Source: Candidatus Parcubacteria bacterium (GTDB lineage: Bacteria > Patescibacteriota > Minisyncoccia > UBA9983). Taken from it: a DNA stretch of 47,755 nucleotides. The translations under genes were made by a program, and so were the position numbers. The stretch is from positions 1-47,755 of the forward strand of contig QZIU01000017.1 of the NCBI GenBank assembly GCA_003599625.1, written 5' to 3'. Each line of letters starts with the position of its first letter. Within the stretch, counting starts at the first letter, position 1. The notes beneath the pieces are model-generated. The model was not told where the DNA came from and did not search any database. It worked only from the letters and a program-made list of their open reading frames with translations. Shown piece after piece: positions 1 to 47,755 of this stretch.

Positions 1-92
1 TATGATTGATTATATGATATCAATCGCCCCAAAGTCTGCAAATGCGGATAACGGGGTGGAATTTATCATTCTAGGCAAATTTGCCACATATG

Positions 93-163
93 CGGGAGCT
101 AGAGGAATCGAACCCCTGACAGCGGTTTTGGAGACCGCAGTTATGCCACTTAACTAAGCTCCC
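93..163 (-). tRNA. trnW: tRNA-Trp (anticodon CCA)
   Basis: Read on the minus strand, the acceptor strands GGGAGCT and AGCTCCC pair perfectly, the T-loop has a TTCGATT core, and the anticodon loop contains CCA. No CCA tail is encoded. It lies downstream of rpmG, as in the common bacterial order rpmG, tRNA-Trp, secE, nusG; no secE is visible before the window ends. The 92 bases to its left hold nothing I can support. Confidence 0.93.
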
Positions 164-189
164 AATTTTAGACTTTAACCGAAATTCCC

Positions 190-243
190 GCCTCTCTGGG
201 GCGGGTCGCGAAGAGGCGGCGACTACCATTAAACTATACCCCC
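190..243 (-). pseudogene. tRNA-like 5' half fragment fused to a GC hairpin
   Basis: On the minus strand the segment begins GGGGGTATAGTTTAATGGTA, which looks like a tRNA acceptor strand and D-arm. It then runs into a hairpin with CCCGCC and GGCGGG arms. A T-arm and the 3' acceptor strand that should pair with GGGGGTA are missing. The piece CGAAGAGGCGG also occurs in the palindromes at 15153 and 32097. I read it as a broken tRNA invaded or rebuilt by a palindromic repeat; it could also be a chance resemblance. Confidence 0.4.
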
Positions 244-340
244 TTGACCTTATTATAAGGCAAGATAAATAAATTGAAAATCAAGTAGTTCTCAAATTTG
301 TTTAGAAATTGAAAGTTGAAAATTCACAAAGAGACAAAAA

Positions 341-505
341 TTACTTTTTTGTTTCTTTGTGCAGAGTGTGCTTCCTGCACCATTCGCAGTGCTTTTTGGC
401 TTCCAGCTTTTTCTCTACTTTTTTCTTGTTCTTCCTTGTCCAATAGTTGACGCGCTTGCATTCCTTGCACTGAAGCTTTATTAAATTGTCTTGTATCTTC
501 GTCAT
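341..505 (-). CDS. rpmG: 50S ribosomal protein L33
   Basis: This 54-residue protein is a structural component of the large ribosomal subunit near the E site. The family signature is visible: a first CxxC pair (CKEC, residues 13-16), the stretch VNYWTRKNKK, and a second CxxC pair (CEWC, residues 40-43). It is therefore the zinc-ribbon form of L33. The ATG at 505 is the only sensible start, and the protein ends in a basic HKETKK tail. It lies between tRNA-Tyr and tRNA-Trp on the same strand and may be transcribed with them from the promoter before tRNA-Tyr. The 80-100 bases on either side are AT-rich and appear non-coding. Confidence 0.95.
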   Translation of the reverse strand: MTKIQDNLIKLQCKECKRVNYWTRKNKKKVEKKLEAKKHCEWCRKHTLHKETKK

Positions 506-575
506 AGTTCTAGAAAATAAACATTAAGACTATAGCTTTTTTTTATGAAAATTGCAATAAAAAGGAAAGATTATT

Positions 576-659
576 TGGGCAGGGAGGGATTCGAACCCCC
601 GAAGGCCATAGGCCGTCAGATTTACAGTCTGATGTAATTGACCACTCTACCACCTGCCC
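576..659 (-). tRNA. trnY: tRNA-Tyr (anticodon GTA)
   Basis: Read on the minus strand, the acceptor strands GGGCAGG and CCTGCCC pair, with A as discriminator base. The anticodon loop is CTGTAAA, and a long variable arm (CGGCCTATGGCCTTCG) marks a class II tRNA. The anticodon GTA identifies tyrosine. No CCA tail is encoded. Confidence 0.95.
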
Positions 660-673
660 TAATTGACTAAAAT

Positions 674-702
674 AGCATATCCCAAAGCGGCTAAAGTTTC
701 AA
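674..702 (-). promoter_or_regulatory. Sigma-70-type promoter for tRNA-Tyr
   Basis: On the minus strand there is TTGAAA (697-702), a 17-base spacer and TATGCT (674-679). Transcription would begin a few bases before the tRNA 5' end at 659. The position and spacing fit a housekeeping promoter for the tRNA-Tyr, rpmG and tRNA-Trp group. Confidence 0.55.
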
Positions 703-714
703 CTTTACCTAATT

Positions 715-814
715 CCAACCTGCCTGCTGGCAGACAGGTCCAGCCCACGCCCGCAAACGCAAGCCCGGCAAGTTGGCTTGCGGGCAGGAGGCTGGGCTGA
801 GTTTGTCTACGCAC
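715..814. repeat. Palindromic repeat, intergenic copy of the tgt insertion
   Basis: This GC-rich palindrome lies directly after the clpB stop codon. It contains CCTGCCTG/CAGACAGG arms and an outer GCCCGC/GCGGGC pairing. It aligns over its whole length with 34639-34744, which is inside the tgt coding sequence. Some arm positions differ between the copies while pairing is kept within each. It could fold into a hairpin in the clpB mRNA tail. Confidence 0.75.
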
Positions 815-815
815 A

Positions 816-3512
816 TTAGCTGATCGCCGATGTCGCTTTAGAACCTCTGTTTGCCCTAGATTTGACTGCGACGGCGACGGAAAGCTCGTTATTGACCATA
901 TCCACCACAACCGCGTCTCCCTCCTTCGCTTTTTTGGCAATTATGAACTCGGCCACCCTGTTCAATATCTTACTTTGGATAAGCCTCTTGAGAGGCCTCG
1001 CCCCATAGTTGGGGTTATACCCTTCTTTGCCAAGATGAGAAAGGGCCTGATCCGAGATCTTGAGATTAATTCCCTTATTCAACAATCTCTTGACCGTCAG
1101 ATCGATCTGGATTTTGACAATATTTTTTATTTCCTCCGGGCTGAGCGGGTTGAAGATTATGATCTCATCGAGACGATTGAGGAATTCCGGCCTGAACCGA
1201 TTTTCCAAAGCCATTCTGATCTTGTGTCTCAGTTCGTCTCCCATTTCTTTTTGCTGCGCTTCGGCGCTGCCGGAAGTGACGAAACCTATTCTTTCCATCT
1301 GGCGCACATATTCCGAACCGACATTGGAGGTCATGATAAGAATCGCGTTTTTGAAGTTCACATGTCTGCCTTTTGCGTCCGTCAACCTGCCATTGTCGAG
1401 GATCTGGAGCATTATGTTGAAGATCTCAGGATGAGCTTTTTCTATCTCGTCAAAGAGAATAACGGAATATGGCCTGTGCCTGATAAGCTCGGTTAGCTGG
1501 CCCCCTTCCTCATGTCCGACATATCCGGGCGGAGAACCTATTATTTTTGAGACCGCGTGGCGCTCCATAAACTCCGACATATCCACTCGAATCAAAGCTT
1601 TCTCATCGTTAAACATAAATTCGGCCACCGCTTTGGCAAGCTCGGTCTTGCCCACGCCAGTCGGACCAAGGAACATGAACGACCCTATCGGCCTGTCTTC
1701 ATAGGATACTCCCGCGCGCGATCTTCTAACCGCGTTGGCGATCTTGGAAATAGCCTCATCTTGTCCCACGACGCGCTTCTTCAAACCTTCTTCCATCTTC
1801 ATCAGCTTCTCCATCTCGCCTTCAAGCATTTTAGCCACCGGTATTCCCGTCCATCGGGAAACAACGGCGGCGATATCCTCTTCCGTCACTTCTTCCCTTA
1901 GGATTCTGGACATTTGCTTTTTCTTCAGTCGGCCATCTTTGAGGCGAAGCTGTCTTTCGATCTCCGGTATTTTGCCGTAACGAATTTCGGCCACTTTGGA
2001 AAAGTCGGCCATTCTCTCGCTCGTGTCCGCTTCCAGCTTCAAAGTTTCGATCTCTTTTTTAAGCTTGCTGATAGCGTCTATGTTCTCTTTCTCGGTTTTC
2101 CATCTTACTTGGATTTCCGATATTTTTTCTTTCAGTTCGGCGATCTTCTCTTCTATCTCCTTGAGCCTTTTCTCTTTTGGCGCCGCTTGGCCAATATCAT
2201 TCCTGTCTTTTTCTTTCTTCAATACTTCCCGTTCGATCTCCAGTTTCATTATTTCTTTATTTGTTGATTCGAGCTCGTCTGGCATGCTGTCCAAGGTCAA
2301 CCTCAAAGCGGAGGCCGCCTCGTCTATAAGGTCAACGGCCTTATCCGGCAAAAATCTGTCCGCGATGTACCTGCTCGACAAATTAACGGCAGCTTTGATG
2401 GCATCATCCGTGATCTTTATACCATGATAAAGTTCGTATTTGTCGTTCAAGCCTCTCAATATCGCGACTGTGTCGTCGATGGAAGGTTCGTCCACATAGA
2501 TAGGCTGGAACCTTCTGGCAAAAGCGGGGTCCTTTTCTATATGCCTCTGGTATTCTTTGAGGGTCGTCGCGCCGATCGCCCGCAATTCCCCTCTGGCCAA
2601 AGCCGGTTTAAGCATGTTGGAAGCGTCGATCGCCCCTTCCGCCGCGCCAGCCCCCACGATAGTGTGTATCTCATCAATGAACAGAATCACCTTTCCCGCT
2701 GACTTCTCGACTTCTTTCATTAGGGCTTTGAATCTCTCTTCGAATTCTCCTCTGTATTTCGTGCCAGCGACAAGAGAGCCAACATCGAGAGATATAAGTT
2801 CTTTTTCTTTCAAAGAGGCCGGGACCTCGCCTTTGACGATCCTCTGGGCCAAACCTTCCGCGATGGCGGTCTTGCCCACGCCAGCTTCGCCGATAAGGAT
2901 CGGGTTGTTTTTTGTCCTCCTGTTCAATATCTGCATCAATCTTTTTATTTCGCTGTCTCTGCCGATCACCGGATCAAGCTTATCTTCCCTGGCCATCTGC
3001 GTAAGGTTTCTTGCGAATTTCTCGAAGACTCGCGACTTCTTGGGTTGTTCCGCTTCGGTGATGTTGGATTTTCTCATATCCGCAAGAATCCTCAAAACGG
3101 TTTCCTTATCAATCCTGAACCTGGCGAGAATATCCCTTGCCTTGGAAGGCACTTCGAGCATCGCCAAAAACAAATGCTCGGTTGACACATAATCGTCCCT
3201 CAACATCTGCGCGACGCGATGCGAGACTTCCAGGGCGCGGCTCAGTTCCGGAGTGATATACACCTGATAAGACGGGGCGACAACGGAAGATCGTTCGGCC
3301 TCGGACATGTTTTCGAAGACGGTGTCGCTGAGAAAATTGATATCTATCTCAAGCCTCTCGAGGATAGCTATTACCAGACTCTCTTCCTGCAAGATCAGCG
3401 CGGCCAAAAGATGCAGCGTGTCAACCTGGTTTTGACCTCTTTCTATAGTCAGCTCGTGAGCCTTTCTGACGGCCTCCTGAGCTTTAATTGTGAAATTTGA
3501 AAATGGTGGCAT
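816..3512 (-). CDS. clpB: ATP-dependent disaggregase ClpB
   Basis: This 898-residue Hsp100 chaperone would use ATP to thread aggregated proteins through a hexameric ring, normally together with DnaK. Domains in order: a Clp N-domain (about 1-150); a first AAA module with Walker A GEAGVGKT (208-215) and Walker [11 protein letters not shown] (275-284); a long charged coiled-coil middle domain (about 404-535), which distinguishes ClpB from ClpC and ClpA; a second AAA module with GPTGVGKT (616-623) and [10 protein letters not shown]; and the C-terminal small domain. The length is normal for ClpB. The start at 3512 gives the usual N-domain. No CIRCE operator is visible upstream, only an AT-rich palindrome. 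Confidence 0.97.
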
Positions 3513-3549
3513 ACAATATAAAATTTTGAATTTTTAATTTTTAATTTTG

Positions 3550-3592
3550 AAATAATGACTTAATTTAAAAATTCGAAATTAAATCATTATTT
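3550..3592. repeat. AT-rich inverted repeat between htrA and clpB
   Basis: Two 17-base arms, AAATAATGACTTAATTT and AAATTAAATCATTATTT, are complementary except at one position and are separated by nine bases. The surrounding 3513-3628 is almost purely A and T. It could be a weak hairpin in the clpB leader or a decayed palindromic element. No T-run follows to make it a standard terminator. Confidence 0.6.
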
Positions 3593-3628
3593 AAAAATTT
3601 ATAATTCGAAATTTAAAATTATTTTCTT

Positions 3629-4831
3629 CTATACGCCTGACGGTCTCTCTTCCAAAATCAGCGATATGATCATTTCTTTTCCGTCCCGTTTGACCTTTAC
3701 CTTTACCGTTTCGCCGACTCGCTTTTTGCTGAGCAGCAGACCTAAGGAATTTTTCTGATCCAGTTTTACGCCGCCGAACTCGGTCATCAAGTCTCCTTCT
3801 TTGATTCCCGCTTTTTCGGCGGGACTTCCGGGCTGGATCGCCGGCTCCTGATTCTCTCCTTTCTGAATAATCAGCCCGGTTTCTTCAACCTTATATCTTA
3901 TCCCCATAAAGGGATATTTAATTTTACCGAACTCTTTAATATCCGCAATATCCCGTTTTACCAAATTGACCGGCAAGGCAAAGCCGACATTCTCTCCCTG
4001 GGCCCGCGCGGTGTTCATCCCGATGACCTTCCCGGAAAGATCGATCAACGGTCCGCCGGAATTGCCCGGATTAATGGCCGCGTCCGTCTGGATCAAACCG
4101 CTCAGATCTTCCGGACCGGAAGCGGAACCGACGGCGGTTATCATCCTGTTCAAGCCGGAAACAACTCCCACCGATACGGTATTCTGGAATTCTCCTAAGG
4201 CGTTGCCTATGGCAATGACCGTCTGGCCCTGGTTTAGCTTATCGGAATCGCCAAGCGGTATGAACGGGAAATTTAACCCGTCCACTTTGAGAACGGCGAT
4301 GTCCTGGGCCGGATTTCTGTCCAAAACTTTGGCAGACAGTTTTTTGCCGTCGTTCATTATAATGGAATACTCCGCCTGAGCGTCCTCAACCACGTGCCTG
4401 TTGGTAACGATCAAACCGTCTTTTGAAACAAAGAATCCCGAACCGCTCGAAACCTGTTTTTTCTCCACGCCTTTTTGCTCGTATTGGGGAATATTTATGT
4501 CGGGAAAAAATCTTTTGAAAAAATCATCGTCTCCGAACGGATTAATGAACTGCCGCTCGACAACCGGAATATCTTTGGTGGCAATGACGCTTACCACCGC
4601 CGGAGAAACTTCTTTTATAACCTTTACTGACTTTTCTTCCGAGGTGACTATCCGCTCGGTTACCAAATTTTCTCCCGGAGTTATTTTCTCCACGACGCGG
4701 TTTATGGTGTTAGTGACCGGGGGAGGCGCTTGATTCACCAAGGTGACGGTAACAATGCCGGTAGCCAGCGAAGTAACGAAGCTCACCAGCAAGACCAGCA
4801 GTACAATTTGGGTTCGTGTTAAATTTTCCAT
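3629..4831 (-). CDS. HtrA/DegP-type serine protease with PDZ domain
   Basis: This 400-residue envelope protease would degrade misfolded extracytoplasmic proteins. A membrane anchor spans about residues 8-32. The chymotrypsin-like domain carries the full triad: His146 in TNRHVVED, Asp177 in QDIAVLKV and Ser258 in NPGNSGGPL. A single PDZ domain follows (about 305-395), ending with a typical GKEMIISLILEERP strand. One PDZ and an N-terminal anchor match the HtrA-like branch (DegS or HhoA style) rather than DegP with two PDZ domains. It follows iscU on the same strand, and a candidate promoter overlaps the iscU stop codon, so it may be transcribed on its own. Confidence 0.95.
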   Translation of the reverse strand: MENLTRTQIVLLVLLVSFVTSLATGIVTVTLVNQAPPPVTNTINRVVEKITPGENLVTERIVTSEEKSVKVIKEVSPAVVSVIATKDIPVVERQFINPFGDDDFFKRFFPDINIPQYEQKGVEKKQVSSGSGFFVSKDGLIVTNRHVVEDAQAEYSIIMNDGKKLSAKVLDRNPAQDIAVLKVDGLNFPFIPLGDSDKLNQGQTVIAIGNALGEFQNTVSVGVVSGLNRMITAVGSASGPEDLSGLIQTDAAINPGNSGGPLIDLSGKVIGMNTARAQGENVGFALPVNLVKRDIADIKEFGKIKYPFMGIRYKVEETGLIIQKGENQEPAIQPGSPAEKAGIKEGDLMTEFGGVKLDQKNSLGLLLSKKRVGETVKVKVKRDGKEMIISLILEERPSGV

Positions 4832-4848
4832 GTTTGAATCTTGCTATC

Positions 4849-4876
4849 ATTAAACACTTTATTGCCGGAATGTCAA
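4849..4876 (-). promoter_or_regulatory. Candidate promoter for the HtrA protease gene
   Basis: On the minus strand a perfect TTGACA (4871-4876) is followed after 16 bases by TTTAAT (4849-4854). The predicted start point is about 10 bases before the ATG at 4831, giving a very short leader. The -35 box contains the iscU stop codon. Confidence 0.5.
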
Positions 4877-5286
4877 GACCTCAATCTGTAGGCTTCAACG
4901 GCCTTTTTAAAGGCTTTATCGGCCAGAATGGAGCAATGAAATTTCCTTGCGGGCAATCCGCCCAGCTTCTCGGCTATGTCTTTGGGGGTAATCTTCATCG
5001 CTTCGTCTATATTCATCCCTTCATTCTCTGTTAACATTTCGGAGAACATCGAAGCGCTTGCGATGGCCGTGGCGCACCCCCAAGTCTGCCATTTTACATC
5101 CGTTATCCTTTCCGTTTTCTTGTCTATCTTGATCCAAAGTTTGATAATATCGCCGCAAGCAAAACTGCCCACTTCCCCATGAGCGTCAAATTCCCCTTCT
5201 TTCGGCTCGCCCATCAAAAATCCCCTCGGATGCATGAAGTGATCCTTAACGACTGCCGAATATATCCATTTGTCTACGTCTGCCAT
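4873..5286 (-). CDS. iscU: Fe-S cluster scaffold protein IscU
   Basis: This 137-residue protein is the scaffold on which iron-sulfur clusters are assembled before transfer to client proteins; sulfur comes from the cysteine desulfurase encoded just upstream. The cluster ligands are visible: Cys44 in ACGD with Asp46, Cys71 in GCATAIASAS, and Cys118 in KFHCSIL with His117. The length is close to the family norm. The gene follows iscS on the same strand with a 163-base gap that holds a strong palindromic hairpin (5351-5438). That hairpin could affect how much iscU message is made relative to iscS. Confidence 0.95.
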   Translation of the reverse strand: MADVDKWIYSAVVKDHFMHPRGFLMGEPKEGEFDAHGEVGSFACGDIIKLWIKIDKKTERITDVKWQTWGCATAIASASMFSEMLTENEGMNIDEAMKITPKDIAEKLGGLPARKFHCSILADKAFKKAVEAYRLRS

Positions 5287-5350
5287 AAATAAAATTTAAA
5301 ATTAAAAAATCAAAATGAAAAATTATCGAGTCCCGAAACGGGACATTTTT

Positions 5351-5438
5351 TCAAGAAAAATCAGAAAACTTGATTTCCGAAAACTTTCCCTTGTCGTTTG
5401 GCTCTTGCAGGAAATCAAGGTTTTCTGATTTTTCTTGA
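5351..5438. repeat. Hairpin repeat, type 2, copy A (iscS-iscU gap)
   Basis: An outer perfect stem (5351-5368 with 5421-5438), a bulged G, and an inner 10-bp stem (CTTGATTTCC with GGAAATCAAG) enclose a 31-base loop. The inner stem and loop match 32007-32057 except for two loop bases. The outer stems of the two copies differ in sequence and length, yet each is self-complementary. It lies 12 bases beyond the iscS stop codon. Confidence 0.85.
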
Positions 5439-5449
5439 TTCACTCCTGA

Positions 5450-6862
5450 TCATGAAATTTTAACCGGCGAGAACATTCTCAGCTTTTCTATTATACCAGG
5501 CAAAACCTTCATCACATAATCTATGTTTTTCTTCGTCGTACTTCTGCCAAGACTGAATCGCATCGCCCCGTGCGCGTATGAGTGAGGCCTTCCGATCGCC
5601 ATCAAAACATGGGACGGCTCCAGGTTTTCCGAGGTGCAAGCCGATCCGGTGGAACAAGCCACCCCCGCCTCGTCCAGATACAATACAACCGACTCCCCTT
5701 CGACGTCAAGAATGGAAACATTCACATTGTTCGGGAGTCTTTCCGCCGAATGACCGTTCAAAACAACCTTAGGAATTTCCATAGTCAGTCTTCCTATAAA
5801 ATAATCCCTGAGCTTAGATAAACGAGTCGATTCTTTCTCCCTTTCCTCGTCTGCCAACCTTAAGGCCGCCGCCAGACCGACTATCCCGGCCACATTTTCC
5901 GTGCCGGGTCTTAATTTCTTCTCCTGCTCCCCGCCGTAAAGAATCGGCTGCAGCTTGACGCCGTCTTTTACAAACAAAACTCCGGTCCCTTTCGGCCCGT
6001 ATATTTTAGAGCCATTGATCGTCATCAGATCGACACCCAACTTCTGGATATTCAGATCGAGATAACCGGGAGCTTGACAGGCATCCGTATGGAAATACGG
6101 AAAAGCAGTATTAAGGCGAGGCAAAGCAAAATTTTGAGACGCGTCGGAGCCCGCCCCGCTTCGGGGAAGGGTAAAGCGCGAAAAATTTGGCTTTGCCTCG
6201 CCTGAAAATCCACCTTTTTTCTTAAAATTTCGAATTACCTTAGCAATCTCTCTGATCGGCTGTATCGCGCCAATCTCATTATTGGCATACATAATGGAAA
6301 CCAAGATCGTCTCCGGCCTTAACGCTCTTTTCACCTCTTCCGGATCAACGACCCCATCCTTGCCGACATCCAGATAAGTAACTTCAAAACCTTCTTTTTC
6401 CAATTTTTTGCAGGCGCTTAAAACGGCATGATGTTCGAATTTGGAGGTGATTATGTGAAGGCGAGGCAAGGGAAAATTTCTAGCTGCGGGTTTTAAGGAG
6501 GAATTGGGAAATTTGGCCTCCGTAGGATTTCCCTCTTCGTCAGTCCTTAAGGAGGTCAATTTCCCAATTCCTCCTGCTACAGCTCCCGCGATCCCCAAAA
6601 TCGCCAAGTTATCGCTCTCCGTTCCTCCGTTTGTAAAAATTATTTCCTTTGGTCGCGCGCCAAAAACACGGGCCACTTCAGCCCTCGCGCTCTCAATGGC
6701 GTTTCTGGCAACCAGCCCTTCCTTATATAAAGCGTTCGGGTTGCCGAAGTCTTTGAGCCAGTACGGCTCCATCGCCTTCCTCACCCGTTCATCCATCGGC
6801 GTCGCCGCCGCGTGATCCATATAAATTCGATTATTAACTTTTTTGACACTCCTTTTCCTCAT
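5450..6862 (-). CDS. iscS: Cysteine desulfurase IscS/NifS with two repeat-derived insertions
   Basis: This PLP enzyme takes sulfur from cysteine and hands it to IscU. Recognisable parts: the N-terminal YMDHAAATPMDERV, the FTNGGTESDNLAI segment, the PLP lysine in GSKIYGPKG (about residue 286), and the catalytic loop ACSTGSACTSE with Cys about 409. Homologues are usually near 390-400 residues; this one has about 470. The excess is two in-frame insertions, at about residues 94-134 and 215-256, both encoded by palindromic repeat DNA. The first shares the peptide LTSLRTDEEGNPTEA with GatB. I chose the ATG at 6862; a GTG at 6916, 6 bases after the gatB stop, is the alternative. Confidence 0.93.
   Translation of the reverse strand: MRKRSVKKVNNRIYMDHAAATPMDERVRKAMEPYWLKDFGNPNALYKEGLVARNAIESARAEVARVFGARPKEIIFTNGGTESDNLAILGIAGAVAGGIGKLTSLRTDEEGNPTEAKFPNSSLKPAARNFPLPRLHIITSKFEHHAVLSACKKLEKEGFEVTYLDVGKDGVVDPEEVKRALRPETILVSIMYANNEIGAIQPIREIAKVIRNFKKKGGFSGEAKPNFSRFTLPRSGAGSDASQNFALPRLNTAFPYFHTDACQAPGYLDLNIQKLGVDLMTINGSKIYGPKGTGVLFVKDGVKLQPILYGGEQEKKLRPGTENVAGIVGLAAALRLADEEREKESTRLSKLRDYFIGRLTMEIPKVVLNGHSAERLPNNVNVSILDVEGESVVLYLDEAGVACSTGSACTSENLEPSHVLMAIGRPHSYAHGAMRFSLGRSTTKKNIDYVMKVLPGIIEKLRMFSPVKIS
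6114..6203. repeat. Palindromic repeat inside iscS (second insertion)
   Basis: The outer arms AGGCGAGGCAAAGC (6114-6127) and GCTTTGCCTCGCCT (6190-6203) are perfectly complementary. Further AT pairs lie inside, and a CCCCG/CGGGG hairpin sits at the centre. The left half (to about 6152) is nearly identical to 7770-7809 in gatB and partly matches 6457-6480 in the first iscS insertion. It is read in frame as about 40 extra residues between the KVIRNFKKK helix and the HTDACQAPG strand of the desulfurase. Confidence 0.85.
6497..6574. repeat. Hairpin repeat, type 1, inside iscS (first insertion)
   Basis: The arms GGAGGAATTGGGAAATT (6497-6513) and its exact complement (6558-6574) form 17 bp. A bulged T follows, then a 7-bp stem (GGCCTCC with GGAGGTC), an AGGA/TCCT stem and a 16-base loop starting TTTCCCT. 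The 43-base core 6515-6557 is identical to 7829-7871 in gatB. It is translated on the minus strand in the same reading frame as the gatB copy. Confidence 0.9.
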
Positions 6863-6922
6863 TTGACAAATAAATAATAACCTGTTCTTGTCATAAAAGC
6901 AAGAGCGATTACTCACCTCTTT

Positions 6923-8476
6923 TTATCCAGCAATTCTCTCCTTCAATACTTTCCTCAGCGCCTCCGGATTGGCGGAACCCTTGCTGATCTTCATGCCCTG
7001 CCCTACGAGAAATTGTAGGGCATTTTCTTTGCCTTTTTTGTAATCTTCCGCCACGGAGGGATTATTTTTTATAACCTCCTCAACGATATTTTTTATAAAA
7101 GAATCGTCCGAAGTTTGAGCCAAACCTTTTTCTTTAACAATCTCTTCCGGATCGCCTCCCTTCTCGAACATTATCTTCAGCACATCTTTCGCGCCCCTCG
7201 AAGAAATCTCGCCGCCAGCCGCCAACTTTGCCAATTTGGCGAACATTTCCGGATTTATCTTTAAATCATCGATCGGAATATTTTCTTTTGTCATTAAACC
7301 CGCGAGATCGGAAATTATATAATTTGCAGCCACTGAAACAATATCTTTTTGCAGATACTTGGCAGCGGATTCGAAAAAATTACCCAACTTAATATCTCCG
7401 ACAAAAATTTCTACTTGATCATCTTTAAGGCCGTATTCTTCTTTGAATCTTTTCCTTTTTCCCTCCGGCAATTCCGGCAAGATCAGATCGAAGCCAAGTT
7501 CAGAAACATAAAGCGGCGGCAGATCAGGGTCGGGAAAATATCGATAATCATGCGCCATCTCCTTTTCTCTCTGAGAAAAAGTCTTCTGCGCGCCCTCGTC
7601 CCAGCCTCTTGTTTCGTGCTTCACTTTTTCTCCCGCCTCGAGCAAAGCGGTTTGCCTTTTAATTTCATACTCAATCGCTCTTTCTACCGAACGGAACGAA
7701 TTAAGATTTTTAACTTCCACTTTCGTGCCAAGCTTTCCGGATTTAATATCAAGGTCAGGCTTAATATCAAGGTTAGGCAAAGTAAAATTTTGAGTCGCGT
7801 CGGAGCCCGAGGAAGCGGAGGAAAGTTCGGCCTCCGTAGGATTTCCCTCTTCGTCAGTCCTTAAGGAGGTCAACTTTCCTCCGCTTCCGACCACGGGAGC
7901 CAAACTGATATTCACTTCAATCCTCATCTGCCCTTTTTCCATATCGGCATCAGAAGCTCCCAAGTATCGCAAAACAAGCTGTAGCTCCTCGGCGAATCTT
8001 CTCGCTTCTTCTGCCGAATTTATACATGGCTCCGTCACAAGCTCCATCAAAGGCACTCCGGCCCGATTAAAATCCACCAAACTGGAGGATTTATCTTCGG
8101 CATGCGATAATTTTCCCGTATCTTCTTCCAGATGAACGCGCGTGATCTCTACCCCGCTCAATTCTCCGCCGCTCACCAAAGGAAATTTATACTGACTGAT
8201 CTGGTAACCTTTTGGTATATCCGGATAAAAATAATTCTTCCGGTCGAAGTGGCAATAATCCGCCAACTGCCCTCCGATCGCCTTGCCGACCAGCAAAACT
8301 TTTCTTACCGCTTCCTTATTCATAACCGGCAAAGTCCCCGGATGACCCATGCAAACGGGGCAAATATTCACATTGGGTCTCTTTTCTTCCGGATCGTTCA
8401 AAGAAGCGCAAAACATTTTTGTTTTGGTTTTAAGTTCGACGTGAATTTCCAAGCCAATTGTCGGTTTGTATTCCAT
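6923..8476 (-). CDS. gatB: Asp/Glu-tRNA(Asn/Gln) amidotransferase subunit B with repeat insertion
   Basis: GatB is the kinase-like tRNA-binding subunit of GatCAB, which converts Glu-tRNA(Gln) or Asp-tRNA(Asn) to the amide form. Family hallmarks are clear: the N-terminal IGLEIHVELKTKTKMFC, the zinc-site area CPVCMGHPGTLP, YFYPDIPKGYQISQY, and a C-terminal YqeY-like helical region ending LRKVLKERIAG. An insertion at about residues 198-246 separates NISLAP from KLGTKVEVKNLNSF, which are adjacent in homologues; it is encoded by palindromic repeat DNA (7770-7888). The other subunits, gatA and gatC, are not in the window. The stop lies just before iscS, suggesting co-transcription. Length is 517 residues against about 475 usually. 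Confidence 0.95.
   Translation of the reverse strand: MEYKPTIGLEIHVELKTKTKMFCASLNDPEEKRPNVNICPVCMGHPGTLPVMNKEAVRKVLLVGKAIGGQLADYCHFDRKNYFYPDIPKGYQISQYKFPLVSGGELSGVEITRVHLEEDTGKLSHAEDKSSSLVDFNRAGVPLMELVTEPCINSAEEARRFAEELQLVLRYLGASDADMEKGQMRIEVNISLAPVVGSGGKLTSLRTDEEGNPTEAELSSASSGSDATQNFTLPNLDIKPDLDIKSGKLGTKVEVKNLNSFRSVERAIEYEIKRQTALLEAGEKVKHETRGWDEGAQKTFSQREKEMAHDYRYFPDPDLPPLYVSELGFDLILPELPEGKRKRFKEEYGLKDDQVEIFVGDIKLGNFFESAAKYLQKDIVSVAANYIISDLAGLMTKENIPIDDLKINPEMFAKLAKLAAGGEISSRGAKDVLKIMFEKGGDPEEIVKEKGLAQTSDDSFIKNIVEEVIKNNPSVAEDYKKGKENALQFLVGQGMKISKGSANPEALRKVLKERIAG
7811..7888. repeat. Hairpin repeat, type 1, inside gatB
   Basis: The arms GGAAGCGGAGGAAAGTT (7811-7827) and its exact complement (7872-7888) form a perfect 17-bp stem. 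It has the same bulge position, inner stems and loop as the iscS copy. The 43-base core 7829-7871 is identical to that copy, while the arms differ at 7 of 17 positions, each compensated. A half-palindrome shared with iscS adjoins it at 7770-7809. Confidence 0.9.
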
Positions 8477-8518
8477 AATTACATTTTATCTTTTCACATC
8501 GGAAGAATAATTGCAACA

Positions 8519-8547
8519 ACAAAACCCCGATGGGCTCGGGGTTTTGT
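8519..8547 (-). terminator. Rho-independent terminator after the Ser-rich gene
   Basis: The stem AAAACCCCGA with TCGGGGTTTT encloses a 5-base loop, and the minus-strand 3' side runs into T-rich sequence. It lies just beyond the stop of the gene ending at 8576 and before the gatB start at 8476, so it separates the two transcripts. Confidence 0.75.
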
Positions 8548-8575
8548 TTCATTTTGGAAATCAAATACGCTTCAT

Positions 8576-9106
8576 CTAATCGTTTGTCACGTTCTCCATC
8601 AGCTCTCTGATCGCTTCAAGCAGTTTTTCCAAAGCCGATTCCAAGTCTTCCAAAATACCGCTCAATTCTTCGTCCGGAATCCCTCCGGCGCTGCTCACGG
8701 AAGAACTCGACAAGCTGGACATGCTTGATTCGCTAGACATACTGGACAAACTTGACCGACTTGATTCCGATGACATAGACGATTCGGAAGACATGCTGCT
8801 TGTTGATGATTCGGATGATTCCGAAGAACGGCTCATTGAGCTCACGCTGGAGATGGAACTCGCCGAACTCATAGAAGCGGAAGACTCGGAGCTGGCCGAT
8901 TCAGATTCGCTTGAAGCGGAACTGGAAGAGAGGAAACATTCCTCTTGGGGATGAGCCATCGCTTGATAGCCTCCCATTCCCATAGATATTCCCAAAATGC
9001 CAAAGGCAAAAAAGAATCCGAAAAATAGAACATTTTTCAACACACCTTCCGCCTTTGATCTATAACTGACGACCTTATTTGATTTTCGCTTAAATTTTTC
9101 AGTCAT
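8576..9106 (-). CDS. Membrane-anchored or secreted Ser-rich low-complexity protein
   Basis: I do not recognise a family. The 176-residue product begins with a basic stretch and a hydrophobic segment (NVLFFGFFFAFGILGISMGM, about residues 27-46), likely a signal anchor. A Ser-rich tract of roughly 100 residues follows, built from SS followed by M, A, E, V or L. It ends with an acidic amphipathic helix (about the last 35 residues, ILEDLESALEKLLEAIRELM) that could form a coiled coil. The ATG at 9106 is preferred over an upstream TTG at 9133. The neighbouring gene has the same Ser tract and a similar helical end plus a cell-wall domain, suggesting that both proteins act at the cell surface. Confidence 0.75.
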   Translation of the reverse strand: MTEKFKRKSNKVVSYRSKAEGVLKNVLFFGFFFAFGILGISMGMGGYQAMAHPQEECFLSSSSASSESESASSESSASMSSASSISSVSSMSRSSESSESSTSSMSSESSMSSESSRSSLSSMSSESSMSSLSSSSVSSAGGIPDEELSGILEDLESALEKLLEAIRELMENVTND

Positions 9107-9177
9107 ATATTTGGGCGACCTCTGCCGCCACAAATTATAACCGATGATTCAAACAATAAAGCTTCTTTACCATGCCG

Positions 9178-9936
9178 CTAGTCAGGCCGAATATCCGAAA
9201 TAAGTCTTTCCACCTCTTCCACTATCCTCCTTAAAAGCTCCCTTAGCTGCTCCAATACCGGCAATAATTTTTCTCTATCGATCGGACCTCCGAAAACTTC
9301 ATTTATCTTCGCTATTGTTCTTGGCCCGGCTAACCCAAAGCCCGTGGTTTCCGGCGTTCCGGATGTTACAATATCGTATCTGATCTGAAATCTTTGGACT
9401 GCCTGAACGGTCAACGGACCATAGAAACCGGTAACCAGCCCTTCCGGATAAATAGTGGCGTCTCTAGCCAAAGTCATTTGCAAAATCCTGACTTGATCGG
9501 AAGTTTCCCCCACTCTAAACGGCCCCGTAACTATCTGCCTTGGCGCGCTTGAAACGCTCGAAAAGCTGGAAGCTGACGATGAAACCGAAGACACCGAGGA
9601 AGCGGAAGACATTGAGGAAACGCTTGAAGCGCTGCTCAAAGAAGAACTGACTGAGGAAAACGAGCTGGAGATAGAGCTCATTGAACTCATAGAACTCATA
9701 GAACTTGCCGATATGCTCGACATCGAACTTGCCGAACTGGAACTTAAAGAACTTAAGGAACTTAAGGAATAAGAAGATTGGGAACTGAAGCTGGAAAGAG
9801 AGGATGTTTGAGCCTGAGCGATCTGTCCGGGCAAGCCCAAAGGCGGATCGACTTTAAACAAATCGGCCGAAACAACCGTAATGAATCCCAAAAAAGAAAA
9901 AACGGTTATCGCATGAAAAATTATTTGCTTCATCAT
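9178..9936 (-). CDS. Secreted peptidoglycan-binding protein with Ser-rich linker
   Basis: The 252-residue product has an N-terminal signal sequence (MMKQIIFHAITVFSFLGFI and on), then a Ser-rich linker of about 85 residues. A peptidoglycan-binding-like domain (PF01471 type) follows at about 140-215: TSDQVRILQMTL, TIYPEGLVTGFYGPLTVQAV and RFQIRYDI are its visible landmarks. It ends in an acidic/basic helix (LLPVLEQLRELLRRIVEEVERL). The same domain wording recurs in the protein at 45508-46452. It probably attaches to the cell wall. The start was chosen at the first of two adjacent ATG codons; the second is equally possible. Confidence 0.85.
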   Translation of the reverse strand: MMKQIIFHAITVFSFLGFITVVSADLFKVDPPLGLPGQIAQAQTSSLSSFSSQSSYSLSSLSSLSSSSASSMSSISASSMSSMSSMSSISSSFSSVSSSLSSASSVSSMSSASSVSSVSSSASSFSSVSSAPRQIVTGPFRVGETSDQVRILQMTLARDATIYPEGLVTGFYGPLTVQAVQRFQIRYDIVTSGTPETTGFGLAGPRTIAKINEVFGGPIDREKLLPVLEQLRELLRRIVEEVERLISDIRPD

Positions 9937-10033
9937 ATTTTTGATCTTTATCTTTATTTAATTGATTAATGAAAACAGGCGCAAAGCACCTTATCACTTA
10001 AAGATAACAAAAATGGAAAGAGAAAGATTTCTT

Positions 10034-10062
10034 TTGCAAAGGTCTAAAAAATGGATTATTAT
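10034..10062 (+). promoter_or_regulatory. Sigma-70-type promoter for tRNA-Pro
   Basis: TTGCAA (10034-10039), a 17-base spacer and TATTAT (10057-10062) precede the tRNA 5' end at 10080 by 17 bases. It is the only good promoter-like pair in the gap between the divergent Ser-rich protein gene and the tRNA. Confidence 0.55.
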
Positions 10063-10079
10063 TGGCGAATGGATCATAT

Positions 10080-10150
10080 CGGGCTGTAGTATACCGGTAG
10101 TACGCGCCCATGGGGTGGGTGTAGACCGGGTTCGATTCCCGGCAGCCCGA
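10080..10150 (+). tRNA. trnP: tRNA-Pro (anticodon GGG)
   Basis: The acceptor strands CGGGCTG and CAGCCCG pair over 7 bp. The D-stem is GTAT/GTAC, the anticodon stem CGCCC/GGGTG encloses ATGGGGT, and the T-arm is CCGGG TTCGATT CCCGG. U33, anticodon GGG and G37 agree with proline. The discriminator is A and no CCA is encoded. Confidence 0.9.
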
Positions 10151-10152
10151 AC

Positions 10153-10183
10153 TTGACCTTTTTCTATTTTTCAGTATTATAAT
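10153..10183 (+). promoter_or_regulatory. Candidate promoter for the small membrane peptide and lipoprotein
   Basis: TTGACC (10153-10158) is followed by TATTAT at a 16-base or TATAAT at a 19-base spacing (10175-10183). It lies immediately after tRNA-Pro and about 55 bases before the first start codon of the plus-strand pair. Confidence 0.45.
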
Positions 10184-10237
10184 AAGCAAAGTTTCTTACA
10201 TTATTCGGTCTTTAAAAATTTTTTGGAGGGTTTTAAA

Positions 10238-10336
10238 TTGACTACCAGTTTGATTTTGTTTGGAATTGGACTTTTTGTTCTGGCAAATTTCTTTACTGTG
10301 ATTTTCTTAAAGGGGGTGACAAATGATGGCCGCTAA
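10238..10336 (+). CDS. Small single-pass membrane peptide (32 residues)
   Basis: This short reading frame has a strong ribosome-binding site, GGAGGG, seven bases before a TTG start. The product is almost entirely one hydrophobic segment (SLILFGIGLFVLANFFTVIF) followed by LKGVTNDGR. Its last 14 bases overlap the start of the lipoprotein gene in another frame, and the AGGGGGTG inside its end serves as the next gene's ribosome-binding site, so the two are likely translationally coupled. I do not recognise a family. The ribosome-binding site and the overlap support a real gene; the non-ATG start and tiny size argue for caution. Confidence 0.5.
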   Translation: MTTSLILFGIGLFVLANFFTVIFLKGVTNDGR

Positions 10337-10823
10337 AAAAATAGGAATAATTTTAATAATATTATTTTTAATTTTTGTTTTTATGATCTCCGGGTGCGCG
10401 AGTACCAACGGGCATCAAGAGCAAAGATATAAACCACCTGCGCAAGAGACCTACATTTGTCCATTATGTTACAGTGAGATCCCTCTCTGCGACATAAGGA
10501 TGGACAGTCGGGCGGTTAACACTTGCCCCCACTGCCACAGGAGATTTCCGTACTCCCCGCCTCATCACCATGAGGAAAAGGGAAATTACCACCGTCCTCA
10601 ATATCGGGGATACGGCGGAGCGTACGGGCCGAGTACGCGGGGATACTCCCACACCCGATCCCAAACCTTCCAGAAAGGTGGATACACATATAAAGAAAGT
10701 CCGCCTGATAAAGAAGGGCCGGTATGGTTCTCGGAAAGTTATTGGTACTTCAGGGACCGCGATGTGGACCGCGATTATGTCCGATCGCGGTGGCGTACCA
10801 CCCGACGGTACCGTTACCCATGA
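10323..10823 (+). CDS. Putative zinc-ribbon lipoprotein of unknown function
   Basis: The 166-residue product has a lipoprotein signal peptide: basic MMAAKK, a hydrophobic stretch, then the lipobox MISGC with Cys about 25. Soon after come two Cys pairs (CPLC and CPHC about 22 residues apart) that could bind zinc. The rest is rich in His, Tyr, Gly and Arg (for example PPHHHEEKGNYHRPQYRGYG) and ends with the basic RSRWRTTRRYRYP. AAAGGGGGTG before the ATG at 10323 is a clear ribosome-binding site. It stands with the small membrane peptide on the plus strand while most neighbours are on the minus strand. A strong terminator follows. No family is recognised. Confidence 0.75.
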   Translation: MMAAKKIGIILIILFLIFVFMISGCASTNGHQEQRYKPPAQETYICPLCYSEIPLCDIRMDSRAVNTCPHCHRRFPYSPPHHHEEKGNYHRPQYRGYGGAYGPSTRGYSHTRSQTFQKGGYTYKESPPDKEGPVWFSESYWYFRDRDVDRDYVRSRWRTTRRYRYP

Positions 10824-10831
10824 AACTTAAG

Positions 10832-10866
10832 GCGGGATGCGTTTTTTAAAAACGCATCCCGCTATT
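10832..10866 (+). terminator. Rho-independent terminator after the lipoprotein gene
   Basis: Fifteen-base arms (GCGGGATGCGTTTTT with AAAAACGCATCCCGC, separated by one T, so the inner A/T pairs open as the loop) are followed by TATTTTTATT. It lies 8 bases after the stop codon at 10823. Confidence 0.85.
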
Positions 10867-10894
10867 TTTATTGCGGGAATCAGCTCAGCAATCT

Positions 10895-10958
10895 TGTGTA
10901 AAACTTTTCCAACCTGCCTGGTTGTCTTCAACCTGGAAGGTTGGTTGAGTTTTGCACA
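10895..10958. repeat. Hairpin repeat, type 4, copy 1
   Basis: The outer arms TGTGTAAAACT and AGTTTTGCACA pair over 11 bp. Inside lies the CCTGCCTGGTTG with CAACCTGGAAGG core also found at 17906-17958 and, inverted, at 10988-11028. The outer arms are unique to this copy. Confidence 0.75.
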
Positions 10959-10975
10959 GATATTTATAATTCTCG

Positions 10976-11045
10976 CCTGTGGATAACTTTGCCGACCAGC
11001 CAGGTTTGAAACCCAACCAGGCAGGTCTTCAAAGTTACCCACAGG
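10976..11045. repeat. Hairpin repeat, type 4, copy 2 (inverted orientation)
   Basis: The outer arms CCTGTGGATAACTTTG and CAAAGTTACCCACAGG pair with one mismatch. The inner part (GACCAGCCAGGTTTG, CAACCAGGCAGGTC) is the same core as copy 1 in reverse orientation. The two copies lie back to back between the lipoprotein terminator and uvrC. Confidence 0.75.
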
Positions 11046-11051
11046 CTCCCC

Positions 11052-11151
11052 TAGTCCCTTCTTAAGCCTAGTCCCTAGTCCCTTCTTAAGCCTAGTCCCT
11101 AGTCCCTAGTCCCTTCTTAAGCCTAGTCCCTAGTCCCTAGTCCCTTCTTAA
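11052..11151. repeat. Tandem repeats overlapping the uvrC 3' end
   Basis: TCCCTTCTTAAG-like units occur at 11055, 11079, 11110 and 11141 with 24, 31 and 31-base spacing. They are joined by one, two or three copies of a 7-base CTAGTCC module. The rightmost unit encodes the last residues of UvrC (LRRD) and its stop, so the array looks like repeated copying of the gene end. A related CTAGTCCC-rich stretch occurs at 33520-33607. Confidence 0.85.
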
Positions 11152-12306
11152 TTCCATCTTCTTCCTCCGTCTTCTGGCAAAGTTGGCAAAACGGTGGGCT
11201 TCGTCGCGGACCTTGAGCAAAGTTCCTTTTACCGCTTCGGCCAATTCCTTGAAAGACTTTGCCGCTCCGGCGGGGAAAACCAAATTATCTTTTTGGAGCT
11301 TGGAAATTCCCACGATCGGGATCCTTATCTTACTTTCTTCCAAAACCCTCGACACGAACAAAACTTGCGGCCTGCCGCCGTCTATCAGGATCAGATCGGG
11401 AGCTTGCCACTCAGGATGATTGAATCGTCTTTCGATCGTTTCCTTTAGCGCGGCAAGGTCGTCATTGGCCGGAGCTTCCTTGATTTTGAATAATCTATAC
11501 TCATCTTTATTTTCCCGTCCATCGGAAAAAACCACCATCGCGCCGAAAGTCTCTTTCCCGGCAAAATGCGATACGTCATATCCTTCAATCCGATTCAAAC
11601 CGCCCAAGAAACCATTCCCTTCTTCTTTTGACAGCAATGCCACATCCTGAATATGTTTGAGGCTTTCCGCCCTTTCCGGATTTTCCCTTACGAGCTTTTT
11701 AAGCAGGCGTTTCTTATCGCCTCGCAAAAACATCGCCAGATCCTTTATATTCTTTTGATAATCTTCCTTGCTTATCGCCCCTATGCAGATGCCAGGGCAA
11801 AGCCCGATCTGATAATGGAAGCATGGCTTGCCCTGATTCGGGACGCAAGTGCTGTACGGAAATATTCTTCTCGCTATCTTCAGAATTTCTTTTGCGATCC
11901 TCAAGCTTGTGAACGGGCCGAAAACTTCCGCCGAACCGTTGGAAAATTTGGAAAGTTCCTTACCCCTGACCACGATCGGCTTGGGATAGTCCTTCTTAGC
12001 GATCACGATATAAATGAAAGAGCGGTCATCTCTCTCCCTTACGTTATATTTGGGCCAATGCCTTTTGATCAGCTCCGCTTCCGATATGTATGATTCGAGA
12101 ACGGTGTCCGTAACTTGGTGTTTAATCTCACTGGCGGACTCGACCATTTCTTTTATTCTTGGGTCGATATCAAGACGAAAATAACTGGCCACCCTTCGTT
12201 TCAAAAAAGTCGCCCGGCCGACATAGAGGACTGAAGCCTTGTCGTCAAGAAACATGTATATACCAGGCTTGTTGGGTAATTTTTTAGCTTGATCAATAAT
12301 TCCCAT
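11137..12306 (-). CDS. uvrC: Excinuclease UvrC, short form lacking the UVR and HhH regions
   Basis: UvrC makes the two incisions in nucleotide excision repair. This 389-residue form keeps the GIY-YIG nuclease (residues 12-90: KPGIYMFLDDKASVLYVGRA), the Cys cluster CVPNQGKPCFHYQIGLCPGIC (about 154-174) and the RNase H-like half (EGYDVSHFAGKETFGAMVVF, LILIDGGRPQ). Usual UvrC is about 600 residues. Missing are the tandem helix-hairpin-helix domain at the C-terminus and, between LLKKL (about 205) and HIQDVALL (about 218), the roughly 20-residue UVR motif that binds UvrB. The stop codon lies inside a tandem repeat, so the C-terminus may have been lost by repeat invasion. It follows uvrA on the same strand. 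Confidence 0.92.
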   Translation of the reverse strand: MGIIDQAKKLPNKPGIYMFLDDKASVLYVGRATFLKRRVASYFRLDIDPRIKEMVESASEIKHQVTDTVLESYISEAELIKRHWPKYNVRERDDRSFIYIVIAKKDYPKPIVVRGKELSKFSNGSAEVFGPFTSLRIAKEILKIARRIFPYSTCVPNQGKPCFHYQIGLCPGICIGAISKEDYQKNIKDLAMFLRGDKKRLLKKLVRENPERAESLKHIQDVALLSKEEGNGFLGGLNRIEGYDVSHFAGKETFGAMVVFSDGRENKDEYRLFKIKEAPANDDLAALKETIERRFNHPEWQAPDLILIDGGRPQVLFVSRVLEESKIRIPIVGISKLQKDNLVFPAGAAKSFKELAEAVKGTLLKVRDEAHRFANFARRRRKKMELRRD

Positions 12307-12324
12307 AAACTCAAAACTTATAAC

Positions 12325-12406
12325 TCAAAACTCAAAACCACAACTTAAAATTTCAAAACTGATTTGCTTTTACTTTTTAGTTGCAGTTTTGACTTTTGAG
12401 TTTTGA
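12325..12406. repeat. Inverted repeat between uvrC and uvrA
   Basis: TCAAAACTCAAAA (12325-12337) and TTTTGAGTTTTGA (12394-12406) are perfect complements. They flank an interior with further CAAAACT and AGTTTTG words. It fills the 113-base gap between uvrA and uvrC and could form a hairpin in the transcript. Similar AACTCAAAAC text is at 28880-28890. Confidence 0.65.
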
Positions 12407-12419
12407 CCTTTGACTTAAC

Positions 12420-14924
12420 TTATTTCTTCAAACCGTGAATTTTAAGGTATTTCTTAAGATATTTTCCCGTTTCCGATTTCGTCTCCTTTGCCACTTCTTC
12501 CGGCGTTCCCGCGGCCACAAGACGGCCGCCCTTTTCTCCTCCTTCCGGACCCAGGTCCAATATATGATCGGCGCTTTTTATGACATGCATATTGTGCTCG
12601 ATGATGACCACCGAATTTCCTTTTTCCACGAGCTTGTTCAAAACCTTGAGCAGCAACTCGATGTCCTGATAATGCAAACCGACTGTCGGCTCATCCAAAA
12701 TATACAACGCCCGTTTGCCCAGCGGCCCCACCAGTTCCCTCGCCAATTTGATCCTCTGGGCCTCTCCTCCGGAAAGCGTCGTGGCCGACTGGCCAAGTTC
12801 CAGGTAACCAAGCCCCACTTCTTCCAAAACTTTGAGCTTGTCAGTGATCATATATATTCCGTCAAAAAATTCTTTGGCTTCCGAAACCGGCATCCTCAAA
12901 ACATCGCTGATATTCTTTCTCTTGTATTTTACCTCCAGCGTTTCTCGATTGAACCTCTTGCCATGGCAGACTTCGCACTCCACCGTGACGGCGGGCAAGA
13001 AGTGCATTTCTATCACCTTGAACCCCGCTCCTTCGCAGGCTTCGCATCTGCCGCCCGGACGGTTGAAAGAGAAACGGGAATGGGTATAACCTCGCTCCTT
13101 GGCCTCGGGCAAAGAAGCGTAAAAATCTCTTATGTGCGTAAAGATCCCCGTGTAAGTGGCCGGATTCGATCTTGGGCTTCGCCCTATCGGGGACTGATCC
13201 ACCATCACGATCTTATCGATATATTCGGCGCCAAAGACTTTGCTTGCATTTTCCAACGGCTCATTGATCCGCGATTTGATCCTGTTCAAGTTTTTGTACA
13301 ACACGTCATAAAGAAGAGTCGACTTGCCGCTGCCTGAAACTCCGGTTATGCAAACAAGTTTCCTTAAAGGAATCTCGGCATTCAAGTTCTTCAAATTATT
13401 GGCGGTCGCGCCGATTATTCTTATGCTCTCTGTCGTTTTTGTCCTTCTTGCCGGAATTTCTATTTTCCTTTTCTCTGTCAAATAATCCAAAGTCAAAGAT
13501 CTTGCCGGCGGCGCCTTCAATAACTTATCAAGAAAGCCTGAAGCCACTACCTCTCCTCCCTTTTTGCCCGCTTCCGGACCGAGATCAACCAGATAATCGG
13601 CGGCAAAGATAGTCTCCTCGTCATGCTCCACCACTATAACGCTGTTATTTTGGTCCCTTAACGATCTCAGCGTTCTTATAAGCCGATCCGTGTCGCGTTC
13701 GTGCAAACCGATTGTCGGTTCGTCCAAGACATAAAGAGTCCCCGACAATTTCGAACCGATCTGAGAAGCAAGTCTTATTCGCTGGGCTTCTCCGCCGGAC
13801 AAGGTCTCCGCCTCTCTCTCCATCGTCAAATAATCCAAACCGACTTCTAGCAGAAAACTCAACCTGTCGGTTATTTCTTTCACCACATTGATGGCGATCT
13901 TCTTGTCCCATTCCGACATCTTATCTTCATATTCGACGAAAAATTCATAAGCTTTTTCTATTGAGAGCGCCGCCACCTCCTGAATGTTTTTGTTTTTGAT
14001 TTTTACCGACAAGGCTTCCGGCTTCAATCTTTTCCCGTGACATTCCGGGCAAATCGTTCCCAAAAACAAATCCACTTTACCGAGGCCGTTGCAGGTCGGA
14101 CAAGCGCCGTATGGGCTGTTGAAGGAAAAAAGTCTCGGCTCCACTTCCGGAAAAGCGAAGTTATCAACCGGACAAGTCCAGTTGGCGGAAAGGAGAAGTT
14201 CCTCTTTCTGAAAAATAGCAGTCAACAGTCCTTTGCTCTGAGCAAGCGCGCTTTCCACCGCCTCGAAGAGACGCGTCTGATCGCTTATCATCACCCTGTC
14301 AATGACTATTTCAATAGTATGAGGTTTATATCTCGACAAAACGATCTTCTCGTGAAGACTGTGAAATTTTCCATCTATCCTGGCTTCGGAAAAACCGAGA
14401 TTAAGCATATTATACAGAAGCTGATAGTATTCCCCTTTGCGTCCGCGGACGACGGGCGACAAAATCATAGCTGTTTCCTCCTTCAGTTTTTTCGCCTTAT
14501 CGATTATGATATTCACCATCTCTTCCGGAGAAAGTTTTTGAATTCTGGTTCCGTCGTTGGGACAAAACACATCTCCCAGTCTGGCGTACAAAACGCGAAG
14601 ATAGTCGTAAATCTCGGTAAGGGTTCCGACGGTTGAGCGGGGGTTGTGAGAGAGGGCTCTTTGATCTATGGCGATGGCCGGAGAAAGTCCGATGATCTCA
14701 TCCACGTCGGGACGATCCATCTGGCCAAGGAATTGCCTGGCGTAAGGAGAAAGCGATTCGATATACCTTCTCTGGCCTTCGGCGAAAATCGTGTCAAAAG
14801 CCAGTGACGATTTACCCGAACCGGACACGCCCGTAAAGACCACCAACTTGTTCTTGGGAATTTCCAGTGAAACATTCTTCAGATTATGCACCCTCGCGCC
14901 TTTGATGATTATTTTGTCGTCCAT
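12420..14924 (-). CDS. uvrA: Excinuclease ABC subunit UvrA, compact form
   Basis: UvrA is the ATP-dependent damage sensor that loads UvrB. Both ABC modules are complete: Walker [20 protein letters not shown] near the N-terminus and [15 protein letters not shown] in the second half, two LSGGEAQRI signatures and two DEPT Walker B motifs. Zinc-binding CxxC pairs are visible (CPTCNGLG and CPECHGKR; later CEACEGAG and CEVCHGKR). At 834 residues it is about 100 shorter than the usual 940. The gap falls between CPTCNGLG and CPECHGKR, which in other UvrA proteins are separated by a large insertion domain. The start at 14924 is 5 bases after the tatD stop, so they form one transcript. Confidence 0.96.
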
Positions 14925-14929
14925 AATTT

Positions 14930-15808
14930 TTATATTCCAAACAGCTCCCGCGCGTTTTTTGTTGTTTGCCCGGCAACCTTGTCAAAAGACAAACCTTTTA
15001 TCTCCGCGACTTTTTGAGCCACGTACTTAACATACGATGGCTCATTTTTTTGGCCCCGGCGCGGAACAGGAGCCACATACGGGCAATCCGTTTCCACCAA
15101 AATTTTTTCCAACGGGATTTGCCTTACAATTTCGGCGTATTCATTAGCGCTTGCCCGCCGAAGAGGCGGGAAAGTAATTACCCCGGAAAAAGAAATATAA
15201 AATCCCAAATCGATATACTTTTTTGCCTGCTCTAACGTGCCGCTGAAAAAATGCATAACACCCCTATCTTGTAACGCAAAACTTGTAACTTGTAACATAT
15301 CGATAAGGGCATCATGAGCATCACGACAGTGAATTATTAATGGCTTTCTTACTTCGTTGGCAAGCTGGATGTGTTTCAGAAAAATCTCTTTTTGCTTTAC
15401 TTTAAAACTTTGAACTTTAGACTTTTCCCTCGCTTGATTTTCGCTTCTGAAGTGAAAATCAAGCCCGCATTCTCCTATAGCGACCACCTTTTCATCCTTG
15501 GCTAATTTTAAATACAGATCATGATCAAATTCCTCAGATCTGCTTTTGTATTTTATTTCTTCCCCTGATTCCTGGTAATCGACTTGTTGATCCTCCAAAT
15601 GAGAGGGATGCAACCCAATGGCAGCAAAGATTCCTTGCTCATATTTTTTTGCTATCTTTACAGCTCTTTCGGAGGTCTCTCTTTGAGCCCCCACATTTAT
15701 CATCCACACCCCCTCGTCAAGCGCTCTTTTTATCACTTCATCCTGATCGTTTTTGAAGTCATGAAAGTTAACATGCGCGTGAGTATCAATCAATTTTGGC
15801 TGTGTCAT
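14930..15808 (-). CDS. tatD: TatD family metal-dependent nuclease with small repeat-derived insertions
   Basis: TatD proteins are TIM-barrel metal hydrolases acting as 3'-5' DNA or RNA exonucleases. Metal ligands and landmarks are present: IDTHAHVNF at the start, [36 protein letters not shown], and [21 protein letters not shown]. The protein has 292 residues. Three short stretches look like in-frame repeat remnants: [20 protein letters not shown] after [14 protein letters not shown] before RGVMHFFSG, and PPLRRASA after GVITF. The last is encoded by a palindrome also present at 32097. The start overlaps the uvrB end by 23 bases and uvrA follows 5 bases after the stop, so it belongs to the repair operon. 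Confidence 0.93.
15153..15173. repeat. Mini-palindrome inside tatD
   Basis: The 21 bases containing CCCGCCGAAGAGGCGGG are identical to 32097-32117, an intergenic copy. Here they are translated in frame (FPPLRRA) in a loop where other TatD proteins appear to lack these residues. Confidence 0.7.
15432..15464. repeat. Palindrome inside tatD
   Basis: GCTTGATTTTC and GAAAATCAAGC are perfect 11-base complements separated by 11 bases. The adjacent TTTTCCCTCGC (15423-15433) resembles the loop motif CTTTCCCTCGC of the type 2 hairpin at 32022-32032. The region encodes [12 protein letters not shown]. Confidence 0.6.
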
Positions 15809-17663
15809 CTTTTTTAGTCTGAGGAATTTCTAAAAATCTTTTAATTTCTTTTTTGATCGTTTGCGGCGTGATTCCGTGTTTCTTATTATAATCCGTCTGG
15901 ATTTTCCGTCTTCGCTCCACAATGTCGATAGCCCGCTTTATCGAGCCGGTAACATTGTCCGCGTAGAGAATAACTTTGCCGCTGACATTCCTCGCCGCCC
16001 TTCCCATTGTTTGAACCAGAGAAGATTCGCTCCGCAAAAACCCCTCCCTGTCCGCGTCCAGTATAGCCACCAGCGCCACTTCCGGCAAATCAAGTCCTTC
16101 CCTGAGAAGGTTGACCCCCACCAAAACGTCGAATCCGCCATTGGCTGAACCTTTCCTGAAATCCAAAAGAATATCGGTCCGCTCTATTGTCTTTGTGTCC
16201 GAATGCATGAATCGGGCATTGACGCCTTTTTTGTTCAAAAATTCGGACAGCTCTTCCGCCATCTTTTTCGTAAGAGTGTTGGCAATCGCGCGTTCGCCCT
16301 TGCTTATCGCCGCGGCTATTTCTTCGATAATGTCGTCGATCTGCGTTCTCCCCGTTTTCTTGTCGAAAACGGGCTTCACTTCGATCGGGGGATCGATCAG
16401 ACCCGTGGGCCTGATTATCTGCTCGACGACTTGCGAAGAATTTTCCATCTCGAAAGATCCCGGCGTGGCTGACGTAAAAATTACCTGCCCGACCAGATTC
16501 TCGAACTCCGAGAATTTCAAAGGACGGTTATCCAAAGCCGAAGGCAATCGCCAGCCGAACTCCACGAGCGATTCTTTTCTTTTTTTATCCCCTTCATACA
16601 TGCCCCTTATCTGAGGCGCGCCGATATGCGATTCATCGATGACCGTGAGAAAGTTCGGCTTGCCGTCTTTCGATCGAGTAAAGTAAGAAAGTAAAGTATC
16701 CGGCGCTTCCCCTGGCAATTTGCCCGTCAGATGCCTTGAATAATTCTCCACGCCGTGACAGTACCCCAGCGTCTTCAACATTTCCATATCATACCTCGTC
16801 CTTCTTCTCAACCGCTCCGCTTCAATGACCAATCCCTTTTTGTCGAAATAATCCAACCGCTCATCAAGCTCTTTCTTGATATTATCCAAAGCCTCCTTCA
16901 TCTGGGGAGCGGAAGTGATGAAATGCTTCGGCGGGAAAATGATTGCTTCCTTCGGCTCATCCTTGATCCGCCTTGTCAACGAGTCGATTATCTTTATCGA
17001 AACGATTTTCTGATTCTCTAGGGCAATCTGATAAAACATGGAGGCATCCGCCGCGGGAACGACATCAAAAATATCCCCTCGAACCCTGAACTGCCCTCTT
17101 TTAGGCGCCACTTGGTTTCTGGAAAACTGCATCTTTACCAGCTGTCGGATGAGATCGCCCCTCGTGATGGGCTTGTCCAATTCCAGATGCAGGGCCGACT
17201 CCATGTAATTCAGCGGCACGCCCAAGTTGTATATACAGGAGACGGAAGCCACGACAACGACATCCTTTCTGGTCATCAAAGCGGTGGTGGCTTGATGCCT
17301 CAATTTGTCTATTTCTTCGTTGATCATGGCCTCTTTTTCAATATAAGTATCGGTCGTAGGCAAGTAAGCTTCCGGTTGATAATAATCGTAATAAGAAACG
17401 AAATAATTCACCGAGTTCTCCGGAAAGAAAGTCTTGTACTCGTGATAAAGCTGCGCGGCCAAAGATTTGTTTGGCGCCATCACCAAAACAGGCATATCAA
17501 AATGACTTATCGCATTGGCCACCGTGAAGGTCTTGCCGGAACCGGTAACGCCTAAAAGCGTCTGGTATCGGTAACCTTTTCTTATTCCTTCGATCAACTT
17601 CTTGATAGCTTGGGGCTGATCGCCCGACGGCTTATAATCGGCGCGCAATTTGAATATCGGCAT
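15786..17663 (-). CDS. uvrB: Excinuclease ABC subunit UvrB lacking the C-terminal UVR motif
   Basis: UvrB is the helicase-like protein that verifies DNA damage and recruits UvrC. The family text is intact: YKPSGDQPQAIKKL, Walker A LLGVTGSGKTFTVANA, the damage-probing beta-hairpin region YYDYYQPEAYLP, the DESH box (VIDESHIGAPQI) and motif VI QTMGRAARN. The ATG at 17663, preceded by AAGG, gives MPIFKLRADY, the usual N-terminus; the longer frame is not needed. The 625-residue product stops soon after TPQTIKKEIKRFLE, so the UVR helix pair that normally ends UvrB is absent. The last seven residues are encoded by DNA shared with the start of tatD (23-base overlap). Confidence 0.95.
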   Translation of the reverse strand: MPIFKLRADYKPSGDQPQAIKKLIEGIRKGYRYQTLLGVTGSGKTFTVANAISHFDMPVLVMAPNKSLAAQLYHEYKTFFPENSVNYFVSYYDYYQPEAYLPTTDTYIEKEAMINEEIDKLRHQATTALMTRKDVVVVASVSCIYNLGVPLNYMESALHLELDKPITRGDLIRQLVKMQFSRNQVAPKRGQFRVRGDIFDVVPAADASMFYQIALENQKIVSIKIIDSLTRRIKDEPKEAIIFPPKHFITSAPQMKEALDNIKKELDERLDYFDKKGLVIEAERLRRRTRYDMEMLKTLGYCHGVENYSRHLTGKLPGEAPDTLLSYFTRSKDGKPNFLTVIDESHIGAPQIRGMYEGDKKRKESLVEFGWRLPSALDNRPLKFSEFENLVGQVIFTSATPGSFEMENSSQVVEQIIRPTGLIDPPIEVKPVFDKKTGRTQIDDIIEEIAAAISKGERAIANTLTKKMAEELSEFLNKKGVNARFMHSDTKTIERTDILLDFRKGSANGGFDVLVGVNLLREGLDLPEVALVAILDADREGFLRSESSLVQTMGRAARNVSGKVILYADNVTGSIKRAIDIVERRRKIQTDYNKKHGITPQTIKKEIKRFLEIPQTKKDDTAKID

Positions 17664-17799
17664 ATAAAGCCTTATTACACCAAAAAACCGCCTGGCGGTC
17701 AATGTCTTCAAGGTTAAACCTCGAGTTTTAACCTTGAAGACAACCTTTTCCTGATTTCGTCAATATTTCGAAAAAACTGTCGCTTGATAAAATATAAAG

Positions 17800-17895
17800 A
17801 TGTTCAATAAGACATCTCTGAAGTTTGTTTTAGGTTTCCTGCTTATACTCTTTTTGAGTCTGGTGAGTTTGGCGGTGGTGCGAAGCATGCAGTAA
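17800..17895 (+). CDS. Possible small membrane peptide (31 residues)
   Basis: An ATG at 17800 opens a frame encoding a basic start (MFNKTSLK) and one hydrophobic segment (FVLGFLLILFLSLVSLAVV), ending RSMQ. It resembles a single-pass membrane peptide or signal anchor. There is no clear ribosome-binding site; TATAAAG directly before the ATG could be a promoter for a leaderless message. It stands alone on the plus strand between uvrB and the exonuclease gene, and its stop touches a palindromic repeat. It may be a remnant of a longer gene cut by that repeat. Confidence is low. Confidence 0.3.
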   Translation: MFNKTSLKFVLGFLLILFLSLVSLAVVRSMQ

Positions 17896-17969
17896 AATTT
17901 TTGGCAGTCCTGCCTGGTTGCCTGCCTGCCGGCAGGCAGGTCTTCAACCTGGAAGGTCGGCCAAAAATT
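17896..17969. repeat. Hairpin repeat, type 4, copy 3
   Basis: The outer arms AATTTTTGGC and GCCAAAAATT are perfect complements. Inside are CCTGCCTGGTTG and TCTTCAACCTGGAAGGT, shared with 10895-10958, and a central CCTGCCTGCCGGCAGGCAGG palindrome. The outer arms differ from the other type 4 copies, but TTGGCAGTC with GGTCGGCCAA recurs at 36455-36505. Confidence 0.8.
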
Positions 17970-17986
17970 GGCAAGAACCTCCATCG

Positions 17987-18700
17987 CTACGCCGCCTTCA
18001 TGTAATTTTTCCAGTAGTCGTAAAGCTCCTTGGTGGCGACGAGATCGCCGACGTTGTAACGGGCGATGTCTTTGTATCTTTTTTCTTTGAACAAAGCGGC
18101 CACATCGTCCCCCGTCACGCCCTGCGCCTTGGGACTGGTTATCCCCAGGGCTCTGCACCATAAATGCAGGCCCCCCTTTCTGCGGACGGCTCCGTAAAAA
18201 GAAAGTTGATCAAGAAGATCTATGTGGACGGCTCCGAATCTTTGGCCGTTCAAATATCGGTTGGACATAAGATCCTTGGCGACCTTTACTTTATTGGCCG
18301 CCGACCTGACCATCAAGAAAGGAACATCGAAACCCCGTCCGTTGAAAGTTATGAACTCGTTGTAAGCATTGGCGCCTTTCCAGAAATTCTCAAGCATTTC
18401 CTTTTCTGAACAAGGCTTGAAGGTTATGTTTCCCTCCTGGAAGTCTTCGAATCTTTCGTTCGGAGCCTGAAAGTAAACAACTCCTTGATTTTTATCGTAA
18501 TCAAGGACGCCGATGGCGACGATCTGTCCGGTAAGCGGAGAAAAGCCCAGGCCGTTCTTGATCTCCCCGAGAGCCTTCTCGTATTCTTCGTCCCCGTCGG
18601 AATCTTTTTTTATCCAATGAGTCAGGACATCCTGAGTGGCGGAATCAAGTTCGTCGAAATTCTCTCCGATTGTCTCTATGTCGATGATGAGTTTGGGCAT
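17987..18700 (-). CDS. DnaQ-like 3'-5' exonuclease (PolB-type exonuclease family)
   Basis: The 237-residue protein has the DEDD exonuclease pattern: motif I IIDIETIG (Asp7, Glu9), motif II TFNGRGFDVPFL with an Asp about two-thirds along, and motif III RYNVGDLVATKELY with Tyr and Asp spaced as in the DEDDy group. It resembles stand-alone predicted 3'-5' exonucleases related to the proofreading domain of family B DNA polymerases, not DnaQ itself. Substrate is not evident from the sequence. The ATG at 18700 (MPKLIIDIE) was chosen because motif I normally starts at the N-terminus; the open frame extends upstream into the TspO gene without similarity. Confidence 0.88.
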   Translation of the reverse strand: MPKLIIDIETIGENFDELDSATQDVLTHWIKKDSDGDEEYEKALGEIKNGLGFSPLTGQIVAIGVLDYDKNQGVVYFQAPNERFEDFQEGNITFKPCSEKEMLENFWKGANAYNEFITFNGRGFDVPFLMVRSAANKVKVAKDLMSNRYLNGQRFGAVHIDLLDQLSFYGAVRRKGGLHLWCRALGITSPKAQGVTGDDVAALFKEKRYKDIARYNVGDLVATKELYDYWKNYMKAA

Positions 18701-18747
18701 TGGACATATAATACAATTAAAAACGAAAAAAACAAAACCTAATTTTC

Positions 18748-19209
18748 TTATCTGTTCAGCCTCAATATCGCATAACTCAAATAAGCCACAAACCCGGTCC
18801 ATCCCGCGTAAGGAACAAGAAGCCAGGACGATAATTTGGCAACCGGCATTATGATCATGATCAAGACGATGACCGAAAGAAACAAAGCGAGAGAAATACC
18901 AAGGGAGACTTCTATAAGTTGACTCCCGAAAAGAGCGGACATCCACAGGATATTAAGCCCGATATTGATAATGAAGATAGACAGCGCCCATCGGAATCTT
19001 CTCGTTTGCGGAGCGACTGCCCAAAAAGTAAAAATGCCCGCTACGCCAAAAAAGAAAGCGAAACCCCATACCGCCGCGAGTATTCCCGGAGAAAAAAGCC
19101 ATTCCGGCAAAGAAACGCTTTCAAAGCCGCTTGCCAAACCCAAGATCCACACGCTCGCAAAAGCGGCGATCAAAATCACAACCGGCGCGATTATGTAAGA
19201 AAGGCGCAT
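18748..19209 (-). CDS. tspO: TspO/MBR family membrane protein
   Basis: The 153-residue protein has five hydrophobic helices, the TspO/peripheral benzodiazepine receptor topology. Family landmarks include the Trp-Phe pair after Pro (PEWLFSPGILAAVWGFAF), the Trp-rich helix ending NILWMSALFG, and the last helix LLVPYAGWTGFVAYLSYAIL. TspO proteins bind tetrapyrroles or sterols and affect stress responses. No tetrapyrrole genes are visible here, so the ligand is unclear. It lies 6 bases after the lon stop on the same strand, so it is probably expressed downstream of lon, with the exonuclease gene next. The match to the family is good but the exact role is open. Confidence 0.82.
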   Translation of the reverse strand: MRLSYIIAPVVILIAAFASVWILGLASGFESVSLPEWLFSPGILAAVWGFAFFFGVAGIFTFWAVAPQTRRFRWALSIFIINIGLNILWMSALFGSQLIEVSLGISLALFLSVIVLIMIIMPVAKLSSWLLVPYAGWTGFVAYLSYAILRLNR

Positions 19210-19215
19210 AACAGA

Positions 19216-21531
19216 TCAAATCAAAGCCACACCCAGGGCCTCGTCCACATTTTTAACCGCCTTGAATTGCAGCGTTTTCCTCACTTCTTCCGGGACCTCC
19301 GCAATGTTCTTCTCATTTTCTTTGGGCAGCACGATGGTCTCCACTCCCGCTCTATGCGCCGCCAAAACTTTTTCCTTAACTCCCCCTATCGGCAAAACTT
19401 TTCCGGAAAGAGTTATTTCTCCGGTCAACGCCACCTCCTTCCTCACTTTTCTTTTCGTAAGGATGGAGGCGATAGCCGTCGCTATCGCGATACCGGCGGA
19501 CGGACCATCCTTGGCTATGGCCCCCGAAGGCACATGGACATGAATATCCGATTTATAGTAAAACGCGGGGTCAAAGCCGAGTTGATCGCTTCTTGATCTG
19601 ATGTAAGAAATGGCGGCTTTCGCGGATTCCTTCATCACCTCGCCCAACTGTCCGGTAAGAAGCAGGTTGCCTTTGCCGGGGGTGAGATTTGCTTCCACGA
19701 ACATTATTTCCCCTCCGGCGGGGGTCCAGGCCAGGCCGGTGGCGATTCCAACCTCATCGCTTGCCTCTCTCATCGTCCTTTCGAATTCTTCGGGTCCGAG
19801 ATATTTCGGCAAGATATCATCCACGATCGTCTCCGGCGGATGTCCTTCCACTATTTGCCTGGCAATCTTTCTGGCTATCTCGGCGATCTTTCTTTCCAGA
19901 TTCCGCACGCCAGCCTCTCGCGTGTACTTGCTTATTATTTTTCTTATCACTCCGTCATCTATTTTGAGCGATTCTTTGTCGAGACCGTGATGTTCCATCA
20001 CTTTCGGTATGATGAATTTCTTTGCAATATTGAATTTTTCCTCATCGGTATAACCAGAAAATTCTATGACCTCGATCCGGTCTCTTAATGCCGGAGGGAT
20101 CGGGTCCAGGATATTGGCTGTGGTTATGAAAAACACGTCGGAGAGATCGAACGGCGCTTCCAGATAATGGTCGGAGAAAGCGTAGTTCTGCTCCGGATCG
20201 AGAACCTCCAGCAGAGCAGCCGAGGGATCCCCCCGGAAGTCGGCTCCCACTTTGTCTATCTCGTCCAGCATAAAAACGGGGTTTTTGGTCCCTGCTGTTT
20301 TCATCGCCTGGATTATTCTCCCGGGCAAAGCGCCGACATAAGTCCGCCGGTGTCCTCTTATCTCCGCCTCGTCTCTTACGCCCCCCAGAGACATCCGGAC
20401 GAAGTTCCTGCCGAGAGCCTTGGCTATGGACTTGCCCACCGATGTCTTTCCGGTCCCCGGCGGTCCCGCGAAGCAAAGAATGTTCCCTTTGTTTTTCCCT
20501 TCGGAAATTTTTTGCACGGCCAAATACTCCAGGACCCTTTCTTTCGCTTTTTCCAGCCCGTAGTGATCGCTGTCCAGAATTTCCTTGGCCTTCTTCAAAT
20601 CAAGGACGGCTTTGCTTTTTTTATTCCACGGCAATTCGACGATCCAGTCCAGATAATTTTGGATATATGGCGCTTCCGCCGAAGAAGGCGACATCTTTTT
20701 CAGCCTGTGAAGTTCTTTCATGGCCTTGGACTCGACATCTTTCGGAAGAGCAGACTTCCTGATCTTGTTCTCAAGTTCGGCGTATTCTTTCTGATCTTCA
20801 TATATTCCGAGCTCTTTCTCGATAGCCTTCAGTCTCTCCTGCAATATGAAGTCCCGCTGCGCCTTCCCGACCTCCCTGGCGACCTCTTTCTGAATCTTTC
20901 TCTCGGCTTGAATGATGTTCAGTTCTTTAGCGACTTTGGCGTTGAGAATCTTAAGTCTCTTTTTCAGGTCCAAAGTCTCTATCAGCTCCAACTTATCCCT
21001 AAAATCCATTTTAAGGGCCGCGGCGGCGATGTCGCTTGTTTTATCCGGGGGCAAATATTCTTTGCCAAGCTCGGAAGCAAACAAAATGGGAACGATGCCC
21101 TGCATTTCGAAAAGGCTTTTCAACTGATCAAAAACGTTTCTGGCAAGTGCCTCGAGCTCAAAAGGATCTTCCTCTTTTCCTGATTCTTCCGCCTCGCCAA
21201 CCTCGGCAATTCTCGCGTCATCCTCGGAATAAACTCTCAAAACCTTCACCCTTTTTACCCCTTCGATGATCATGCCCATGGTCATCGGAGCTATGTCCCA
21301 GTACTGGAGAAGATTGCACATCACTCCTATGCTTGATTCCTCTCCGTTCTTCCGGAAAATCATGACGATGGGCCTGCCGCCGTCAATCGCTTTTTTAAGA
21401 GTTGCGACCACTTCTTTTCCCTCTATGACGATAGGCGTTTTTTCGGAAGGAAAAATGACCGCTTTCCTGAGAGCGACGGCTGGGTAAGCATTCGGGTTCT
21501 CCGGTTTGAAAATATCAGTGAATCGGTTCAT
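19216..21531 (-). CDS. lon: ATP-dependent protease Lon
   Basis: Lon is a soluble AAA protease that degrades damaged and regulatory proteins. The 771-residue product has the LAN substrate-binding domain (about 1-200), a coiled coil (about 205-275), the AAA module with Walker A GPPGTGKTS (356-364) and Walker B VFMLDEID, and the C-terminal protease with the catalytic dyad Ser678 (KDGPSAG) and Lys719 (IGGVKEK). These positions are almost those of E. coli Lon. The ATG at 21531 gives MNRFTDIFKP; an upstream in-frame extension has no family similarity and runs through a 44-bp palindrome, so I rejected it. The gene lies between DUF1059 and tspO. Confidence 0.96.
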   Translation of the reverse strand: MNRFTDIFKPENPNAYPAVALRKAVIFPSEKTPIVIEGKEVVATLKKAIDGGRPIVMIFRKNGEESSIGVMCNLLQYWDIAPMTMGMIIEGVKRVKVLRVYSEDDARIAEVGEAEESGKEEDPFELEALARNVFDQLKSLFEMQGIVPILFASELGKEYLPPDKTSDIAAAALKMDFRDKLELIETLDLKKRLKILNAKVAKELNIIQAERKIQKEVAREVGKAQRDFILQERLKAIEKELGIYEDQKEYAELENKIRKSALPKDVESKAMKELHRLKKMSPSSAEAPYIQNYLDWIVELPWNKKSKAVLDLKKAKEILDSDHYGLEKAKERVLEYLAVQKISEGKNKGNILCFAGPPGTGKTSVGKSIAKALGRNFVRMSLGGVRDEAEIRGHRRTYVGALPGRIIQAMKTAGTKNPVFMLDEIDKVGADFRGDPSAALLEVLDPEQNYAFSDHYLEAPFDLSDVFFITTANILDPIPPALRDRIEVIEFSGYTDEEKFNIAKKFIIPKVMEHHGLDKESLKIDDGVIRKIISKYTREAGVRNLERKIAEIARKIARQIVEGHPPETIVDDILPKYLGPEEFERTMREASDEVGIATGLAWTPAGGEIMFVEANLTPGKGNLLLTGQLGEVMKESAKAAISYIRSRSDQLGFDPAFYYKSDIHVHVPSGAIAKDGPSAGIAIATAIASILTKRKVRKEVALTGEITLSGKVLPIGGVKEKVLAAHRAGVETIVLPKENEKNIAEVPEEVRKTLQFKAVKNVDEALGVALI

Positions 21532-21577
21532 GGCGATAATAGCGATATATATGACACCTGAGAAATTTCTTCTAAAG

Positions 21578-21621
21578 GCGCTGTTACCTATTTTTGCTAT
21601 AGCAAAAATAGGTAACAGCGC
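21578..21621. repeat. Perfect 44-bp palindrome in front of lon
   Basis: From 21578 to 21621 the sequence is a perfect inverted repeat with no spacer, centred on GCTATAGC. Its arms begin GCGCTGTTACC. CTGTTAC words recur at 21644 and 21653 in the remaining gap. No T-run follows on either strand, so it is not a standard terminator. It lies 47 bases before the lon start and may be an operator, a cruciform site or an mRNA leader hairpin. Confidence 0.85.
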
Positions 21622-21659
21622 TGACAGCGCGTTGAACAAGGTAAGCTGTTACTAAACTG

Positions 21660-21878
21660 TTACATCCCTTCCTCCCATTCCTCGTCCTCTTCCTTCACCT
21701 TTTTCTTCATATCCGAAATTATTTGTTCTCTCGACGACGAGCTCATCATTTTTTTAAGCTCTTCCGTATGATTTTTTTCCATGTGTTCCAGCAACTGCTT
21801 GGCTGCTTCTTCCTCTGTCTTCCCTTTGGCCACAAAATTACAACCTGGAACATATTCCTTGCAAGCTATGGTTTTCAT
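21660..21878 (-). CDS. DUF1059 family small protein
   Basis: The 72-residue protein matches the DUF1059 pattern: MKTIACKEY, then PGCNFVAKGKTEEEAAKQLLEHMEKNH. It has two Cys residues near the N-terminus and two His residues in the HMEKNH segment, a spacing that could bind a metal ion. The C-terminal third is highly charged (KKKVKEEDEEWEEGM). The family function is not known. It lies upstream of lon on the same strand, with the 44-bp palindrome between, so the two could be co-transcribed. Confidence 0.8.
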   Translation of the reverse strand: MKTIACKEYVPGCNFVAKGKTEEEAAKQLLEHMEKNHTEELKKMMSSSSREQIISDMKKKVKEEDEEWEEGM

Positions 21879-21977
21879 AAAATTAGATATTTGTTAAAAG
21901 TAAGGAATTGTCCTTACTGCACTTATAACTGAATTAATGGATAAAAAGATATCGACTGCTCGCAACATCATCGCGAA

Positions 21978-23660
21978 TTAGAAAACTATATCCATACCCT
22001 CATCCATCGTCACGACCCTCGCGTTCTTTTCCTTAAGATAATCGACGATCTGTTGCAACACTTCCGGTGTCGTGGCGTATCTTGTACCGCTGTAGTCAAC
22101 CCGGTGAAAAACGATCACGGCCCATGTTCCGTTGGACATCGCCGAGTCTATCCAGCCTTTTGCTTCGGCAAATGCCGTATCCGATTCGACGGAAAAGCGG
22201 TTAAGCAGAAACCTGTTCGAGCCGCTGTCGTTGAAACCGTCTTGCGTTCTTCTGGCGCCCTTATATCCGGCCTCTTCCACCACAGCGACAACGCTTTCAT
22301 TGTAAGCCCCGAAAGGATAGGCGAAAGTAGTTACGGAATTCACCCCCGCCGCAAGCAGATCCTCCTTCGAGCCTATTATTTCGTCCCGCATCTCTTCGGT
22401 CGAAAGAATCGTCAAATTCGCGTGCGTTTTGGTATGAGAACCGATCTCGTGACCTTTTGCCTGCATGTCAAGCATCTGATCGATATTCACGTAAGTGGAA
22501 AAATCGAATCTTCCGCTGGAGATATACTGGGTGCTTTTCAAACCGGCGGCATTCAAGATCGGCAAGGCGTTCTGATAAGTGGTTATCCAGCCATCGTCGA
22601 AATTCAGACTGACCAGTCCGGAGGGGGCCGGAGAACTTGCGACTTCCCTGAGATCATACTTGTCCACTGTCAGACCGCCGACCTCTTTGATAAGGTGGAA
22701 AATGGTTAGAGAAGCTACTTCGTCCGGAATCTTAAAATCAACTTCGCTTTTCTTCCATGCGGAGGAAGCCGGGACTGTCGCCAAGTCCCTGTAAAACAAG
22801 GAGCCTGATTTTGTTCTGTATTGAACGGTCAAGTAGCTTAGCGCGTCCGACATCGAATAGTTGGTAAACCGGTAAGTCTTCCCGGGCGTTACCGCCACCT
22901 CCTTGAAATACCACTTGGCGTCGCCGCTCGTTCTGGAAGTCAGTTCCACTTTGGCGGCTTTACTTCCGTCAAAACCGGCTGTCGGATAAGTGAAAACGGC
23001 GGTATTCGTTCCCCATCGGCCTTTGAACCAGTCCTGTGGAGATGAAGAACTCCCGGCGATCTCAAGGGAAGGATTGGCGACTTTGTTATTCGGGTCGGAC
23101 GGCGCCGAAACAACCTCCGACAAATTATAATTGTCCACAGTCAAACTTCCGACCTGGTTGATAAGGTGAAAGATCGAGATCCCCGCCGTTCCGGCAGGAG
23201 CGGTAAACTCGGCGCTGCCAGTCTTCCAGCCGGAAGACGCGGACAGATTGGCCAGATCCGCATATTTATATGTCCCATCACTCATCTTATACCTTGCCGT
23301 TAAAACGGAGGGGATCGAACTCATATAGCTGTTGCTGAATTTATATGTCTTGCCTCCTCCGGCAGCCACCTCCTTGAAATACCACTTGGCATCGCCGCTC
23401 GTTCTTGAAGTCAGTTCCACTTTGGCGGCTTTGCTTCCGTCCGTTCCGGCCACCGGATAAGTAAATATGGCAGTGTTAGTTCCCCATCGGCCTTTGAACC
23501 AGTCCTGGGGCAAACCGTTTACTTCCGTTTCCAAGGAAGGATTGGAAACGAGGTTGGTTTGGGCAAGCGCGTTATTGCCAAAAAACAAAAATAAAGCCGC
23601 TCCTCCAAGGCAAGCCGCGAAAATGCCCGCCGCGGTTTTAAACTTTCTTGCAAATATCAT
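21978..23660 (-). CDS. Secreted polysaccharide deacetylase with two carbohydrate-binding-like repeats
   Basis: The 560-residue product has a signal sequence (about 1-34), then two homologous domains of about 150 residues. Each begins NPSLE and continues PQDWFKGRWGTNTA and DGSKAAKVELTSRTSGDAKW, resembling CBM4/9-type beta-sandwich modules. A NodB-type deacetylase domain follows (about 345-560) with metal and catalytic features: FDDGW, GHEIGSHTKTHANLT and the later FAYPFGAYN. It would remove acetyl groups from an extracellular amino-sugar polymer. It is the last gene of the exopolysaccharide operon, 5 bases after the preceding stop. The near-identical halves suggest a recent internal duplication. 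Confidence 0.92.
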   Translation of the reverse strand: MIFARKFKTAAGIFAACLGGAALFLFFGNNALAQTNLVSNPSLETEVNGLPQDWFKGRWGTNTAIFTYPVAGTDGSKAAKVELTSRTSGDAKWYFKEVAAGGGKTYKFSNSYMSSIPSVLTARYKMSDGTYKYADLANLSASSGWKTGSAEFTAPAGTAGISIFHLINQVGSLTVDNYNLSEVVSAPSDPNNKVANPSLEIAGSSSSPQDWFKGRWGTNTAVFTYPTAGFDGSKAAKVELTSRTSGDAKWYFKEVAVTPGKTYRFTNYSMSDALSYLTVQYRTKSGSLFYRDLATVPASSAWKKSEVDFKIPDEVASLTIFHLIKEVGGLTVDKYDLREVASSPAPSGLVSLNFDDGWITTYQNALPILNAAGLKSTQYISSGRFDFSTYVNIDQMLDMQAKGHEIGSHTKTHANLTILSTEEMRDEIIGSKEDLLAAGVNSVTTFAYPFGAYNESVVAVVEEAGYKGARRTQDGFNDSGSNRFLLNRFSVESDTAFAEAKGWIDSAMSNGTWAVIVFHRVDYSGTRYATTPEVLQQIVDYLKEKNARVVTMDEGMDIVF

Positions 23661-23665
23661 ATTAT

Positions 23666-24559
23666 TTATTCCCCTATTGAAATTAACTTATAATTATCAA
23701 ATTCGACATCCATAAAATCGGTTCTTATGCCGGCATAACCTGACTTCAAAAAGGCTTCTCCCCCGTAAGACAAGCCGTCGTCGAAGGCTTCGGTTGCCAG
23801 TGTCCATTTGCCGGTCTTGCCTTTGTCGACATAAAGCTTGATACTGACACCTCCGGCCTCATTCTTAATTTCGCTCCTCAGGCCTATCCAAGTGTTTCCT
23901 GGAATCAAGCTGGGATTAGTCTCTCTGTCATAGTCTCTCCCGGAAAAAAACTTTTCAGTCTGGCTGAACGTGTGATAGACTCCTCCTTTCTTCTTTTTGA
24001 TAACAGCGGATCCATCAACTCTGATTCCCGCGTAATAAAGATTGTCGCTGTCCGAATATCTGCTCATAAGAAGAAGGCCGTTCGATTCGTTGCGGTTCGG
24101 ACTGTCGCTGAAGTTGCCTTTCGTTACCCTGAAATAAGCTTGCTGGCTGTAATCGAGCCACTTGCTTCTTCCCACCAGCCGGAAAATATTCTGCGGATGA
24201 TAACCGTTGTCCGTATCCTTCGGATTGCTCTGGGCATAAAGAACTCTCCATTTTGAATATTTCCAAAGCTTGCCTTGAATGGTTTTGCCCTTTCCACCCT
24301 CGGAGATCATCAGGGCGCCCGAATTGAGCCACCAGTAAGGGCTTTTGCTTTCTCCGTCTGCGGCTTCGGGCAATCTTCCGTCCAGAGAAAAATCATAGAG
24401 ATACGGAGAAACGAGCGGAGCCGGACGCGCGCTTCCGGTCGACATGTCAAAAGCATCCAGTTCGTCGGCTATCCCGTGAAAATCCAACGAAGCTTCGGCA
24501 ATGGCGGCCAAAACAAGAACAAGCAAAGTAATCAAAAAAGCAAAAATGATCTTTCTCAT
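23666..24559 (-). CDS. Secreted LamG/concanavalin-like protein
   Basis: The 297-residue product starts with a signal sequence (KIIFAFLITLLVLVLAAIAEA). The mature part is beta-rich with Trp and Tyr clusters (SPYWWLNSGALMISEGG, SKWLDYSQQAYFRV, YYAGIRVDGSAVIKKKKGGVY, NTWIGLRSEIKN, KSGYAGIRTDFMDVEFDNYK). This is typical of concanavalin A-like jelly-roll domains that bind or cleave polysaccharides. I see no catalytic motif that names an activity, so it may be a lectin, a lyase or an export helper. Its start overlaps the upstream deacetylase stop by 4 bases and the next deacetylase starts 5 bases after its stop, so it is tightly embedded in the exopolysaccharide operon. Confidence 0.75.
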   Translation of the reverse strand: MRKIIFAFLITLLVLVLAAIAEASLDFHGIADELDAFDMSTGSARPAPLVSPYLYDFSLDGRLPEAADGESKSPYWWLNSGALMISEGGKGKTIQGKLWKYSKWRVLYAQSNPKDTDNGYHPQNIFRLVGRSKWLDYSQQAYFRVTKGNFSDSPNRNESNGLLLMSRYSDSDNLYYAGIRVDGSAVIKKKKGGVYHTFSQTEKFFSGRDYDRETNPSLIPGNTWIGLRSEIKNEAGGVSIKLYVDKGKTGKWTLATEAFDDGLSYGGEAFLKSGYAGIRTDFMDVEFDNYKLISIGE

Positions 24560-26151
24560 TTAAGTTCGTCTATTGTCAGTCCGGTAATTTCGTATTCGCT
24601 GTTGTTTTTTTGAGGGTCCCAGGACTTCACCCCGAAGCCTCCCCGCTGAACAGAGAGTTTGTCGCTTATTAAGCCTCTTTCCTCGTTGACTATGCAGACC
24701 AGATTCGATCCTTTCGCCAAAACAGACAACTTCAAACCATCTCCACTTCTGTCAAAAGTCATTTTTTCCGCGGCAAGGATTTTTTCCTTTCCTTCTATTT
24801 TTTCTTTTATTCTCAACCACCCTCCCGATAAATCGCAGGACGCGTAATTATCGTTATCCTGGAACCTCACAATAGCGGAAACAGATTTTCCCTTCAGCCA
24901 GGACAAACTAAGGCTCGCCGCGTAATCCGTCCAGCCGTGCGTGCCGTCCAACAGAGCAAAAGTTCCTTCAAGATCGTTTCCCGAAGCTGCTTTCAGCCGG
25001 CCGTCGCCGAATTCGAGGCGGCCCCAGCCCTGGAGCCAGTTCTTCTTGGCGGGATCGAAGTCTTCGACATACGGCAAGGCCTTGTTTTGTCCTGCCTCCA
25101 ACTTCGCCAACAGTTCCTGCCCGCTCCAGGCGGGATCAACATCTATCCTTTTGACGTAAAACATGTCTCTTCCCGGCACATTGGCGCTGAACCCGTTGCC
25201 CCCCCATGTCTGATAAAAGGCCATGGGGTAGATTTTTTTGACCGTATCGAAGACGATCGGCTTGGCCTCTTCGGCCGGAATGTTGATAGACTCCTGCCCG
25301 TAATCGCCGAAGGGAAAGGCGAAAGCGTAAGCCTCGACACCAACTCCCTTCTCAAGCTCTTCCTTGGCCTCCAAAAAGTCGCCGTAAATACGGTTTTTAA
25401 ATTCCTCCATGGTCTCCAGCCTGTTCCGCTTTTCCAGCCATATCTTGTTGCTGTAGAAATGTCCTTCGGTTCCATCGGGAGAAATTTTGTACAAGTTGTG
25501 CCCTCCTTTGGTATGGGGCTGGAGATCCCACCGGCCGCTGTTCTTCATCTCCAGCAATTCTTTGTCGTTAAGATAATATTTATTGTTAAGCTCGGTGAGC
25601 GAATAGACGGTAATCACGAATTGAACGGCTTCGTAATCCAAGGCCTTCAGAATGGGGTCGGTCGGATAATAACTGTCTTTCCTGCCGTCGTCGAAAGTCA
25701 AAAGGAATGATTTTTCCGGCAGCTCTTTTTCCCCTTTCACGAATTTGTGAAAGTCCTCCAGATTCACCGTCTCGTAACCGGCTTTCTTGAGGGTGAACAT
25801 CTGCTCGATGAAGTCCTTTCTCAAAATATTCTTGCCGTCCGGCTCCTCCAGAAGGCCGTGATAAAGAAGCACGGGCACCGATCCGGCCTTTTCTTTTTTC
25901 TCGTACTTTTGATTTTTATCGGCCATGATCTTCACAAAAGCGTCCAGCTTGTTGTCCGCCGAACCGTTAAACTCCGAGAAGTCCGCCTGATATTTGAAAG
26001 TTTTCAAATTATTGGAAGCCGCGGCGATATAAAACGGAAATTTATAAAACCCAAAGCTCAGGGCGGGAAACGTCCAAAAAGCCGAACCGCTCAGAAGAAT
26101 GGTCAGTATGGCTATCTTCGCTATTTTATTTGGTGAAAAATCTCCGAACAT
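24556..26151 (-). CDS. Polysaccharide deacetylase with C-terminal jelly-roll domain
   Basis: The 531-residue product has an N-terminal membrane anchor or signal (KIAKIAILTILLSGSAFWTF). A NodB-like domain follows from about residue 90: SVPVLLYHGLLEEPDGKN, FLLTFDDGRKDSYYPT (catalytic and metal Asp pair), WDLQPHTKGGHNLY with His residues, and AYAFAFPFGDYG. The domain order YHG then FDDG then PFGDYG matches the PgaB/IcaB branch that deacetylates poly-N-acetylglucosamine. The last 160 residues form a beta-rich domain (ALPYVEDFDPAKKNW and on) similar to the next protein. It begins 4 bases after the glycosyltransferase stop, supporting joint function in polymer synthesis and modification. Confidence 0.9.
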   Translation of the reverse strand: MFGDFSPNKIAKIAILTILLSGSAFWTFPALSFGFYKFPFYIAAASNNLKTFKYQADFSEFNGSADNKLDAFVKIMADKNQKYEKKEKAGSVPVLLYHGLLEEPDGKNILRKDFIEQMFTLKKAGYETVNLEDFHKFVKGEKELPEKSFLLTFDDGRKDSYYPTDPILKALDYEAVQFVITVYSLTELNNKYYLNDKELLEMKNSGRWDLQPHTKGGHNLYKISPDGTEGHFYSNKIWLEKRNRLETMEEFKNRIYGDFLEAKEELEKGVGVEAYAFAFPFGDYGQESINIPAEEAKPIVFDTVKKIYPMAFYQTWGGNGFSANVPGRDMFYVKRIDVDPAWSGQELLAKLEAGQNKALPYVEDFDPAKKNWLQGWGRLEFGDGRLKAASGNDLEGTFALLDGTHGWTDYAASLSLSWLKGKSVSAIVRFQDNDNYASCDLSGGWLRIKEKIEGKEKILAAEKMTFDRSGDGLKLSVLAKGSNLVCIVNEERGLISDKLSVQRGGFGVKSWDPQKNNSEYEITGLTIDELK

Positions 26152-26155
26152 ATTT

Positions 26156-27433
26156 TTATCTTGTTCCCCATTTGGGATCCCGTATGGTTAAAAGCGCCCA
26201 CGGCAACTGCCATATAAGCATTAGGCTCACCACCCAGAAGGCCACCACCGAGGAAAGCCACGATTTGCCGCCCTCTATGCTGTAAAATATTCCGTGAAGA
26301 AGAAGCATCAGAAACAATCCCGCCAGATAAACTATCGGCCAATTTCCCGTGGCTGCCGGATACCACGCCACGGCCCGGAAGAAAACGAGCGGCGACGTGA
26401 AGGCGATGAATATGTAAGAATAGAACGACAAAGCCGCCAGGGGATTTTTCTTCCACATGAAGTTGCTGGCAATGAGCGTTTCTCTGACCCAGGATTTTTT
26501 CCACCTTTGCTGCTGCCTGATATATTTCCTTAAAGTGTCCGGCACCACCGTCCAAGCTTTGGCTTCGTCCGAGTAAACAGCTTTGTATTTTTTGATGATC
26601 TTATTCGTAAGGCTCCTGTCATCGCCGTAGGTGCACTGCACCCCCAGAAACTTTTGCTTCAGCCACGGCTCCAGGAATTCCATCAGATATTCCTTTCTGT
26701 AAGCGGAACAACATCCCGGACAGCAGGTCACCGCGCCAAAAAGAGACTCGGCGGATTTGTATATCTTGAACGCGACATAATATCTGAGCGCCTGCATTTT
26801 GGTGAGCAGATTCGTATCCTTGTTGTAAACATCCGTATGCCCCGACACGGCCCCCACTTTCGGATCGGAGAAATATTTCACCAGGTTCTTAACGCAATCC
26901 TTGTCCACGAAACTATCCGAGTCCACGAATATGATGATATCGTGAGAGGCTCTTTTAATGCCTTCAGCCATTCCTTCTCTTTTGCCCCTGTTTTTCTTCC
27001 AGTCAATTATGTCGATTCTTATTTCCCCGCCGATCTGCCTCTTCGCCCGGAGCATCTCCCACAAGGTGTTGTCGGTAGAACCGTCGTTTATGGCAATAAC
27101 CTCGATATTGGTTTTCGGATAATCGACCCTGTTGAACCTCATGATCGTTTCCGCGATGTTGTCCTGCTCATTTTTTGCCGGAACAACGAAAGTCACGGAG
27201 GGCTGATAATTTTCGTCCATGGCGACAGGTCGGTGGAAGTAAGCAAAAAGAAAGCGTGAGAGTATGAAGCCCGTCACGATCATGCTGTATGCCTGGAAAA
27301 ACAAATTATTCTGGTAATTATCTATCGTGGCGATCTTGATCAAAAAAATCAGATACACAATAAACAAAAAAATAAACCAACCGCCCAGGTTCTTGAAAGC
27401 TTCGCCTATTCTTTTAATTCTCTCGCTTAACAT
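26156..27433 (-). CDS. Processive family 2 glycosyltransferase (polysaccharide synthase)
   Basis: The 425-residue membrane enzyme has two N-terminal hydrophobic helices (about 18-65), a GT2 catalytic domain and several C-terminal helices. Motifs of processive synthases are in order: VVPAKNEQDNIAETI, INDGSTDNT, the DxD-like VDSDSF, TYGDDRSLT with the catalytic base Asp, and QQQRW, which binds the growing chain. This pattern is shared by IcaA/PgaC, NodC, hyaluronan and chitin synthases. With two deacetylases downstream, a poly-GlcNAc-like product is the first guess; the upstream UDP-sugar dehydrogenase suggests a uronic acid may also be included. The gene follows the dehydrogenase after 59 AT-rich bases. 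Confidence 0.92.
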   Translation of the reverse strand: MLSERIKRIGEAFKNLGGWFIFLFIVYLIFLIKIATIDNYQNNLFFQAYSMIVTGFILSRFLFAYFHRPVAMDENYQPSVTFVVPAKNEQDNIAETIMRFNRVDYPKTNIEVIAINDGSTDNTLWEMLRAKRQIGGEIRIDIIDWKKNRGKREGMAEGIKRASHDIIIFVDSDSFVDKDCVKNLVKYFSDPKVGAVSGHTDVYNKDTNLLTKMQALRYYVAFKIYKSAESLFGAVTCCPGCCSAYRKEYLMEFLEPWLKQKFLGVQCTYGDDRSLTNKIIKKYKAVYSDEAKAWTVVPDTLRKYIRQQQRWKKSWVRETLIASNFMWKKNPLAALSFYSYIFIAFTSPLVFFRAVAWYPAATGNWPIVYLAGLFLMLLLHGIFYSIEGGKSWLSSVVAFWVVSLMLIWQLPWALLTIRDPKWGTR

Positions 27434-27492
27434 ATTTTTTGTTTTCTATAAATTTTTTCCTAAAATTTTAATTTTGATTTTTAAATTTTTAA

Positions 27493-28776
27493 TTATCTTC
27501 CGATTCCTCTATACGCCAACCCCGCGCGAATGAACTTTTCTTTCGGCAGACAATTTCTTCCGTCTATCACGGCGCTCACTTTATGGTTTAAAAAATAATC
27601 AGGAGTCAGTTTTTTAAATGCTTTATGCGCGGTGGCAATAATAACGGCTTGCGATCCTTCGATTGCTTCATCCAGCGAAGCAGCGGATTGATCCGGCACG
27701 AACGGATCATAAACGGAGACATTTGCGCCTTTTTCTTTCAAAATTTTTACGATCTCGAAGGCGGGACTTTCCCGTTGATCGCCTATTTCCGGCTTGTAGG
27801 CCAGGCCCAAAACCGCCACCTTGGCGCCCGCGATGTTTACCCCTTTCGTGTTCAGGGAAGCGATCGCCTGATCCACCGTAAAGCAAGGCATCTGATTATT
27901 TATTTTCCTGGCCAAAGAAAGAAAATCATGTTGAAATCCGTTAGTTCTGGCATACTCGATCAAATAATACGGATCTACCGGGATGCAATGACCGCCGACG
28001 CCGCAGCCGGGATAATGAGTCATGAAGGCAAAAGGTTTTGTGGAAGCTCCCTCGATGACATCGATTATGTCTATGCCAAGCTTCGAAAATGACATCGCCA
28101 GCTCATTCACGAAAGCGATATTTATATCCCTGAAGGAATTTTCCACCACCTTTACCGCTTCGGCTTCCTTCAAAGAATTCATCGGTTTCACCTCGGCTGA
28201 GATGATGGAACGATAAAAATCGACCGCGCGCTTCAGACTTTTTTTATCCAATCCTCCGACTACTCGAGGAATATTCTTTACCGTCCACTTTTTATCTCCC
28301 GGGTTTATCCTCTCCGGACAGTGCGCGAGCATGAAATCTTTTCCCGCTTTCAATCCGGAACCTTTTTCCAGGATCGGCATGACCACATTTTCCGTGATGC
28401 CGGGATTGACCGTGGATTCCAGGATCACGAGCTGTTTTTTCTGAAGAAAAGGCGCGATCTCGATACAGGCTCCCTCCACAGGCTCCAAATTGGGCATATG
28501 GTTTTCGTAAACCGGAGTCGGCACGCAAATGACTATAATATCCGCGTCCTTTACCTTTAAAAAATCCGAAGTCGCTTCAATGCGCGTTTCGGCCATATCC
28601 TTCGCCAAGTCGCTGTCGACGAAAGGACATTGCTTATTCTGGATCATTTCAACTTTTTTCTTGTCTATATCAATCCCGATGACGCGATAACCTTTTCTTT
28701 CCGCCAAAAGAGCCAGAGGAAGTCCCACGTATCCCAAACCTACCACAGCTAAAGTTTTTTGATCATTTTGCCTCAT
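27493..28776 (-). CDS. UDP-N-acetyl-sugar 6-dehydrogenase (WecC/WbpA type)
   Basis: The 427-residue enzyme oxidises C6 of a UDP-sugar to a carboxylate in two NAD-dependent steps. It has the N-terminal Rossmann motif VVGLGYVGLPLALLAE, the NAD region VPTPVYENHMPNL, the substrate loop with the catalytic Cys in GCGVGGHCIPVDPYYL, and the C-terminal UDP-binding domain LGLAYKPEIGDQRESPAFEI. The GGHCIPVDP form is characteristic of UDP-GlcNAc or UDP-ManNAc dehydrogenases rather than UDP-glucose dehydrogenases. It is the first gene of the exopolysaccharide operon and would supply UDP-acetamido-uronate. Exact substrate cannot be settled from sequence alone. Confidence 0.9.
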   Translation of the reverse strand: MRQNDQKTLAVVGLGYVGLPLALLAERKGYRVIGIDIDKKKVEMIQNKQCPFVDSDLAKDMAETRIEATSDFLKVKDADIIVICVPTPVYENHMPNLEPVEGACIEIAPFLQKKQLVILESTVNPGITENVVMPILEKGSGLKAGKDFMLAHCPERINPGDKKWTVKNIPRVVGGLDKKSLKRAVDFYRSIISAEVKPMNSLKEAEAVKVVENSFRDINIAFVNELAMSFSKLGIDIIDVIEGASTKPFAFMTHYPGCGVGGHCIPVDPYYLIEYARTNGFQHDFLSLARKINNQMPCFTVDQAIASLNTKGVNIAGAKVAVLGLAYKPEIGDQRESPAFEIVKILKEKGANVSVYDPFVPDQSAASLDEAIEGSQAVIIATAHKAFKKLTPDYFLNHKVSAVIDGRNCLPKEKFIRAGLAYRGIGR

Positions 28777-29059
28777 ATTTTTCCAGCAAAAAATTATCCG
28801 CTATTTAATAAAAACTAGAGAGAAATTCTTATTTTCTGCTATATTTTTTAAGCCTCCCAGAAAGGGATAGGTAACATAGAAAATTCAAAACTCAAAATTC
28901 CAACTGCAAAACTGCCTCCCGCCTGCCTGCCGGCAAGCGGGGAAAGGCAGGCTTAAAACCACTCAAACTTATAAGAAAATGGCATATTTATCGGTATTTC
29001 TTTGCTTGATTTTTTAGTTTTTTAATCAGAGCTTTGCGTTCCGAATTTTTACCTTGAGT
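28777..29059. other. Non-coding gap upstream of the exopolysaccharide operon
   Basis: No reading frame with support is seen. The gap holds AT-rich sequence likely to contain the operon promoter, AACTCAAAA words like those between uvrA and uvrC, and a GC hairpin at about 28922-28953 (GCCTGCCTGCCGGC, then GGCAGGC) related to the type 4 repeats. The leader of the operon would therefore be short and the repeats lie upstream of it. Confidence 0.5.
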
Positions 29060-29097
29060 TAAAAGAAAAAAGCCCCGCGCGAAGCGAGGCTTGGGGC
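29060..29097 (-). terminator. Rho-independent terminator for the cupin gene
   Basis: On the minus strand GCCCC and GGGGC close a GC-rich hairpin containing CCTCGCTTCGCG, directly followed by TTTTTTCTTTT. It is about 100 bases after the cupin stop at 29198; the space between holds no gene. Confidence 0.75.
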
Positions 29098-29197
29098 AAG
29101 GCGGACTTCTCCGCTCCCCCGCGGTAAAGAAACAATATCAGCGAGCAACAGGTAACGCGGAGTTTATGAACTTGATAAACTTTCCACTTTATAACCA

Positions 29198-29596
29198 TTA
29201 TTCCGTCGTTTCCCCGTCAAATTCCGGCGCGTCGGCGTCGGCTTCTTCTTTTGTCGCCCTTATCACTCCATCTTTGTGATGAGCCGGCGAGTATATGGTG
29301 TATAATTTCAAGTCCTCGGAATCCGAGGTGTTTATGACATTATGCTCCGCTCCGGCCGGAACAATAACAGCCGAACCGTCTTCAACTTCGAACTCGTTAC
29401 CGTCAATAACGCATTTTCCGGTTCCTTTTTCAAAGCGAAAAAACTGATCGTTTTCAGGATGAACTTCCATGCCGATCTCCTCCTCCGGCTTAAGGCTCAT
29501 AAGAACCAGCTGGCTATGTCCGGCCGTATAAAGAACTTGGCGATAATTTTCGTTTGCCAAAGTCTCTTTTTCTATATTGATTGCGAATCCTTTCAT
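29198..29596 (-). CDS. Cupin-fold protein
   Basis: The 132-residue product is a single-domain cupin. Landmarks of the two cupin motifs are present: MEVHPENDQFFRFEKGTGK, with His and Glu or Gln positions that bind a metal ion, then IVPAGAEHNVIN with the second His. The C-terminus is acidic and disordered-looking (KEEADADAPEFDGETTE). Small cupins of this kind act as metal-dependent sugar or organic acid isomerases, dioxygenases or simple binding proteins; nothing narrows it here. It is divergent from the flavin oxidoreductase gene with a short shared promoter region. A terminator ends it about 100 bases downstream. Confidence 0.87.
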   Translation of the reverse strand: MKGFAINIEKETLANENYRQVLYTAGHSQLVLMSLKPEEEIGMEVHPENDQFFRFEKGTGKCVIDGNEFEVEDGSAVIVPAGAEHNVINTSDSEDLKLYTIYSPAHHKDGVIRATKEEADADAPEFDGETTE

Positions 29597-29615
29597 GTTT
29601 TTAAATGATTTATCT

Positions 29616-29645
29616 TTTATAATTATAATTCCTAAATTGCTTCAA
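29616..29645 (-). promoter_or_regulatory. Candidate promoter for the cupin gene
   Basis: On the minus strand TTGAAG (29640-29645), an 18-base spacer and TATAAA (29616-29621) precede the ATG at 29596 by about 20 bases. A TATAAT word is also present within the spacer. Confidence 0.4.
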
Positions 29646-29684
29646 CCTCATTTATTATACAACAATTTTCCAAAAAAGAAGGCC

Positions 29685-29714
29685 TTTACGGATTCTTTGC
29701 GAATTTGCTAGACT
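29685..29714 (+). promoter_or_regulatory. Candidate promoter for a leaderless oxidoreductase message
   Basis: TTTACG (29685-29690), an 18-base spacer and TAGACT (29709-29714) are seen. The usual distance from the -10 box puts the first transcribed base on or next to the A of the ATG at 29721, and no ribosome-binding site lies between. Confidence 0.4.
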
Positions 29715-29720
29715 TATCTC

Positions 29721-30437
29721 ATGACCGAAACAAAACTTATCAAAAAAGAAGAGGTGGCCGAGAATACCATGGCCTTTTATTTCGCGAAGCCGGCGAGTTT
29801 TGAATTTGTCCCCGGACAGCACATTACCCTGACACTGATAAATCCCCCGGAAACGGATGATGAGGGAAACTCAAGATATTTTTCCATAATAACGGCCCCT
29901 CATGAGGAACACTTAGGCATTGCCACGAGAATAAGAGATACCGCGCTCAAAAGATCGCTTAAAAATTTGCCCGCGGGTTCCCGAGTAAAAATAGACGGGC
30001 CTTACGGCCAGTTCAATCTGCAAAAAAATTCCGGCCGGCCGGCTGTTTTTTTGATAGGCGGCATCGGCATAACCCCCGTCTTTAGCATCTTAAAACACGC
30101 GGCCAAAGAAAAACTGCCGCACAAAATATTTCTTTTCTATTCCAACCGCCGTCCGGAAGACGCGCCATTCTTGAGAGAGTTGCAAAATTTGGAAAAGGAA
30201 AATCCCAACTTCAAGCTGATCGCCACAATGACGCAAGTGGAAAGATCGCCAAAAACATGGTCGGGCGAAACCGGCTATGTAACGAAAGAAATGATCCGAA
30301 AATATATTCCGGATCTGAATTCCCCCATTTTCTATATGTCCGGCCCGCCGCAAATGGTAAAGGCGATGAGGGAACTGCTTGAGAAAGGGGGGGTCGACGA
30401 AACGAGAATGAAGTTTGAGGAGTTCGCGGGATACTGA
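29721..30437 (+). CDS. FAD/NAD(P)-binding oxidoreductase (ferredoxin reductase family)
   Basis: The 238-residue protein has the ferredoxin-NADP reductase fold: the FAD domain ends with SRYFSIITAP (the RxYS flavin motif), then KIDGPYGQF, and the nucleotide domain begins FLIGGIGITPVFSI, with the late MSGPPQMVKAM motif and an aromatic C-terminus (FAGY). No fused ferredoxin or globin is present, so it needs an outside partner. It would pass electrons between NAD(P)H and a redox protein. It is convergent with the NirK-like gene (22 bases apart), which suggests but does not prove a link. Similar stand-alone reductases occur as parts of hydroxylase or dihydroorotate dehydrogenase systems. Confidence 0.92.
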   Translation: MTETKLIKKEEVAENTMAFYFAKPASFEFVPGQHITLTLINPPETDDEGNSRYFSIITAPHEEHLGIATRIRDTALKRSLKNLPAGSRVKIDGPYGQFNLQKNSGRPAVFLIGGIGITPVFSILKHAAKEKLPHKIFLFYSNRRPEDAPFLRELQNLEKENPNFKLIATMTQVERSPKTWSGETGYVTKEMIRKYIPDLNSPIFYMSGPPQMVKAMRELLEKGGVDETRMKFEEFAGY

Positions 30438-30459
30438 ATAAATTCTCACTTTCCAATTT

Positions 30460-31695
30460 TCAGTGCCCCGCGCTTTTCCCGTCCTCGACTCCGTCGAATA
30501 TCTCTTTGTTTTCCTCTCCTTCGGCTTCCAGGATTCCCCAAGCTCCCCTGTCCAGTCGCGCCAAAGCATGGTCGACCAAAACATATCTTCCGGGGGCGTC
30601 TATTTTGAATTCGACTATGCTGGCGCCGCCAGCTGGGATGGTTGTTGTCTGAACATTCTTGTTCGGCTCGGAGCCGATAGCAGCTTCGGGATAAACATTG
30701 TCAAAAATCTCTCCTATGACATGGAAAGAAGAAAGGAGATTAACTCCCCCGTTTCCCACATAAAGCCTGACAGTGTCTCCCACTTTCGCTTTCATTTTTC
30801 CGTTCAAGGATTCTGTTTTGCCATTGAAAACTATATATTCCGGATGTCCGTCAAGCATTTTTTTGGCGTCGAATATCTGCAAGCCTTTTTTACCAAGAGC
30901 GCCTGAACTGTAAAATTCGCCCTGCATTATATAGAACTCCTTATCCACTTCTGGCAAGCCCTCCTCCGGCTCGATCAGGATCATGCCATACATGCCATGC
31001 GTCATATGGGCGGCCACGTTTGGATGGGCGCAGTGGTAGACATACAAACCCGGATTAAGGGCTTTGAACGAAAAAGTTTTGGACTCCCCCGGATCGACAT
31101 TCGAAACAATAGCTCCTCCGCCGGGACCGTTTACCGCGTGAAGGTCTATGTTGTGCATGTGAAGAGAAGTCGGATGGTTTTTGATCGTTACGTTGACCTT
31201 GTCTCCGGCTCTCGCCCTTATGAGCGGCCCGGGTACCTGGCCGTTGTATGTCCAGTAATTAAAAAATACTCCCGGAGCCATTTCCCCTATCACTTCTTTT
31301 GTCTCTATTTCTACATTTACTTCAGCCGGGACTTTTCTTCCAATGGCCCCGGGCACATCGGAAGGATCTTTGGCTATGTCCGCTTTTTCGTATTTTTTAA
31401 TGTTCTTCAGGAATGTGAAAACATTTTTAAGGGGCAGTTGCGGCCCCGCGGCGGGACCGAAAGTCTTCAAAAACACCGGCAACTCAAGGCTCGGCATGCC
31501 TTTAGTGGAGAAAAAGAAAAGAAAAACGCCGAGAGCGATCACTGCTCCGGGTATTATTATTTTGTAGAACATGCCAAAATGCTTTCCGATCGCGTAAAGA
31601 ATTATGAAAAGAAGAGCAAAAGCCGCTATGGTTAAAATAGCAAGACCAATGGTTTGCAAAAGCGGGATCCTCAGAAGAAAGAATAACTCAAACAT
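30460..31695 (-). CDS. nirK: NirK-like copper nitrite reductase with membrane anchor
   Basis: The 411-residue product has two hydrophobic N-terminal segments (about 8-36 and 43-62), then two cupredoxin domains. The NirK ligand pattern is readable: His181 in HMHNIDLH (type 1), His186 (type 2), His221 and Cys222 in VYHCAH (type 2 and type 1), His230 and Met235 in AAHMTHGM (type 1), and His325 in SSFHVIG (type 2). The active-site Asp184 is also present. This fits reduction of nitrite to nitric oxide outside the membrane. Two-domain multicopper oxidases are the alternative, but the HNIDLHAVNGPGGG segment is NirK-like. It starts 3 bases after the ybaB stop. Confidence 0.9.
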   Translation of the reverse strand: MFELFFLLRIPLLQTIGLAILTIAAFALLFIILYAIGKHFGMFYKIIIPGAVIALGVFLFFFSTKGMPSLELPVFLKTFGPAAGPQLPLKNVFTFLKNIKKYEKADIAKDPSDVPGAIGRKVPAEVNVEIETKEVIGEMAPGVFFNYWTYNGQVPGPLIRARAGDKVNVTIKNHPTSLHMHNIDLHAVNGPGGGAIVSNVDPGESKTFSFKALNPGLYVYHCAHPNVAAHMTHGMYGMILIEPEEGLPEVDKEFYIMQGEFYSSGALGKKGLQIFDAKKMLDGHPEYIVFNGKTESLNGKMKAKVGDTVRLYVGNGGVNLLSSFHVIGEIFDNVYPEAAIGSEPNKNVQTTTIPAGGASIVEFKIDAPGRYVLVDHALARLDRGAWGILEAEGEENKEIFDGVEDGKSAGH

Positions 31696-31698
31696 ACA

Positions 31699-31947
31699 TT
31701 AACCCATCATTCCGGAGAATTTTTGGGCCAAAATCATCTGCATCTTGCCGACAGCGTCGTTGAAGCATTGCTTGATGGTCTTGGGAAGGCTGTCATCCAT
31801 CGCTTCGGGCGAGATGGAAATGTCTTCGATATTAAGACTGCCGTTGATCTTGATTCTGACCCCGTTTTTCTCCACTTCGACGCTCTCCGCCTGAATGGCG
31901 TTCTTCATCTTCCTGAGCTCGTTCAGTTGCTTAAGTTTATCGAACAT
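31699..31947 (-). CDS. YbaB/EbfC family nucleoid-associated protein
   Basis: The 82-residue protein resembles YbaB/EbfC, small dimeric DNA-binding proteins. Visible are an N-terminal helix (FDKLKQLNELRKMKNAIQAE), a beta segment with GVRIKINGSLNIEDISI, the charged middle, and a helix KTIKQCFNDAVGKMQMILAQK ending in Met-Gly. It is shorter than the usual 100-110 residues. The family is usually next to dnaX or recR; here it is instead followed after 3 bases by the NirK-like gene, so the two must be co-transcribed. A palindromic repeat and a terminator separate it from the RRM gene upstream. Confidence 0.82.
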   Translation of the reverse strand: MFDKLKQLNELRKMKNAIQAESVEVEKNGVRIKINGSLNIEDISISPEAMDDSLPKTIKQCFNDAVGKMQMILAQKFSGMMG

Positions 31948-31988
31948 GGTTTCATTATACCGGTTTTTTGAAAAAGGAAAAGAATGTT

Positions 31989-32076
31989 TCGGAAAAATCA
32001 GAAAAACTTGATTTCCGAAAACTTTCCCTCGCCGTTTGGCTCTTGCAGGAAATCAAGGTTTTTCTGATTTTTCCGA
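31989..32076. repeat. Hairpin repeat, type 2, copy B
   Basis: An outer perfect stem (31989-32006 with 32059-32076), a bulged G and the 10-bp CTTGATTTCC/GGAAATCAAG stem enclose a 31-base loop. That loop differs from 5379-5409 at only two positions. The outer arms contain GG/CC and five A/T pairs where copy A has AAG/CTT and four, so both changes are compensated. Confidence 0.85.
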
Positions 32077-32096
32077 CTCTTATTGCCTAAGCGACA

Positions 32097-32117
32097 GCCC
32101 GCCGAAGAGGCGGGAAA
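32097..32117. repeat. Mini-palindrome, intergenic copy
   Basis: The CCCGCC GAAGA GGCGGG hairpin plus its AAA flank is identical over 21 bases to 15153-15173 inside tatD. It lies between the type 2 hairpin and the terminator after the RRM gene. Confidence 0.75.
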
Positions 32118-32130
32118 ATTCGAAATAACA

Positions 32131-32166
32131 TTAAAAAAACCCGCGATTCCTCGCGGGTTTTTTTAA
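32131..32166 (-). terminator. Terminator after the RRM gene
   Basis: A 16-bp stem (AAAAAAACCCGCG with CGCGGGTTTTTTT plus flanking pairs) has a 4-base loop and T-runs on both strands. It starts right after the RRM gene stop at 32170 and could work in both directions. Confidence 0.85.
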
Positions 32167-32169
32167 TGT

Positions 32170-32499
32170 TTAGTACTCTCTTCTTCCTCCTCTGAATCCT
32201 CCCATTCTGTTTCCTCCTCCTCCGAACGATCTCCTTGGTCTGTCGCCTTCCGTCTTCGGCTTGGCGATGTTGACCGAAAGATTTCTTCCTCCGAATTCCT
32301 TGTCGTTGAACATCTCGATGGCTTTGTTGGCTTCTTCTTCCGATGACATTTCAACGAAGCCGAAACCTCTTGATCTGTTGGTATTCCTGTCCATTATAAT
32401 GCTGGCGGAAACAACTGTTCCCGCTCCGCCGAAGTAGCTTTTCAATTCTTCTTCGGTAGTATCATAAGAAAGGCCTCCCACATACAATTTCTTGTTCAT
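32170..32499 (-). CDS. RRM-type RNA-binding protein
   Basis: The 109-residue protein is a single RNA recognition motif followed by a Gly/Arg tail. RNP-2 (KLYVGGL, residues 4-10) and RNP-1 (RGFGFVEM, about 44-51) carry the aromatic residues that stack on RNA. The tail RRSFGGGGNRMGGFRGGRREY is like those of cyanobacterial and other bacterial Rbp proteins and may bind RNA non-specifically. Such proteins are often cold-induced. The long leader between 32500 and 32733 contains an 18-bp-arm palindrome (32563-32602) that could regulate it. A strong terminator follows the stop. Confidence 0.93.
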   Translation of the reverse strand: MNKKLYVGGLSYDTTEEELKSYFGGAGTVVSASIIMDRNTNRSRGFGFVEMSSEEEANKAIEMFNDKEFGGRNLSVNIAKPKTEGDRPRRSFGGGGNRMGGFRGGRREY

Positions 32500-32562
32500 T
32501 GTGATTGGTATTTTTTTACTTAACTGCTAAAATATCTGCGGTAAGACCTTTGTTGCAAATTT

Positions 32563-32602
32563 ATCCCGCTTATAGCGGGACTTGTCCCGCTATAAGCGGG
32601 AT
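32563..32602. repeat. Perfect nested palindrome upstream of the RRM gene
   Basis: ATCCCGCTTATAGCGGGA and TCCCGCTATAAGCGGGAT are perfect 18-base complements separated by four bases. Each arm is also nearly palindromic by itself (TCCCGCT, TAT, AGCGGGA). It sits in the leader or promoter region shared by the divergent RRM and SIMPL genes. Confidence 0.8.
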
Positions 32603-32733
32603 ATCCGTCCTATCCGCCGATGGCGAAGGAGCGGAACGAACACCTACAGATTTGAAATTAATTGTAACAGGTTTTAACAAAAAAAGCAAATTATCAGCTA
32701 AATCCCCCGTTTTCAGCGGGGCAAGCAACCATA

Positions 32734-33513
32734 ATGGACAAGCAAATAAAGAATTATTTCGGAATCGGAGCCATAGCCTCCATGGGCATTCTGGCGATAT
32801 CCGCTTTGATATTCGCCGCCATTTATTATAAGTCGATCGAGCCTTCTTCCTATCGAAGCTTTTCCGTTCAAGGTGAAGGCAAAGTTACGGCCACGCCAAA
32901 TGTGGCTCAATTTTCCTTTTCCGTAACGACGGAAGGCGGCAAGGACATAGGAGCCATTCAAAACGAGAACTCGCAAAAGGCCAACCAAGCCATCGCCTTT
33001 ATTAAAAACAACGGAGTTGAAGATAGCGACATAAAGACCGTCAACTATGATTTGCAGCCTAGGTATCAATATTTCAGCTGTCCGGCAACCGAAAAGAACT
33101 CTTCCTCCAGACCGTGCCCCCCGCCGGAAATTGTCGGATACACCGTATCGCAAACGATCTTCGTGAAAGTCAGGGATTTTGATAAAATAAGTTCTCTCAT
33201 GAGCGGCATCGTGCAAAGCGGGGTCAATTCCATTTCCAGTCTTTCTTTCGTCATAGACGACATGACGGAGCTTGAAAGTCAGGCCAGGGAAACGGCCATC
33301 GAAGCGGCTATCATCAAAGCAGAATCGATATCTTCCTCGGGAAACTTCAAACTTGGAAAAATATTGTCGATAAACGAAGGCTACGCTCCGATATACGGCC
33401 TGTATGAGAAAGGCTTTAACATGGTTTCCTCAGACGCGGCGATAGCTCCGGAAATAGAGCCTGGCTCACAGGAAGTGAAGGTGACGGTTACACTTACTTA
33501 CGAGATAAGATAA
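32734..33513 (+). CDS. SIMPL domain (DUF541) protein
   Basis: The 259-residue product has an N-terminal membrane anchor (about residues 9-31, IGAIASMGILAISALIFAAI) and a SIMPL domain. Typical text includes FSVQGEGKVTATPNVAQFSFSV at the start, NNGVEDSDIKTVNYDLQPRY, SFVIDDMTELESQARETAIEAAI and the closing QEVKVTVTLTYEIR. Domain proteins of this family form oligomers at the cell surface; the biochemical role is unclear. Two Cys (SCPATEKNSSSRPC) may form a disulfide bond in the loop after QPRYQY. A small CCCCG/CGGGG hairpin lies just upstream of the ATG. It is divergent from the RRM gene. Confidence 0.88.
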   Translation: MDKQIKNYFGIGAIASMGILAISALIFAAIYYKSIEPSSYRSFSVQGEGKVTATPNVAQFSFSVTTEGGKDIGAIQNENSQKANQAIAFIKNNGVEDSDIKTVNYDLQPRYQYFSCPATEKNSSSRPCPPPEIVGYTVSQTIFVKVRDFDKISSLMSGIVQSGVNSISSLSFVIDDMTELESQARETAIEAAIIKAESISSSGNFKLGKILSINEGYAPIYGLYEKGFNMVSSDAAIAPEIEPGSQEVKVTVTLTYEIR

Positions 33514-33519
33514 AAGTGA

Positions 33520-33607
33520 CTAGGTTAGGGACTAGGGACTAGTTTAATCTAATGCCTAACACCTAAATCCCTAAAGCCTAGAAACTAACACCTAGTTCCT
33601 AGTCCCT
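33520..33607. repeat. CTAGTCCC/TTAGG-type degenerate repeats
   Basis: Short words such as AGGGACTAGGGACTAG and CCTAGTTCCTAGTCCCTA make an imperfect inverted repeat in the 101-base gap between the SIMPL and DUF167 genes. They resemble the tandem array at the end of uvrC. Confidence 0.6.
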
Positions 33608-33614
33608 ATTTCTT

Positions 33615-33833
33615 ATGAGAATATCCGTAAAAGCCAAAACAAATGCCAAAAAAGAATCGGTGGAAAAAGTGAGCGAGCAAGAATTCGTCGTTTCAGTCAA
33701 AGAGCCGCCGATCGAGGGACGCGCAAATTGGGCCATCTGCCGCGCGCTGGCCGAACATTTCGGCATCTCTCCATCCCGCGTCAACATTATTTCCGGCCAA
33801 AGCTCAAAGAATAAGATTATCGAGATAAAATGA
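33615..33833 (+). CDS. DUF167 (YggU-like) protein
   Basis: The 72-residue product matches the DUF167/YggU fold: MRISVKAKTNAKKESVEKV, VVSVKEPPIEGRANWAICRALAEHFGISPSRVNIISG, then SSKNKIIEI. Only the strand-helix core is present. The family has no settled function. It follows the SIMPL gene on the plus strand after a repeat-filled gap and is convergent with tgt, ending 9 bases before the tgt stop codon. Confidence 0.88.
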   Translation: MRISVKAKTNAKKESVEKVSEQEFVVSVKEPPIEGRANWAICRALAEHFGISPSRVNIISGQSSKNKIIEIK

Positions 33834-33841
33834 CAAGCAAA

Positions 33842-35095
33842 TCAAAATTTGTAGTGTTTCTCCAGTTTTTTTAAATTTGATCTTTTTCCTGAATCAATCG
33901 CTTCCCTTATTTTCCCAAATAATTTTTTGTAAAAATGGATATTGTGAATCGTGGCCAGACGCTGAGCTTCGGGAATATTTTCTTTGAACAAAATTCTCAG
34001 ATCCTTTCTCTTTATTCCCGATGAGCAGACAAAACATCCGCATCCTTTGTCCAACGCTTTTTTGTCTTTTTCAAAAACTCCTCTTTTGATATCTAACCTC
34101 CCTTCCATGGAGTAAACTGCTCCATGCCTCGCCTCTCTCGTCGGGATAACGCAATCGAAAGTGTCTATTCCCTTGCCGACCCCGATGAAGATATCCTTGA
34201 TCGCTCCAATGCCAAGCAAATGACGCGGTTTGTTTTCCGGCAAGCCGCTCAATGCCCAACCTATCACTTCTTCCATTTGCTTTTCCCCGAATGATCCGCC
34301 TATGCCGAACCCGTCAAAAGGCAAAGCGCCGATAAAAGAGGAGCTTTCTTTCCTTAGGTTTTCAAAAATTCCCCCCTGGACGATGCCATAAAGCATCTGA
34401 CCGTTTTTCTTTTTCGCTTTAAGGCATTCTTTTGCCCAGCTGTGAGTTTTCTTCAAGGATTTTTTATTGTATTCGTAATCGTGAAGCGGAGAGGTGCATT
34501 CGTCGAAAGCAAAAATGATATCCGCCCCCAAGTCTTCCTGAATCTTGATCGATTTTCTTGGCGTAAGTTCGAATTTCTTGCCGTCGTAAGTAAAAATAAC
34601 CCTGTCGGATAGGATTTTTACCGGATTCCGATCCTTTTCCAACCTGCCTGTTGGCAGGCAGGCCCGGACCCCGCCCGCCACGCAAGTTGTCTTGCTAACA
34701 TCGCGGGCAGGGGGTCGGGTGGATTTGTCCACAGGTTGTACGCAGGCGGGATTTTTTGCCGTTTTATCGACTTTGCCGATGTTGTGCTTCTTGCCCCAAC
34801 CCAGACTGAAGACTTGAAAACCGCCGCTGTCGGTCATAATCGGATTTTTGAGCGGAAACATTTTATGGAGGCCGCCAGCCTTTTTTATCTCCTTATGTTT
34901 CCCTGTCACAAAAAGATGAAAAGTGTTGGAAATGGTCAATTCCGGCGCCAAGCTGAAATAGTCCTCTTCTTTCAAGGACTTGATAAAGCCATGCGTCGCG
35001 ACGAACGCGAAATTGGGAGTTTCGACATTGCCGTGAGCTGTCTTGATAATGCCGGTACGAGCGAGGCCGAGTTTGTTTTTAATGAGGAAAGACAT
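33842..35095 (-). CDS. tgt: tRNA-guanine transglycosylase with a repeat-derived insertion
   Basis: Tgt exchanges the wobble guanine of Asp, Asn, His and Tyr tRNAs for a queuine precursor. Catalytic text is intact: MTDSGGFQVFSLG with the first Asp, FGIGGSFGEKQMEEV, and FDCVIPTREARHG with the nucleophilic Asp. The zinc site is CGCFVC followed by a later His (ATIHNIHFY). An insertion of about 45 residues after NIGKVDK (from KNPACVQP to RLEKDRNP) is encoded by a palindromic repeat at 34639-34744 that also occurs after clpB. The ATG at 35095 (MSFLIKNKLG) is preferred; another lies 15 bases upstream. The product is 417 residues against about 375 usually. Confidence 0.94.
   Translation of the reverse strand: MSFLIKNKLGLARTGIIKTAHGNVETPNFAFVATHGFIKSLKEEDYFSLAPELTISNTFHLFVTGKHKEIKKAGGLHKMFPLKNPIMTDSGGFQVFSLGWGKKHNIGKVDKTAKNPACVQPVDKSTRPPARDVSKTTCVAGGVRACLPTGRLEKDRNPVKILSDRVIFTYDGKKFELTPRKSIKIQEDLGADIIFAFDECTSPLHDYEYNKKSLKKTHSWAKECLKAKKKNGQMLYGIVQGGIFENLRKESSSFIGALPFDGFGIGGSFGEKQMEEVIGWALSGLPENKPRHLLGIGAIKDIFIGVGKGIDTFDCVIPTREARHGAVYSMEGRLDIKRGVFEKDKKALDKGCGCFVCSSGIKRKDLRILFKENIPEAQRLATIHNIHFYKKLFGKIREAIDSGKRSNLKKLEKHYKF
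34639..34744. repeat. Palindromic repeat inside tgt
   Basis: The element has outer CAACCTG/CAGGTTG arms, an inner CCTGCCTGTTGGCAGGCAGG palindrome and GCCCGC/GCGGGC pairing. It aligns over its whole length with 715-814 downstream of clpB. In tgt it is read in frame with no stop codon, giving a Cys-, Pro- and Arg-rich stretch between two conserved parts of the enzyme. Confidence 0.85.
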
Positions 35096-35107
35096 TGTAA
35101 TAATTTT

Positions 35108-35142
35108 CAATTTTCAATAACCAATTTTCAATGAATTTTCAA
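35108..35142. repeat. Dispersed AT-rich repeat before tgt (copy 1)
   Basis: These 35 bases, made of CAATTTTCAATAACC followed by CAATTTTCAATGAATTTTCAA-like text, are identical to 38250-38284 before dnaG. In both places the repeat continues into self-complementary AATTTTCAATTGAAAATT text. Both copies lie just upstream of a minus-strand start codon. Confidence 0.85.
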
Positions 35143-35253
35143 TTGAAAATTGAATCATTTAATCTTTGATTGCAAAATTGCAAAATTGCAAAATTGAATA
35201 TTAGACCTGGAAAAATTTTAACCCTGTCATCATTTTACGCCAAACAAAGTGTC

Positions 35254-36429
35254 TTAGTAACTCTTCAATCTTTCCGCTTTCTCATGCTGCCTGATCTTCT
35301 CAAGCGCCTTGGCTTCTATCTGCCTGATTCGTTCTCTGGTCACGCCGAATTCTTTGCCCACTTCCTCAAGAGTGTGCACAATGCCGTCCCCCAAGCCGAA
35401 TCTCATCTGCAAAATTTTCTGTTCCTTCGGGCTGAGATCGTTCAGAATATCCTGGAACTGGTCGGCCAGGATCTTTTGCGCCGTCTGCTGATCGGACGAC
35501 AAGATCTTGTCGTCTCTTATGAAGTCGCCCAAAGTGGATTCTTCGTCATCGCCCACCGGCGCTTCGAAGGAAACCGTGCTTTGGTCTATCTTCTGGATGT
35601 GATGGATTTTGTCCACCTCCATATTCATTTCCGCGGCGATCTCCTCCGGAAGAGGGTCCCTTCCGAGATCCTGGGACAGCCTTCTGAGAACTTGCTTGTA
35701 TTTTGAGATAGTCTCCATCATGTGCACCGGGATCCTGATCGTCCTGGCCTGATCGGCTATCGCCCTTGTGATAGCCTGCCTGATCCACCAGGTGGCGTAA
35801 GTGGAGAATTTGAAACCCTTTCGCCAGTTGAACTTTTCCACCGCTCGGAACAGGCCGAAATTTCCCTCCTGGATAAGATCAAGAATGGAAAGATCCGGAC
35901 TTCGGCCCACATATTTTTTGGCGATGGAAACCACCAGCCTTAAATTGGCTTTTATTAAAATATTTTTCGCCTCTTCATCTCCCTCCTCTATCCTTCGGGC
36001 AAGCTCTCTTTCTTTGGCCGCTTCTATCAAAGGAATTTTACCAATTTCCCTGAGATACATTTGAACGGCATCTATCGATTCCTTATCCAGACCCTGCTCC
36101 AATTTCTTGGCGTCCTGATCCGATTCGATCAGATCCTTGCTCTCGATCACATCTATCCCGGACTCCTGAAAAGTGTCGTAAATATCATCCAGGAGCATCA
36201 CGTCCTCTTCTATCGAGGGGAACTCTTTGAGTATTTCGCTGTAAGTTATGAAGCCGCGACTCTTGCCTTTCTTAAGAAGATGATCTATCTTGATCTTCAC
36301 TTCATCCCCCTTGCTTTTCTTGGGTTGGGCGGGCTTCGCCTTGGCCGACTTTGACGCAGCTTTTTTTTGGATTTTTTTCCCTAAAGCTTTTTTAGTTGTC
36401 TTTTTAGATGATTTGGTTTCTTTTTTCAT
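35254..36429 (-). CDS. rpoD: Primary sigma factor RpoD
   Basis: This is the housekeeping sigma factor that directs RNA polymerase to promoters. The 391-residue product has a Lys-rich N-terminus, region 1.1 (about 45-110), region 1.2 ([16 protein letters not shown]), region 2 ([51 protein letters not shown]), region 3 and region 4.2 ([28 protein letters not shown]). It is a full but compact sigma-70. The ATG at 36429 gives [10 protein letters not shown]; an upstream ATG runs through a hairpin repeat and was not used. The gene follows dnaG on the same strand, as in the classic dnaG-rpoD order. Confidence 0.96.
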
Positions 36430-36445
36430 TTTGAGTCCGACTAAT

Positions 36446-36512
36446 GGAAAATATTTGGCAGTCACGCCAGTCCCGATTCCAGCGAGGACTGTCGCGGTCG
36501 GCCAAGTTTTCC
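36446..36512. repeat. Hairpin repeat in the rpoD leader, related to type 4
   Basis: GGAAAATATTTGGC pairs with GCCAAGTTTTCC apart from an internal bulge. Inside is CAGTCC with GGACTG. The words TTGGCAGTC and GGTCGGCCAA match the outer arms of 17896-17969, while the inner part differs. It lies between the dnaG stop and the rpoD start. Confidence 0.7.
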
Positions 36513-36522
36513 GCAGTTTTTG

Positions 36523-38238
36523 CTACTGATATTGATTTAATTTTTTTGTAAGATCATGAAAATCGGATAGATAAGAATCCAATTTGGATTCCCCTCCCTG
36601 ACTTCCGCCTTCGGCGACCAATTCCAGTTCTCTGATTTTTCCGGTTATCTCCTCCAGCCTCATTTTTATTTCCTCCTTTTCCGAGTCTTTTTTAAGTTTT
36701 AATATCTCGTCCTTCAGGGAAGAACACCCTTCAAAGTTAAGCTCCGCTTCCAAGCCAAGACGATCCTTTTCTTCCTGGAGCAGGACGGACAATACCGATT
36801 CCCTTGAAGTTAGAACTTCATCGACCAAGGACTTAATCTCCGCGTCAGAGGAATTTTTTTGCCACAAAGCGAACCCAAGAAGACGGCTGAGCGCGACTTC
36901 GAGCCTCGTTTTTTTTAAAGGTTTTTTATAACCATAATTCTCTTCTTTTCCGCGGGTTTTGTCAAATATAGGGGGCTTTGCCTTCTTTATTTCTTCCCAA
37001 ACTGCTTCCTCGGCCACCCTGAATTTATCGGCGATCTTTTTCGCCCACTGGGCCTTCTCGATCGCGCTGGGCAGAATGGCGATGTAAGGCAGAATCCTGT
37101 TTTCCACATCCTTTCTTTCAACCAATGTTTCCAGATAAAAATCTATGACATTTTTTGCTTCGGTTACCGCTTTTACCCAAGATTCCGGGTCGTCCATAAC
37201 GGCGTCGGCCGGATCCTTTCCCGAAGGGGAAACCGCGGCCTTGACCTGAAATCCTTCCGCCAGGGCCATGTCGATCCCCTTTCCGGAAGCCCTCGCTCCG
37301 GCCTCATCCCGGTCAAAAGCCATCACCAGTTTGTCAGTCAAGCGCTTTATGAGCTTCAGATGTTCGCCCGTCAAGGCCGTCCCGGATACCGCCACGGTGT
37401 TTATAACACCGGCCTGATGAGACATGACGACATCCATTTGCCCTTCCACGATCACGCAAAAATCTTTCCTTCTTATGTCATTCTTGGCTTTATCAAAGCC
37501 GTAAAGAAGTCTGGATTTGTCATAAAGAATCGTTTGAGGAGTGTTGATGTATTTGCCGGAATCAGCCGGCTGGTCGCCGAATATTCTTCCGCTGAAACCT
37601 ACGATCTGCCCCGAAGCGTTCGCTAGAGGAAACATTACGCGGCTCCTGAACCGGTCATGATAATTAGGTTGTAGGCTGTAGCTTGTAGCTTGTAGGTCGG
37701 AAGAAGATTTAATAATCATGCCGGATTTTTCCATTTCCGCCGCGGAGTATCCCCTTCCCTTCAAATGGTCGAACAGATTTCTCCAGCCAGCCGGAGCAAA
37801 ACCGATCTGAAACGCCTTTGCCGTCTCCCCCTTCATTCCTCTCTTTTTAAGATAATCGATGACATCCTGATTTTTCTTCAATTCCGCTTGGAAGAATTTA
37901 GCCGACTCTTCAAGCAAAGAGATCAGCCTTTGCCTCTCGCTTTGTTCGGTTTTGTTTATCTTTTGGATCTCAATGCCTGCCTTGTCGGCCAAAATTTTCA
38001 AAGCTTCGTAGAACTCCACACCCTCTATCTCCATCACAAAGCTGAACATGTCTCCTCCCCTGGAGCAGCCGAAGCAATGCCATGACTCTCTTGTCGGAGA
38101 AACGAAGAAGGACGGCGTTCTTTCGCTGTGAAAAGGGCAGTTGGCTTTGTAGTTCGTTCCCGCCTGCTGGAGTTTTACATAGGTCTGCACTACGTCGACA
38201 ATATGAAGCCTAGATTTTATTTGTTCGACGGTAGACAT
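36523..38238 (-). CDS. dnaG: DNA primase DnaG with a short repeat-derived insertion
   Basis: DnaG makes RNA primers for replication. The 571-residue product has the CHC2 zinc-binding domain (CPFH at 34-37, CFGC at 55-58), the catalytic core with the TOPRIM Glu and Asp motifs (CVIVEGQMDVVMSHQ and MAFDRDEAGARASG), and a C-terminal region for helicase contact. At about residues 180-192 the stretch LQATSYSLQPN, between IIKSSSD and YHDRFRSRVMFP, is encoded by a CTACAAG microrepeat and appears absent from other primases. The gene lies between rpoC and rpoD. The start ATG at 38238 gives MSTVEQIKSRL, as usual. Confidence 0.95.
   Translation of the reverse strand: MSTVEQIKSRLHIVDVVQTYVKLQQAGTNYKANCPFHSERTPSFFVSPTRESWHCFGCSRGGDMFSFVMEIEGVEFYEALKILADKAGIEIQKINKTEQSERQRLISLLEESAKFFQAELKKNQDVIDYLKKRGMKGETAKAFQIGFAPAGWRNLFDHLKGRGYSAAEMEKSGMIIKSSSDLQATSYSLQPNYHDRFRSRVMFPLANASGQIVGFSGRIFGDQPADSGKYINTPQTILYDKSRLLYGFDKAKNDIRRKDFCVIVEGQMDVVMSHQAGVINTVAVSGTALTGEHLKLIKRLTDKLVMAFDRDEAGARASGKGIDMALAEGFQVKAAVSPSGKDPADAVMDDPESWVKAVTEAKNVIDFYLETLVERKDVENRILPYIAILPSAIEKAQWAKKIADKFRVAEEAVWEEIKKAKPPIFDKTRGKEENYGYKKPLKKTRLEVALSRLLGFALWQKNSSDAEIKSLVDEVLTSRESVLSVLLQEEKDRLGLEAELNFEGCSSLKDEILKLKKDSEKEEIKMRLEEITGKIRELELVAEGGSQGGESKLDSYLSDFHDLTKKLNQYQ
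37668..37697. repeat. TTGTAG microrepeat inside dnaG
   Basis: Four 6-7-base units (TTGTAG, CTGTAG, TTGTAG, TTGTAG) lie in tandem and are read in frame on the minus strand as LQATSYSLQ. TatD has a comparable TTACAAG run encoding LQVTSFALQ at about 15270-15297. Confidence 0.7.
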
Positions 38239-38249
38239 AAGCTAATTAT

Positions 38250-38284
38250 CAATTTTCAATAACCAATTTTCAATGAATTTTCAA
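38250..38284. repeat. Dispersed AT-rich repeat before dnaG (copy 2)
   Basis: Identical over 35 bases to 35108-35142. It fills much of the 114-base gap between rpoC and dnaG and is followed by further TTGAAAATT and AATTTTCAA words that can pair. Confidence 0.85.
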
Positions 38285-38352
38285 ATTTTTCAATTGAAAA
38301 TTTAAATTATTGAACATTGATTGAAAATTGTAAAATTGAAAAATTGAAAATT

Positions 38353-41300
38353 CTACTCCCCCTTACTTTCAGATTCAATGACTTCCTCTTCTTTCACATA
38401 CTCTCTCCTGAATCCCGTCCCTGCCGGGATCAGCCTTCCGACAATAACGTTCTCTTTCAATCCTCTGAGCTTGTCTTCTCCTCCCACTACGGCTGTCTTG
38501 ATCAAAACGCGGGCCGTATCCTGGAATGAAGCCGCCGACAAGAAGCTGGCGGTGGACAAAGCCACTTTGGCTATAGGCATGACTATTTGTTCGACGGTGG
38601 CCGAAGGCTTGCCGTCTTGCTCGGCTTTTTCGTTGGCTTCGGTTATTTTGCGAGCGTCCGCCAATTCTCCCAAATTAAGATCCGTCTCGCCGACATCAAG
38701 AACTTTGAACCTCGAGAACATCTGTCGGATGATGACTTCGATATGCTTTTCGTTGATCGTGGCGCCTTGCATGGCATAAACCTTGTCCACTTCCTTGAGA
38801 ATGTACTCCTGGGTTTTATCCTTTCCCGCTATGGCGAAATATTCTTTGATATTCAGGGAACCGTCCGTCAGGACATCGCCTTGTTTTATCTTGTCTCCTT
38901 TTTTGACGGTAATAAATCTGGCAAAAGGAATGTAGAATTTTTTCGATTCCTCCTTGCCTTTGGCCGTTTCCCTCTCGATCAGAACGGTAATAACCTTATC
39001 GGCGGTTTTCGCCTCAGGCCCCTCGGTCACGCTTTCGATGTCTATGATCTCTCCGTCAACATCGCAAACGACAGCCGGATTCTTCGGATTTCTGAGCTCG
39101 AAAATTTCTTCGATACGAGGAAGACCCATGGTGATGTCTCCTCCGACCGCGATACCTCCTTTGTGGAAAGTCTTCATGGTCAGCTGAGTGCCCGGCTCTC
39201 CCACAGCCTGCGCCGCGACGATACCGACAGCTTCGCCGATGTTTATTTCTTTGTTGGTTCCAAGATCGTAACCGTAACATTTCTTGCAGATGCCTCTTTT
39301 GGCCTGGCAGGTTATCGGGGAGAAGATCTTGACCTCCTCGATCTCCGGATCGGCTTCAAGGCGCTTGGCGTCCGTGACGCTCAAAAGATGACCTTTCTTG
39401 AGAGTCCCGGCGGATGAGACAAGCGTCCTGCCGAAGATCCTGGCGGAAAATTTCTTTCCGTAACTTTCCACCCTTTTTCTCGATATCGTTATGCCCTCTT
39501 TCTCTCCGCAGTCTTCTTCGCCGATGACCACGTCGTGAGAGACATCTATAAGCCTTCTTGTCAAGTAGCCGGCTTTCGAGGTCTTGAGCGCCGTGTCAGC
39601 TTCTCCTTTTCTCGCTCCGTGAGTGGTAATGAAATATTCCAAGATTCCCAGCCCTTCTTTGTAGCTTGATCTGACGGGAAAATCGATGATCTTGCCAGCC
39701 GGGTTCACCATCAGACCCTTCATGCCCGTCATCTGGGCCAACTGACTAAGCGTGCCTCGGGCGGCCGACGAGATCATGGCGTAGATCGGACCCATCTTGT
39801 CTATGGCGCCGGGCACCAATTCTTCGATCTTATTTTTCGCTCCCTGCCAAATTTCTATGACTTTGTTATACCTTTCCGAGTCGGTCAGCAAGCCTTCCTG
39901 GTATTGATTCTTGATCTCGTTGGCTTCTTTCTCGGCTTGCGCCAGGATCTCTCCTTTCTTGACCGGAATCCTCACGTCTTGATAACCCCAGCTGATGCCT
40001 GAAGCGGTGGCGTATTTGAATCCGAACTCCTTGATCTTGTCAAGAATATCGGGAGTGGCGTCAATGCCGTATTTTTCTATAAGCTGCGCGACGAGCTTTG
40101 AAAGAGCTTTCTTGCCCAGCTCTTCGTTGATATACGGGAAATCTTCCGGAAGTATGCCGTTGAAGAGCAGTCTTCCGACAGTCGTCTCCAAAAATCCTCC
40201 CTCGCCTTTGTATTTCGTCGCTTCGTTCGATTGAATTTTAATTTTAGCTCTTATGTCCGTCTTGCCGAAATCGTTAGCAAGGATCGCGTCGGCCGGATCG
40301 GAGTAATAATTTCCTTCTCCTTGGGCGCCTTCCTTGACGCCGGTGAGCCAATAACAACCCAAAACCATGTCCTGGGAAGGATCCACCACCGGATCTCCGC
40401 TTCCCGGCTTAAGCAAATTTTTGACGGATGCTATGATGTCCCGCGCTTCGGCCTGAGCCTCCTCGCCAAGAGGAACGTGAACGGCCATCTGATCCCCGTC
40501 GAAGTCGGCATTGAAAGCGTGACAAACCATCGGATGCAGCTGGATGGCGTTTCCTTCTATAAGCACCGGCTGGAAGGCCTGGATGCTCAATCTGTGCAAA
40601 GACGGCGCCCTGTTGAGAAGCACTCTTTTGTCTTTGATGATCTCTTCCAAAATGGCCCAGACTTCGGGAATTTTCTCGTCGATCAATTTGCCGGCTCCTC
40701 TGATGTTGTAAGCGATCTCTCGTTTGATAAGTTCGGCGATCACAAATGGCCTGAAAAGTTCCAGCGCCATGTGCTTCGGCAACCCGCACTGGCTCATCTT
40801 GAGATCCGGGCCGACAACGATAACGGACCTTCCCGAATAGTCGACTCTTTTGCCGAGCAAGTTTTGCCTGAACCTTCCGGGCTTGCCTTTCAGCATTTCA
40901 GCCAGTGACTTAAGCGGTCTTCGCTGGCCTTGAGCCATGGCCAAGTTCTGTCCTTTTCTCATGGTGTTGTCTATCAAAGCGTCAACGGCTTCCTGCAAAA
41001 TTCTTTTTTCGTTTCGGCAAATAACCTCCGGCGCTTTTATTTCCACCAGTTTTTTAAGCCTGTTGTTTCTGTTGATGACCCTCCGGTAAAGGTCGTTCAG
41101 GTCGGAAGTGGCGTGCCTTCCTCCGTCGAGAGCCACCATCGGCCTTAAGGACGGCGGGATGACGGGCAGCGTGGTCAAAAACATCCATTCCGGCCTGATA
41201 GCGGCGCTCTTCATCGATTTCAAAAGGTTGATCCTGGCGACATACTTGAGTTTGTCCTGGCCGGTTGCCGCCTGGAGTTGAGGTTCGAGTTTTTTCCGGA

Positions 41301-41985
41301 AATCATCCAGATCGATGGATCTAAAAATATTATAAATAGCTTCCGCGCCTGTCTCAGCTTCGAAAATTTCGCCGTACTTCATGCTCAAATTGTAGTACTC
41401 CAGCTCGGTGAGCACCCTGTACAAAACCAGCGAGTCCAGCTCCGACTTGGCCTTGAGCATGGAACTTTTGAGAGCGTCTTTTTCTTCTTTTGTCTGGACA
41501 TCCTTAAGCTTCCCCTTGTATTCGACGTCCAGGGCTTTATAAGCGGCCGCTTTTTCCCCGTCTATCACTTTGGTGATTATATACCCGGCGAAATAGATGA
41601 CCTTATCCAAGTCGGTTGACTTTATATCCAAAAGCATCCCTATCCTTGACGGCGCTCCCTTGAGGAACCAGATGTGCGAAACTGGCGCTGCCAGAGCGAT
41701 ATGGCCCATCCTTTCCCTTCGGACGATGGAATTCGTCACTTCGACGCCGCACTTCTCGCAAACGATGCCTTTATATCTGATCCTTTTGTATTTGCCGCAG
41801 TAACACTCGAAATCTTTTTCCGGCCCGAATATCCTCTCGCAAAAGAGACCGTTACGCTCCGGTCTTTGGGTTCGGTAGTTGATAGTTTCCGGCTTCGTCA
41901 CTTCTCCGTGAGACCAGGACAATATCCTCTCGGGAGAAGCGAGCTTGAGAACTATCGACTCAAAATCTGTTACTTTTGTATCCAT
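38353..41985 (-). CDS. rpoC: RNA polymerase beta' subunit
   Basis: This 1210-residue subunit carries the polymerase active site. The N-terminal zinc site CYCGKYKRIRYKGIVCEKCG (about 61-80), the clamp text RMGHIALAAPVSHIWF, the active-site NADFDGDQMAVHVPL with three Asp residues, the trigger-loop region MTGMKGLMVNPAGKIIDFPV, and the second zinc site CQAKRGICKKC are all visible. It is shorter than the E. coli protein (about 1400), lacking its lineage-specific insertions. The start is 28 bases after the rpoB stop, so rpoB and rpoC are co-transcribed. dnaG follows downstream. Confidence 0.98.
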   Translation of the reverse strand: MDTKVTDFESIVLKLASPERILSWSHGEVTKPETINYRTQRPERNGLFCERIFGPEKDFECYCGKYKRIRYKGIVCEKCGVEVTNSIVRRERMGHIALAAPVSHIWFLKGAPSRIGMLLDIKSTDLDKVIYFAGYIITKVIDGEKAAAYKALDVEYKGKLKDVQTKEEKDALKSSMLKAKSELDSLVLYRVLTELEYYNLSMKYGEIFEAETGAEAIYNIFRSIDLDDFRKKLEPQLQAATGQDKLKYVARINLLKSMKSAAIRPEWMFLTTLPVIPPSLRPMVALDGGRHATSDLNDLYRRVINRNNRLKKLVEIKAPEVICRNEKRILQEAVDALIDNTMRKGQNLAMAQGQRRPLKSLAEMLKGKPGRFRQNLLGKRVDYSGRSVIVVGPDLKMSQCGLPKHMALELFRPFVIAELIKREIAYNIRGAGKLIDEKIPEVWAILEEIIKDKRVLLNRAPSLHRLSIQAFQPVLIEGNAIQLHPMVCHAFNADFDGDQMAVHVPLGEEAQAEARDIIASVKNLLKPGSGDPVVDPSQDMVLGCYWLTGVKEGAQGEGNYYSDPADAILANDFGKTDIRAKIKIQSNEATKYKGEGGFLETTVGRLLFNGILPEDFPYINEELGKKALSKLVAQLIEKYGIDATPDILDKIKEFGFKYATASGISWGYQDVRIPVKKGEILAQAEKEANEIKNQYQEGLLTDSERYNKVIEIWQGAKNKIEELVPGAIDKMGPIYAMISSAARGTLSQLAQMTGMKGLMVNPAGKIIDFPVRSSYKEGLGILEYFITTHGARKGEADTALKTSKAGYLTRRLIDVSHDVVIGEEDCGEKEGITISRKRVESYGKKFSARIFGRTLVSSAGTLKKGHLLSVTDAKRLEADPEIEEVKIFSPITCQAKRGICKKCYGYDLGTNKEINIGEAVGIVAAQAVGEPGTQLTMKTFHKGGIAVGGDITMGLPRIEEIFELRNPKNPAVVCDVDGEIIDIESVTEGPEAKTADKVITVLIERETAKGKEESKKFYIPFARFITVKKGDKIKQGDVLTDGSLNIKEYFAIAGKDKTQEYILKEVDKVYAMQGATINEKHIEVIIRQMFSRFKVLDVGETDLNLGELADARKITEANEKAEQDGKPSATVEQIVMPIAKVALSTASFLSAASFQDTARVLIKTAVVGGEDKLRGLKENVIVGRLIPAGTGFRREYVKEEEVIESESKGE

Positions 41986-42013
41986 AAGTTAAGGTTGTAG
42001 GTTTTTTTAATTT

Positions 42014-45000
42014 TTAAGCTTTTCCCTTCTCCTTCATTCCCTTAAGGTCTATATCCAGCGCCAGGCCTCTTAATTCGCTGATCAACACATGGAACGAGGC
42101 CGGCAAATGAGGACTCTTGAACTTCTCTCCCCTGATGATGGAATTGTAAGCCGCCGCCCTTCCCACGATGTCGTCCGATTTTATCGTAAGCATTTCCTGC
42201 AGCGTGTGCGCCGCGCCATAACCTTCGAGGGCCCAGACTTCCATTTCTCCGAATCTCTGCCCTCCGCCTTGCGCCTTGCCGCCAAGAGGCTGCTGGGTGA
42301 TAAGGGAATAAGGACCGATCGATCTCATATGAATCTTGTCCTCGACCATGTGATCAAGCTTCATCATGTAAATTTGTCCGACCGTGACCTTCTGATCGAA
42401 TGATTCTCCGGTTCGTCCGTCGTGCAGCTTCACTTTGCCGTCTTCCGATATGCCGGCTTTCTTCAATTCTTCTTTGATCTCCTCTTCCGTGGCTCCGTGG
42501 AATCCCGGGGTTACCGCGTGATAACCGAGCTTCTCCGCGGCCCATCCGAGATGCGTCTCCAGAAGCTGTCCGATGTTCATACGGGAAGCGATGCCAAGCG
42601 GGTTAAGAATGATGTCCACCGGCGTTCCATCCTCTAGATACGGCATATCTTCCACAGGCAAGATCTTGGAAATGACACCTTTGTTTCCGTGCCTTCCGGC
42701 CAATTTATCCCCGACGGAAATCTTTCTGAGTTTGGCTATTTCGACGTAAACTTGTTTGATTATTCCAGGCTCGAGTTTATCTCCCAGATCTCTCGAGAAA
42801 ATTTTGATGCCGATCACTCTTCCCTGCTTGCCGTGATCAAGCCTCAGGGAACTGTCTTTAACGTCTCTGGCTCTTTCGCCGAAGATCGATCGAAGCAATC
42901 TTTCCTCCGGTGTCAACTCCACCTCTCCTTTTGGAGAAATTTTTCCCACCAGGATATCGTCGGCTCTCACTTCCGCTCCGATTCGCACAATACCGTCTTC
43001 ATCAAGATCCTTCAATTTTTCTTCGCCGACATTCGGGATATCGTATGTGGTTATTTCCGGTCCAAGCTTTGTGTCTCTGATGTTTATGGAAAATTCCTCG
43101 ACATGCACAGAGGTAAATTTGTCATCCCGCACCAATTTTTCCGAGATGATTATGGCATCTTCGAAGTTGGCTCCTTTCCAGGAAAGAAAGGCCACCAAAA
43201 CATTTTGACCCAAGGCCATTCTTCCGGCCTCGCTGGAATAATTATCCGCCAAAACATCGCCTTTCTTGATGTTGTCGCCAACATTGACCGATGGCCTGTG
43301 ATGAATGGCCGTCAGGGCGTTTGACCTCAAAAATGTCGCCAGGTTGTATGTTCTCTTTTTCTTCGCGTCCTCCTTAATGATTATTTTGTTGGCATCCGCG
43401 TACTCTACGACACCGTCATTCTCCGCGAGTATCATCCTGCCTACATCTCTGGCGGCGCGCGCTTCCATGCCGGTTCCCACCAAAGGAGCTTCCGGCTTGA
43501 TGCAGGGCACTCCCTGCTTTTGCATGTTCGAACCCATCAAGGCTCTGGTCGCGTCGTCGTGGTCAAGGAACGGAATCATGCTGGTGGCCACGCTGTAAGC
43601 CTGGTTGGCCGACATGTCCATGAAATGAACATCCTGTTTGGCCACCAAACCCGGTTGCGACATGACCCTGGCTTCCACTTCTTCGTCCAAAAGTTCTCCC
43701 GTCTTGAGGTCTATTTTAACCTCGGCATGCGCGATGTTATACCTGGACTCATCCAGGGCGTTGAGATAAGCGATTTCGTCGGTAACTTTGCCGTCCTTTA
43801 CTTTTCTGTATGGGGTCTCAAGAATGCCGAATTCGTTGAGTCTGGCGTGAATGGCCAGATGCACGACCAAACCGATGTTCGGACCTTCCGGGGTCTGAAT
43901 GGGACAAATTCTTCCGTAATGGGAAGGGTGCACGTCTCTAACCTCGAAGCCGGCTCTTTCCCTGGTCAAGCCGCCCGGCCCGAGAGCGGAAAGCCTTCTC
44001 AGGTGCTCCATTTCGTCCAAAGTGTTCTTCTGGCTCATGAACTGCGAAAGCTGGTTTGTCGTAAAGAAATCCCGCACAGCCGTCATGAACGGCCTGCTGT
44101 TGACGATAAGAGCGGGTACCAATGTCGCGGGGTCGGCCGTAGACATCCTGTCCTGGATGTTTCGCTTCATCTTGGCCATGTTGGCTCTCAATTTCTGCTG
44201 CAAAAGTTCTCCCACGCCCCTTATTCTTCTGTTGCCGAGATGATCGATGTCATCGGGCTGCGCCAAGGGATTATTGTTGAGTTCTATTACCTTGGTAATA
44301 ATGCCGATAAGATCGTCGAGCTTGATGACTCGCGGTTCGGACCTGATCTTGTCCACCGGCTTGCCCAATCGGCTGTTTAATTTATATCGGCCGATGAGAG
44401 ACAGGTCGTATCGCTCCGCTTCGAAAATGCCGTCGATGTAATTTTTGCTGTTCTCAAAACCAAGCATGTCGATAGGCTCGCCCGGTCTGAGTCTTTTGTA
44501 CAATTCCATGTAAGACTCCTGCAAAGTTTTGGCCGAATCCTTCTCAAGCGTTTTCTTGATGAAAGGAACCTGCCCTTTGTCCACGTCGCTGAAAGCGGCT
44601 TGAATATCTTCATTGCTCTTCAGACCGAAGATCCTTAAAATTGACGAGACGGGGATCTTTCTTTTATTGTCGATCCTGGCGTAAATGACTCCGTCCGCTT
44701 CGGTTTCTATTTCCATCCAGATGCCTCTCGAAGGAATGATCTTCGAACCGAAGAATTTCTTGCCCTTTATCAGATTGGCGTTGAATTGAACTCCGAACGA
44801 TCTGGCCAGCTGCGGGACAACCACTCTTTCCACTCCATTTATGATAAAGGTTCCGCGGGTCGTCATTACCGGAAAGTCGGCAAAGAAGATCTCCTGCTCT
44901 TTTGCCTGACCGAGTTCTTTGTTAGTCAACTTGAGTCTCACCTTAAGGGGAGCTTCGAGCGTGAGATTCTTGGCTCTCGCCATGAACTCGTCGCTCTTCG

Positions 45001-45193
45001 ACTCTTCCAAAGTGTACCCTAGAAATTCCAGGGTAAACTTTTTCTGAGAGTAATCGTTTATCGGAGAAAATTCCTGAAACAATTCCTGAAGGCCTTCGGT
45101 TATAAGCCATTGGAAAGAGTCAGTGTGCATCTTCACCAGGTTGGGAAGCTGAGAGGCCGGTTCTTTAAGTTTAGCGAAAGATTTTATATTCAT
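42014..45193 (-). CDS. rpoB: RNA polymerase beta subunit
   Basis: The 1059-residue beta subunit has the expected landmarks: the rifampicin region (FFTTNQLSQFMSQKNTLDEMEHLRRLSALGPGGLTRERAG), HPSHYGRICPIQTPEGPNIGL, the GRKGNKG-like GDKLAGRHGNKGVISKI, the MNIGQLLETHLG segment, and GGKAQGGGQRFGEMEVWALEGYG near the C-terminus. It is shorter than the E. coli subunit (1342) because lineage insertions are absent. A promoter with TTGACA and TACAAT lies about 180 bases upstream, leaving a long leader. Beta and beta' genes form one operon here. Confidence 0.98.
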   Translation of the reverse strand: MNIKSFAKLKEPASQLPNLVKMHTDSFQWLITEGLQELFQEFSPINDYSQKKFTLEFLGYTLEESKSDEFMARAKNLTLEAPLKVRLKLTNKELGQAKEQEIFFADFPVMTTRGTFIINGVERVVVPQLARSFGVQFNANLIKGKKFFGSKIIPSRGIWMEIETEADGVIYARIDNKRKIPVSSILRIFGLKSNEDIQAAFSDVDKGQVPFIKKTLEKDSAKTLQESYMELYKRLRPGEPIDMLGFENSKNYIDGIFEAERYDLSLIGRYKLNSRLGKPVDKIRSEPRVIKLDDLIGIITKVIELNNNPLAQPDDIDHLGNRRIRGVGELLQQKLRANMAKMKRNIQDRMSTADPATLVPALIVNSRPFMTAVRDFFTTNQLSQFMSQKNTLDEMEHLRRLSALGPGGLTRERAGFEVRDVHPSHYGRICPIQTPEGPNIGLVVHLAIHARLNEFGILETPYRKVKDGKVTDEIAYLNALDESRYNIAHAEVKIDLKTGELLDEEVEARVMSQPGLVAKQDVHFMDMSANQAYSVATSMIPFLDHDDATRALMGSNMQKQGVPCIKPEAPLVGTGMEARAARDVGRMILAENDGVVEYADANKIIIKEDAKKKRTYNLATFLRSNALTAIHHRPSVNVGDNIKKGDVLADNYSSEAGRMALGQNVLVAFLSWKGANFEDAIIISEKLVRDDKFTSVHVEEFSINIRDTKLGPEITTYDIPNVGEEKLKDLDEDGIVRIGAEVRADDILVGKISPKGEVELTPEERLLRSIFGERARDVKDSSLRLDHGKQGRVIGIKIFSRDLGDKLEPGIIKQVYVEIAKLRKISVGDKLAGRHGNKGVISKILPVEDMPYLEDGTPVDIILNPLGIASRMNIGQLLETHLGWAAEKLGYHAVTPGFHGATEEEIKEELKKAGISEDGKVKLHDGRTGESFDQKVTVGQIYMMKLDHMVEDKIHMRSIGPYSLITQQPLGGKAQGGGQRFGEMEVWALEGYGAAHTLQEMLTIKSDDIVGRAAAYNSIIRGEKFKSPHLPASFHVLISELRGLALDIDLKGMKEKGKA

Positions 45194-45373
45194 TATTTTT
45201 TAATTATTAATAAATTAGAACGACCGTTTAAATTTTAAAAAACAAAAAATCAAAAAACCCCGGTTTTCAAAAAGGGCTTCGAATTTAAAAATTTAATTTA
45301 ACAATTTCACCACGTAAATAATAAAACCCTACCATTAATAAGGATTTTTATGAAATTTTATGCAATTAGGTCT

Positions 45374-45401
45374 ATTGTAATGATAATTTAACGGCTGTCA
45401 A
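45374..45401 (-). promoter_or_regulatory. Promoter of the rpoB-rpoC operon
   Basis: On the minus strand there is a perfect TTGACA (45396-45401), a 16-base spacer and TACAAT (45374-45379). Transcription would start near 45367, giving a leader of about 175 bases before the rpoB ATG at 45193. The leader (45194-45367) has no gene; it contains a small AAAAC/GTTTT hairpin with T-runs at about 45230-45260 that could attenuate transcription. Confidence 0.7.
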
Positions 45402-45440
45402 ATGGGTTTCGCCAGATCCATAAAAACCGGATTGCCAGAT

Positions 45441-45476
45441 AGCAAAATCTCTCCGCCTGGGCGGAGAGATTTTGCT
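45441..45476 (-). terminator. Terminator after the peptidoglycan-binding protein gene
   Basis: A perfect 16-bp stem (AGCAAAATCTCTCCGC with GCGGAGAGATTTTGCT) has the loop CTGG. It lies about 30 bases beyond the stop of the gene ending at 45508 and before the rpoB promoter. There is no long T-run after the stem, but A/T pairs form its base. Confidence 0.65.
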
Positions 45477-45507
45477 TGCTATTTGCCTTTTGCTTAAGCT
45501 AACCAAT

Positions 45508-46452
45508 TTACTGGCCAAGTTTGGCTTGTAAAGCCTTCACTTGCTCCAATAATTGATTGATGAGCTGCTGAAGAGCTTGGACTTGCTGCTGTTTGGATGA
45601 CTCGGAAAGCGCGGTTGAGCCTGATGAAGCATGCGCCGAAACTGTCGAGGAGCCATAAACCTCCATGATCTTCTTTCTTGTCGCCGGACCGACGAAGCCG
45701 ACCGGATCTATGCCGTATTTCTTTTGAAATCTGATGACGGCATTTCTGGTGGCCGGGCCGTAATATCCGGTGGCCAAGCCTTCCGGATATATGGTCTTAT
45801 CCACGGCCAATGCCTGTTGGAGAGCCTTGACCTCGCCATCCTTCATGCCGTACTTCAATTGTTTGGTAAGAGTAAGTCCGGACGTCGCCCCGCTAACAGC
45901 GGAAGAGGTGGTTTGGGCTGCTTGCGTTCCGGAAGTTTGGGCAGCTACGCTTGAGGCGGAACTTGTCTGCTGCGAAGCAGATGATACGGACGAAGCGGAA
46001 GCTGTGCCTGGAATAACGGTATAAACAGGAGTCGGAACTGCGGATCCCCCGCCACCGCCGCCGCCGACTGATCCCGGAGAACCGCCGCCCGGAAGAGCGC
46101 AAGTGGATGTGGACGGAGTTACCGTTACCGTCGTAGCCGAACCGGAAGACATCGAGAGTGTTATCTCAGACTGCTGGCTGGTGCAAGTGGAAGAAGTCGT
46201 GTATGTATTCGGGCTGGCGGTCAAAGCCTTTCGGTCAGCGGAAGTAACTTTGATCGAGGCTCCCGCCGAAAGAACGACGGAGAAGTTGGTATCATTAACG
46301 GTTATAGAGTCCAAAGTGGCGTCTCCGCTTACGACCAAACTTATTCCATTTACGCTTATTGTCGTCGAATCGCCCACCGTCACATCCAGAGCGGCGAAGG
46401 CCAAAACCGGAGTGATCAGGAAAGATAGCAGAATCGTTAAATAAGTTTTCAT
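45508..46452 (-). CDS. Secreted peptidoglycan-binding protein with Ser/Gly linker
   Basis: The 314-residue product has a signal sequence (TYLTILLSFLITPVLAFA), then a beta-rich domain (about 20-120, LDVTVGDSTTISVNGISLVV and on) with two Cys in STCTSQQSE and STCALPGG. A glycine run, a Ser/Ala/Thr linker and a peptidoglycan-binding-like domain follow (about 200-265: YGMKDGEVKALQQALAVDK, YPEGLATGYYGPATRNAVI, FQKKYGIDPVGFVGPATRKK). It ends with a Gln/Leu-rich coiled coil (VQALQQLINQLLEQVKALQ). It is related to the protein at 9178-9936 in its wall-binding domain. It probably sits at the cell surface beside the repeat protein encoded upstream. Confidence 0.88.
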   Translation of the reverse strand: MKTYLTILLSFLITPVLAFAALDVTVGDSTTISVNGISLVVSGDATLDSITVNDTNFSVVLSAGASIKVTSADRKALTASPNTYTTSSTCTSQQSEITLSMSSGSATTVTVTPSTSTCALPGGGSPGSVGGGGGGGSAVPTPVYTVIPGTASASSVSSASQQTSSASSVAAQTSGTQAAQTTSSAVSGATSGLTLTKQLKYGMKDGEVKALQQALAVDKTIYPEGLATGYYGPATRNAVIRFQKKYGIDPVGFVGPATRKKIMEVYGSSTVSAHASSGSTALSESSKQQQVQALQQLINQLLEQVKALQAKLGQ

Positions 46453-46472
46453 AATTTTAATTGATTAAAGAA

Positions 46473-47453
46473 TTATCGAACCGCCCAGAAATTGATGGAA
46501 GTGCCGCCCAGCGTCCCGTCGGCCGCGCCGTCAAGTCCGGTGTTCAAGACTCGGAGATTGATGGTGCTGACTCCCGTCGTTGAAGCGGCCTGGATAACGA
46601 ACATGCTGTCAAAAGAGCTGGTGGCTTGCACGAATACTCGGTCCCCGGCAACCAAAGCTCCGGCCGGTTCCGTCGTGCAATCAAAGAATTTCGTTGTTGA
46701 AGCGGTAAAAGACGTCACATCGGCAAAAGAACAATAACCGAAGACCATGCCGTTGATCGTCGGCGCGGCCGGCTCGTCTCCAACCTTAATTGCGGAGGTG
46801 CTGGCGGTGCCAAGAATTTTGATCGTATCGCTCGCTCCGCCGATGGCTATTTCGCCATTTGTGGCGTTTGTGATCGTTTCGCCATTCAACAAAGTAATAG
46901 ATGTGGTTGACGCTATCCCGCCAAGCTGGATCACTCCGTCCGTGGTATTGCTTATTACTTCTCCGTTGAGAAGGGTAAGCGAAGTCGTGGTCGCGCCGCC
47001 AAGAAGAGTGGCTAAACCGGTAAGGGTTGAAGCGCCGGAAACGGTCAACGCGCCCGTAAGGGCTATTGTGCCGTCAGTCGCGTTAGTGATAGTTTCCCCG
47101 TTAAGAAGTGTTATCGAGGTTGTTGACGCTATTCCGCCGAGCTGAATGACGCCATTTGTCGAGTTACTGATAACTTCTCCATTGAGAAGCGTCAGTGTGG
47201 TAGTAGTCGCCCCGCCAAGGAATGTGGCTAAACCGGTTACTCCTAGAGTCGAGGAAAGAGTCGCCGCGCCGGTAACATCAAGAGTAGAGCTAAGAGTTGC
47301 CGCTCCGGTCAAGGTGCTGGCTCCCGTCACGCTCAACGTCCCGCCCGTCGAGATGTTCGTGCTGATCGTCGTCGCCGCGTAAGTGACGGCGAATATGAAG
47401 ACGAATGAGACGAACACCGACAAGGCTATGGAAAAAATTTTATTGCCTTTCAT
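46473..47453 (-). CDS. Secreted surface protein with internal repeats
   Basis: The 326-residue product has a signal sequence (IFSIALSVFVSFVFIFAVTYA) followed by Thr-, Ser-, Gly- and Leu-rich repeats. First come short units like ATLSSTLDVTGA. Then come four units of about 25 residues built on TLLNGEVISNSTNGVIQLGG or SITLLNGETITNATDG, arranged as two pairs, so a larger duplication is also seen. A non-repetitive C-terminal domain (about 215-326) has two Cys and ends NFWAVR. The repeats suggest a beta-solenoid or fibre stalk, like tail fibres or surface adhesins. I do not recognise a named family. It lies 20 bases before the peptidoglycan-binding protein gene and is probably in its operon. Confidence 0.82.
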   Translation of the reverse strand: MKGNKIFSIALSVFVSFVFIFAVTYAATTISTNISTGGTLSVTGASTLTGAATLSSTLDVTGAATLSSTLGVTGLATFLGGATTTTLTLLNGEVISNSTNGVIQLGGIASTTSITLLNGETITNATDGTIALTGALTVSGASTLTGLATLLGGATTTSLTLLNGEVISNTTDGVIQLGGIASTTSITLLNGETITNATNGEIAIGGASDTIKILGTASTSAIKVGDEPAAPTINGMVFGYCSFADVTSFTASTTKFFDCTTEPAGALVAGDRVFVQATSSFDSMFVIQAASTTGVSTINLRVLNTGLDGAADGTLGGTSINFWAVR

Positions 47454-47755
47454 GAAAATATTTATCTTTAAAAACTTTACAAAATAATACTAAAATAATA
47501 ATTCGACACTTAAGCTTGCGCTTAGTTACCTTTATTGTACTCCGGTTGTTGTAGGGTGCAAATTTACACCTTGTGCATAACTTCCGCAAATTCCAACCCT
47601 GCGGCCTGCCGGTAGGCAGGATTGGCTGAACGACCAACGGATATCGCGTCGTTTGGCTGTCAAAGCAAAATAGAAATGTCATAGTTCGAGCAATTTAGAA
47701 ATGTCATACTTGACTGATTTCTAATTTGATTTTTTAATAAATTCCGACCGTTTGA
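47454..47755. other. Non-coding right end with hairpin remnant
   Basis: No supported gene is seen in these 302 bases. They hold the likely promoter of the repeat-protein operon (AT-rich, 47454-47510), and a type 4-like hairpin at about 47593-47625 with CCTGCC/GGCAGG and CCAA/TTGG pairings. Beyond 47671 lie two direct repeats described separately. Confidence 0.5.
47671..47755. mobile_element. Possible insertion sequence end at the window edge
   Basis: TAGAAATGTCATA occurs twice, at 47671 and 47696, 25 bases apart. On the other strand the words read TATGACATTTCTA. Closely spaced subterminal repeats of this kind are typical of transposase-binding ends in some insertion sequences (IS481-like elements come to mind from memory, unverified). 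No transposase is in the window; it would lie to the right. Confidence 0.3.

What the first reader, a model, noticed from the sequence alone, without database searches (positions are those of the whole stretch)
21978..28776. Five-gene exopolysaccharide operon in a reduced genome
A WecC/WbpA-type UDP-sugar dehydrogenase, a processive GT2 synthase, two NodB-type deacetylases and a jelly-roll protein are read in one direction with 4-base overlaps or gaps of 4-59 bases. The set suggests a partly deacetylated amino-sugar polymer that may also contain uronic acid, perhaps used for host-cell attachment. The duplicated carbohydrate-binding modules of the last enzyme would bind the polymer.
Basis: partly seen in the sequence, partly recalled or inferred. 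Interest (0 to 1): 0.6.

Follow-up and report, generated by a model that had tools for sequence, protein, structure and literature searches.

The report
Exopolysaccharide gene cassette in tiny bacteria
Five neighbouring genes of a very small, probably host-dependent bacterium look like a kit for making, trimming and holding on to a sugar polymer outside the cell, and versions of the same kit, sometimes with an enzyme that cuts animal-type acidic sugar polymers, turn up in scattered relatives.

Summary
In detail: five minus-strand genes at 21978-28776, with spacings of 59, 4, -4 and 5 bases. It is a genuine conserved cassette, not chance. A second copy lies elsewhere in this 0.906 Mb Parcubacteria-type genome, and related cassettes occur in scattered relatives and a few distant MAGs. 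The core is a membrane GT2 synthase of the hyaluronan-synthase/NodC/chitin-synthase superfamily (forming its own clade, with the WGTR end), a PgaB-like N-deacetylase whose hydrolase domain is replaced by a CBM66-like jelly roll, and the 'jelly-roll protein', a CBM66-fold family that matches no Pfam model and is tightly linked to the synthase. The window copy adds a nucleotide-sugar dehydrogenase and a second deacetylase with two CBM4/9-like modules. In five related loci the deacetylase is fused to a heparinase II/III-like lyase; GlmS or GlmU-like genes adjoin others. I read it as a synthase-dependent system that extrudes an amino-sugar polymer, partly N-deacetylates it and holds it at the surface. 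In this copy the polymer probably also contains a uronic acid; that step is inferred. Host attachment is untested. New variant of a known kind; interest about 0.5.

The parts
27493..28776 (-). Nucleotide-sugar 6-dehydrogenase, WecC/WbpA/TviB-type half of the family; keeps the GGHC catalytic-cysteine segment
   Evidence: TIGR03026 431.5 bits; 4r16 5e-79
26156..27433 (-). Membrane GT2 processive synthase, HAS/NodC/chitin-synthase superfamily, own clade
   Evidence: (hyaluronan synthase 7sp7 1e-36)
26159..26170 (-). Codons for the C-terminal WGTR shared with hyaluronan synthase, not with NodC
24556..26151 (-). PgaB-like NodB N-deacetylase with C-terminal CBM66-like domain
25087..25896 (-). Deacetylase domain; D155, H213, H218 invariant in 9 of 9 aligned; fold match to PgaB N-terminal domain Z 27.4
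24559..25071 (-). CBM66-like jelly roll in the place of PgaB's hydrolase domain, Z 19.7
23666..24559 (-). P4: secreted or membrane-anchored jelly-roll protein, CBM66 fold with conserved extra segments; no Pfam or NCBIfam match
23669..24424 (-). Conserved P4 domain
21978..23660 (-). Secreted protein: two CBM4/9-like modules then NodB deacetylase
23115..23558 (-). CBM4/9-like module a
22635..23114 (-). CBM4/9-like module b, 62% identical to a
21981..22640 (-). NodB (CE4) domain with FDDG, HxxxH, PFG and a late FH segment
29070..29092 (-). Terminator-like stem and T run upstream of the set (terminator scan found no excess over shuffles)

Best explanation
The five genes form a synthase-dependent exopolysaccharide system. 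Shown by computation: conserved gene order, domain content, folds and retained active-site motifs. Inferred: (1) the GT2 polymerises UDP-GlcNAc, probably with a uronic-acid nucleotide sugar made by the adjacent dehydrogenase, and passes the chain out through its own membrane part; (2) the PgaB-like enzyme, held to the chain by its CBM66-like domain, removes some acetyl groups outside the membrane; (3) the last gene's deacetylase, held by two CBM4/9-like modules, does the same at other positions or chain lengths; (4) P4 is a lectin-type module for this polymer that keeps it at the cell surface, since relatives fuse P4 to a peptidoglycan-binding domain, repeat it in tandem, or append it to the processing enzymes. 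The dehydrogenase substrate is more likely UDP-GlcNAc or UDP-glucose than UDP-ManNAc, as no UDP-GlcNAc 2-epimerase passes cut-off in this genome.
For: GT2: best solved relatives are hyaluronan synthases (1e-36); D, DSD, GDDR, QxxRW and WGTR motifs kept. PgaB-like deacetylase: Z 27.4 to E. coli PgaB, metal D155/H213/H218 invariant in 9 of 9. P4: CBM66 Z 18.2, rmsd 1.9 over 158 residues. Linkage: in 93 relatives P4 and a close GT2 (E<=1e-37) occur in the same 8 genomes; of 31 distinct P4 loci 22 hold GT2 plus a NodB-type gene, 4 have a NodB but lie at contig ends, 5 have P4 alone (DUF2334 in L056 counted as NodB-type; L070 P4 match weak). Precursors: GlmS follows the L053 cassette, GlmU-like genes follow L049 and L058; the own genome has GlmS, GlmM-like and GlmU-like genes. 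Uronic acid: dehydrogenase adjoins GT2 in W, L040, L041, L052, L053, L055, 59-72% alike; heparinase II/III fusions in L054, L055, L058, L069, L070 (Pfam on four; similarity for L054) with invariant motifs. Anchor: P4 fused to PG_binding_1, three P4 domains in a PKD-repeat protein. WecB-type epimerase only 18.9 bits, cut-off 30.6.
Against: Four of 8 P4 genomes (G038, G043, G046, G060) show no dehydrogenase hit at E<=1e-60, so uronic acid is not required everywhere. A 65%-identical dehydrogenase in G044 stands alone, outside any cassette. G149 has GT2 and NodB without P4. The GT2 is not in the HAS/NodC clade on my tree (100/99, with long branches), so the sugars it joins cannot be read off. The heparinase is absent from this genome. 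No wet-lab data.
Confidence: 0.6

Rival explanations
1. The polymer is a plain GlcNAc homopolymer (chitin- or PNAG-like) that becomes chitosan-like by deacetylation; the dehydrogenase serves another glycan and is only a neighbour.
For: Pfam Chitin_synth_2 88.5 bits and a CCPGCCSAYR acceptor segment unlike HAS GGP/SGP; PgaB-like deacetylase; half of the P4 genomes have no close dehydrogenase; GH18 genes in two related loci, L084 and the Paenibacillus region.
Against: Dehydrogenase directly adjoins GT2 in six loci spread over three GT2 subclades; the only two strong full-length dehydrogenases found in this genome are those of its two cassettes; heparinase II/III fusions in five loci.
Confidence: 0.25
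2. True hyaluronan or heparosan (GlcA-GlcNAc), i.e. a hasAB-like operon.
For: Best solved matches are hyaluronan synthases, WGTR end; heparinase III-like (HepC-like) fusion in L055; UDP-glucose-dehydrogenase-type gene upstream in L058; L093/L094 plasmid pairs of dehydrogenase plus GT2, about 36% like P0002, with a UDP-glucose-type dehydrogenase in L093.
Against: The window dehydrogenase is of the WecC/WbpA half, not the UDP-glucose half; the GT2 lies outside the HAS/NodC/Lactococcus clade.
Confidence: 0.1
3. Nod-factor-like short chitooligosaccharide or a wall-modifying set rather than a long polymer.
For: NodC is the best NCBIfam model (178.9 bits) and NodB domains accompany it.
Against: Far below the NodC cut-off (550); ends WGTR, not WLSR/WLAR as in the two NodC proteins aligned; several polymer-binding modules make little sense for a 4-5 sugar product (inference).
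Confidence: 0.07
4. P4 is an enzyme (lyase or hydrolase of the polymer), not a lectin.
For: 18 invariant columns among 22 sequences, many polar (Q123, N124, R156, R167, R279, D281, D284); jelly-roll lyases and hydratases appear among Foldseek matches.
Against: Closest fold is a CBM; fused like a CBM to enzymes and to PG_binding_1, and repeated up to three times in one protein; kept in loci that already have a heparinase-like domain.
Confidence: 0.2

Closest known systems
Pga/Ica poly-N-acetylglucosamine system (PgaC, PgaB)
   Same: GT2 synthase with a PgaB-like N-deacetylase domain, fold Z 27.4
   Different: PgaB's C-terminal hydrolase domain is replaced by a CBM66-like jelly roll; GT2 far below the PgaC cut-off (137 vs 422 bits); dehydrogenase and P4 added
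Hyaluronan synthase operons (hasAB type)
   Same: Synthase best matched by HAS structures, WGTR end, adjacent nucleotide-sugar dehydrogenase
   Different: Separate GT2 clade, WecC/WbpA-type dehydrogenase, deacetylases and CBMs present
Rhizobial NodC/NodB
   Same: Same GT2 superfamily and NodB fold
   Different: Scores far below NodC cut-off; different C-terminal motif
CBM66 (Bacillus subtilis SacC levan-binding module; ligand recalled)
   Same: Fold of P4 and of the C-terminal part of NodB 1, Z 18.2 and 19.7
   Different: 19% and 15% identity; P4 has extra conserved segments; different gene context
Heparinase II/III (HepC-type)
   Same: N-terminal part of fusions in five related loci
   Different: Fused to NodB; absent from the window's genome

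Membership tests
PNAG (Pga) system | PgaB-type deacetylase domain with metal ligands D/H/H | tested here: met
PNAG (Pga) system | PgaB C-terminal glycoside hydrolase domain | tested here: not met
   residues 361-531 model as a CBM66-like jelly roll
PNAG (Pga) system | PgaC synthase above equivalog cut-off | tested here: not met
   137.1 bits, cut-off 422.3
PNAG (Pga) system | PgaA porin or PgaD partner | not tested
   no such gene among the five; genome not searched for them
Hyaluronan synthase | GT2 motifs and C-terminal WGTR | tested here: met
Hyaluronan synthase | falls in the HAS clade | tested here: inconclusive
   outside at 100/99, but HAS rows are partial and on long branches
Hyaluronan synthase | makes GlcA-GlcNAc polymer | not testable with these tools
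   needs enzyme assay
NodC | TIGR04242 cut-off | tested here: not met
   178.9 bits, cut-off 550
Nucleotide-sugar dehydrogenase (TIGR03026) | subfamily cut-off | tested here: met
   431.5 bits, cut-off 189.8
UDP-ManNAc dehydrogenase (WecC) | equivalog cut-off, and a UDP-GlcNAc 2-epimerase in the genome | tested here: not met
   255.9 bits, cut-off 459; PF02350 only 18.9 bits, cut-off 30.6, in a 95.6% complete genome
CE4 / NodB deacetylase (PF01522) | FDDG, paired-His and P(F/Y)G motifs | tested here: met
   both genes
CBM66 | CBM66 fold | tested here: met
CBM66 | sequence-level membership / fructan binding | not testable with these tools
   no Pfam match for P4; ligand unknown
CBM4/9 (PF02018) | Pfam cut-off | tested here: met
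   module b only, 27.9 bits, cut-off 25.9

The most novel reading that the evidence does not exclude
Scattered Patescibacteria carry a horizontally mobile cassette for a glycosaminoglycan-like polymer (amino sugar plus uronic acid, partly N-deacetylated), with its own lectin family (P4) that ties the chain to the cell wall and, in some lineages, a built-in heparinase-like enzyme that trims or releases it. It would be a capsule or tether of ultrasmall episymbionts made by a synthase clade distinct from HAS, NodC and PgaC.
Probability: 0.33. Interest if true: 0.75.

Novelty: new variant of a known kind. Interest (0 to 1): 0.5.

Why it matters
Patescibacteria are thought to live on other cells with few biosynthetic pathways (recalled). 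A conserved polymer system that this genome holds twice is a concrete candidate for how such a cell builds a surface layer, and each step can be tested with purified proteins. P4 is a conserved family absent from Pfam with a predictable binding target, and the heparinase-NodB fusions would be new tools if active on uronic-acid amino-sugar polymers.

Tried and rejected
P4 in plasmids, phages and viral contigs: no match. P4 profile against PDB sequences: only one chance-level hit. Pfam on the 22 P4 proteins: LysM2_NFP in two members and two single weak families, none shared. Terminator scan: no excess over shuffles; promoter-like sites 17 vs 8.6 expected, not used. A WecB-type epimerase in the own genome: below cut-off. 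Heparinase in the own genome: none. I first thought the dehydrogenase was confined to cassettes; the control found a 65% relative outside any cassette in G044 and 48-55% relatives in other genomes, so I dropped that claim beyond the own genome. At E<=1e-20 seven further relatives have more distant GT2s without P4. In the 379-genome phylum sample P4 is in 4, GT2 at E<=1e-34 in 7, both in 3. Remote GT2 loci L105, L106, L107 have no NodB or P4. CBM66 being the top fold does not exclude other jelly-roll families. Literature: searches listed no paper whose title or abstract start describes this cassette (listings and starts of abstracts only). One passage read in PMC6064768 mentions a hyaluronan synthase annotation unique to Amazon Parcubacteria MAGs.
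Full report
WHAT IS THERE. Five ORFs lie on the minus strand at 21978-28776 with spacings 59, 4, -4 and 5 bases. In transcription order: a nucleotide-sugar dehydrogenase, a GT2 synthase, a NodB deacetylase, a jelly-roll protein (P4) and a second NodB protein with two CBM4/9-like modules. The genome is 905,833 bases in 35 contigs, 95.56% complete. A related genome of the same class, G060, appears to be Candidatus Parcubacteria SURF_37, since its contig has the same length and matching coordinates as that record.

ACTIVE SITES. The GT2 keeps the NDGST, RGKR, DSD, GDDR, QQQRW and C-terminal WGTR segments; the two NodC proteins compared end WLSR and WLAR, and the two hyaluronan synthases end WGTR and WGT (the Xenopus segment stops there). 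The first NodB has TFDDG and H213/H218, invariant in 9 of 9 aligned relatives; the second has DDG, HxxxH, PxG and a late H in 6 of 6. The dehydrogenase keeps GGHCIPVDP.

FOLDS. P4 modelled with 22 sequences (pLDDT 89.4, pTM 0.81) best matches CBM66 of B. subtilis (Z 18.2, rmsd 1.9 over 158; Foldseek). The first NodB protein (pLDDT 82.6) matches PgaB over residues 85-355 (Z 27.4) and CBM66 over 361-531 (Z 19.7). A profile comparison of P4 with that C-terminal domain gives probability 91%, E 1.1e-6 over 88 columns.

A CONSERVED CASSETTE. Searching 93 relatives, P4 is in 8 and close GT2s (E<=1e-37) are in the same 8; at E<=1e-20 seven more genomes carry distant GT2s without P4. A scan of 84,980 species genomes found 19 loci of P4, mostly Parcubacteria and relatives, with one Anaerolineales, one Actinomycetota and two Pacearchaeota-labelled MAG contigs. 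Over 31 distinct loci (duplicates removed), 22 hold GT2 plus a NodB-type gene in the same neighbourhood; 4 have a NodB-type gene but lie at contig ends; 5 have P4 alone, of which L060, L062 and L085 lie on short or cut contigs. In these counts the DUF2334 gene of L056 is counted as NodB-type and L070 has only a weak P4 match. In a 379-genome phylum sample P4 is in 4 and GT2 (E<=1e-34) in 7, both in 3; G149 has GT2 and NodB without P4. The cassette is patchy. Own copy 1 and copy 2 are 41% identical in GT2 and fall in different subclades, while the same-genus genome G001 carries only the second type of GT2; this suggests transfer or old duplication with loss.

WHAT THE POLYMER MAY BE. Amino sugar: GT2 superfamily, PgaB-like deacetylase, GlmS after the L053 cassette and GlmU-like genes after L049 and L058. 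The own genome has GlmS (846.7 bits) and GlmM-like and GlmU-like genes. Uronic acid: a dehydrogenase adjoins GT2 in six loci (W, L040, L041, L052, L053, L055; in L052 it is split in two frames) over three GT2 subclades; cassette copies are 59-72% alike. Heparinase II/III fused to NodB occurs in five loci, L054, L055, L058, L069, L070, with NHG, ENSPYYH, YRTxHSD and HNTxVVDG invariant in 5 of 5. The heparinase part of L055 is closest to HepC models but below their cut-offs. Against: half of the P4 genomes lack a close dehydrogenase, and the own genome has no heparinase. The dehydrogenase belongs to the WecC/WbpA half, but no UDP-GlcNAc 2-epimerase passes cut-off, which argues for UDP-GlcNAc or UDP-glucose as its substrate (inference).

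P4 AS A LECTIN. P4 is fused to PG_binding_1 through a serine-rich linker in L041 (same genus), repeated three times in a 1665-aa PKD protein of L066 and twice in L048, and appended to heparinase-NodB in L058. This is how CBMs are used, so I prefer binding over catalysis, while 18 invariant columns leave an enzyme possible. The window itself has two proteins with the same kind of serine-rich linker plus YPEG-GYYGP/GFYGP tail (9178-9936 and 45508-46452).

MECHANISM. The synthase polymerises and extrudes the chain; the two deacetylases, held by binding modules, expose amines outside the membrane (each of P0003, P0004 and P0005 has a hydrophobic N-terminal segment); P4 holds the chain. Shown: sequence, fold and linkage. 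Inferred: sugars, secretion, binding, role.

PLACE AMONG KNOWN SYSTEMS. It works like synthase-dependent systems such as Pga or Has, but is a member of neither by the tests made: not PgaC or NodC by cut-off, PgaB's hydrolase domain replaced, and GT2 outside the HAS/NodC clade with long-branch caveats.

Noticed in passing
window 30460-31695 (-) and 29721-30437 (+): A cupredoxin protein resembling NirK-type copper nitrite reductase (named from reading the sequence, no search) next to a ferredoxin-reductase-like gene.
   Followed up: no
window 9178-9936 and 45508-46452 (-): Two secreted proteins with serine-rich linkers and a peptidoglycan-binding-like tail; the same kind of tail is fused to P4 in the same-genus locus L041.
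   Followed up: partly
G000 contig 10, 14798-19917 (L040 6796-11924): Second paralogous cassette in the same genome: dehydrogenase, GT2, NodB, P4; GT2 41%, dehydrogenase 68% identical.
   Followed up: yes
L105 and L106 (G378, G313): A more distant GT2 set: a dehydrogenase-like ORF directly upstream of GT2, and in L105 a GlmU-like ORF downstream, without NodB or P4; possibly a hasAB-like operon in Patescibacteria.
   Followed up: partly
L093, L094 (Lactococcus and Enterococcus faecium plasmids): Dehydrogenase plus GT2 pairs; in L093 a UDP-glucose-dehydrogenase-type gene with a NodC/HAS-like GT2, annotated only as glycosyltransferase.
   Followed up: partly
L087 3682-5485 (G000 contig 15): NeuB-like and CMP-sugar-synthetase-like genes (read by eye) in the same genome, i.e. 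a possible nonulosonic acid locus.
   Followed up: no
L044 6300-7502 and 11510-16285: A GH6 glycosyl hydrolase and a 1591-aa GSDH/PA14/PKD protein carrying CBMs like those of the window flank this cassette.
   Followed up: partly

Follow-up and report, generated by a model that had tools for sequence, protein, structure and literature searches.

In-frame palindromic elements in tgt and other genes of a Parcubacterium

Introduction

How does a palindromic DNA segment come to lie, with its reading frame open, inside a gene for a tRNA-modifying enzyme, and is it retained there because it serves that enzyme? In-frame insertion of palindromes is best known from the Rickettsiales, with scattered intragenic REPs elsewhere. 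The question is raised here by tgt, located in the window (the whole 47,755-bp stretch of DNA that was analyzed), whose host is a Parcubacteria-type Patescibacterium. We consider it probable (roughly 85%) that non-autonomous palindromes resembling Rickettsia palindromic elements (RPEs) are present in this host, and that a dispersed copy entered tgt, such copies being kept in frame and in loops. The features are listed in Table 1.

Table 1. Palindromic elements of the window and the genes that contain or adjoin them.
Feature	Position	Strand	Remarks
tRNA-Tyr	576-659		
Intergenic homologue of the tgt element	713-814	.	between clpB and tRNA-Tyr
20-bp core palindrome, intergenic	719-738	.	CCTGCCTGCTGGCAGACAGG
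clpB	816-3512	-	stop at 816
Further insert in the cysteine desulfurase gene	6113-6199	-	GEAKPNFSRF...GSDASQNFALPRL (predicted translation); long near-perfect arms
Second family in the cysteine desulfurase gene	6458-6565	-	in frame; KLTSLRTDEEGNPTEAKFPNSS
Second family in gatB	7769-7882	-	in frame; GGKLTSLRTDEEGNPTEAELSSASSGSDATQNF
Related composite palindromes without core	10895-11043	.	AAAACTTTTCCAACCTGCC...; GTGGATAACTTTG...CAAAGTTACCCAC
Composite palindrome	17900-17961	.	perfect core at 17921-17940
Core-like palindrome	28918-28945	.	CCTGCCTGCCGGCAAGCGGG
tgt, tRNA-guanine(34) transglycosylase	33842-35110	-	422 codons, frame intact; TIGR00430, PF01702
Palindromic element inside tgt	34637-34744	-	in frame; predicted translation CVQPVDKSTRPPARDVSKTTCVAGGVRACLPTGRL
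20-bp core palindrome in tgt	34643-34662	.	CCTGCCTGTTGGCAGGCAGG
Core-like palindrome	47601-47620	.	GCGGCCTGCCGGTAGGCAGG

The tgt gene and its insert

In a profile search the product of the tgt ORF scored 354.7 bits with TIGR00430 (cut-off 306.75) and also matched PF01702. Residues D94, D319, C357, C359, C362 and H389, which we take to have catalytic and zinc roles by reference to the Tgt of Z. mobilis, are conserved across 55 Tgts. By its score above the cut-off, these residues and its Tgt fold (see below), the protein is a member of the Tgt family. The most closely related Tgts are those of Parcubacteria, e.g. GW2011_GWA2_40_143, and the identity to the Tgts of G001, the single same-genus genome of the comparison set, and of the family member G007 is 72%.

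The segment 34639-34744 comprises 35 codons (CVQPVDKSTRPPARDVSKTTCVAGGVRACLPTGRL), three of them for Cys, rather than the approximately 45 residues with two Cys given in the earlier note. Compared with the nearest Tgts, the protein is longer here by about 32 residues net (95 versus 63 between DSGGFQ and GADII). The open frame and the intact catalytic core suggest that the segment is translated. Its RNA fold is more stable than those of shuffled sequences (z -3.8).

It is extremely improbable that the insert is an artefact of misassembly or a pseudogene. The assembly is a draft (35 contigs, 4.5% contamination), but the frame shows no interruption across its 422 codons, the catalytic residues are conserved, and comparable insertions are present in numerous assemblies of independent origin.

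An intergenic copy after clpB

When the tgt element was searched against the entire 906-kb genome, a sole other significant match was obtained, at 713-763 (51 nt at 84%, E 9.4e-9). The end-to-end alignment with 713-814 contains 76 identities in 111 columns, and neither its local score (60; maximum 32 in 2000 dinucleotide shuffles) nor its global score (105; maximum 66) was reached by any of the shuffles. The alignment with the palindrome after clpB (715-814), on which the earlier note had staked its interpretation, is therefore significant. The 3′ halves of the two copies, taken by themselves, are only marginally similar (score reached by 2/2000 shuffles), and the homology of the window copies thus derives mainly from the first ~51 nt and the common palindrome. 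The RNA fold of 713-814 also surpasses that of shuffled sequences (z -2.9). A terminator scan of this segment detected no terminator-like site, Rfam showed no known RNA family across the elements, and the phage records gave no match.

These observations bear on the possibility that the loop expanded by replication slippage or local repair, with chance palindromes and no dispersal. Template switching can perfect inverted repeats, and many Tgts have a hypervariable loop at this place. However, the homology to a distant intergenic copy, together with identical 20-mers in about 100 genomes and an exact 21-bp gain in a Xer gene (both described below), argues against this explanation, which we consider very unlikely and, for the tgt element, already largely refuted. 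According to the preferred reading, the tgt segment would be a copy of a dispersed, usually intergenic palindromic element that entered the gene within the lineage of this Parcubacterium, probably by transposition. It may have survived there because, given its length and frame, it extends a surface loop already tolerant of inserts by codons without a stop.

The Tgt loop as a landing site

We recovered 127 distinct Tgts, nearly all of the same class, and measured the loop in 123 of them. The insert occupies the loop after TDSGGFQVFSLG, whose length is highly variable; that of the window protein ranks fifth. The 35-residue insert was absent from the other 126 Tgts, as expected of the acquisition proposed in the earlier note, and the loop proved to be hypervariable. 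AlphaFold2, run with 55 relatives, gave a mean pLDDT of 88.7 and a confident enzyme core, which superposes on solved Tgts with TM-scores of 0.80-0.94; the only stretches with pLDDT <50 were residues 113-115 and 118-156. As modelled, the insert fills a variable, disordered loop on a confident Tgt core.

An exact empty site for the tgt element was not found, the loop of the nearest relatives being occupied by a different palindrome. In G007 the loop peptide LLSTSNVDSS is encoded by TACTACTATCGAC-ATCGAAC-GTCGATAGTAGTA, a perfect palindrome unrelated to that of the window. The G007 palindrome (L022/L051), with TATCGACATCGAACGTCGATA, is decayed in the genus-mate G001. Other Tgt loops contain (i) a 72-nt palindrome (L207), (ii) a CTGTGGATAACCGACTT..AAGTCGGTTATCCACAG palindrome (L135), with a relative in L136, (iii) a CCCCG..CGGGG palindrome (L024), (iv) another palindrome (L157), (v) a RQAQGRPEQVEGR repeat, presumably translated (L215), and (vi) a CCTGCTGGCAGCCTGCC-type sequence of its own (L182). 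Unrelated palindromes occupy the same Tgt loop in other Parcubacteria. Strong inverted repeats (score of 12 or more) were present in 6/123 loops versus 1/369 control windows of equal length taken from other parts of these ORFs (Fisher p 0.001, an indicative value, since the sequences are related to one another).

The repeated occupation of this loop in many lineages could also mean that the insert is kept for a function in Tgt or its mRNA, e.g. as a Cys-bearing regulatory loop or a translation-tuning RNA hairpin; its three Cys (the corresponding loop lacks Cys in five family members) and its stable RNA fold (z -3.8) are compatible with such a role. This explanation appears improbable, since the sequence, length and Cys content of the loop are not conserved, different palindromes are present in different lineages, the same elements are also found in unrelated proteins and intergenic DNA, and the loop is predicted to be disordered. 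Most likely, the extra peptide is carried along as a passenger that is disordered and neutral.

Distribution of the 20-bp core palindrome

With up to 3 mismatches allowed, the genome contains the core (CCTGCCTGNNGGCAGNCAGG) at about 30 places; the reversed control matched nowhere. The exact 20-bp core (CCTGCCTGCCGGCAGGCAGG) is present in 62/188 genomes of the class and in 65/287 genomes drawn across the phylum (reversed control 0 in both sets), i.e. identical 20-mers occur in about 100 genomes of the two sets. The 20-mer is stop-free in every reading frame. The variation of copies between genomes is consistent with present-day mobility.

Many core copies are nested in larger palindromes with the arms GTGGATAACTTTG...CAAAGTTATCCAC. 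Judged by eye, GTGGACAAATCC...CCGACC of the tgt copy appears to be one such arm in diverged form. Two matches within long ORFs (C10:22104 and C20:4550) contain 2-3 mismatches and were regarded as coincidental.

Further repeats were noticed in the window. A tandem repeat (CCCTAGTCCCTTCTTAAG, 11049-11169) adjoins palindrome copies in an intergenic gap, and two 60-nt intergenic palindromes (AAAACTTGATTTCC...GGAAATCAAGGTTTT; 5365-5424 and 32003-32062), 26.6 kb apart, are 97% identical. A near-identical AT-rich repeat (TTTTCAATAACCAATTTTCAATGAATTTTCAA) is located in two intergenic gaps (35101-35176 and 38243-38327), and a related stretch lies in frame within a 644-codon ORF of L108.

Some core copies are associated with tRNA sequences. 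In L009 (G000:C17, 534-925) the D-arm region of a truncated tRNA-Leu copy contains the 20-bp core. A GIY-YIG endonuclease-like frame (MYYVYAIKSLNRNYLYVGLTNNPERRINQHN) follows this copy directly, and an intact tRNA-Leu is located downstream. At five other sites (L018 at 1501; L240, L241, L248 and L267 near 1501) the core abuts an incomplete tRNA-like sequence, with an intact Glu, Thr, Lys, Ala or Leu tRNA gene nearby, as if tRNA fragments and palindrome had been duplicated together.

Palindromes in frame in other genes

The core is in frame in the Xer recombinase gene of this genome (L011), and here an exact empty site was identified. The genus-mate G001 has GGAGAA/TTCC (G001 and G007: ...GGTTTCCGGAGAA/TT...), and the window genome has GGAGAA/CCTGCCTGCCGGCAGGCAGGT/TTCC, an exact gain of 21 bp, i.e. 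7 residues. This gain is nested in an older palindromic insert, predicted to be translated, which is common to the window genome, G001 and G007 and is absent from the rest of the family.

In this genome the core also lies in frame in the 644-codon open frame of L108, which has a signal-like segment at its start, and elsewhere in the RecG, IleRS and PIMT genes of other Parcubacteria. In a sample drawn nearly entirely from other genomes, 5/31 exact cores were situated deep in long open frames, those of RecG, IleRS and PIMT among them. RecG was rejected as a second exact empty/filled pair, since its loop length varies by other changes; of its sisters, G104 has a degenerate core and G038 a different palindrome at that place. 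The IleRS frame of one Parcubacterium (L265, 813-3020) contains, besides a palindrome insert, a match to a histidine-phosphatase (phosphoglycerate mutase-like) domain at approximately residues 522-698.

A second palindrome family, with the peptide (K)xTSLRTxxxGNxTEA (TSLRTDEEGNPTEA), is present in the cysteine desulfurase and GatB of the window and in Xer, and the same reading frame is used throughout in these three unrelated proteins. Its window copies fold well beyond chance, and the further insert in the cysteine desulfurase gene has a z of -5.5. The insertions in the cysteine desulfurase and GatB genes are probably older, because G007 has the second family in two adjacent frames of similar size, arranged as in the window. 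The entry of palindromes into genes with the frame preserved, as claimed in the earlier note, therefore extends from tgt to Xer (exact 21-bp pair), RecG, IleRS, PIMT, cysteine desulfurase and GatB.

We tentatively propose, at somewhat less than even odds, that the 20-bp stop-free palindrome ranks among the smallest mobile units of DNA and, together with other palindromes, forms a phylum-wide source of disordered loops, inserting as a frame-preserving 21-bp unit into genes, tRNA copies and palindromes across the Patescibacteria.

Comparison with known palindromic elements

RPEs (Ogata et al. 2000/2002) are described in two sources (PMC2229807, PMC10969869) as palindromes of ~105-146 bp forming several families per genome; their copies are intergenic or in frame in conserved genes, where they are tolerated as extra peptides, and the host genome is reduced. 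The elements of the window share with them (i) palindromic copies of 102-108 bp with long stem-loops (z -3.8 and -2.9), (ii) the occurrence of one family both between genes (713-814) and in frame (34637-34744, tgt), (iii) the presence of more than one family in a genome, (iv) a presumed tolerance of the extra peptides and (v) a reduced host genome. They differ in that (i) the host is not Rickettsia, its nearest tgt relatives being Parcubacteria, (ii) the recurrent unit is a 20-bp core (21-bp gain), also nested in larger palindromes, and (iii) the loop of one enzyme is reused by several lineages. The comparison with RPEs drawn in the earlier note thus holds as an analogy of pattern, drawn from published descriptions. 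Protein-coding palindromic repeats have also been reported from Wolbachia (Ogata et al. 2005, as cited in PMC2229807); likened by description, these are protein-coding palindromes outside Rickettsia, although of an alphaproteobacterial host.

PMC3733652 describes REPs as 20-40 bp palindromes forming dimers and composites, some of them within the ORFs of DNA repair genes, and the phyla mentioned in the sections consulted do not include Patescibacteria. The size, palindromy and nested composites of the present elements, a single detected Y1_Tnp gene in the genome, at C2:1364, and the intragenic REPs documented in that source would be in agreement with classical REPs moved by a RAYT (Y1) transposase. 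This origin is nevertheless unlikely. In GTAG REPs the RAYT gene has the repeats on its flanks. For the present element neither a GTAG/CGTC tag nor an adjacent RAYT was detected: GTAG, CTAC and CGTC occurred once each in the 80 flanks of 40 exact cores, and the core palindrome was absent from the 3.1 kb around the Y1_Tnp gene. MITEs are likewise short, non-autonomous, palindromic and dispersed (PMC10969869), but in the present case no cognate transposase ends and no target duplication were found, direct repeats flanking the 40 exact core copies being at chance level. With tag, target duplication and a core beside the Y1 gene all lacking, the data point to no particular mobilizer. The element, which works like an RPE, is not filed as an RPE, a tagged REP or a MITE.

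Conclusions

The preferred reading may be generalized as follows. Non-autonomous palindromes of several unrelated kinds, among them a 20-bp core insertable as a 21-bp unit, would spread in the genomes of Patescibacteria and accumulate in intergenic DNA; in genes, selection against frameshifts and core disruptions would act as a filter, and only in-frame copies in loops would persist.

The novelty of this observation is limited, because intragenic REPs have previously been reported in other phyla (PMC3733652). As far as the literature searched shows (open-licence papers only, which contained no report on palindromic elements of Patescibacteria or Parcubacteria), three points are new: the occurrence in this phylum, the 21-bp unit, and the finding that a single protein loop has been used repeatedly. 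The palindromes of multiple lineages in the Tgt loop and the 21-bp pair in Xer point to a recurrent process in reduced genomes. They provide an aligned data set for studying which sites of proteins accept additional sequence, by what agents such repeats are moved, and how streamlined genomes come to retain selfish DNA. They also carry a warning: CLPAGRQ or TSLRTDEEGNPTEA peptides in protein predictions from CPR genomes would represent translated repeats, not conserved domains.
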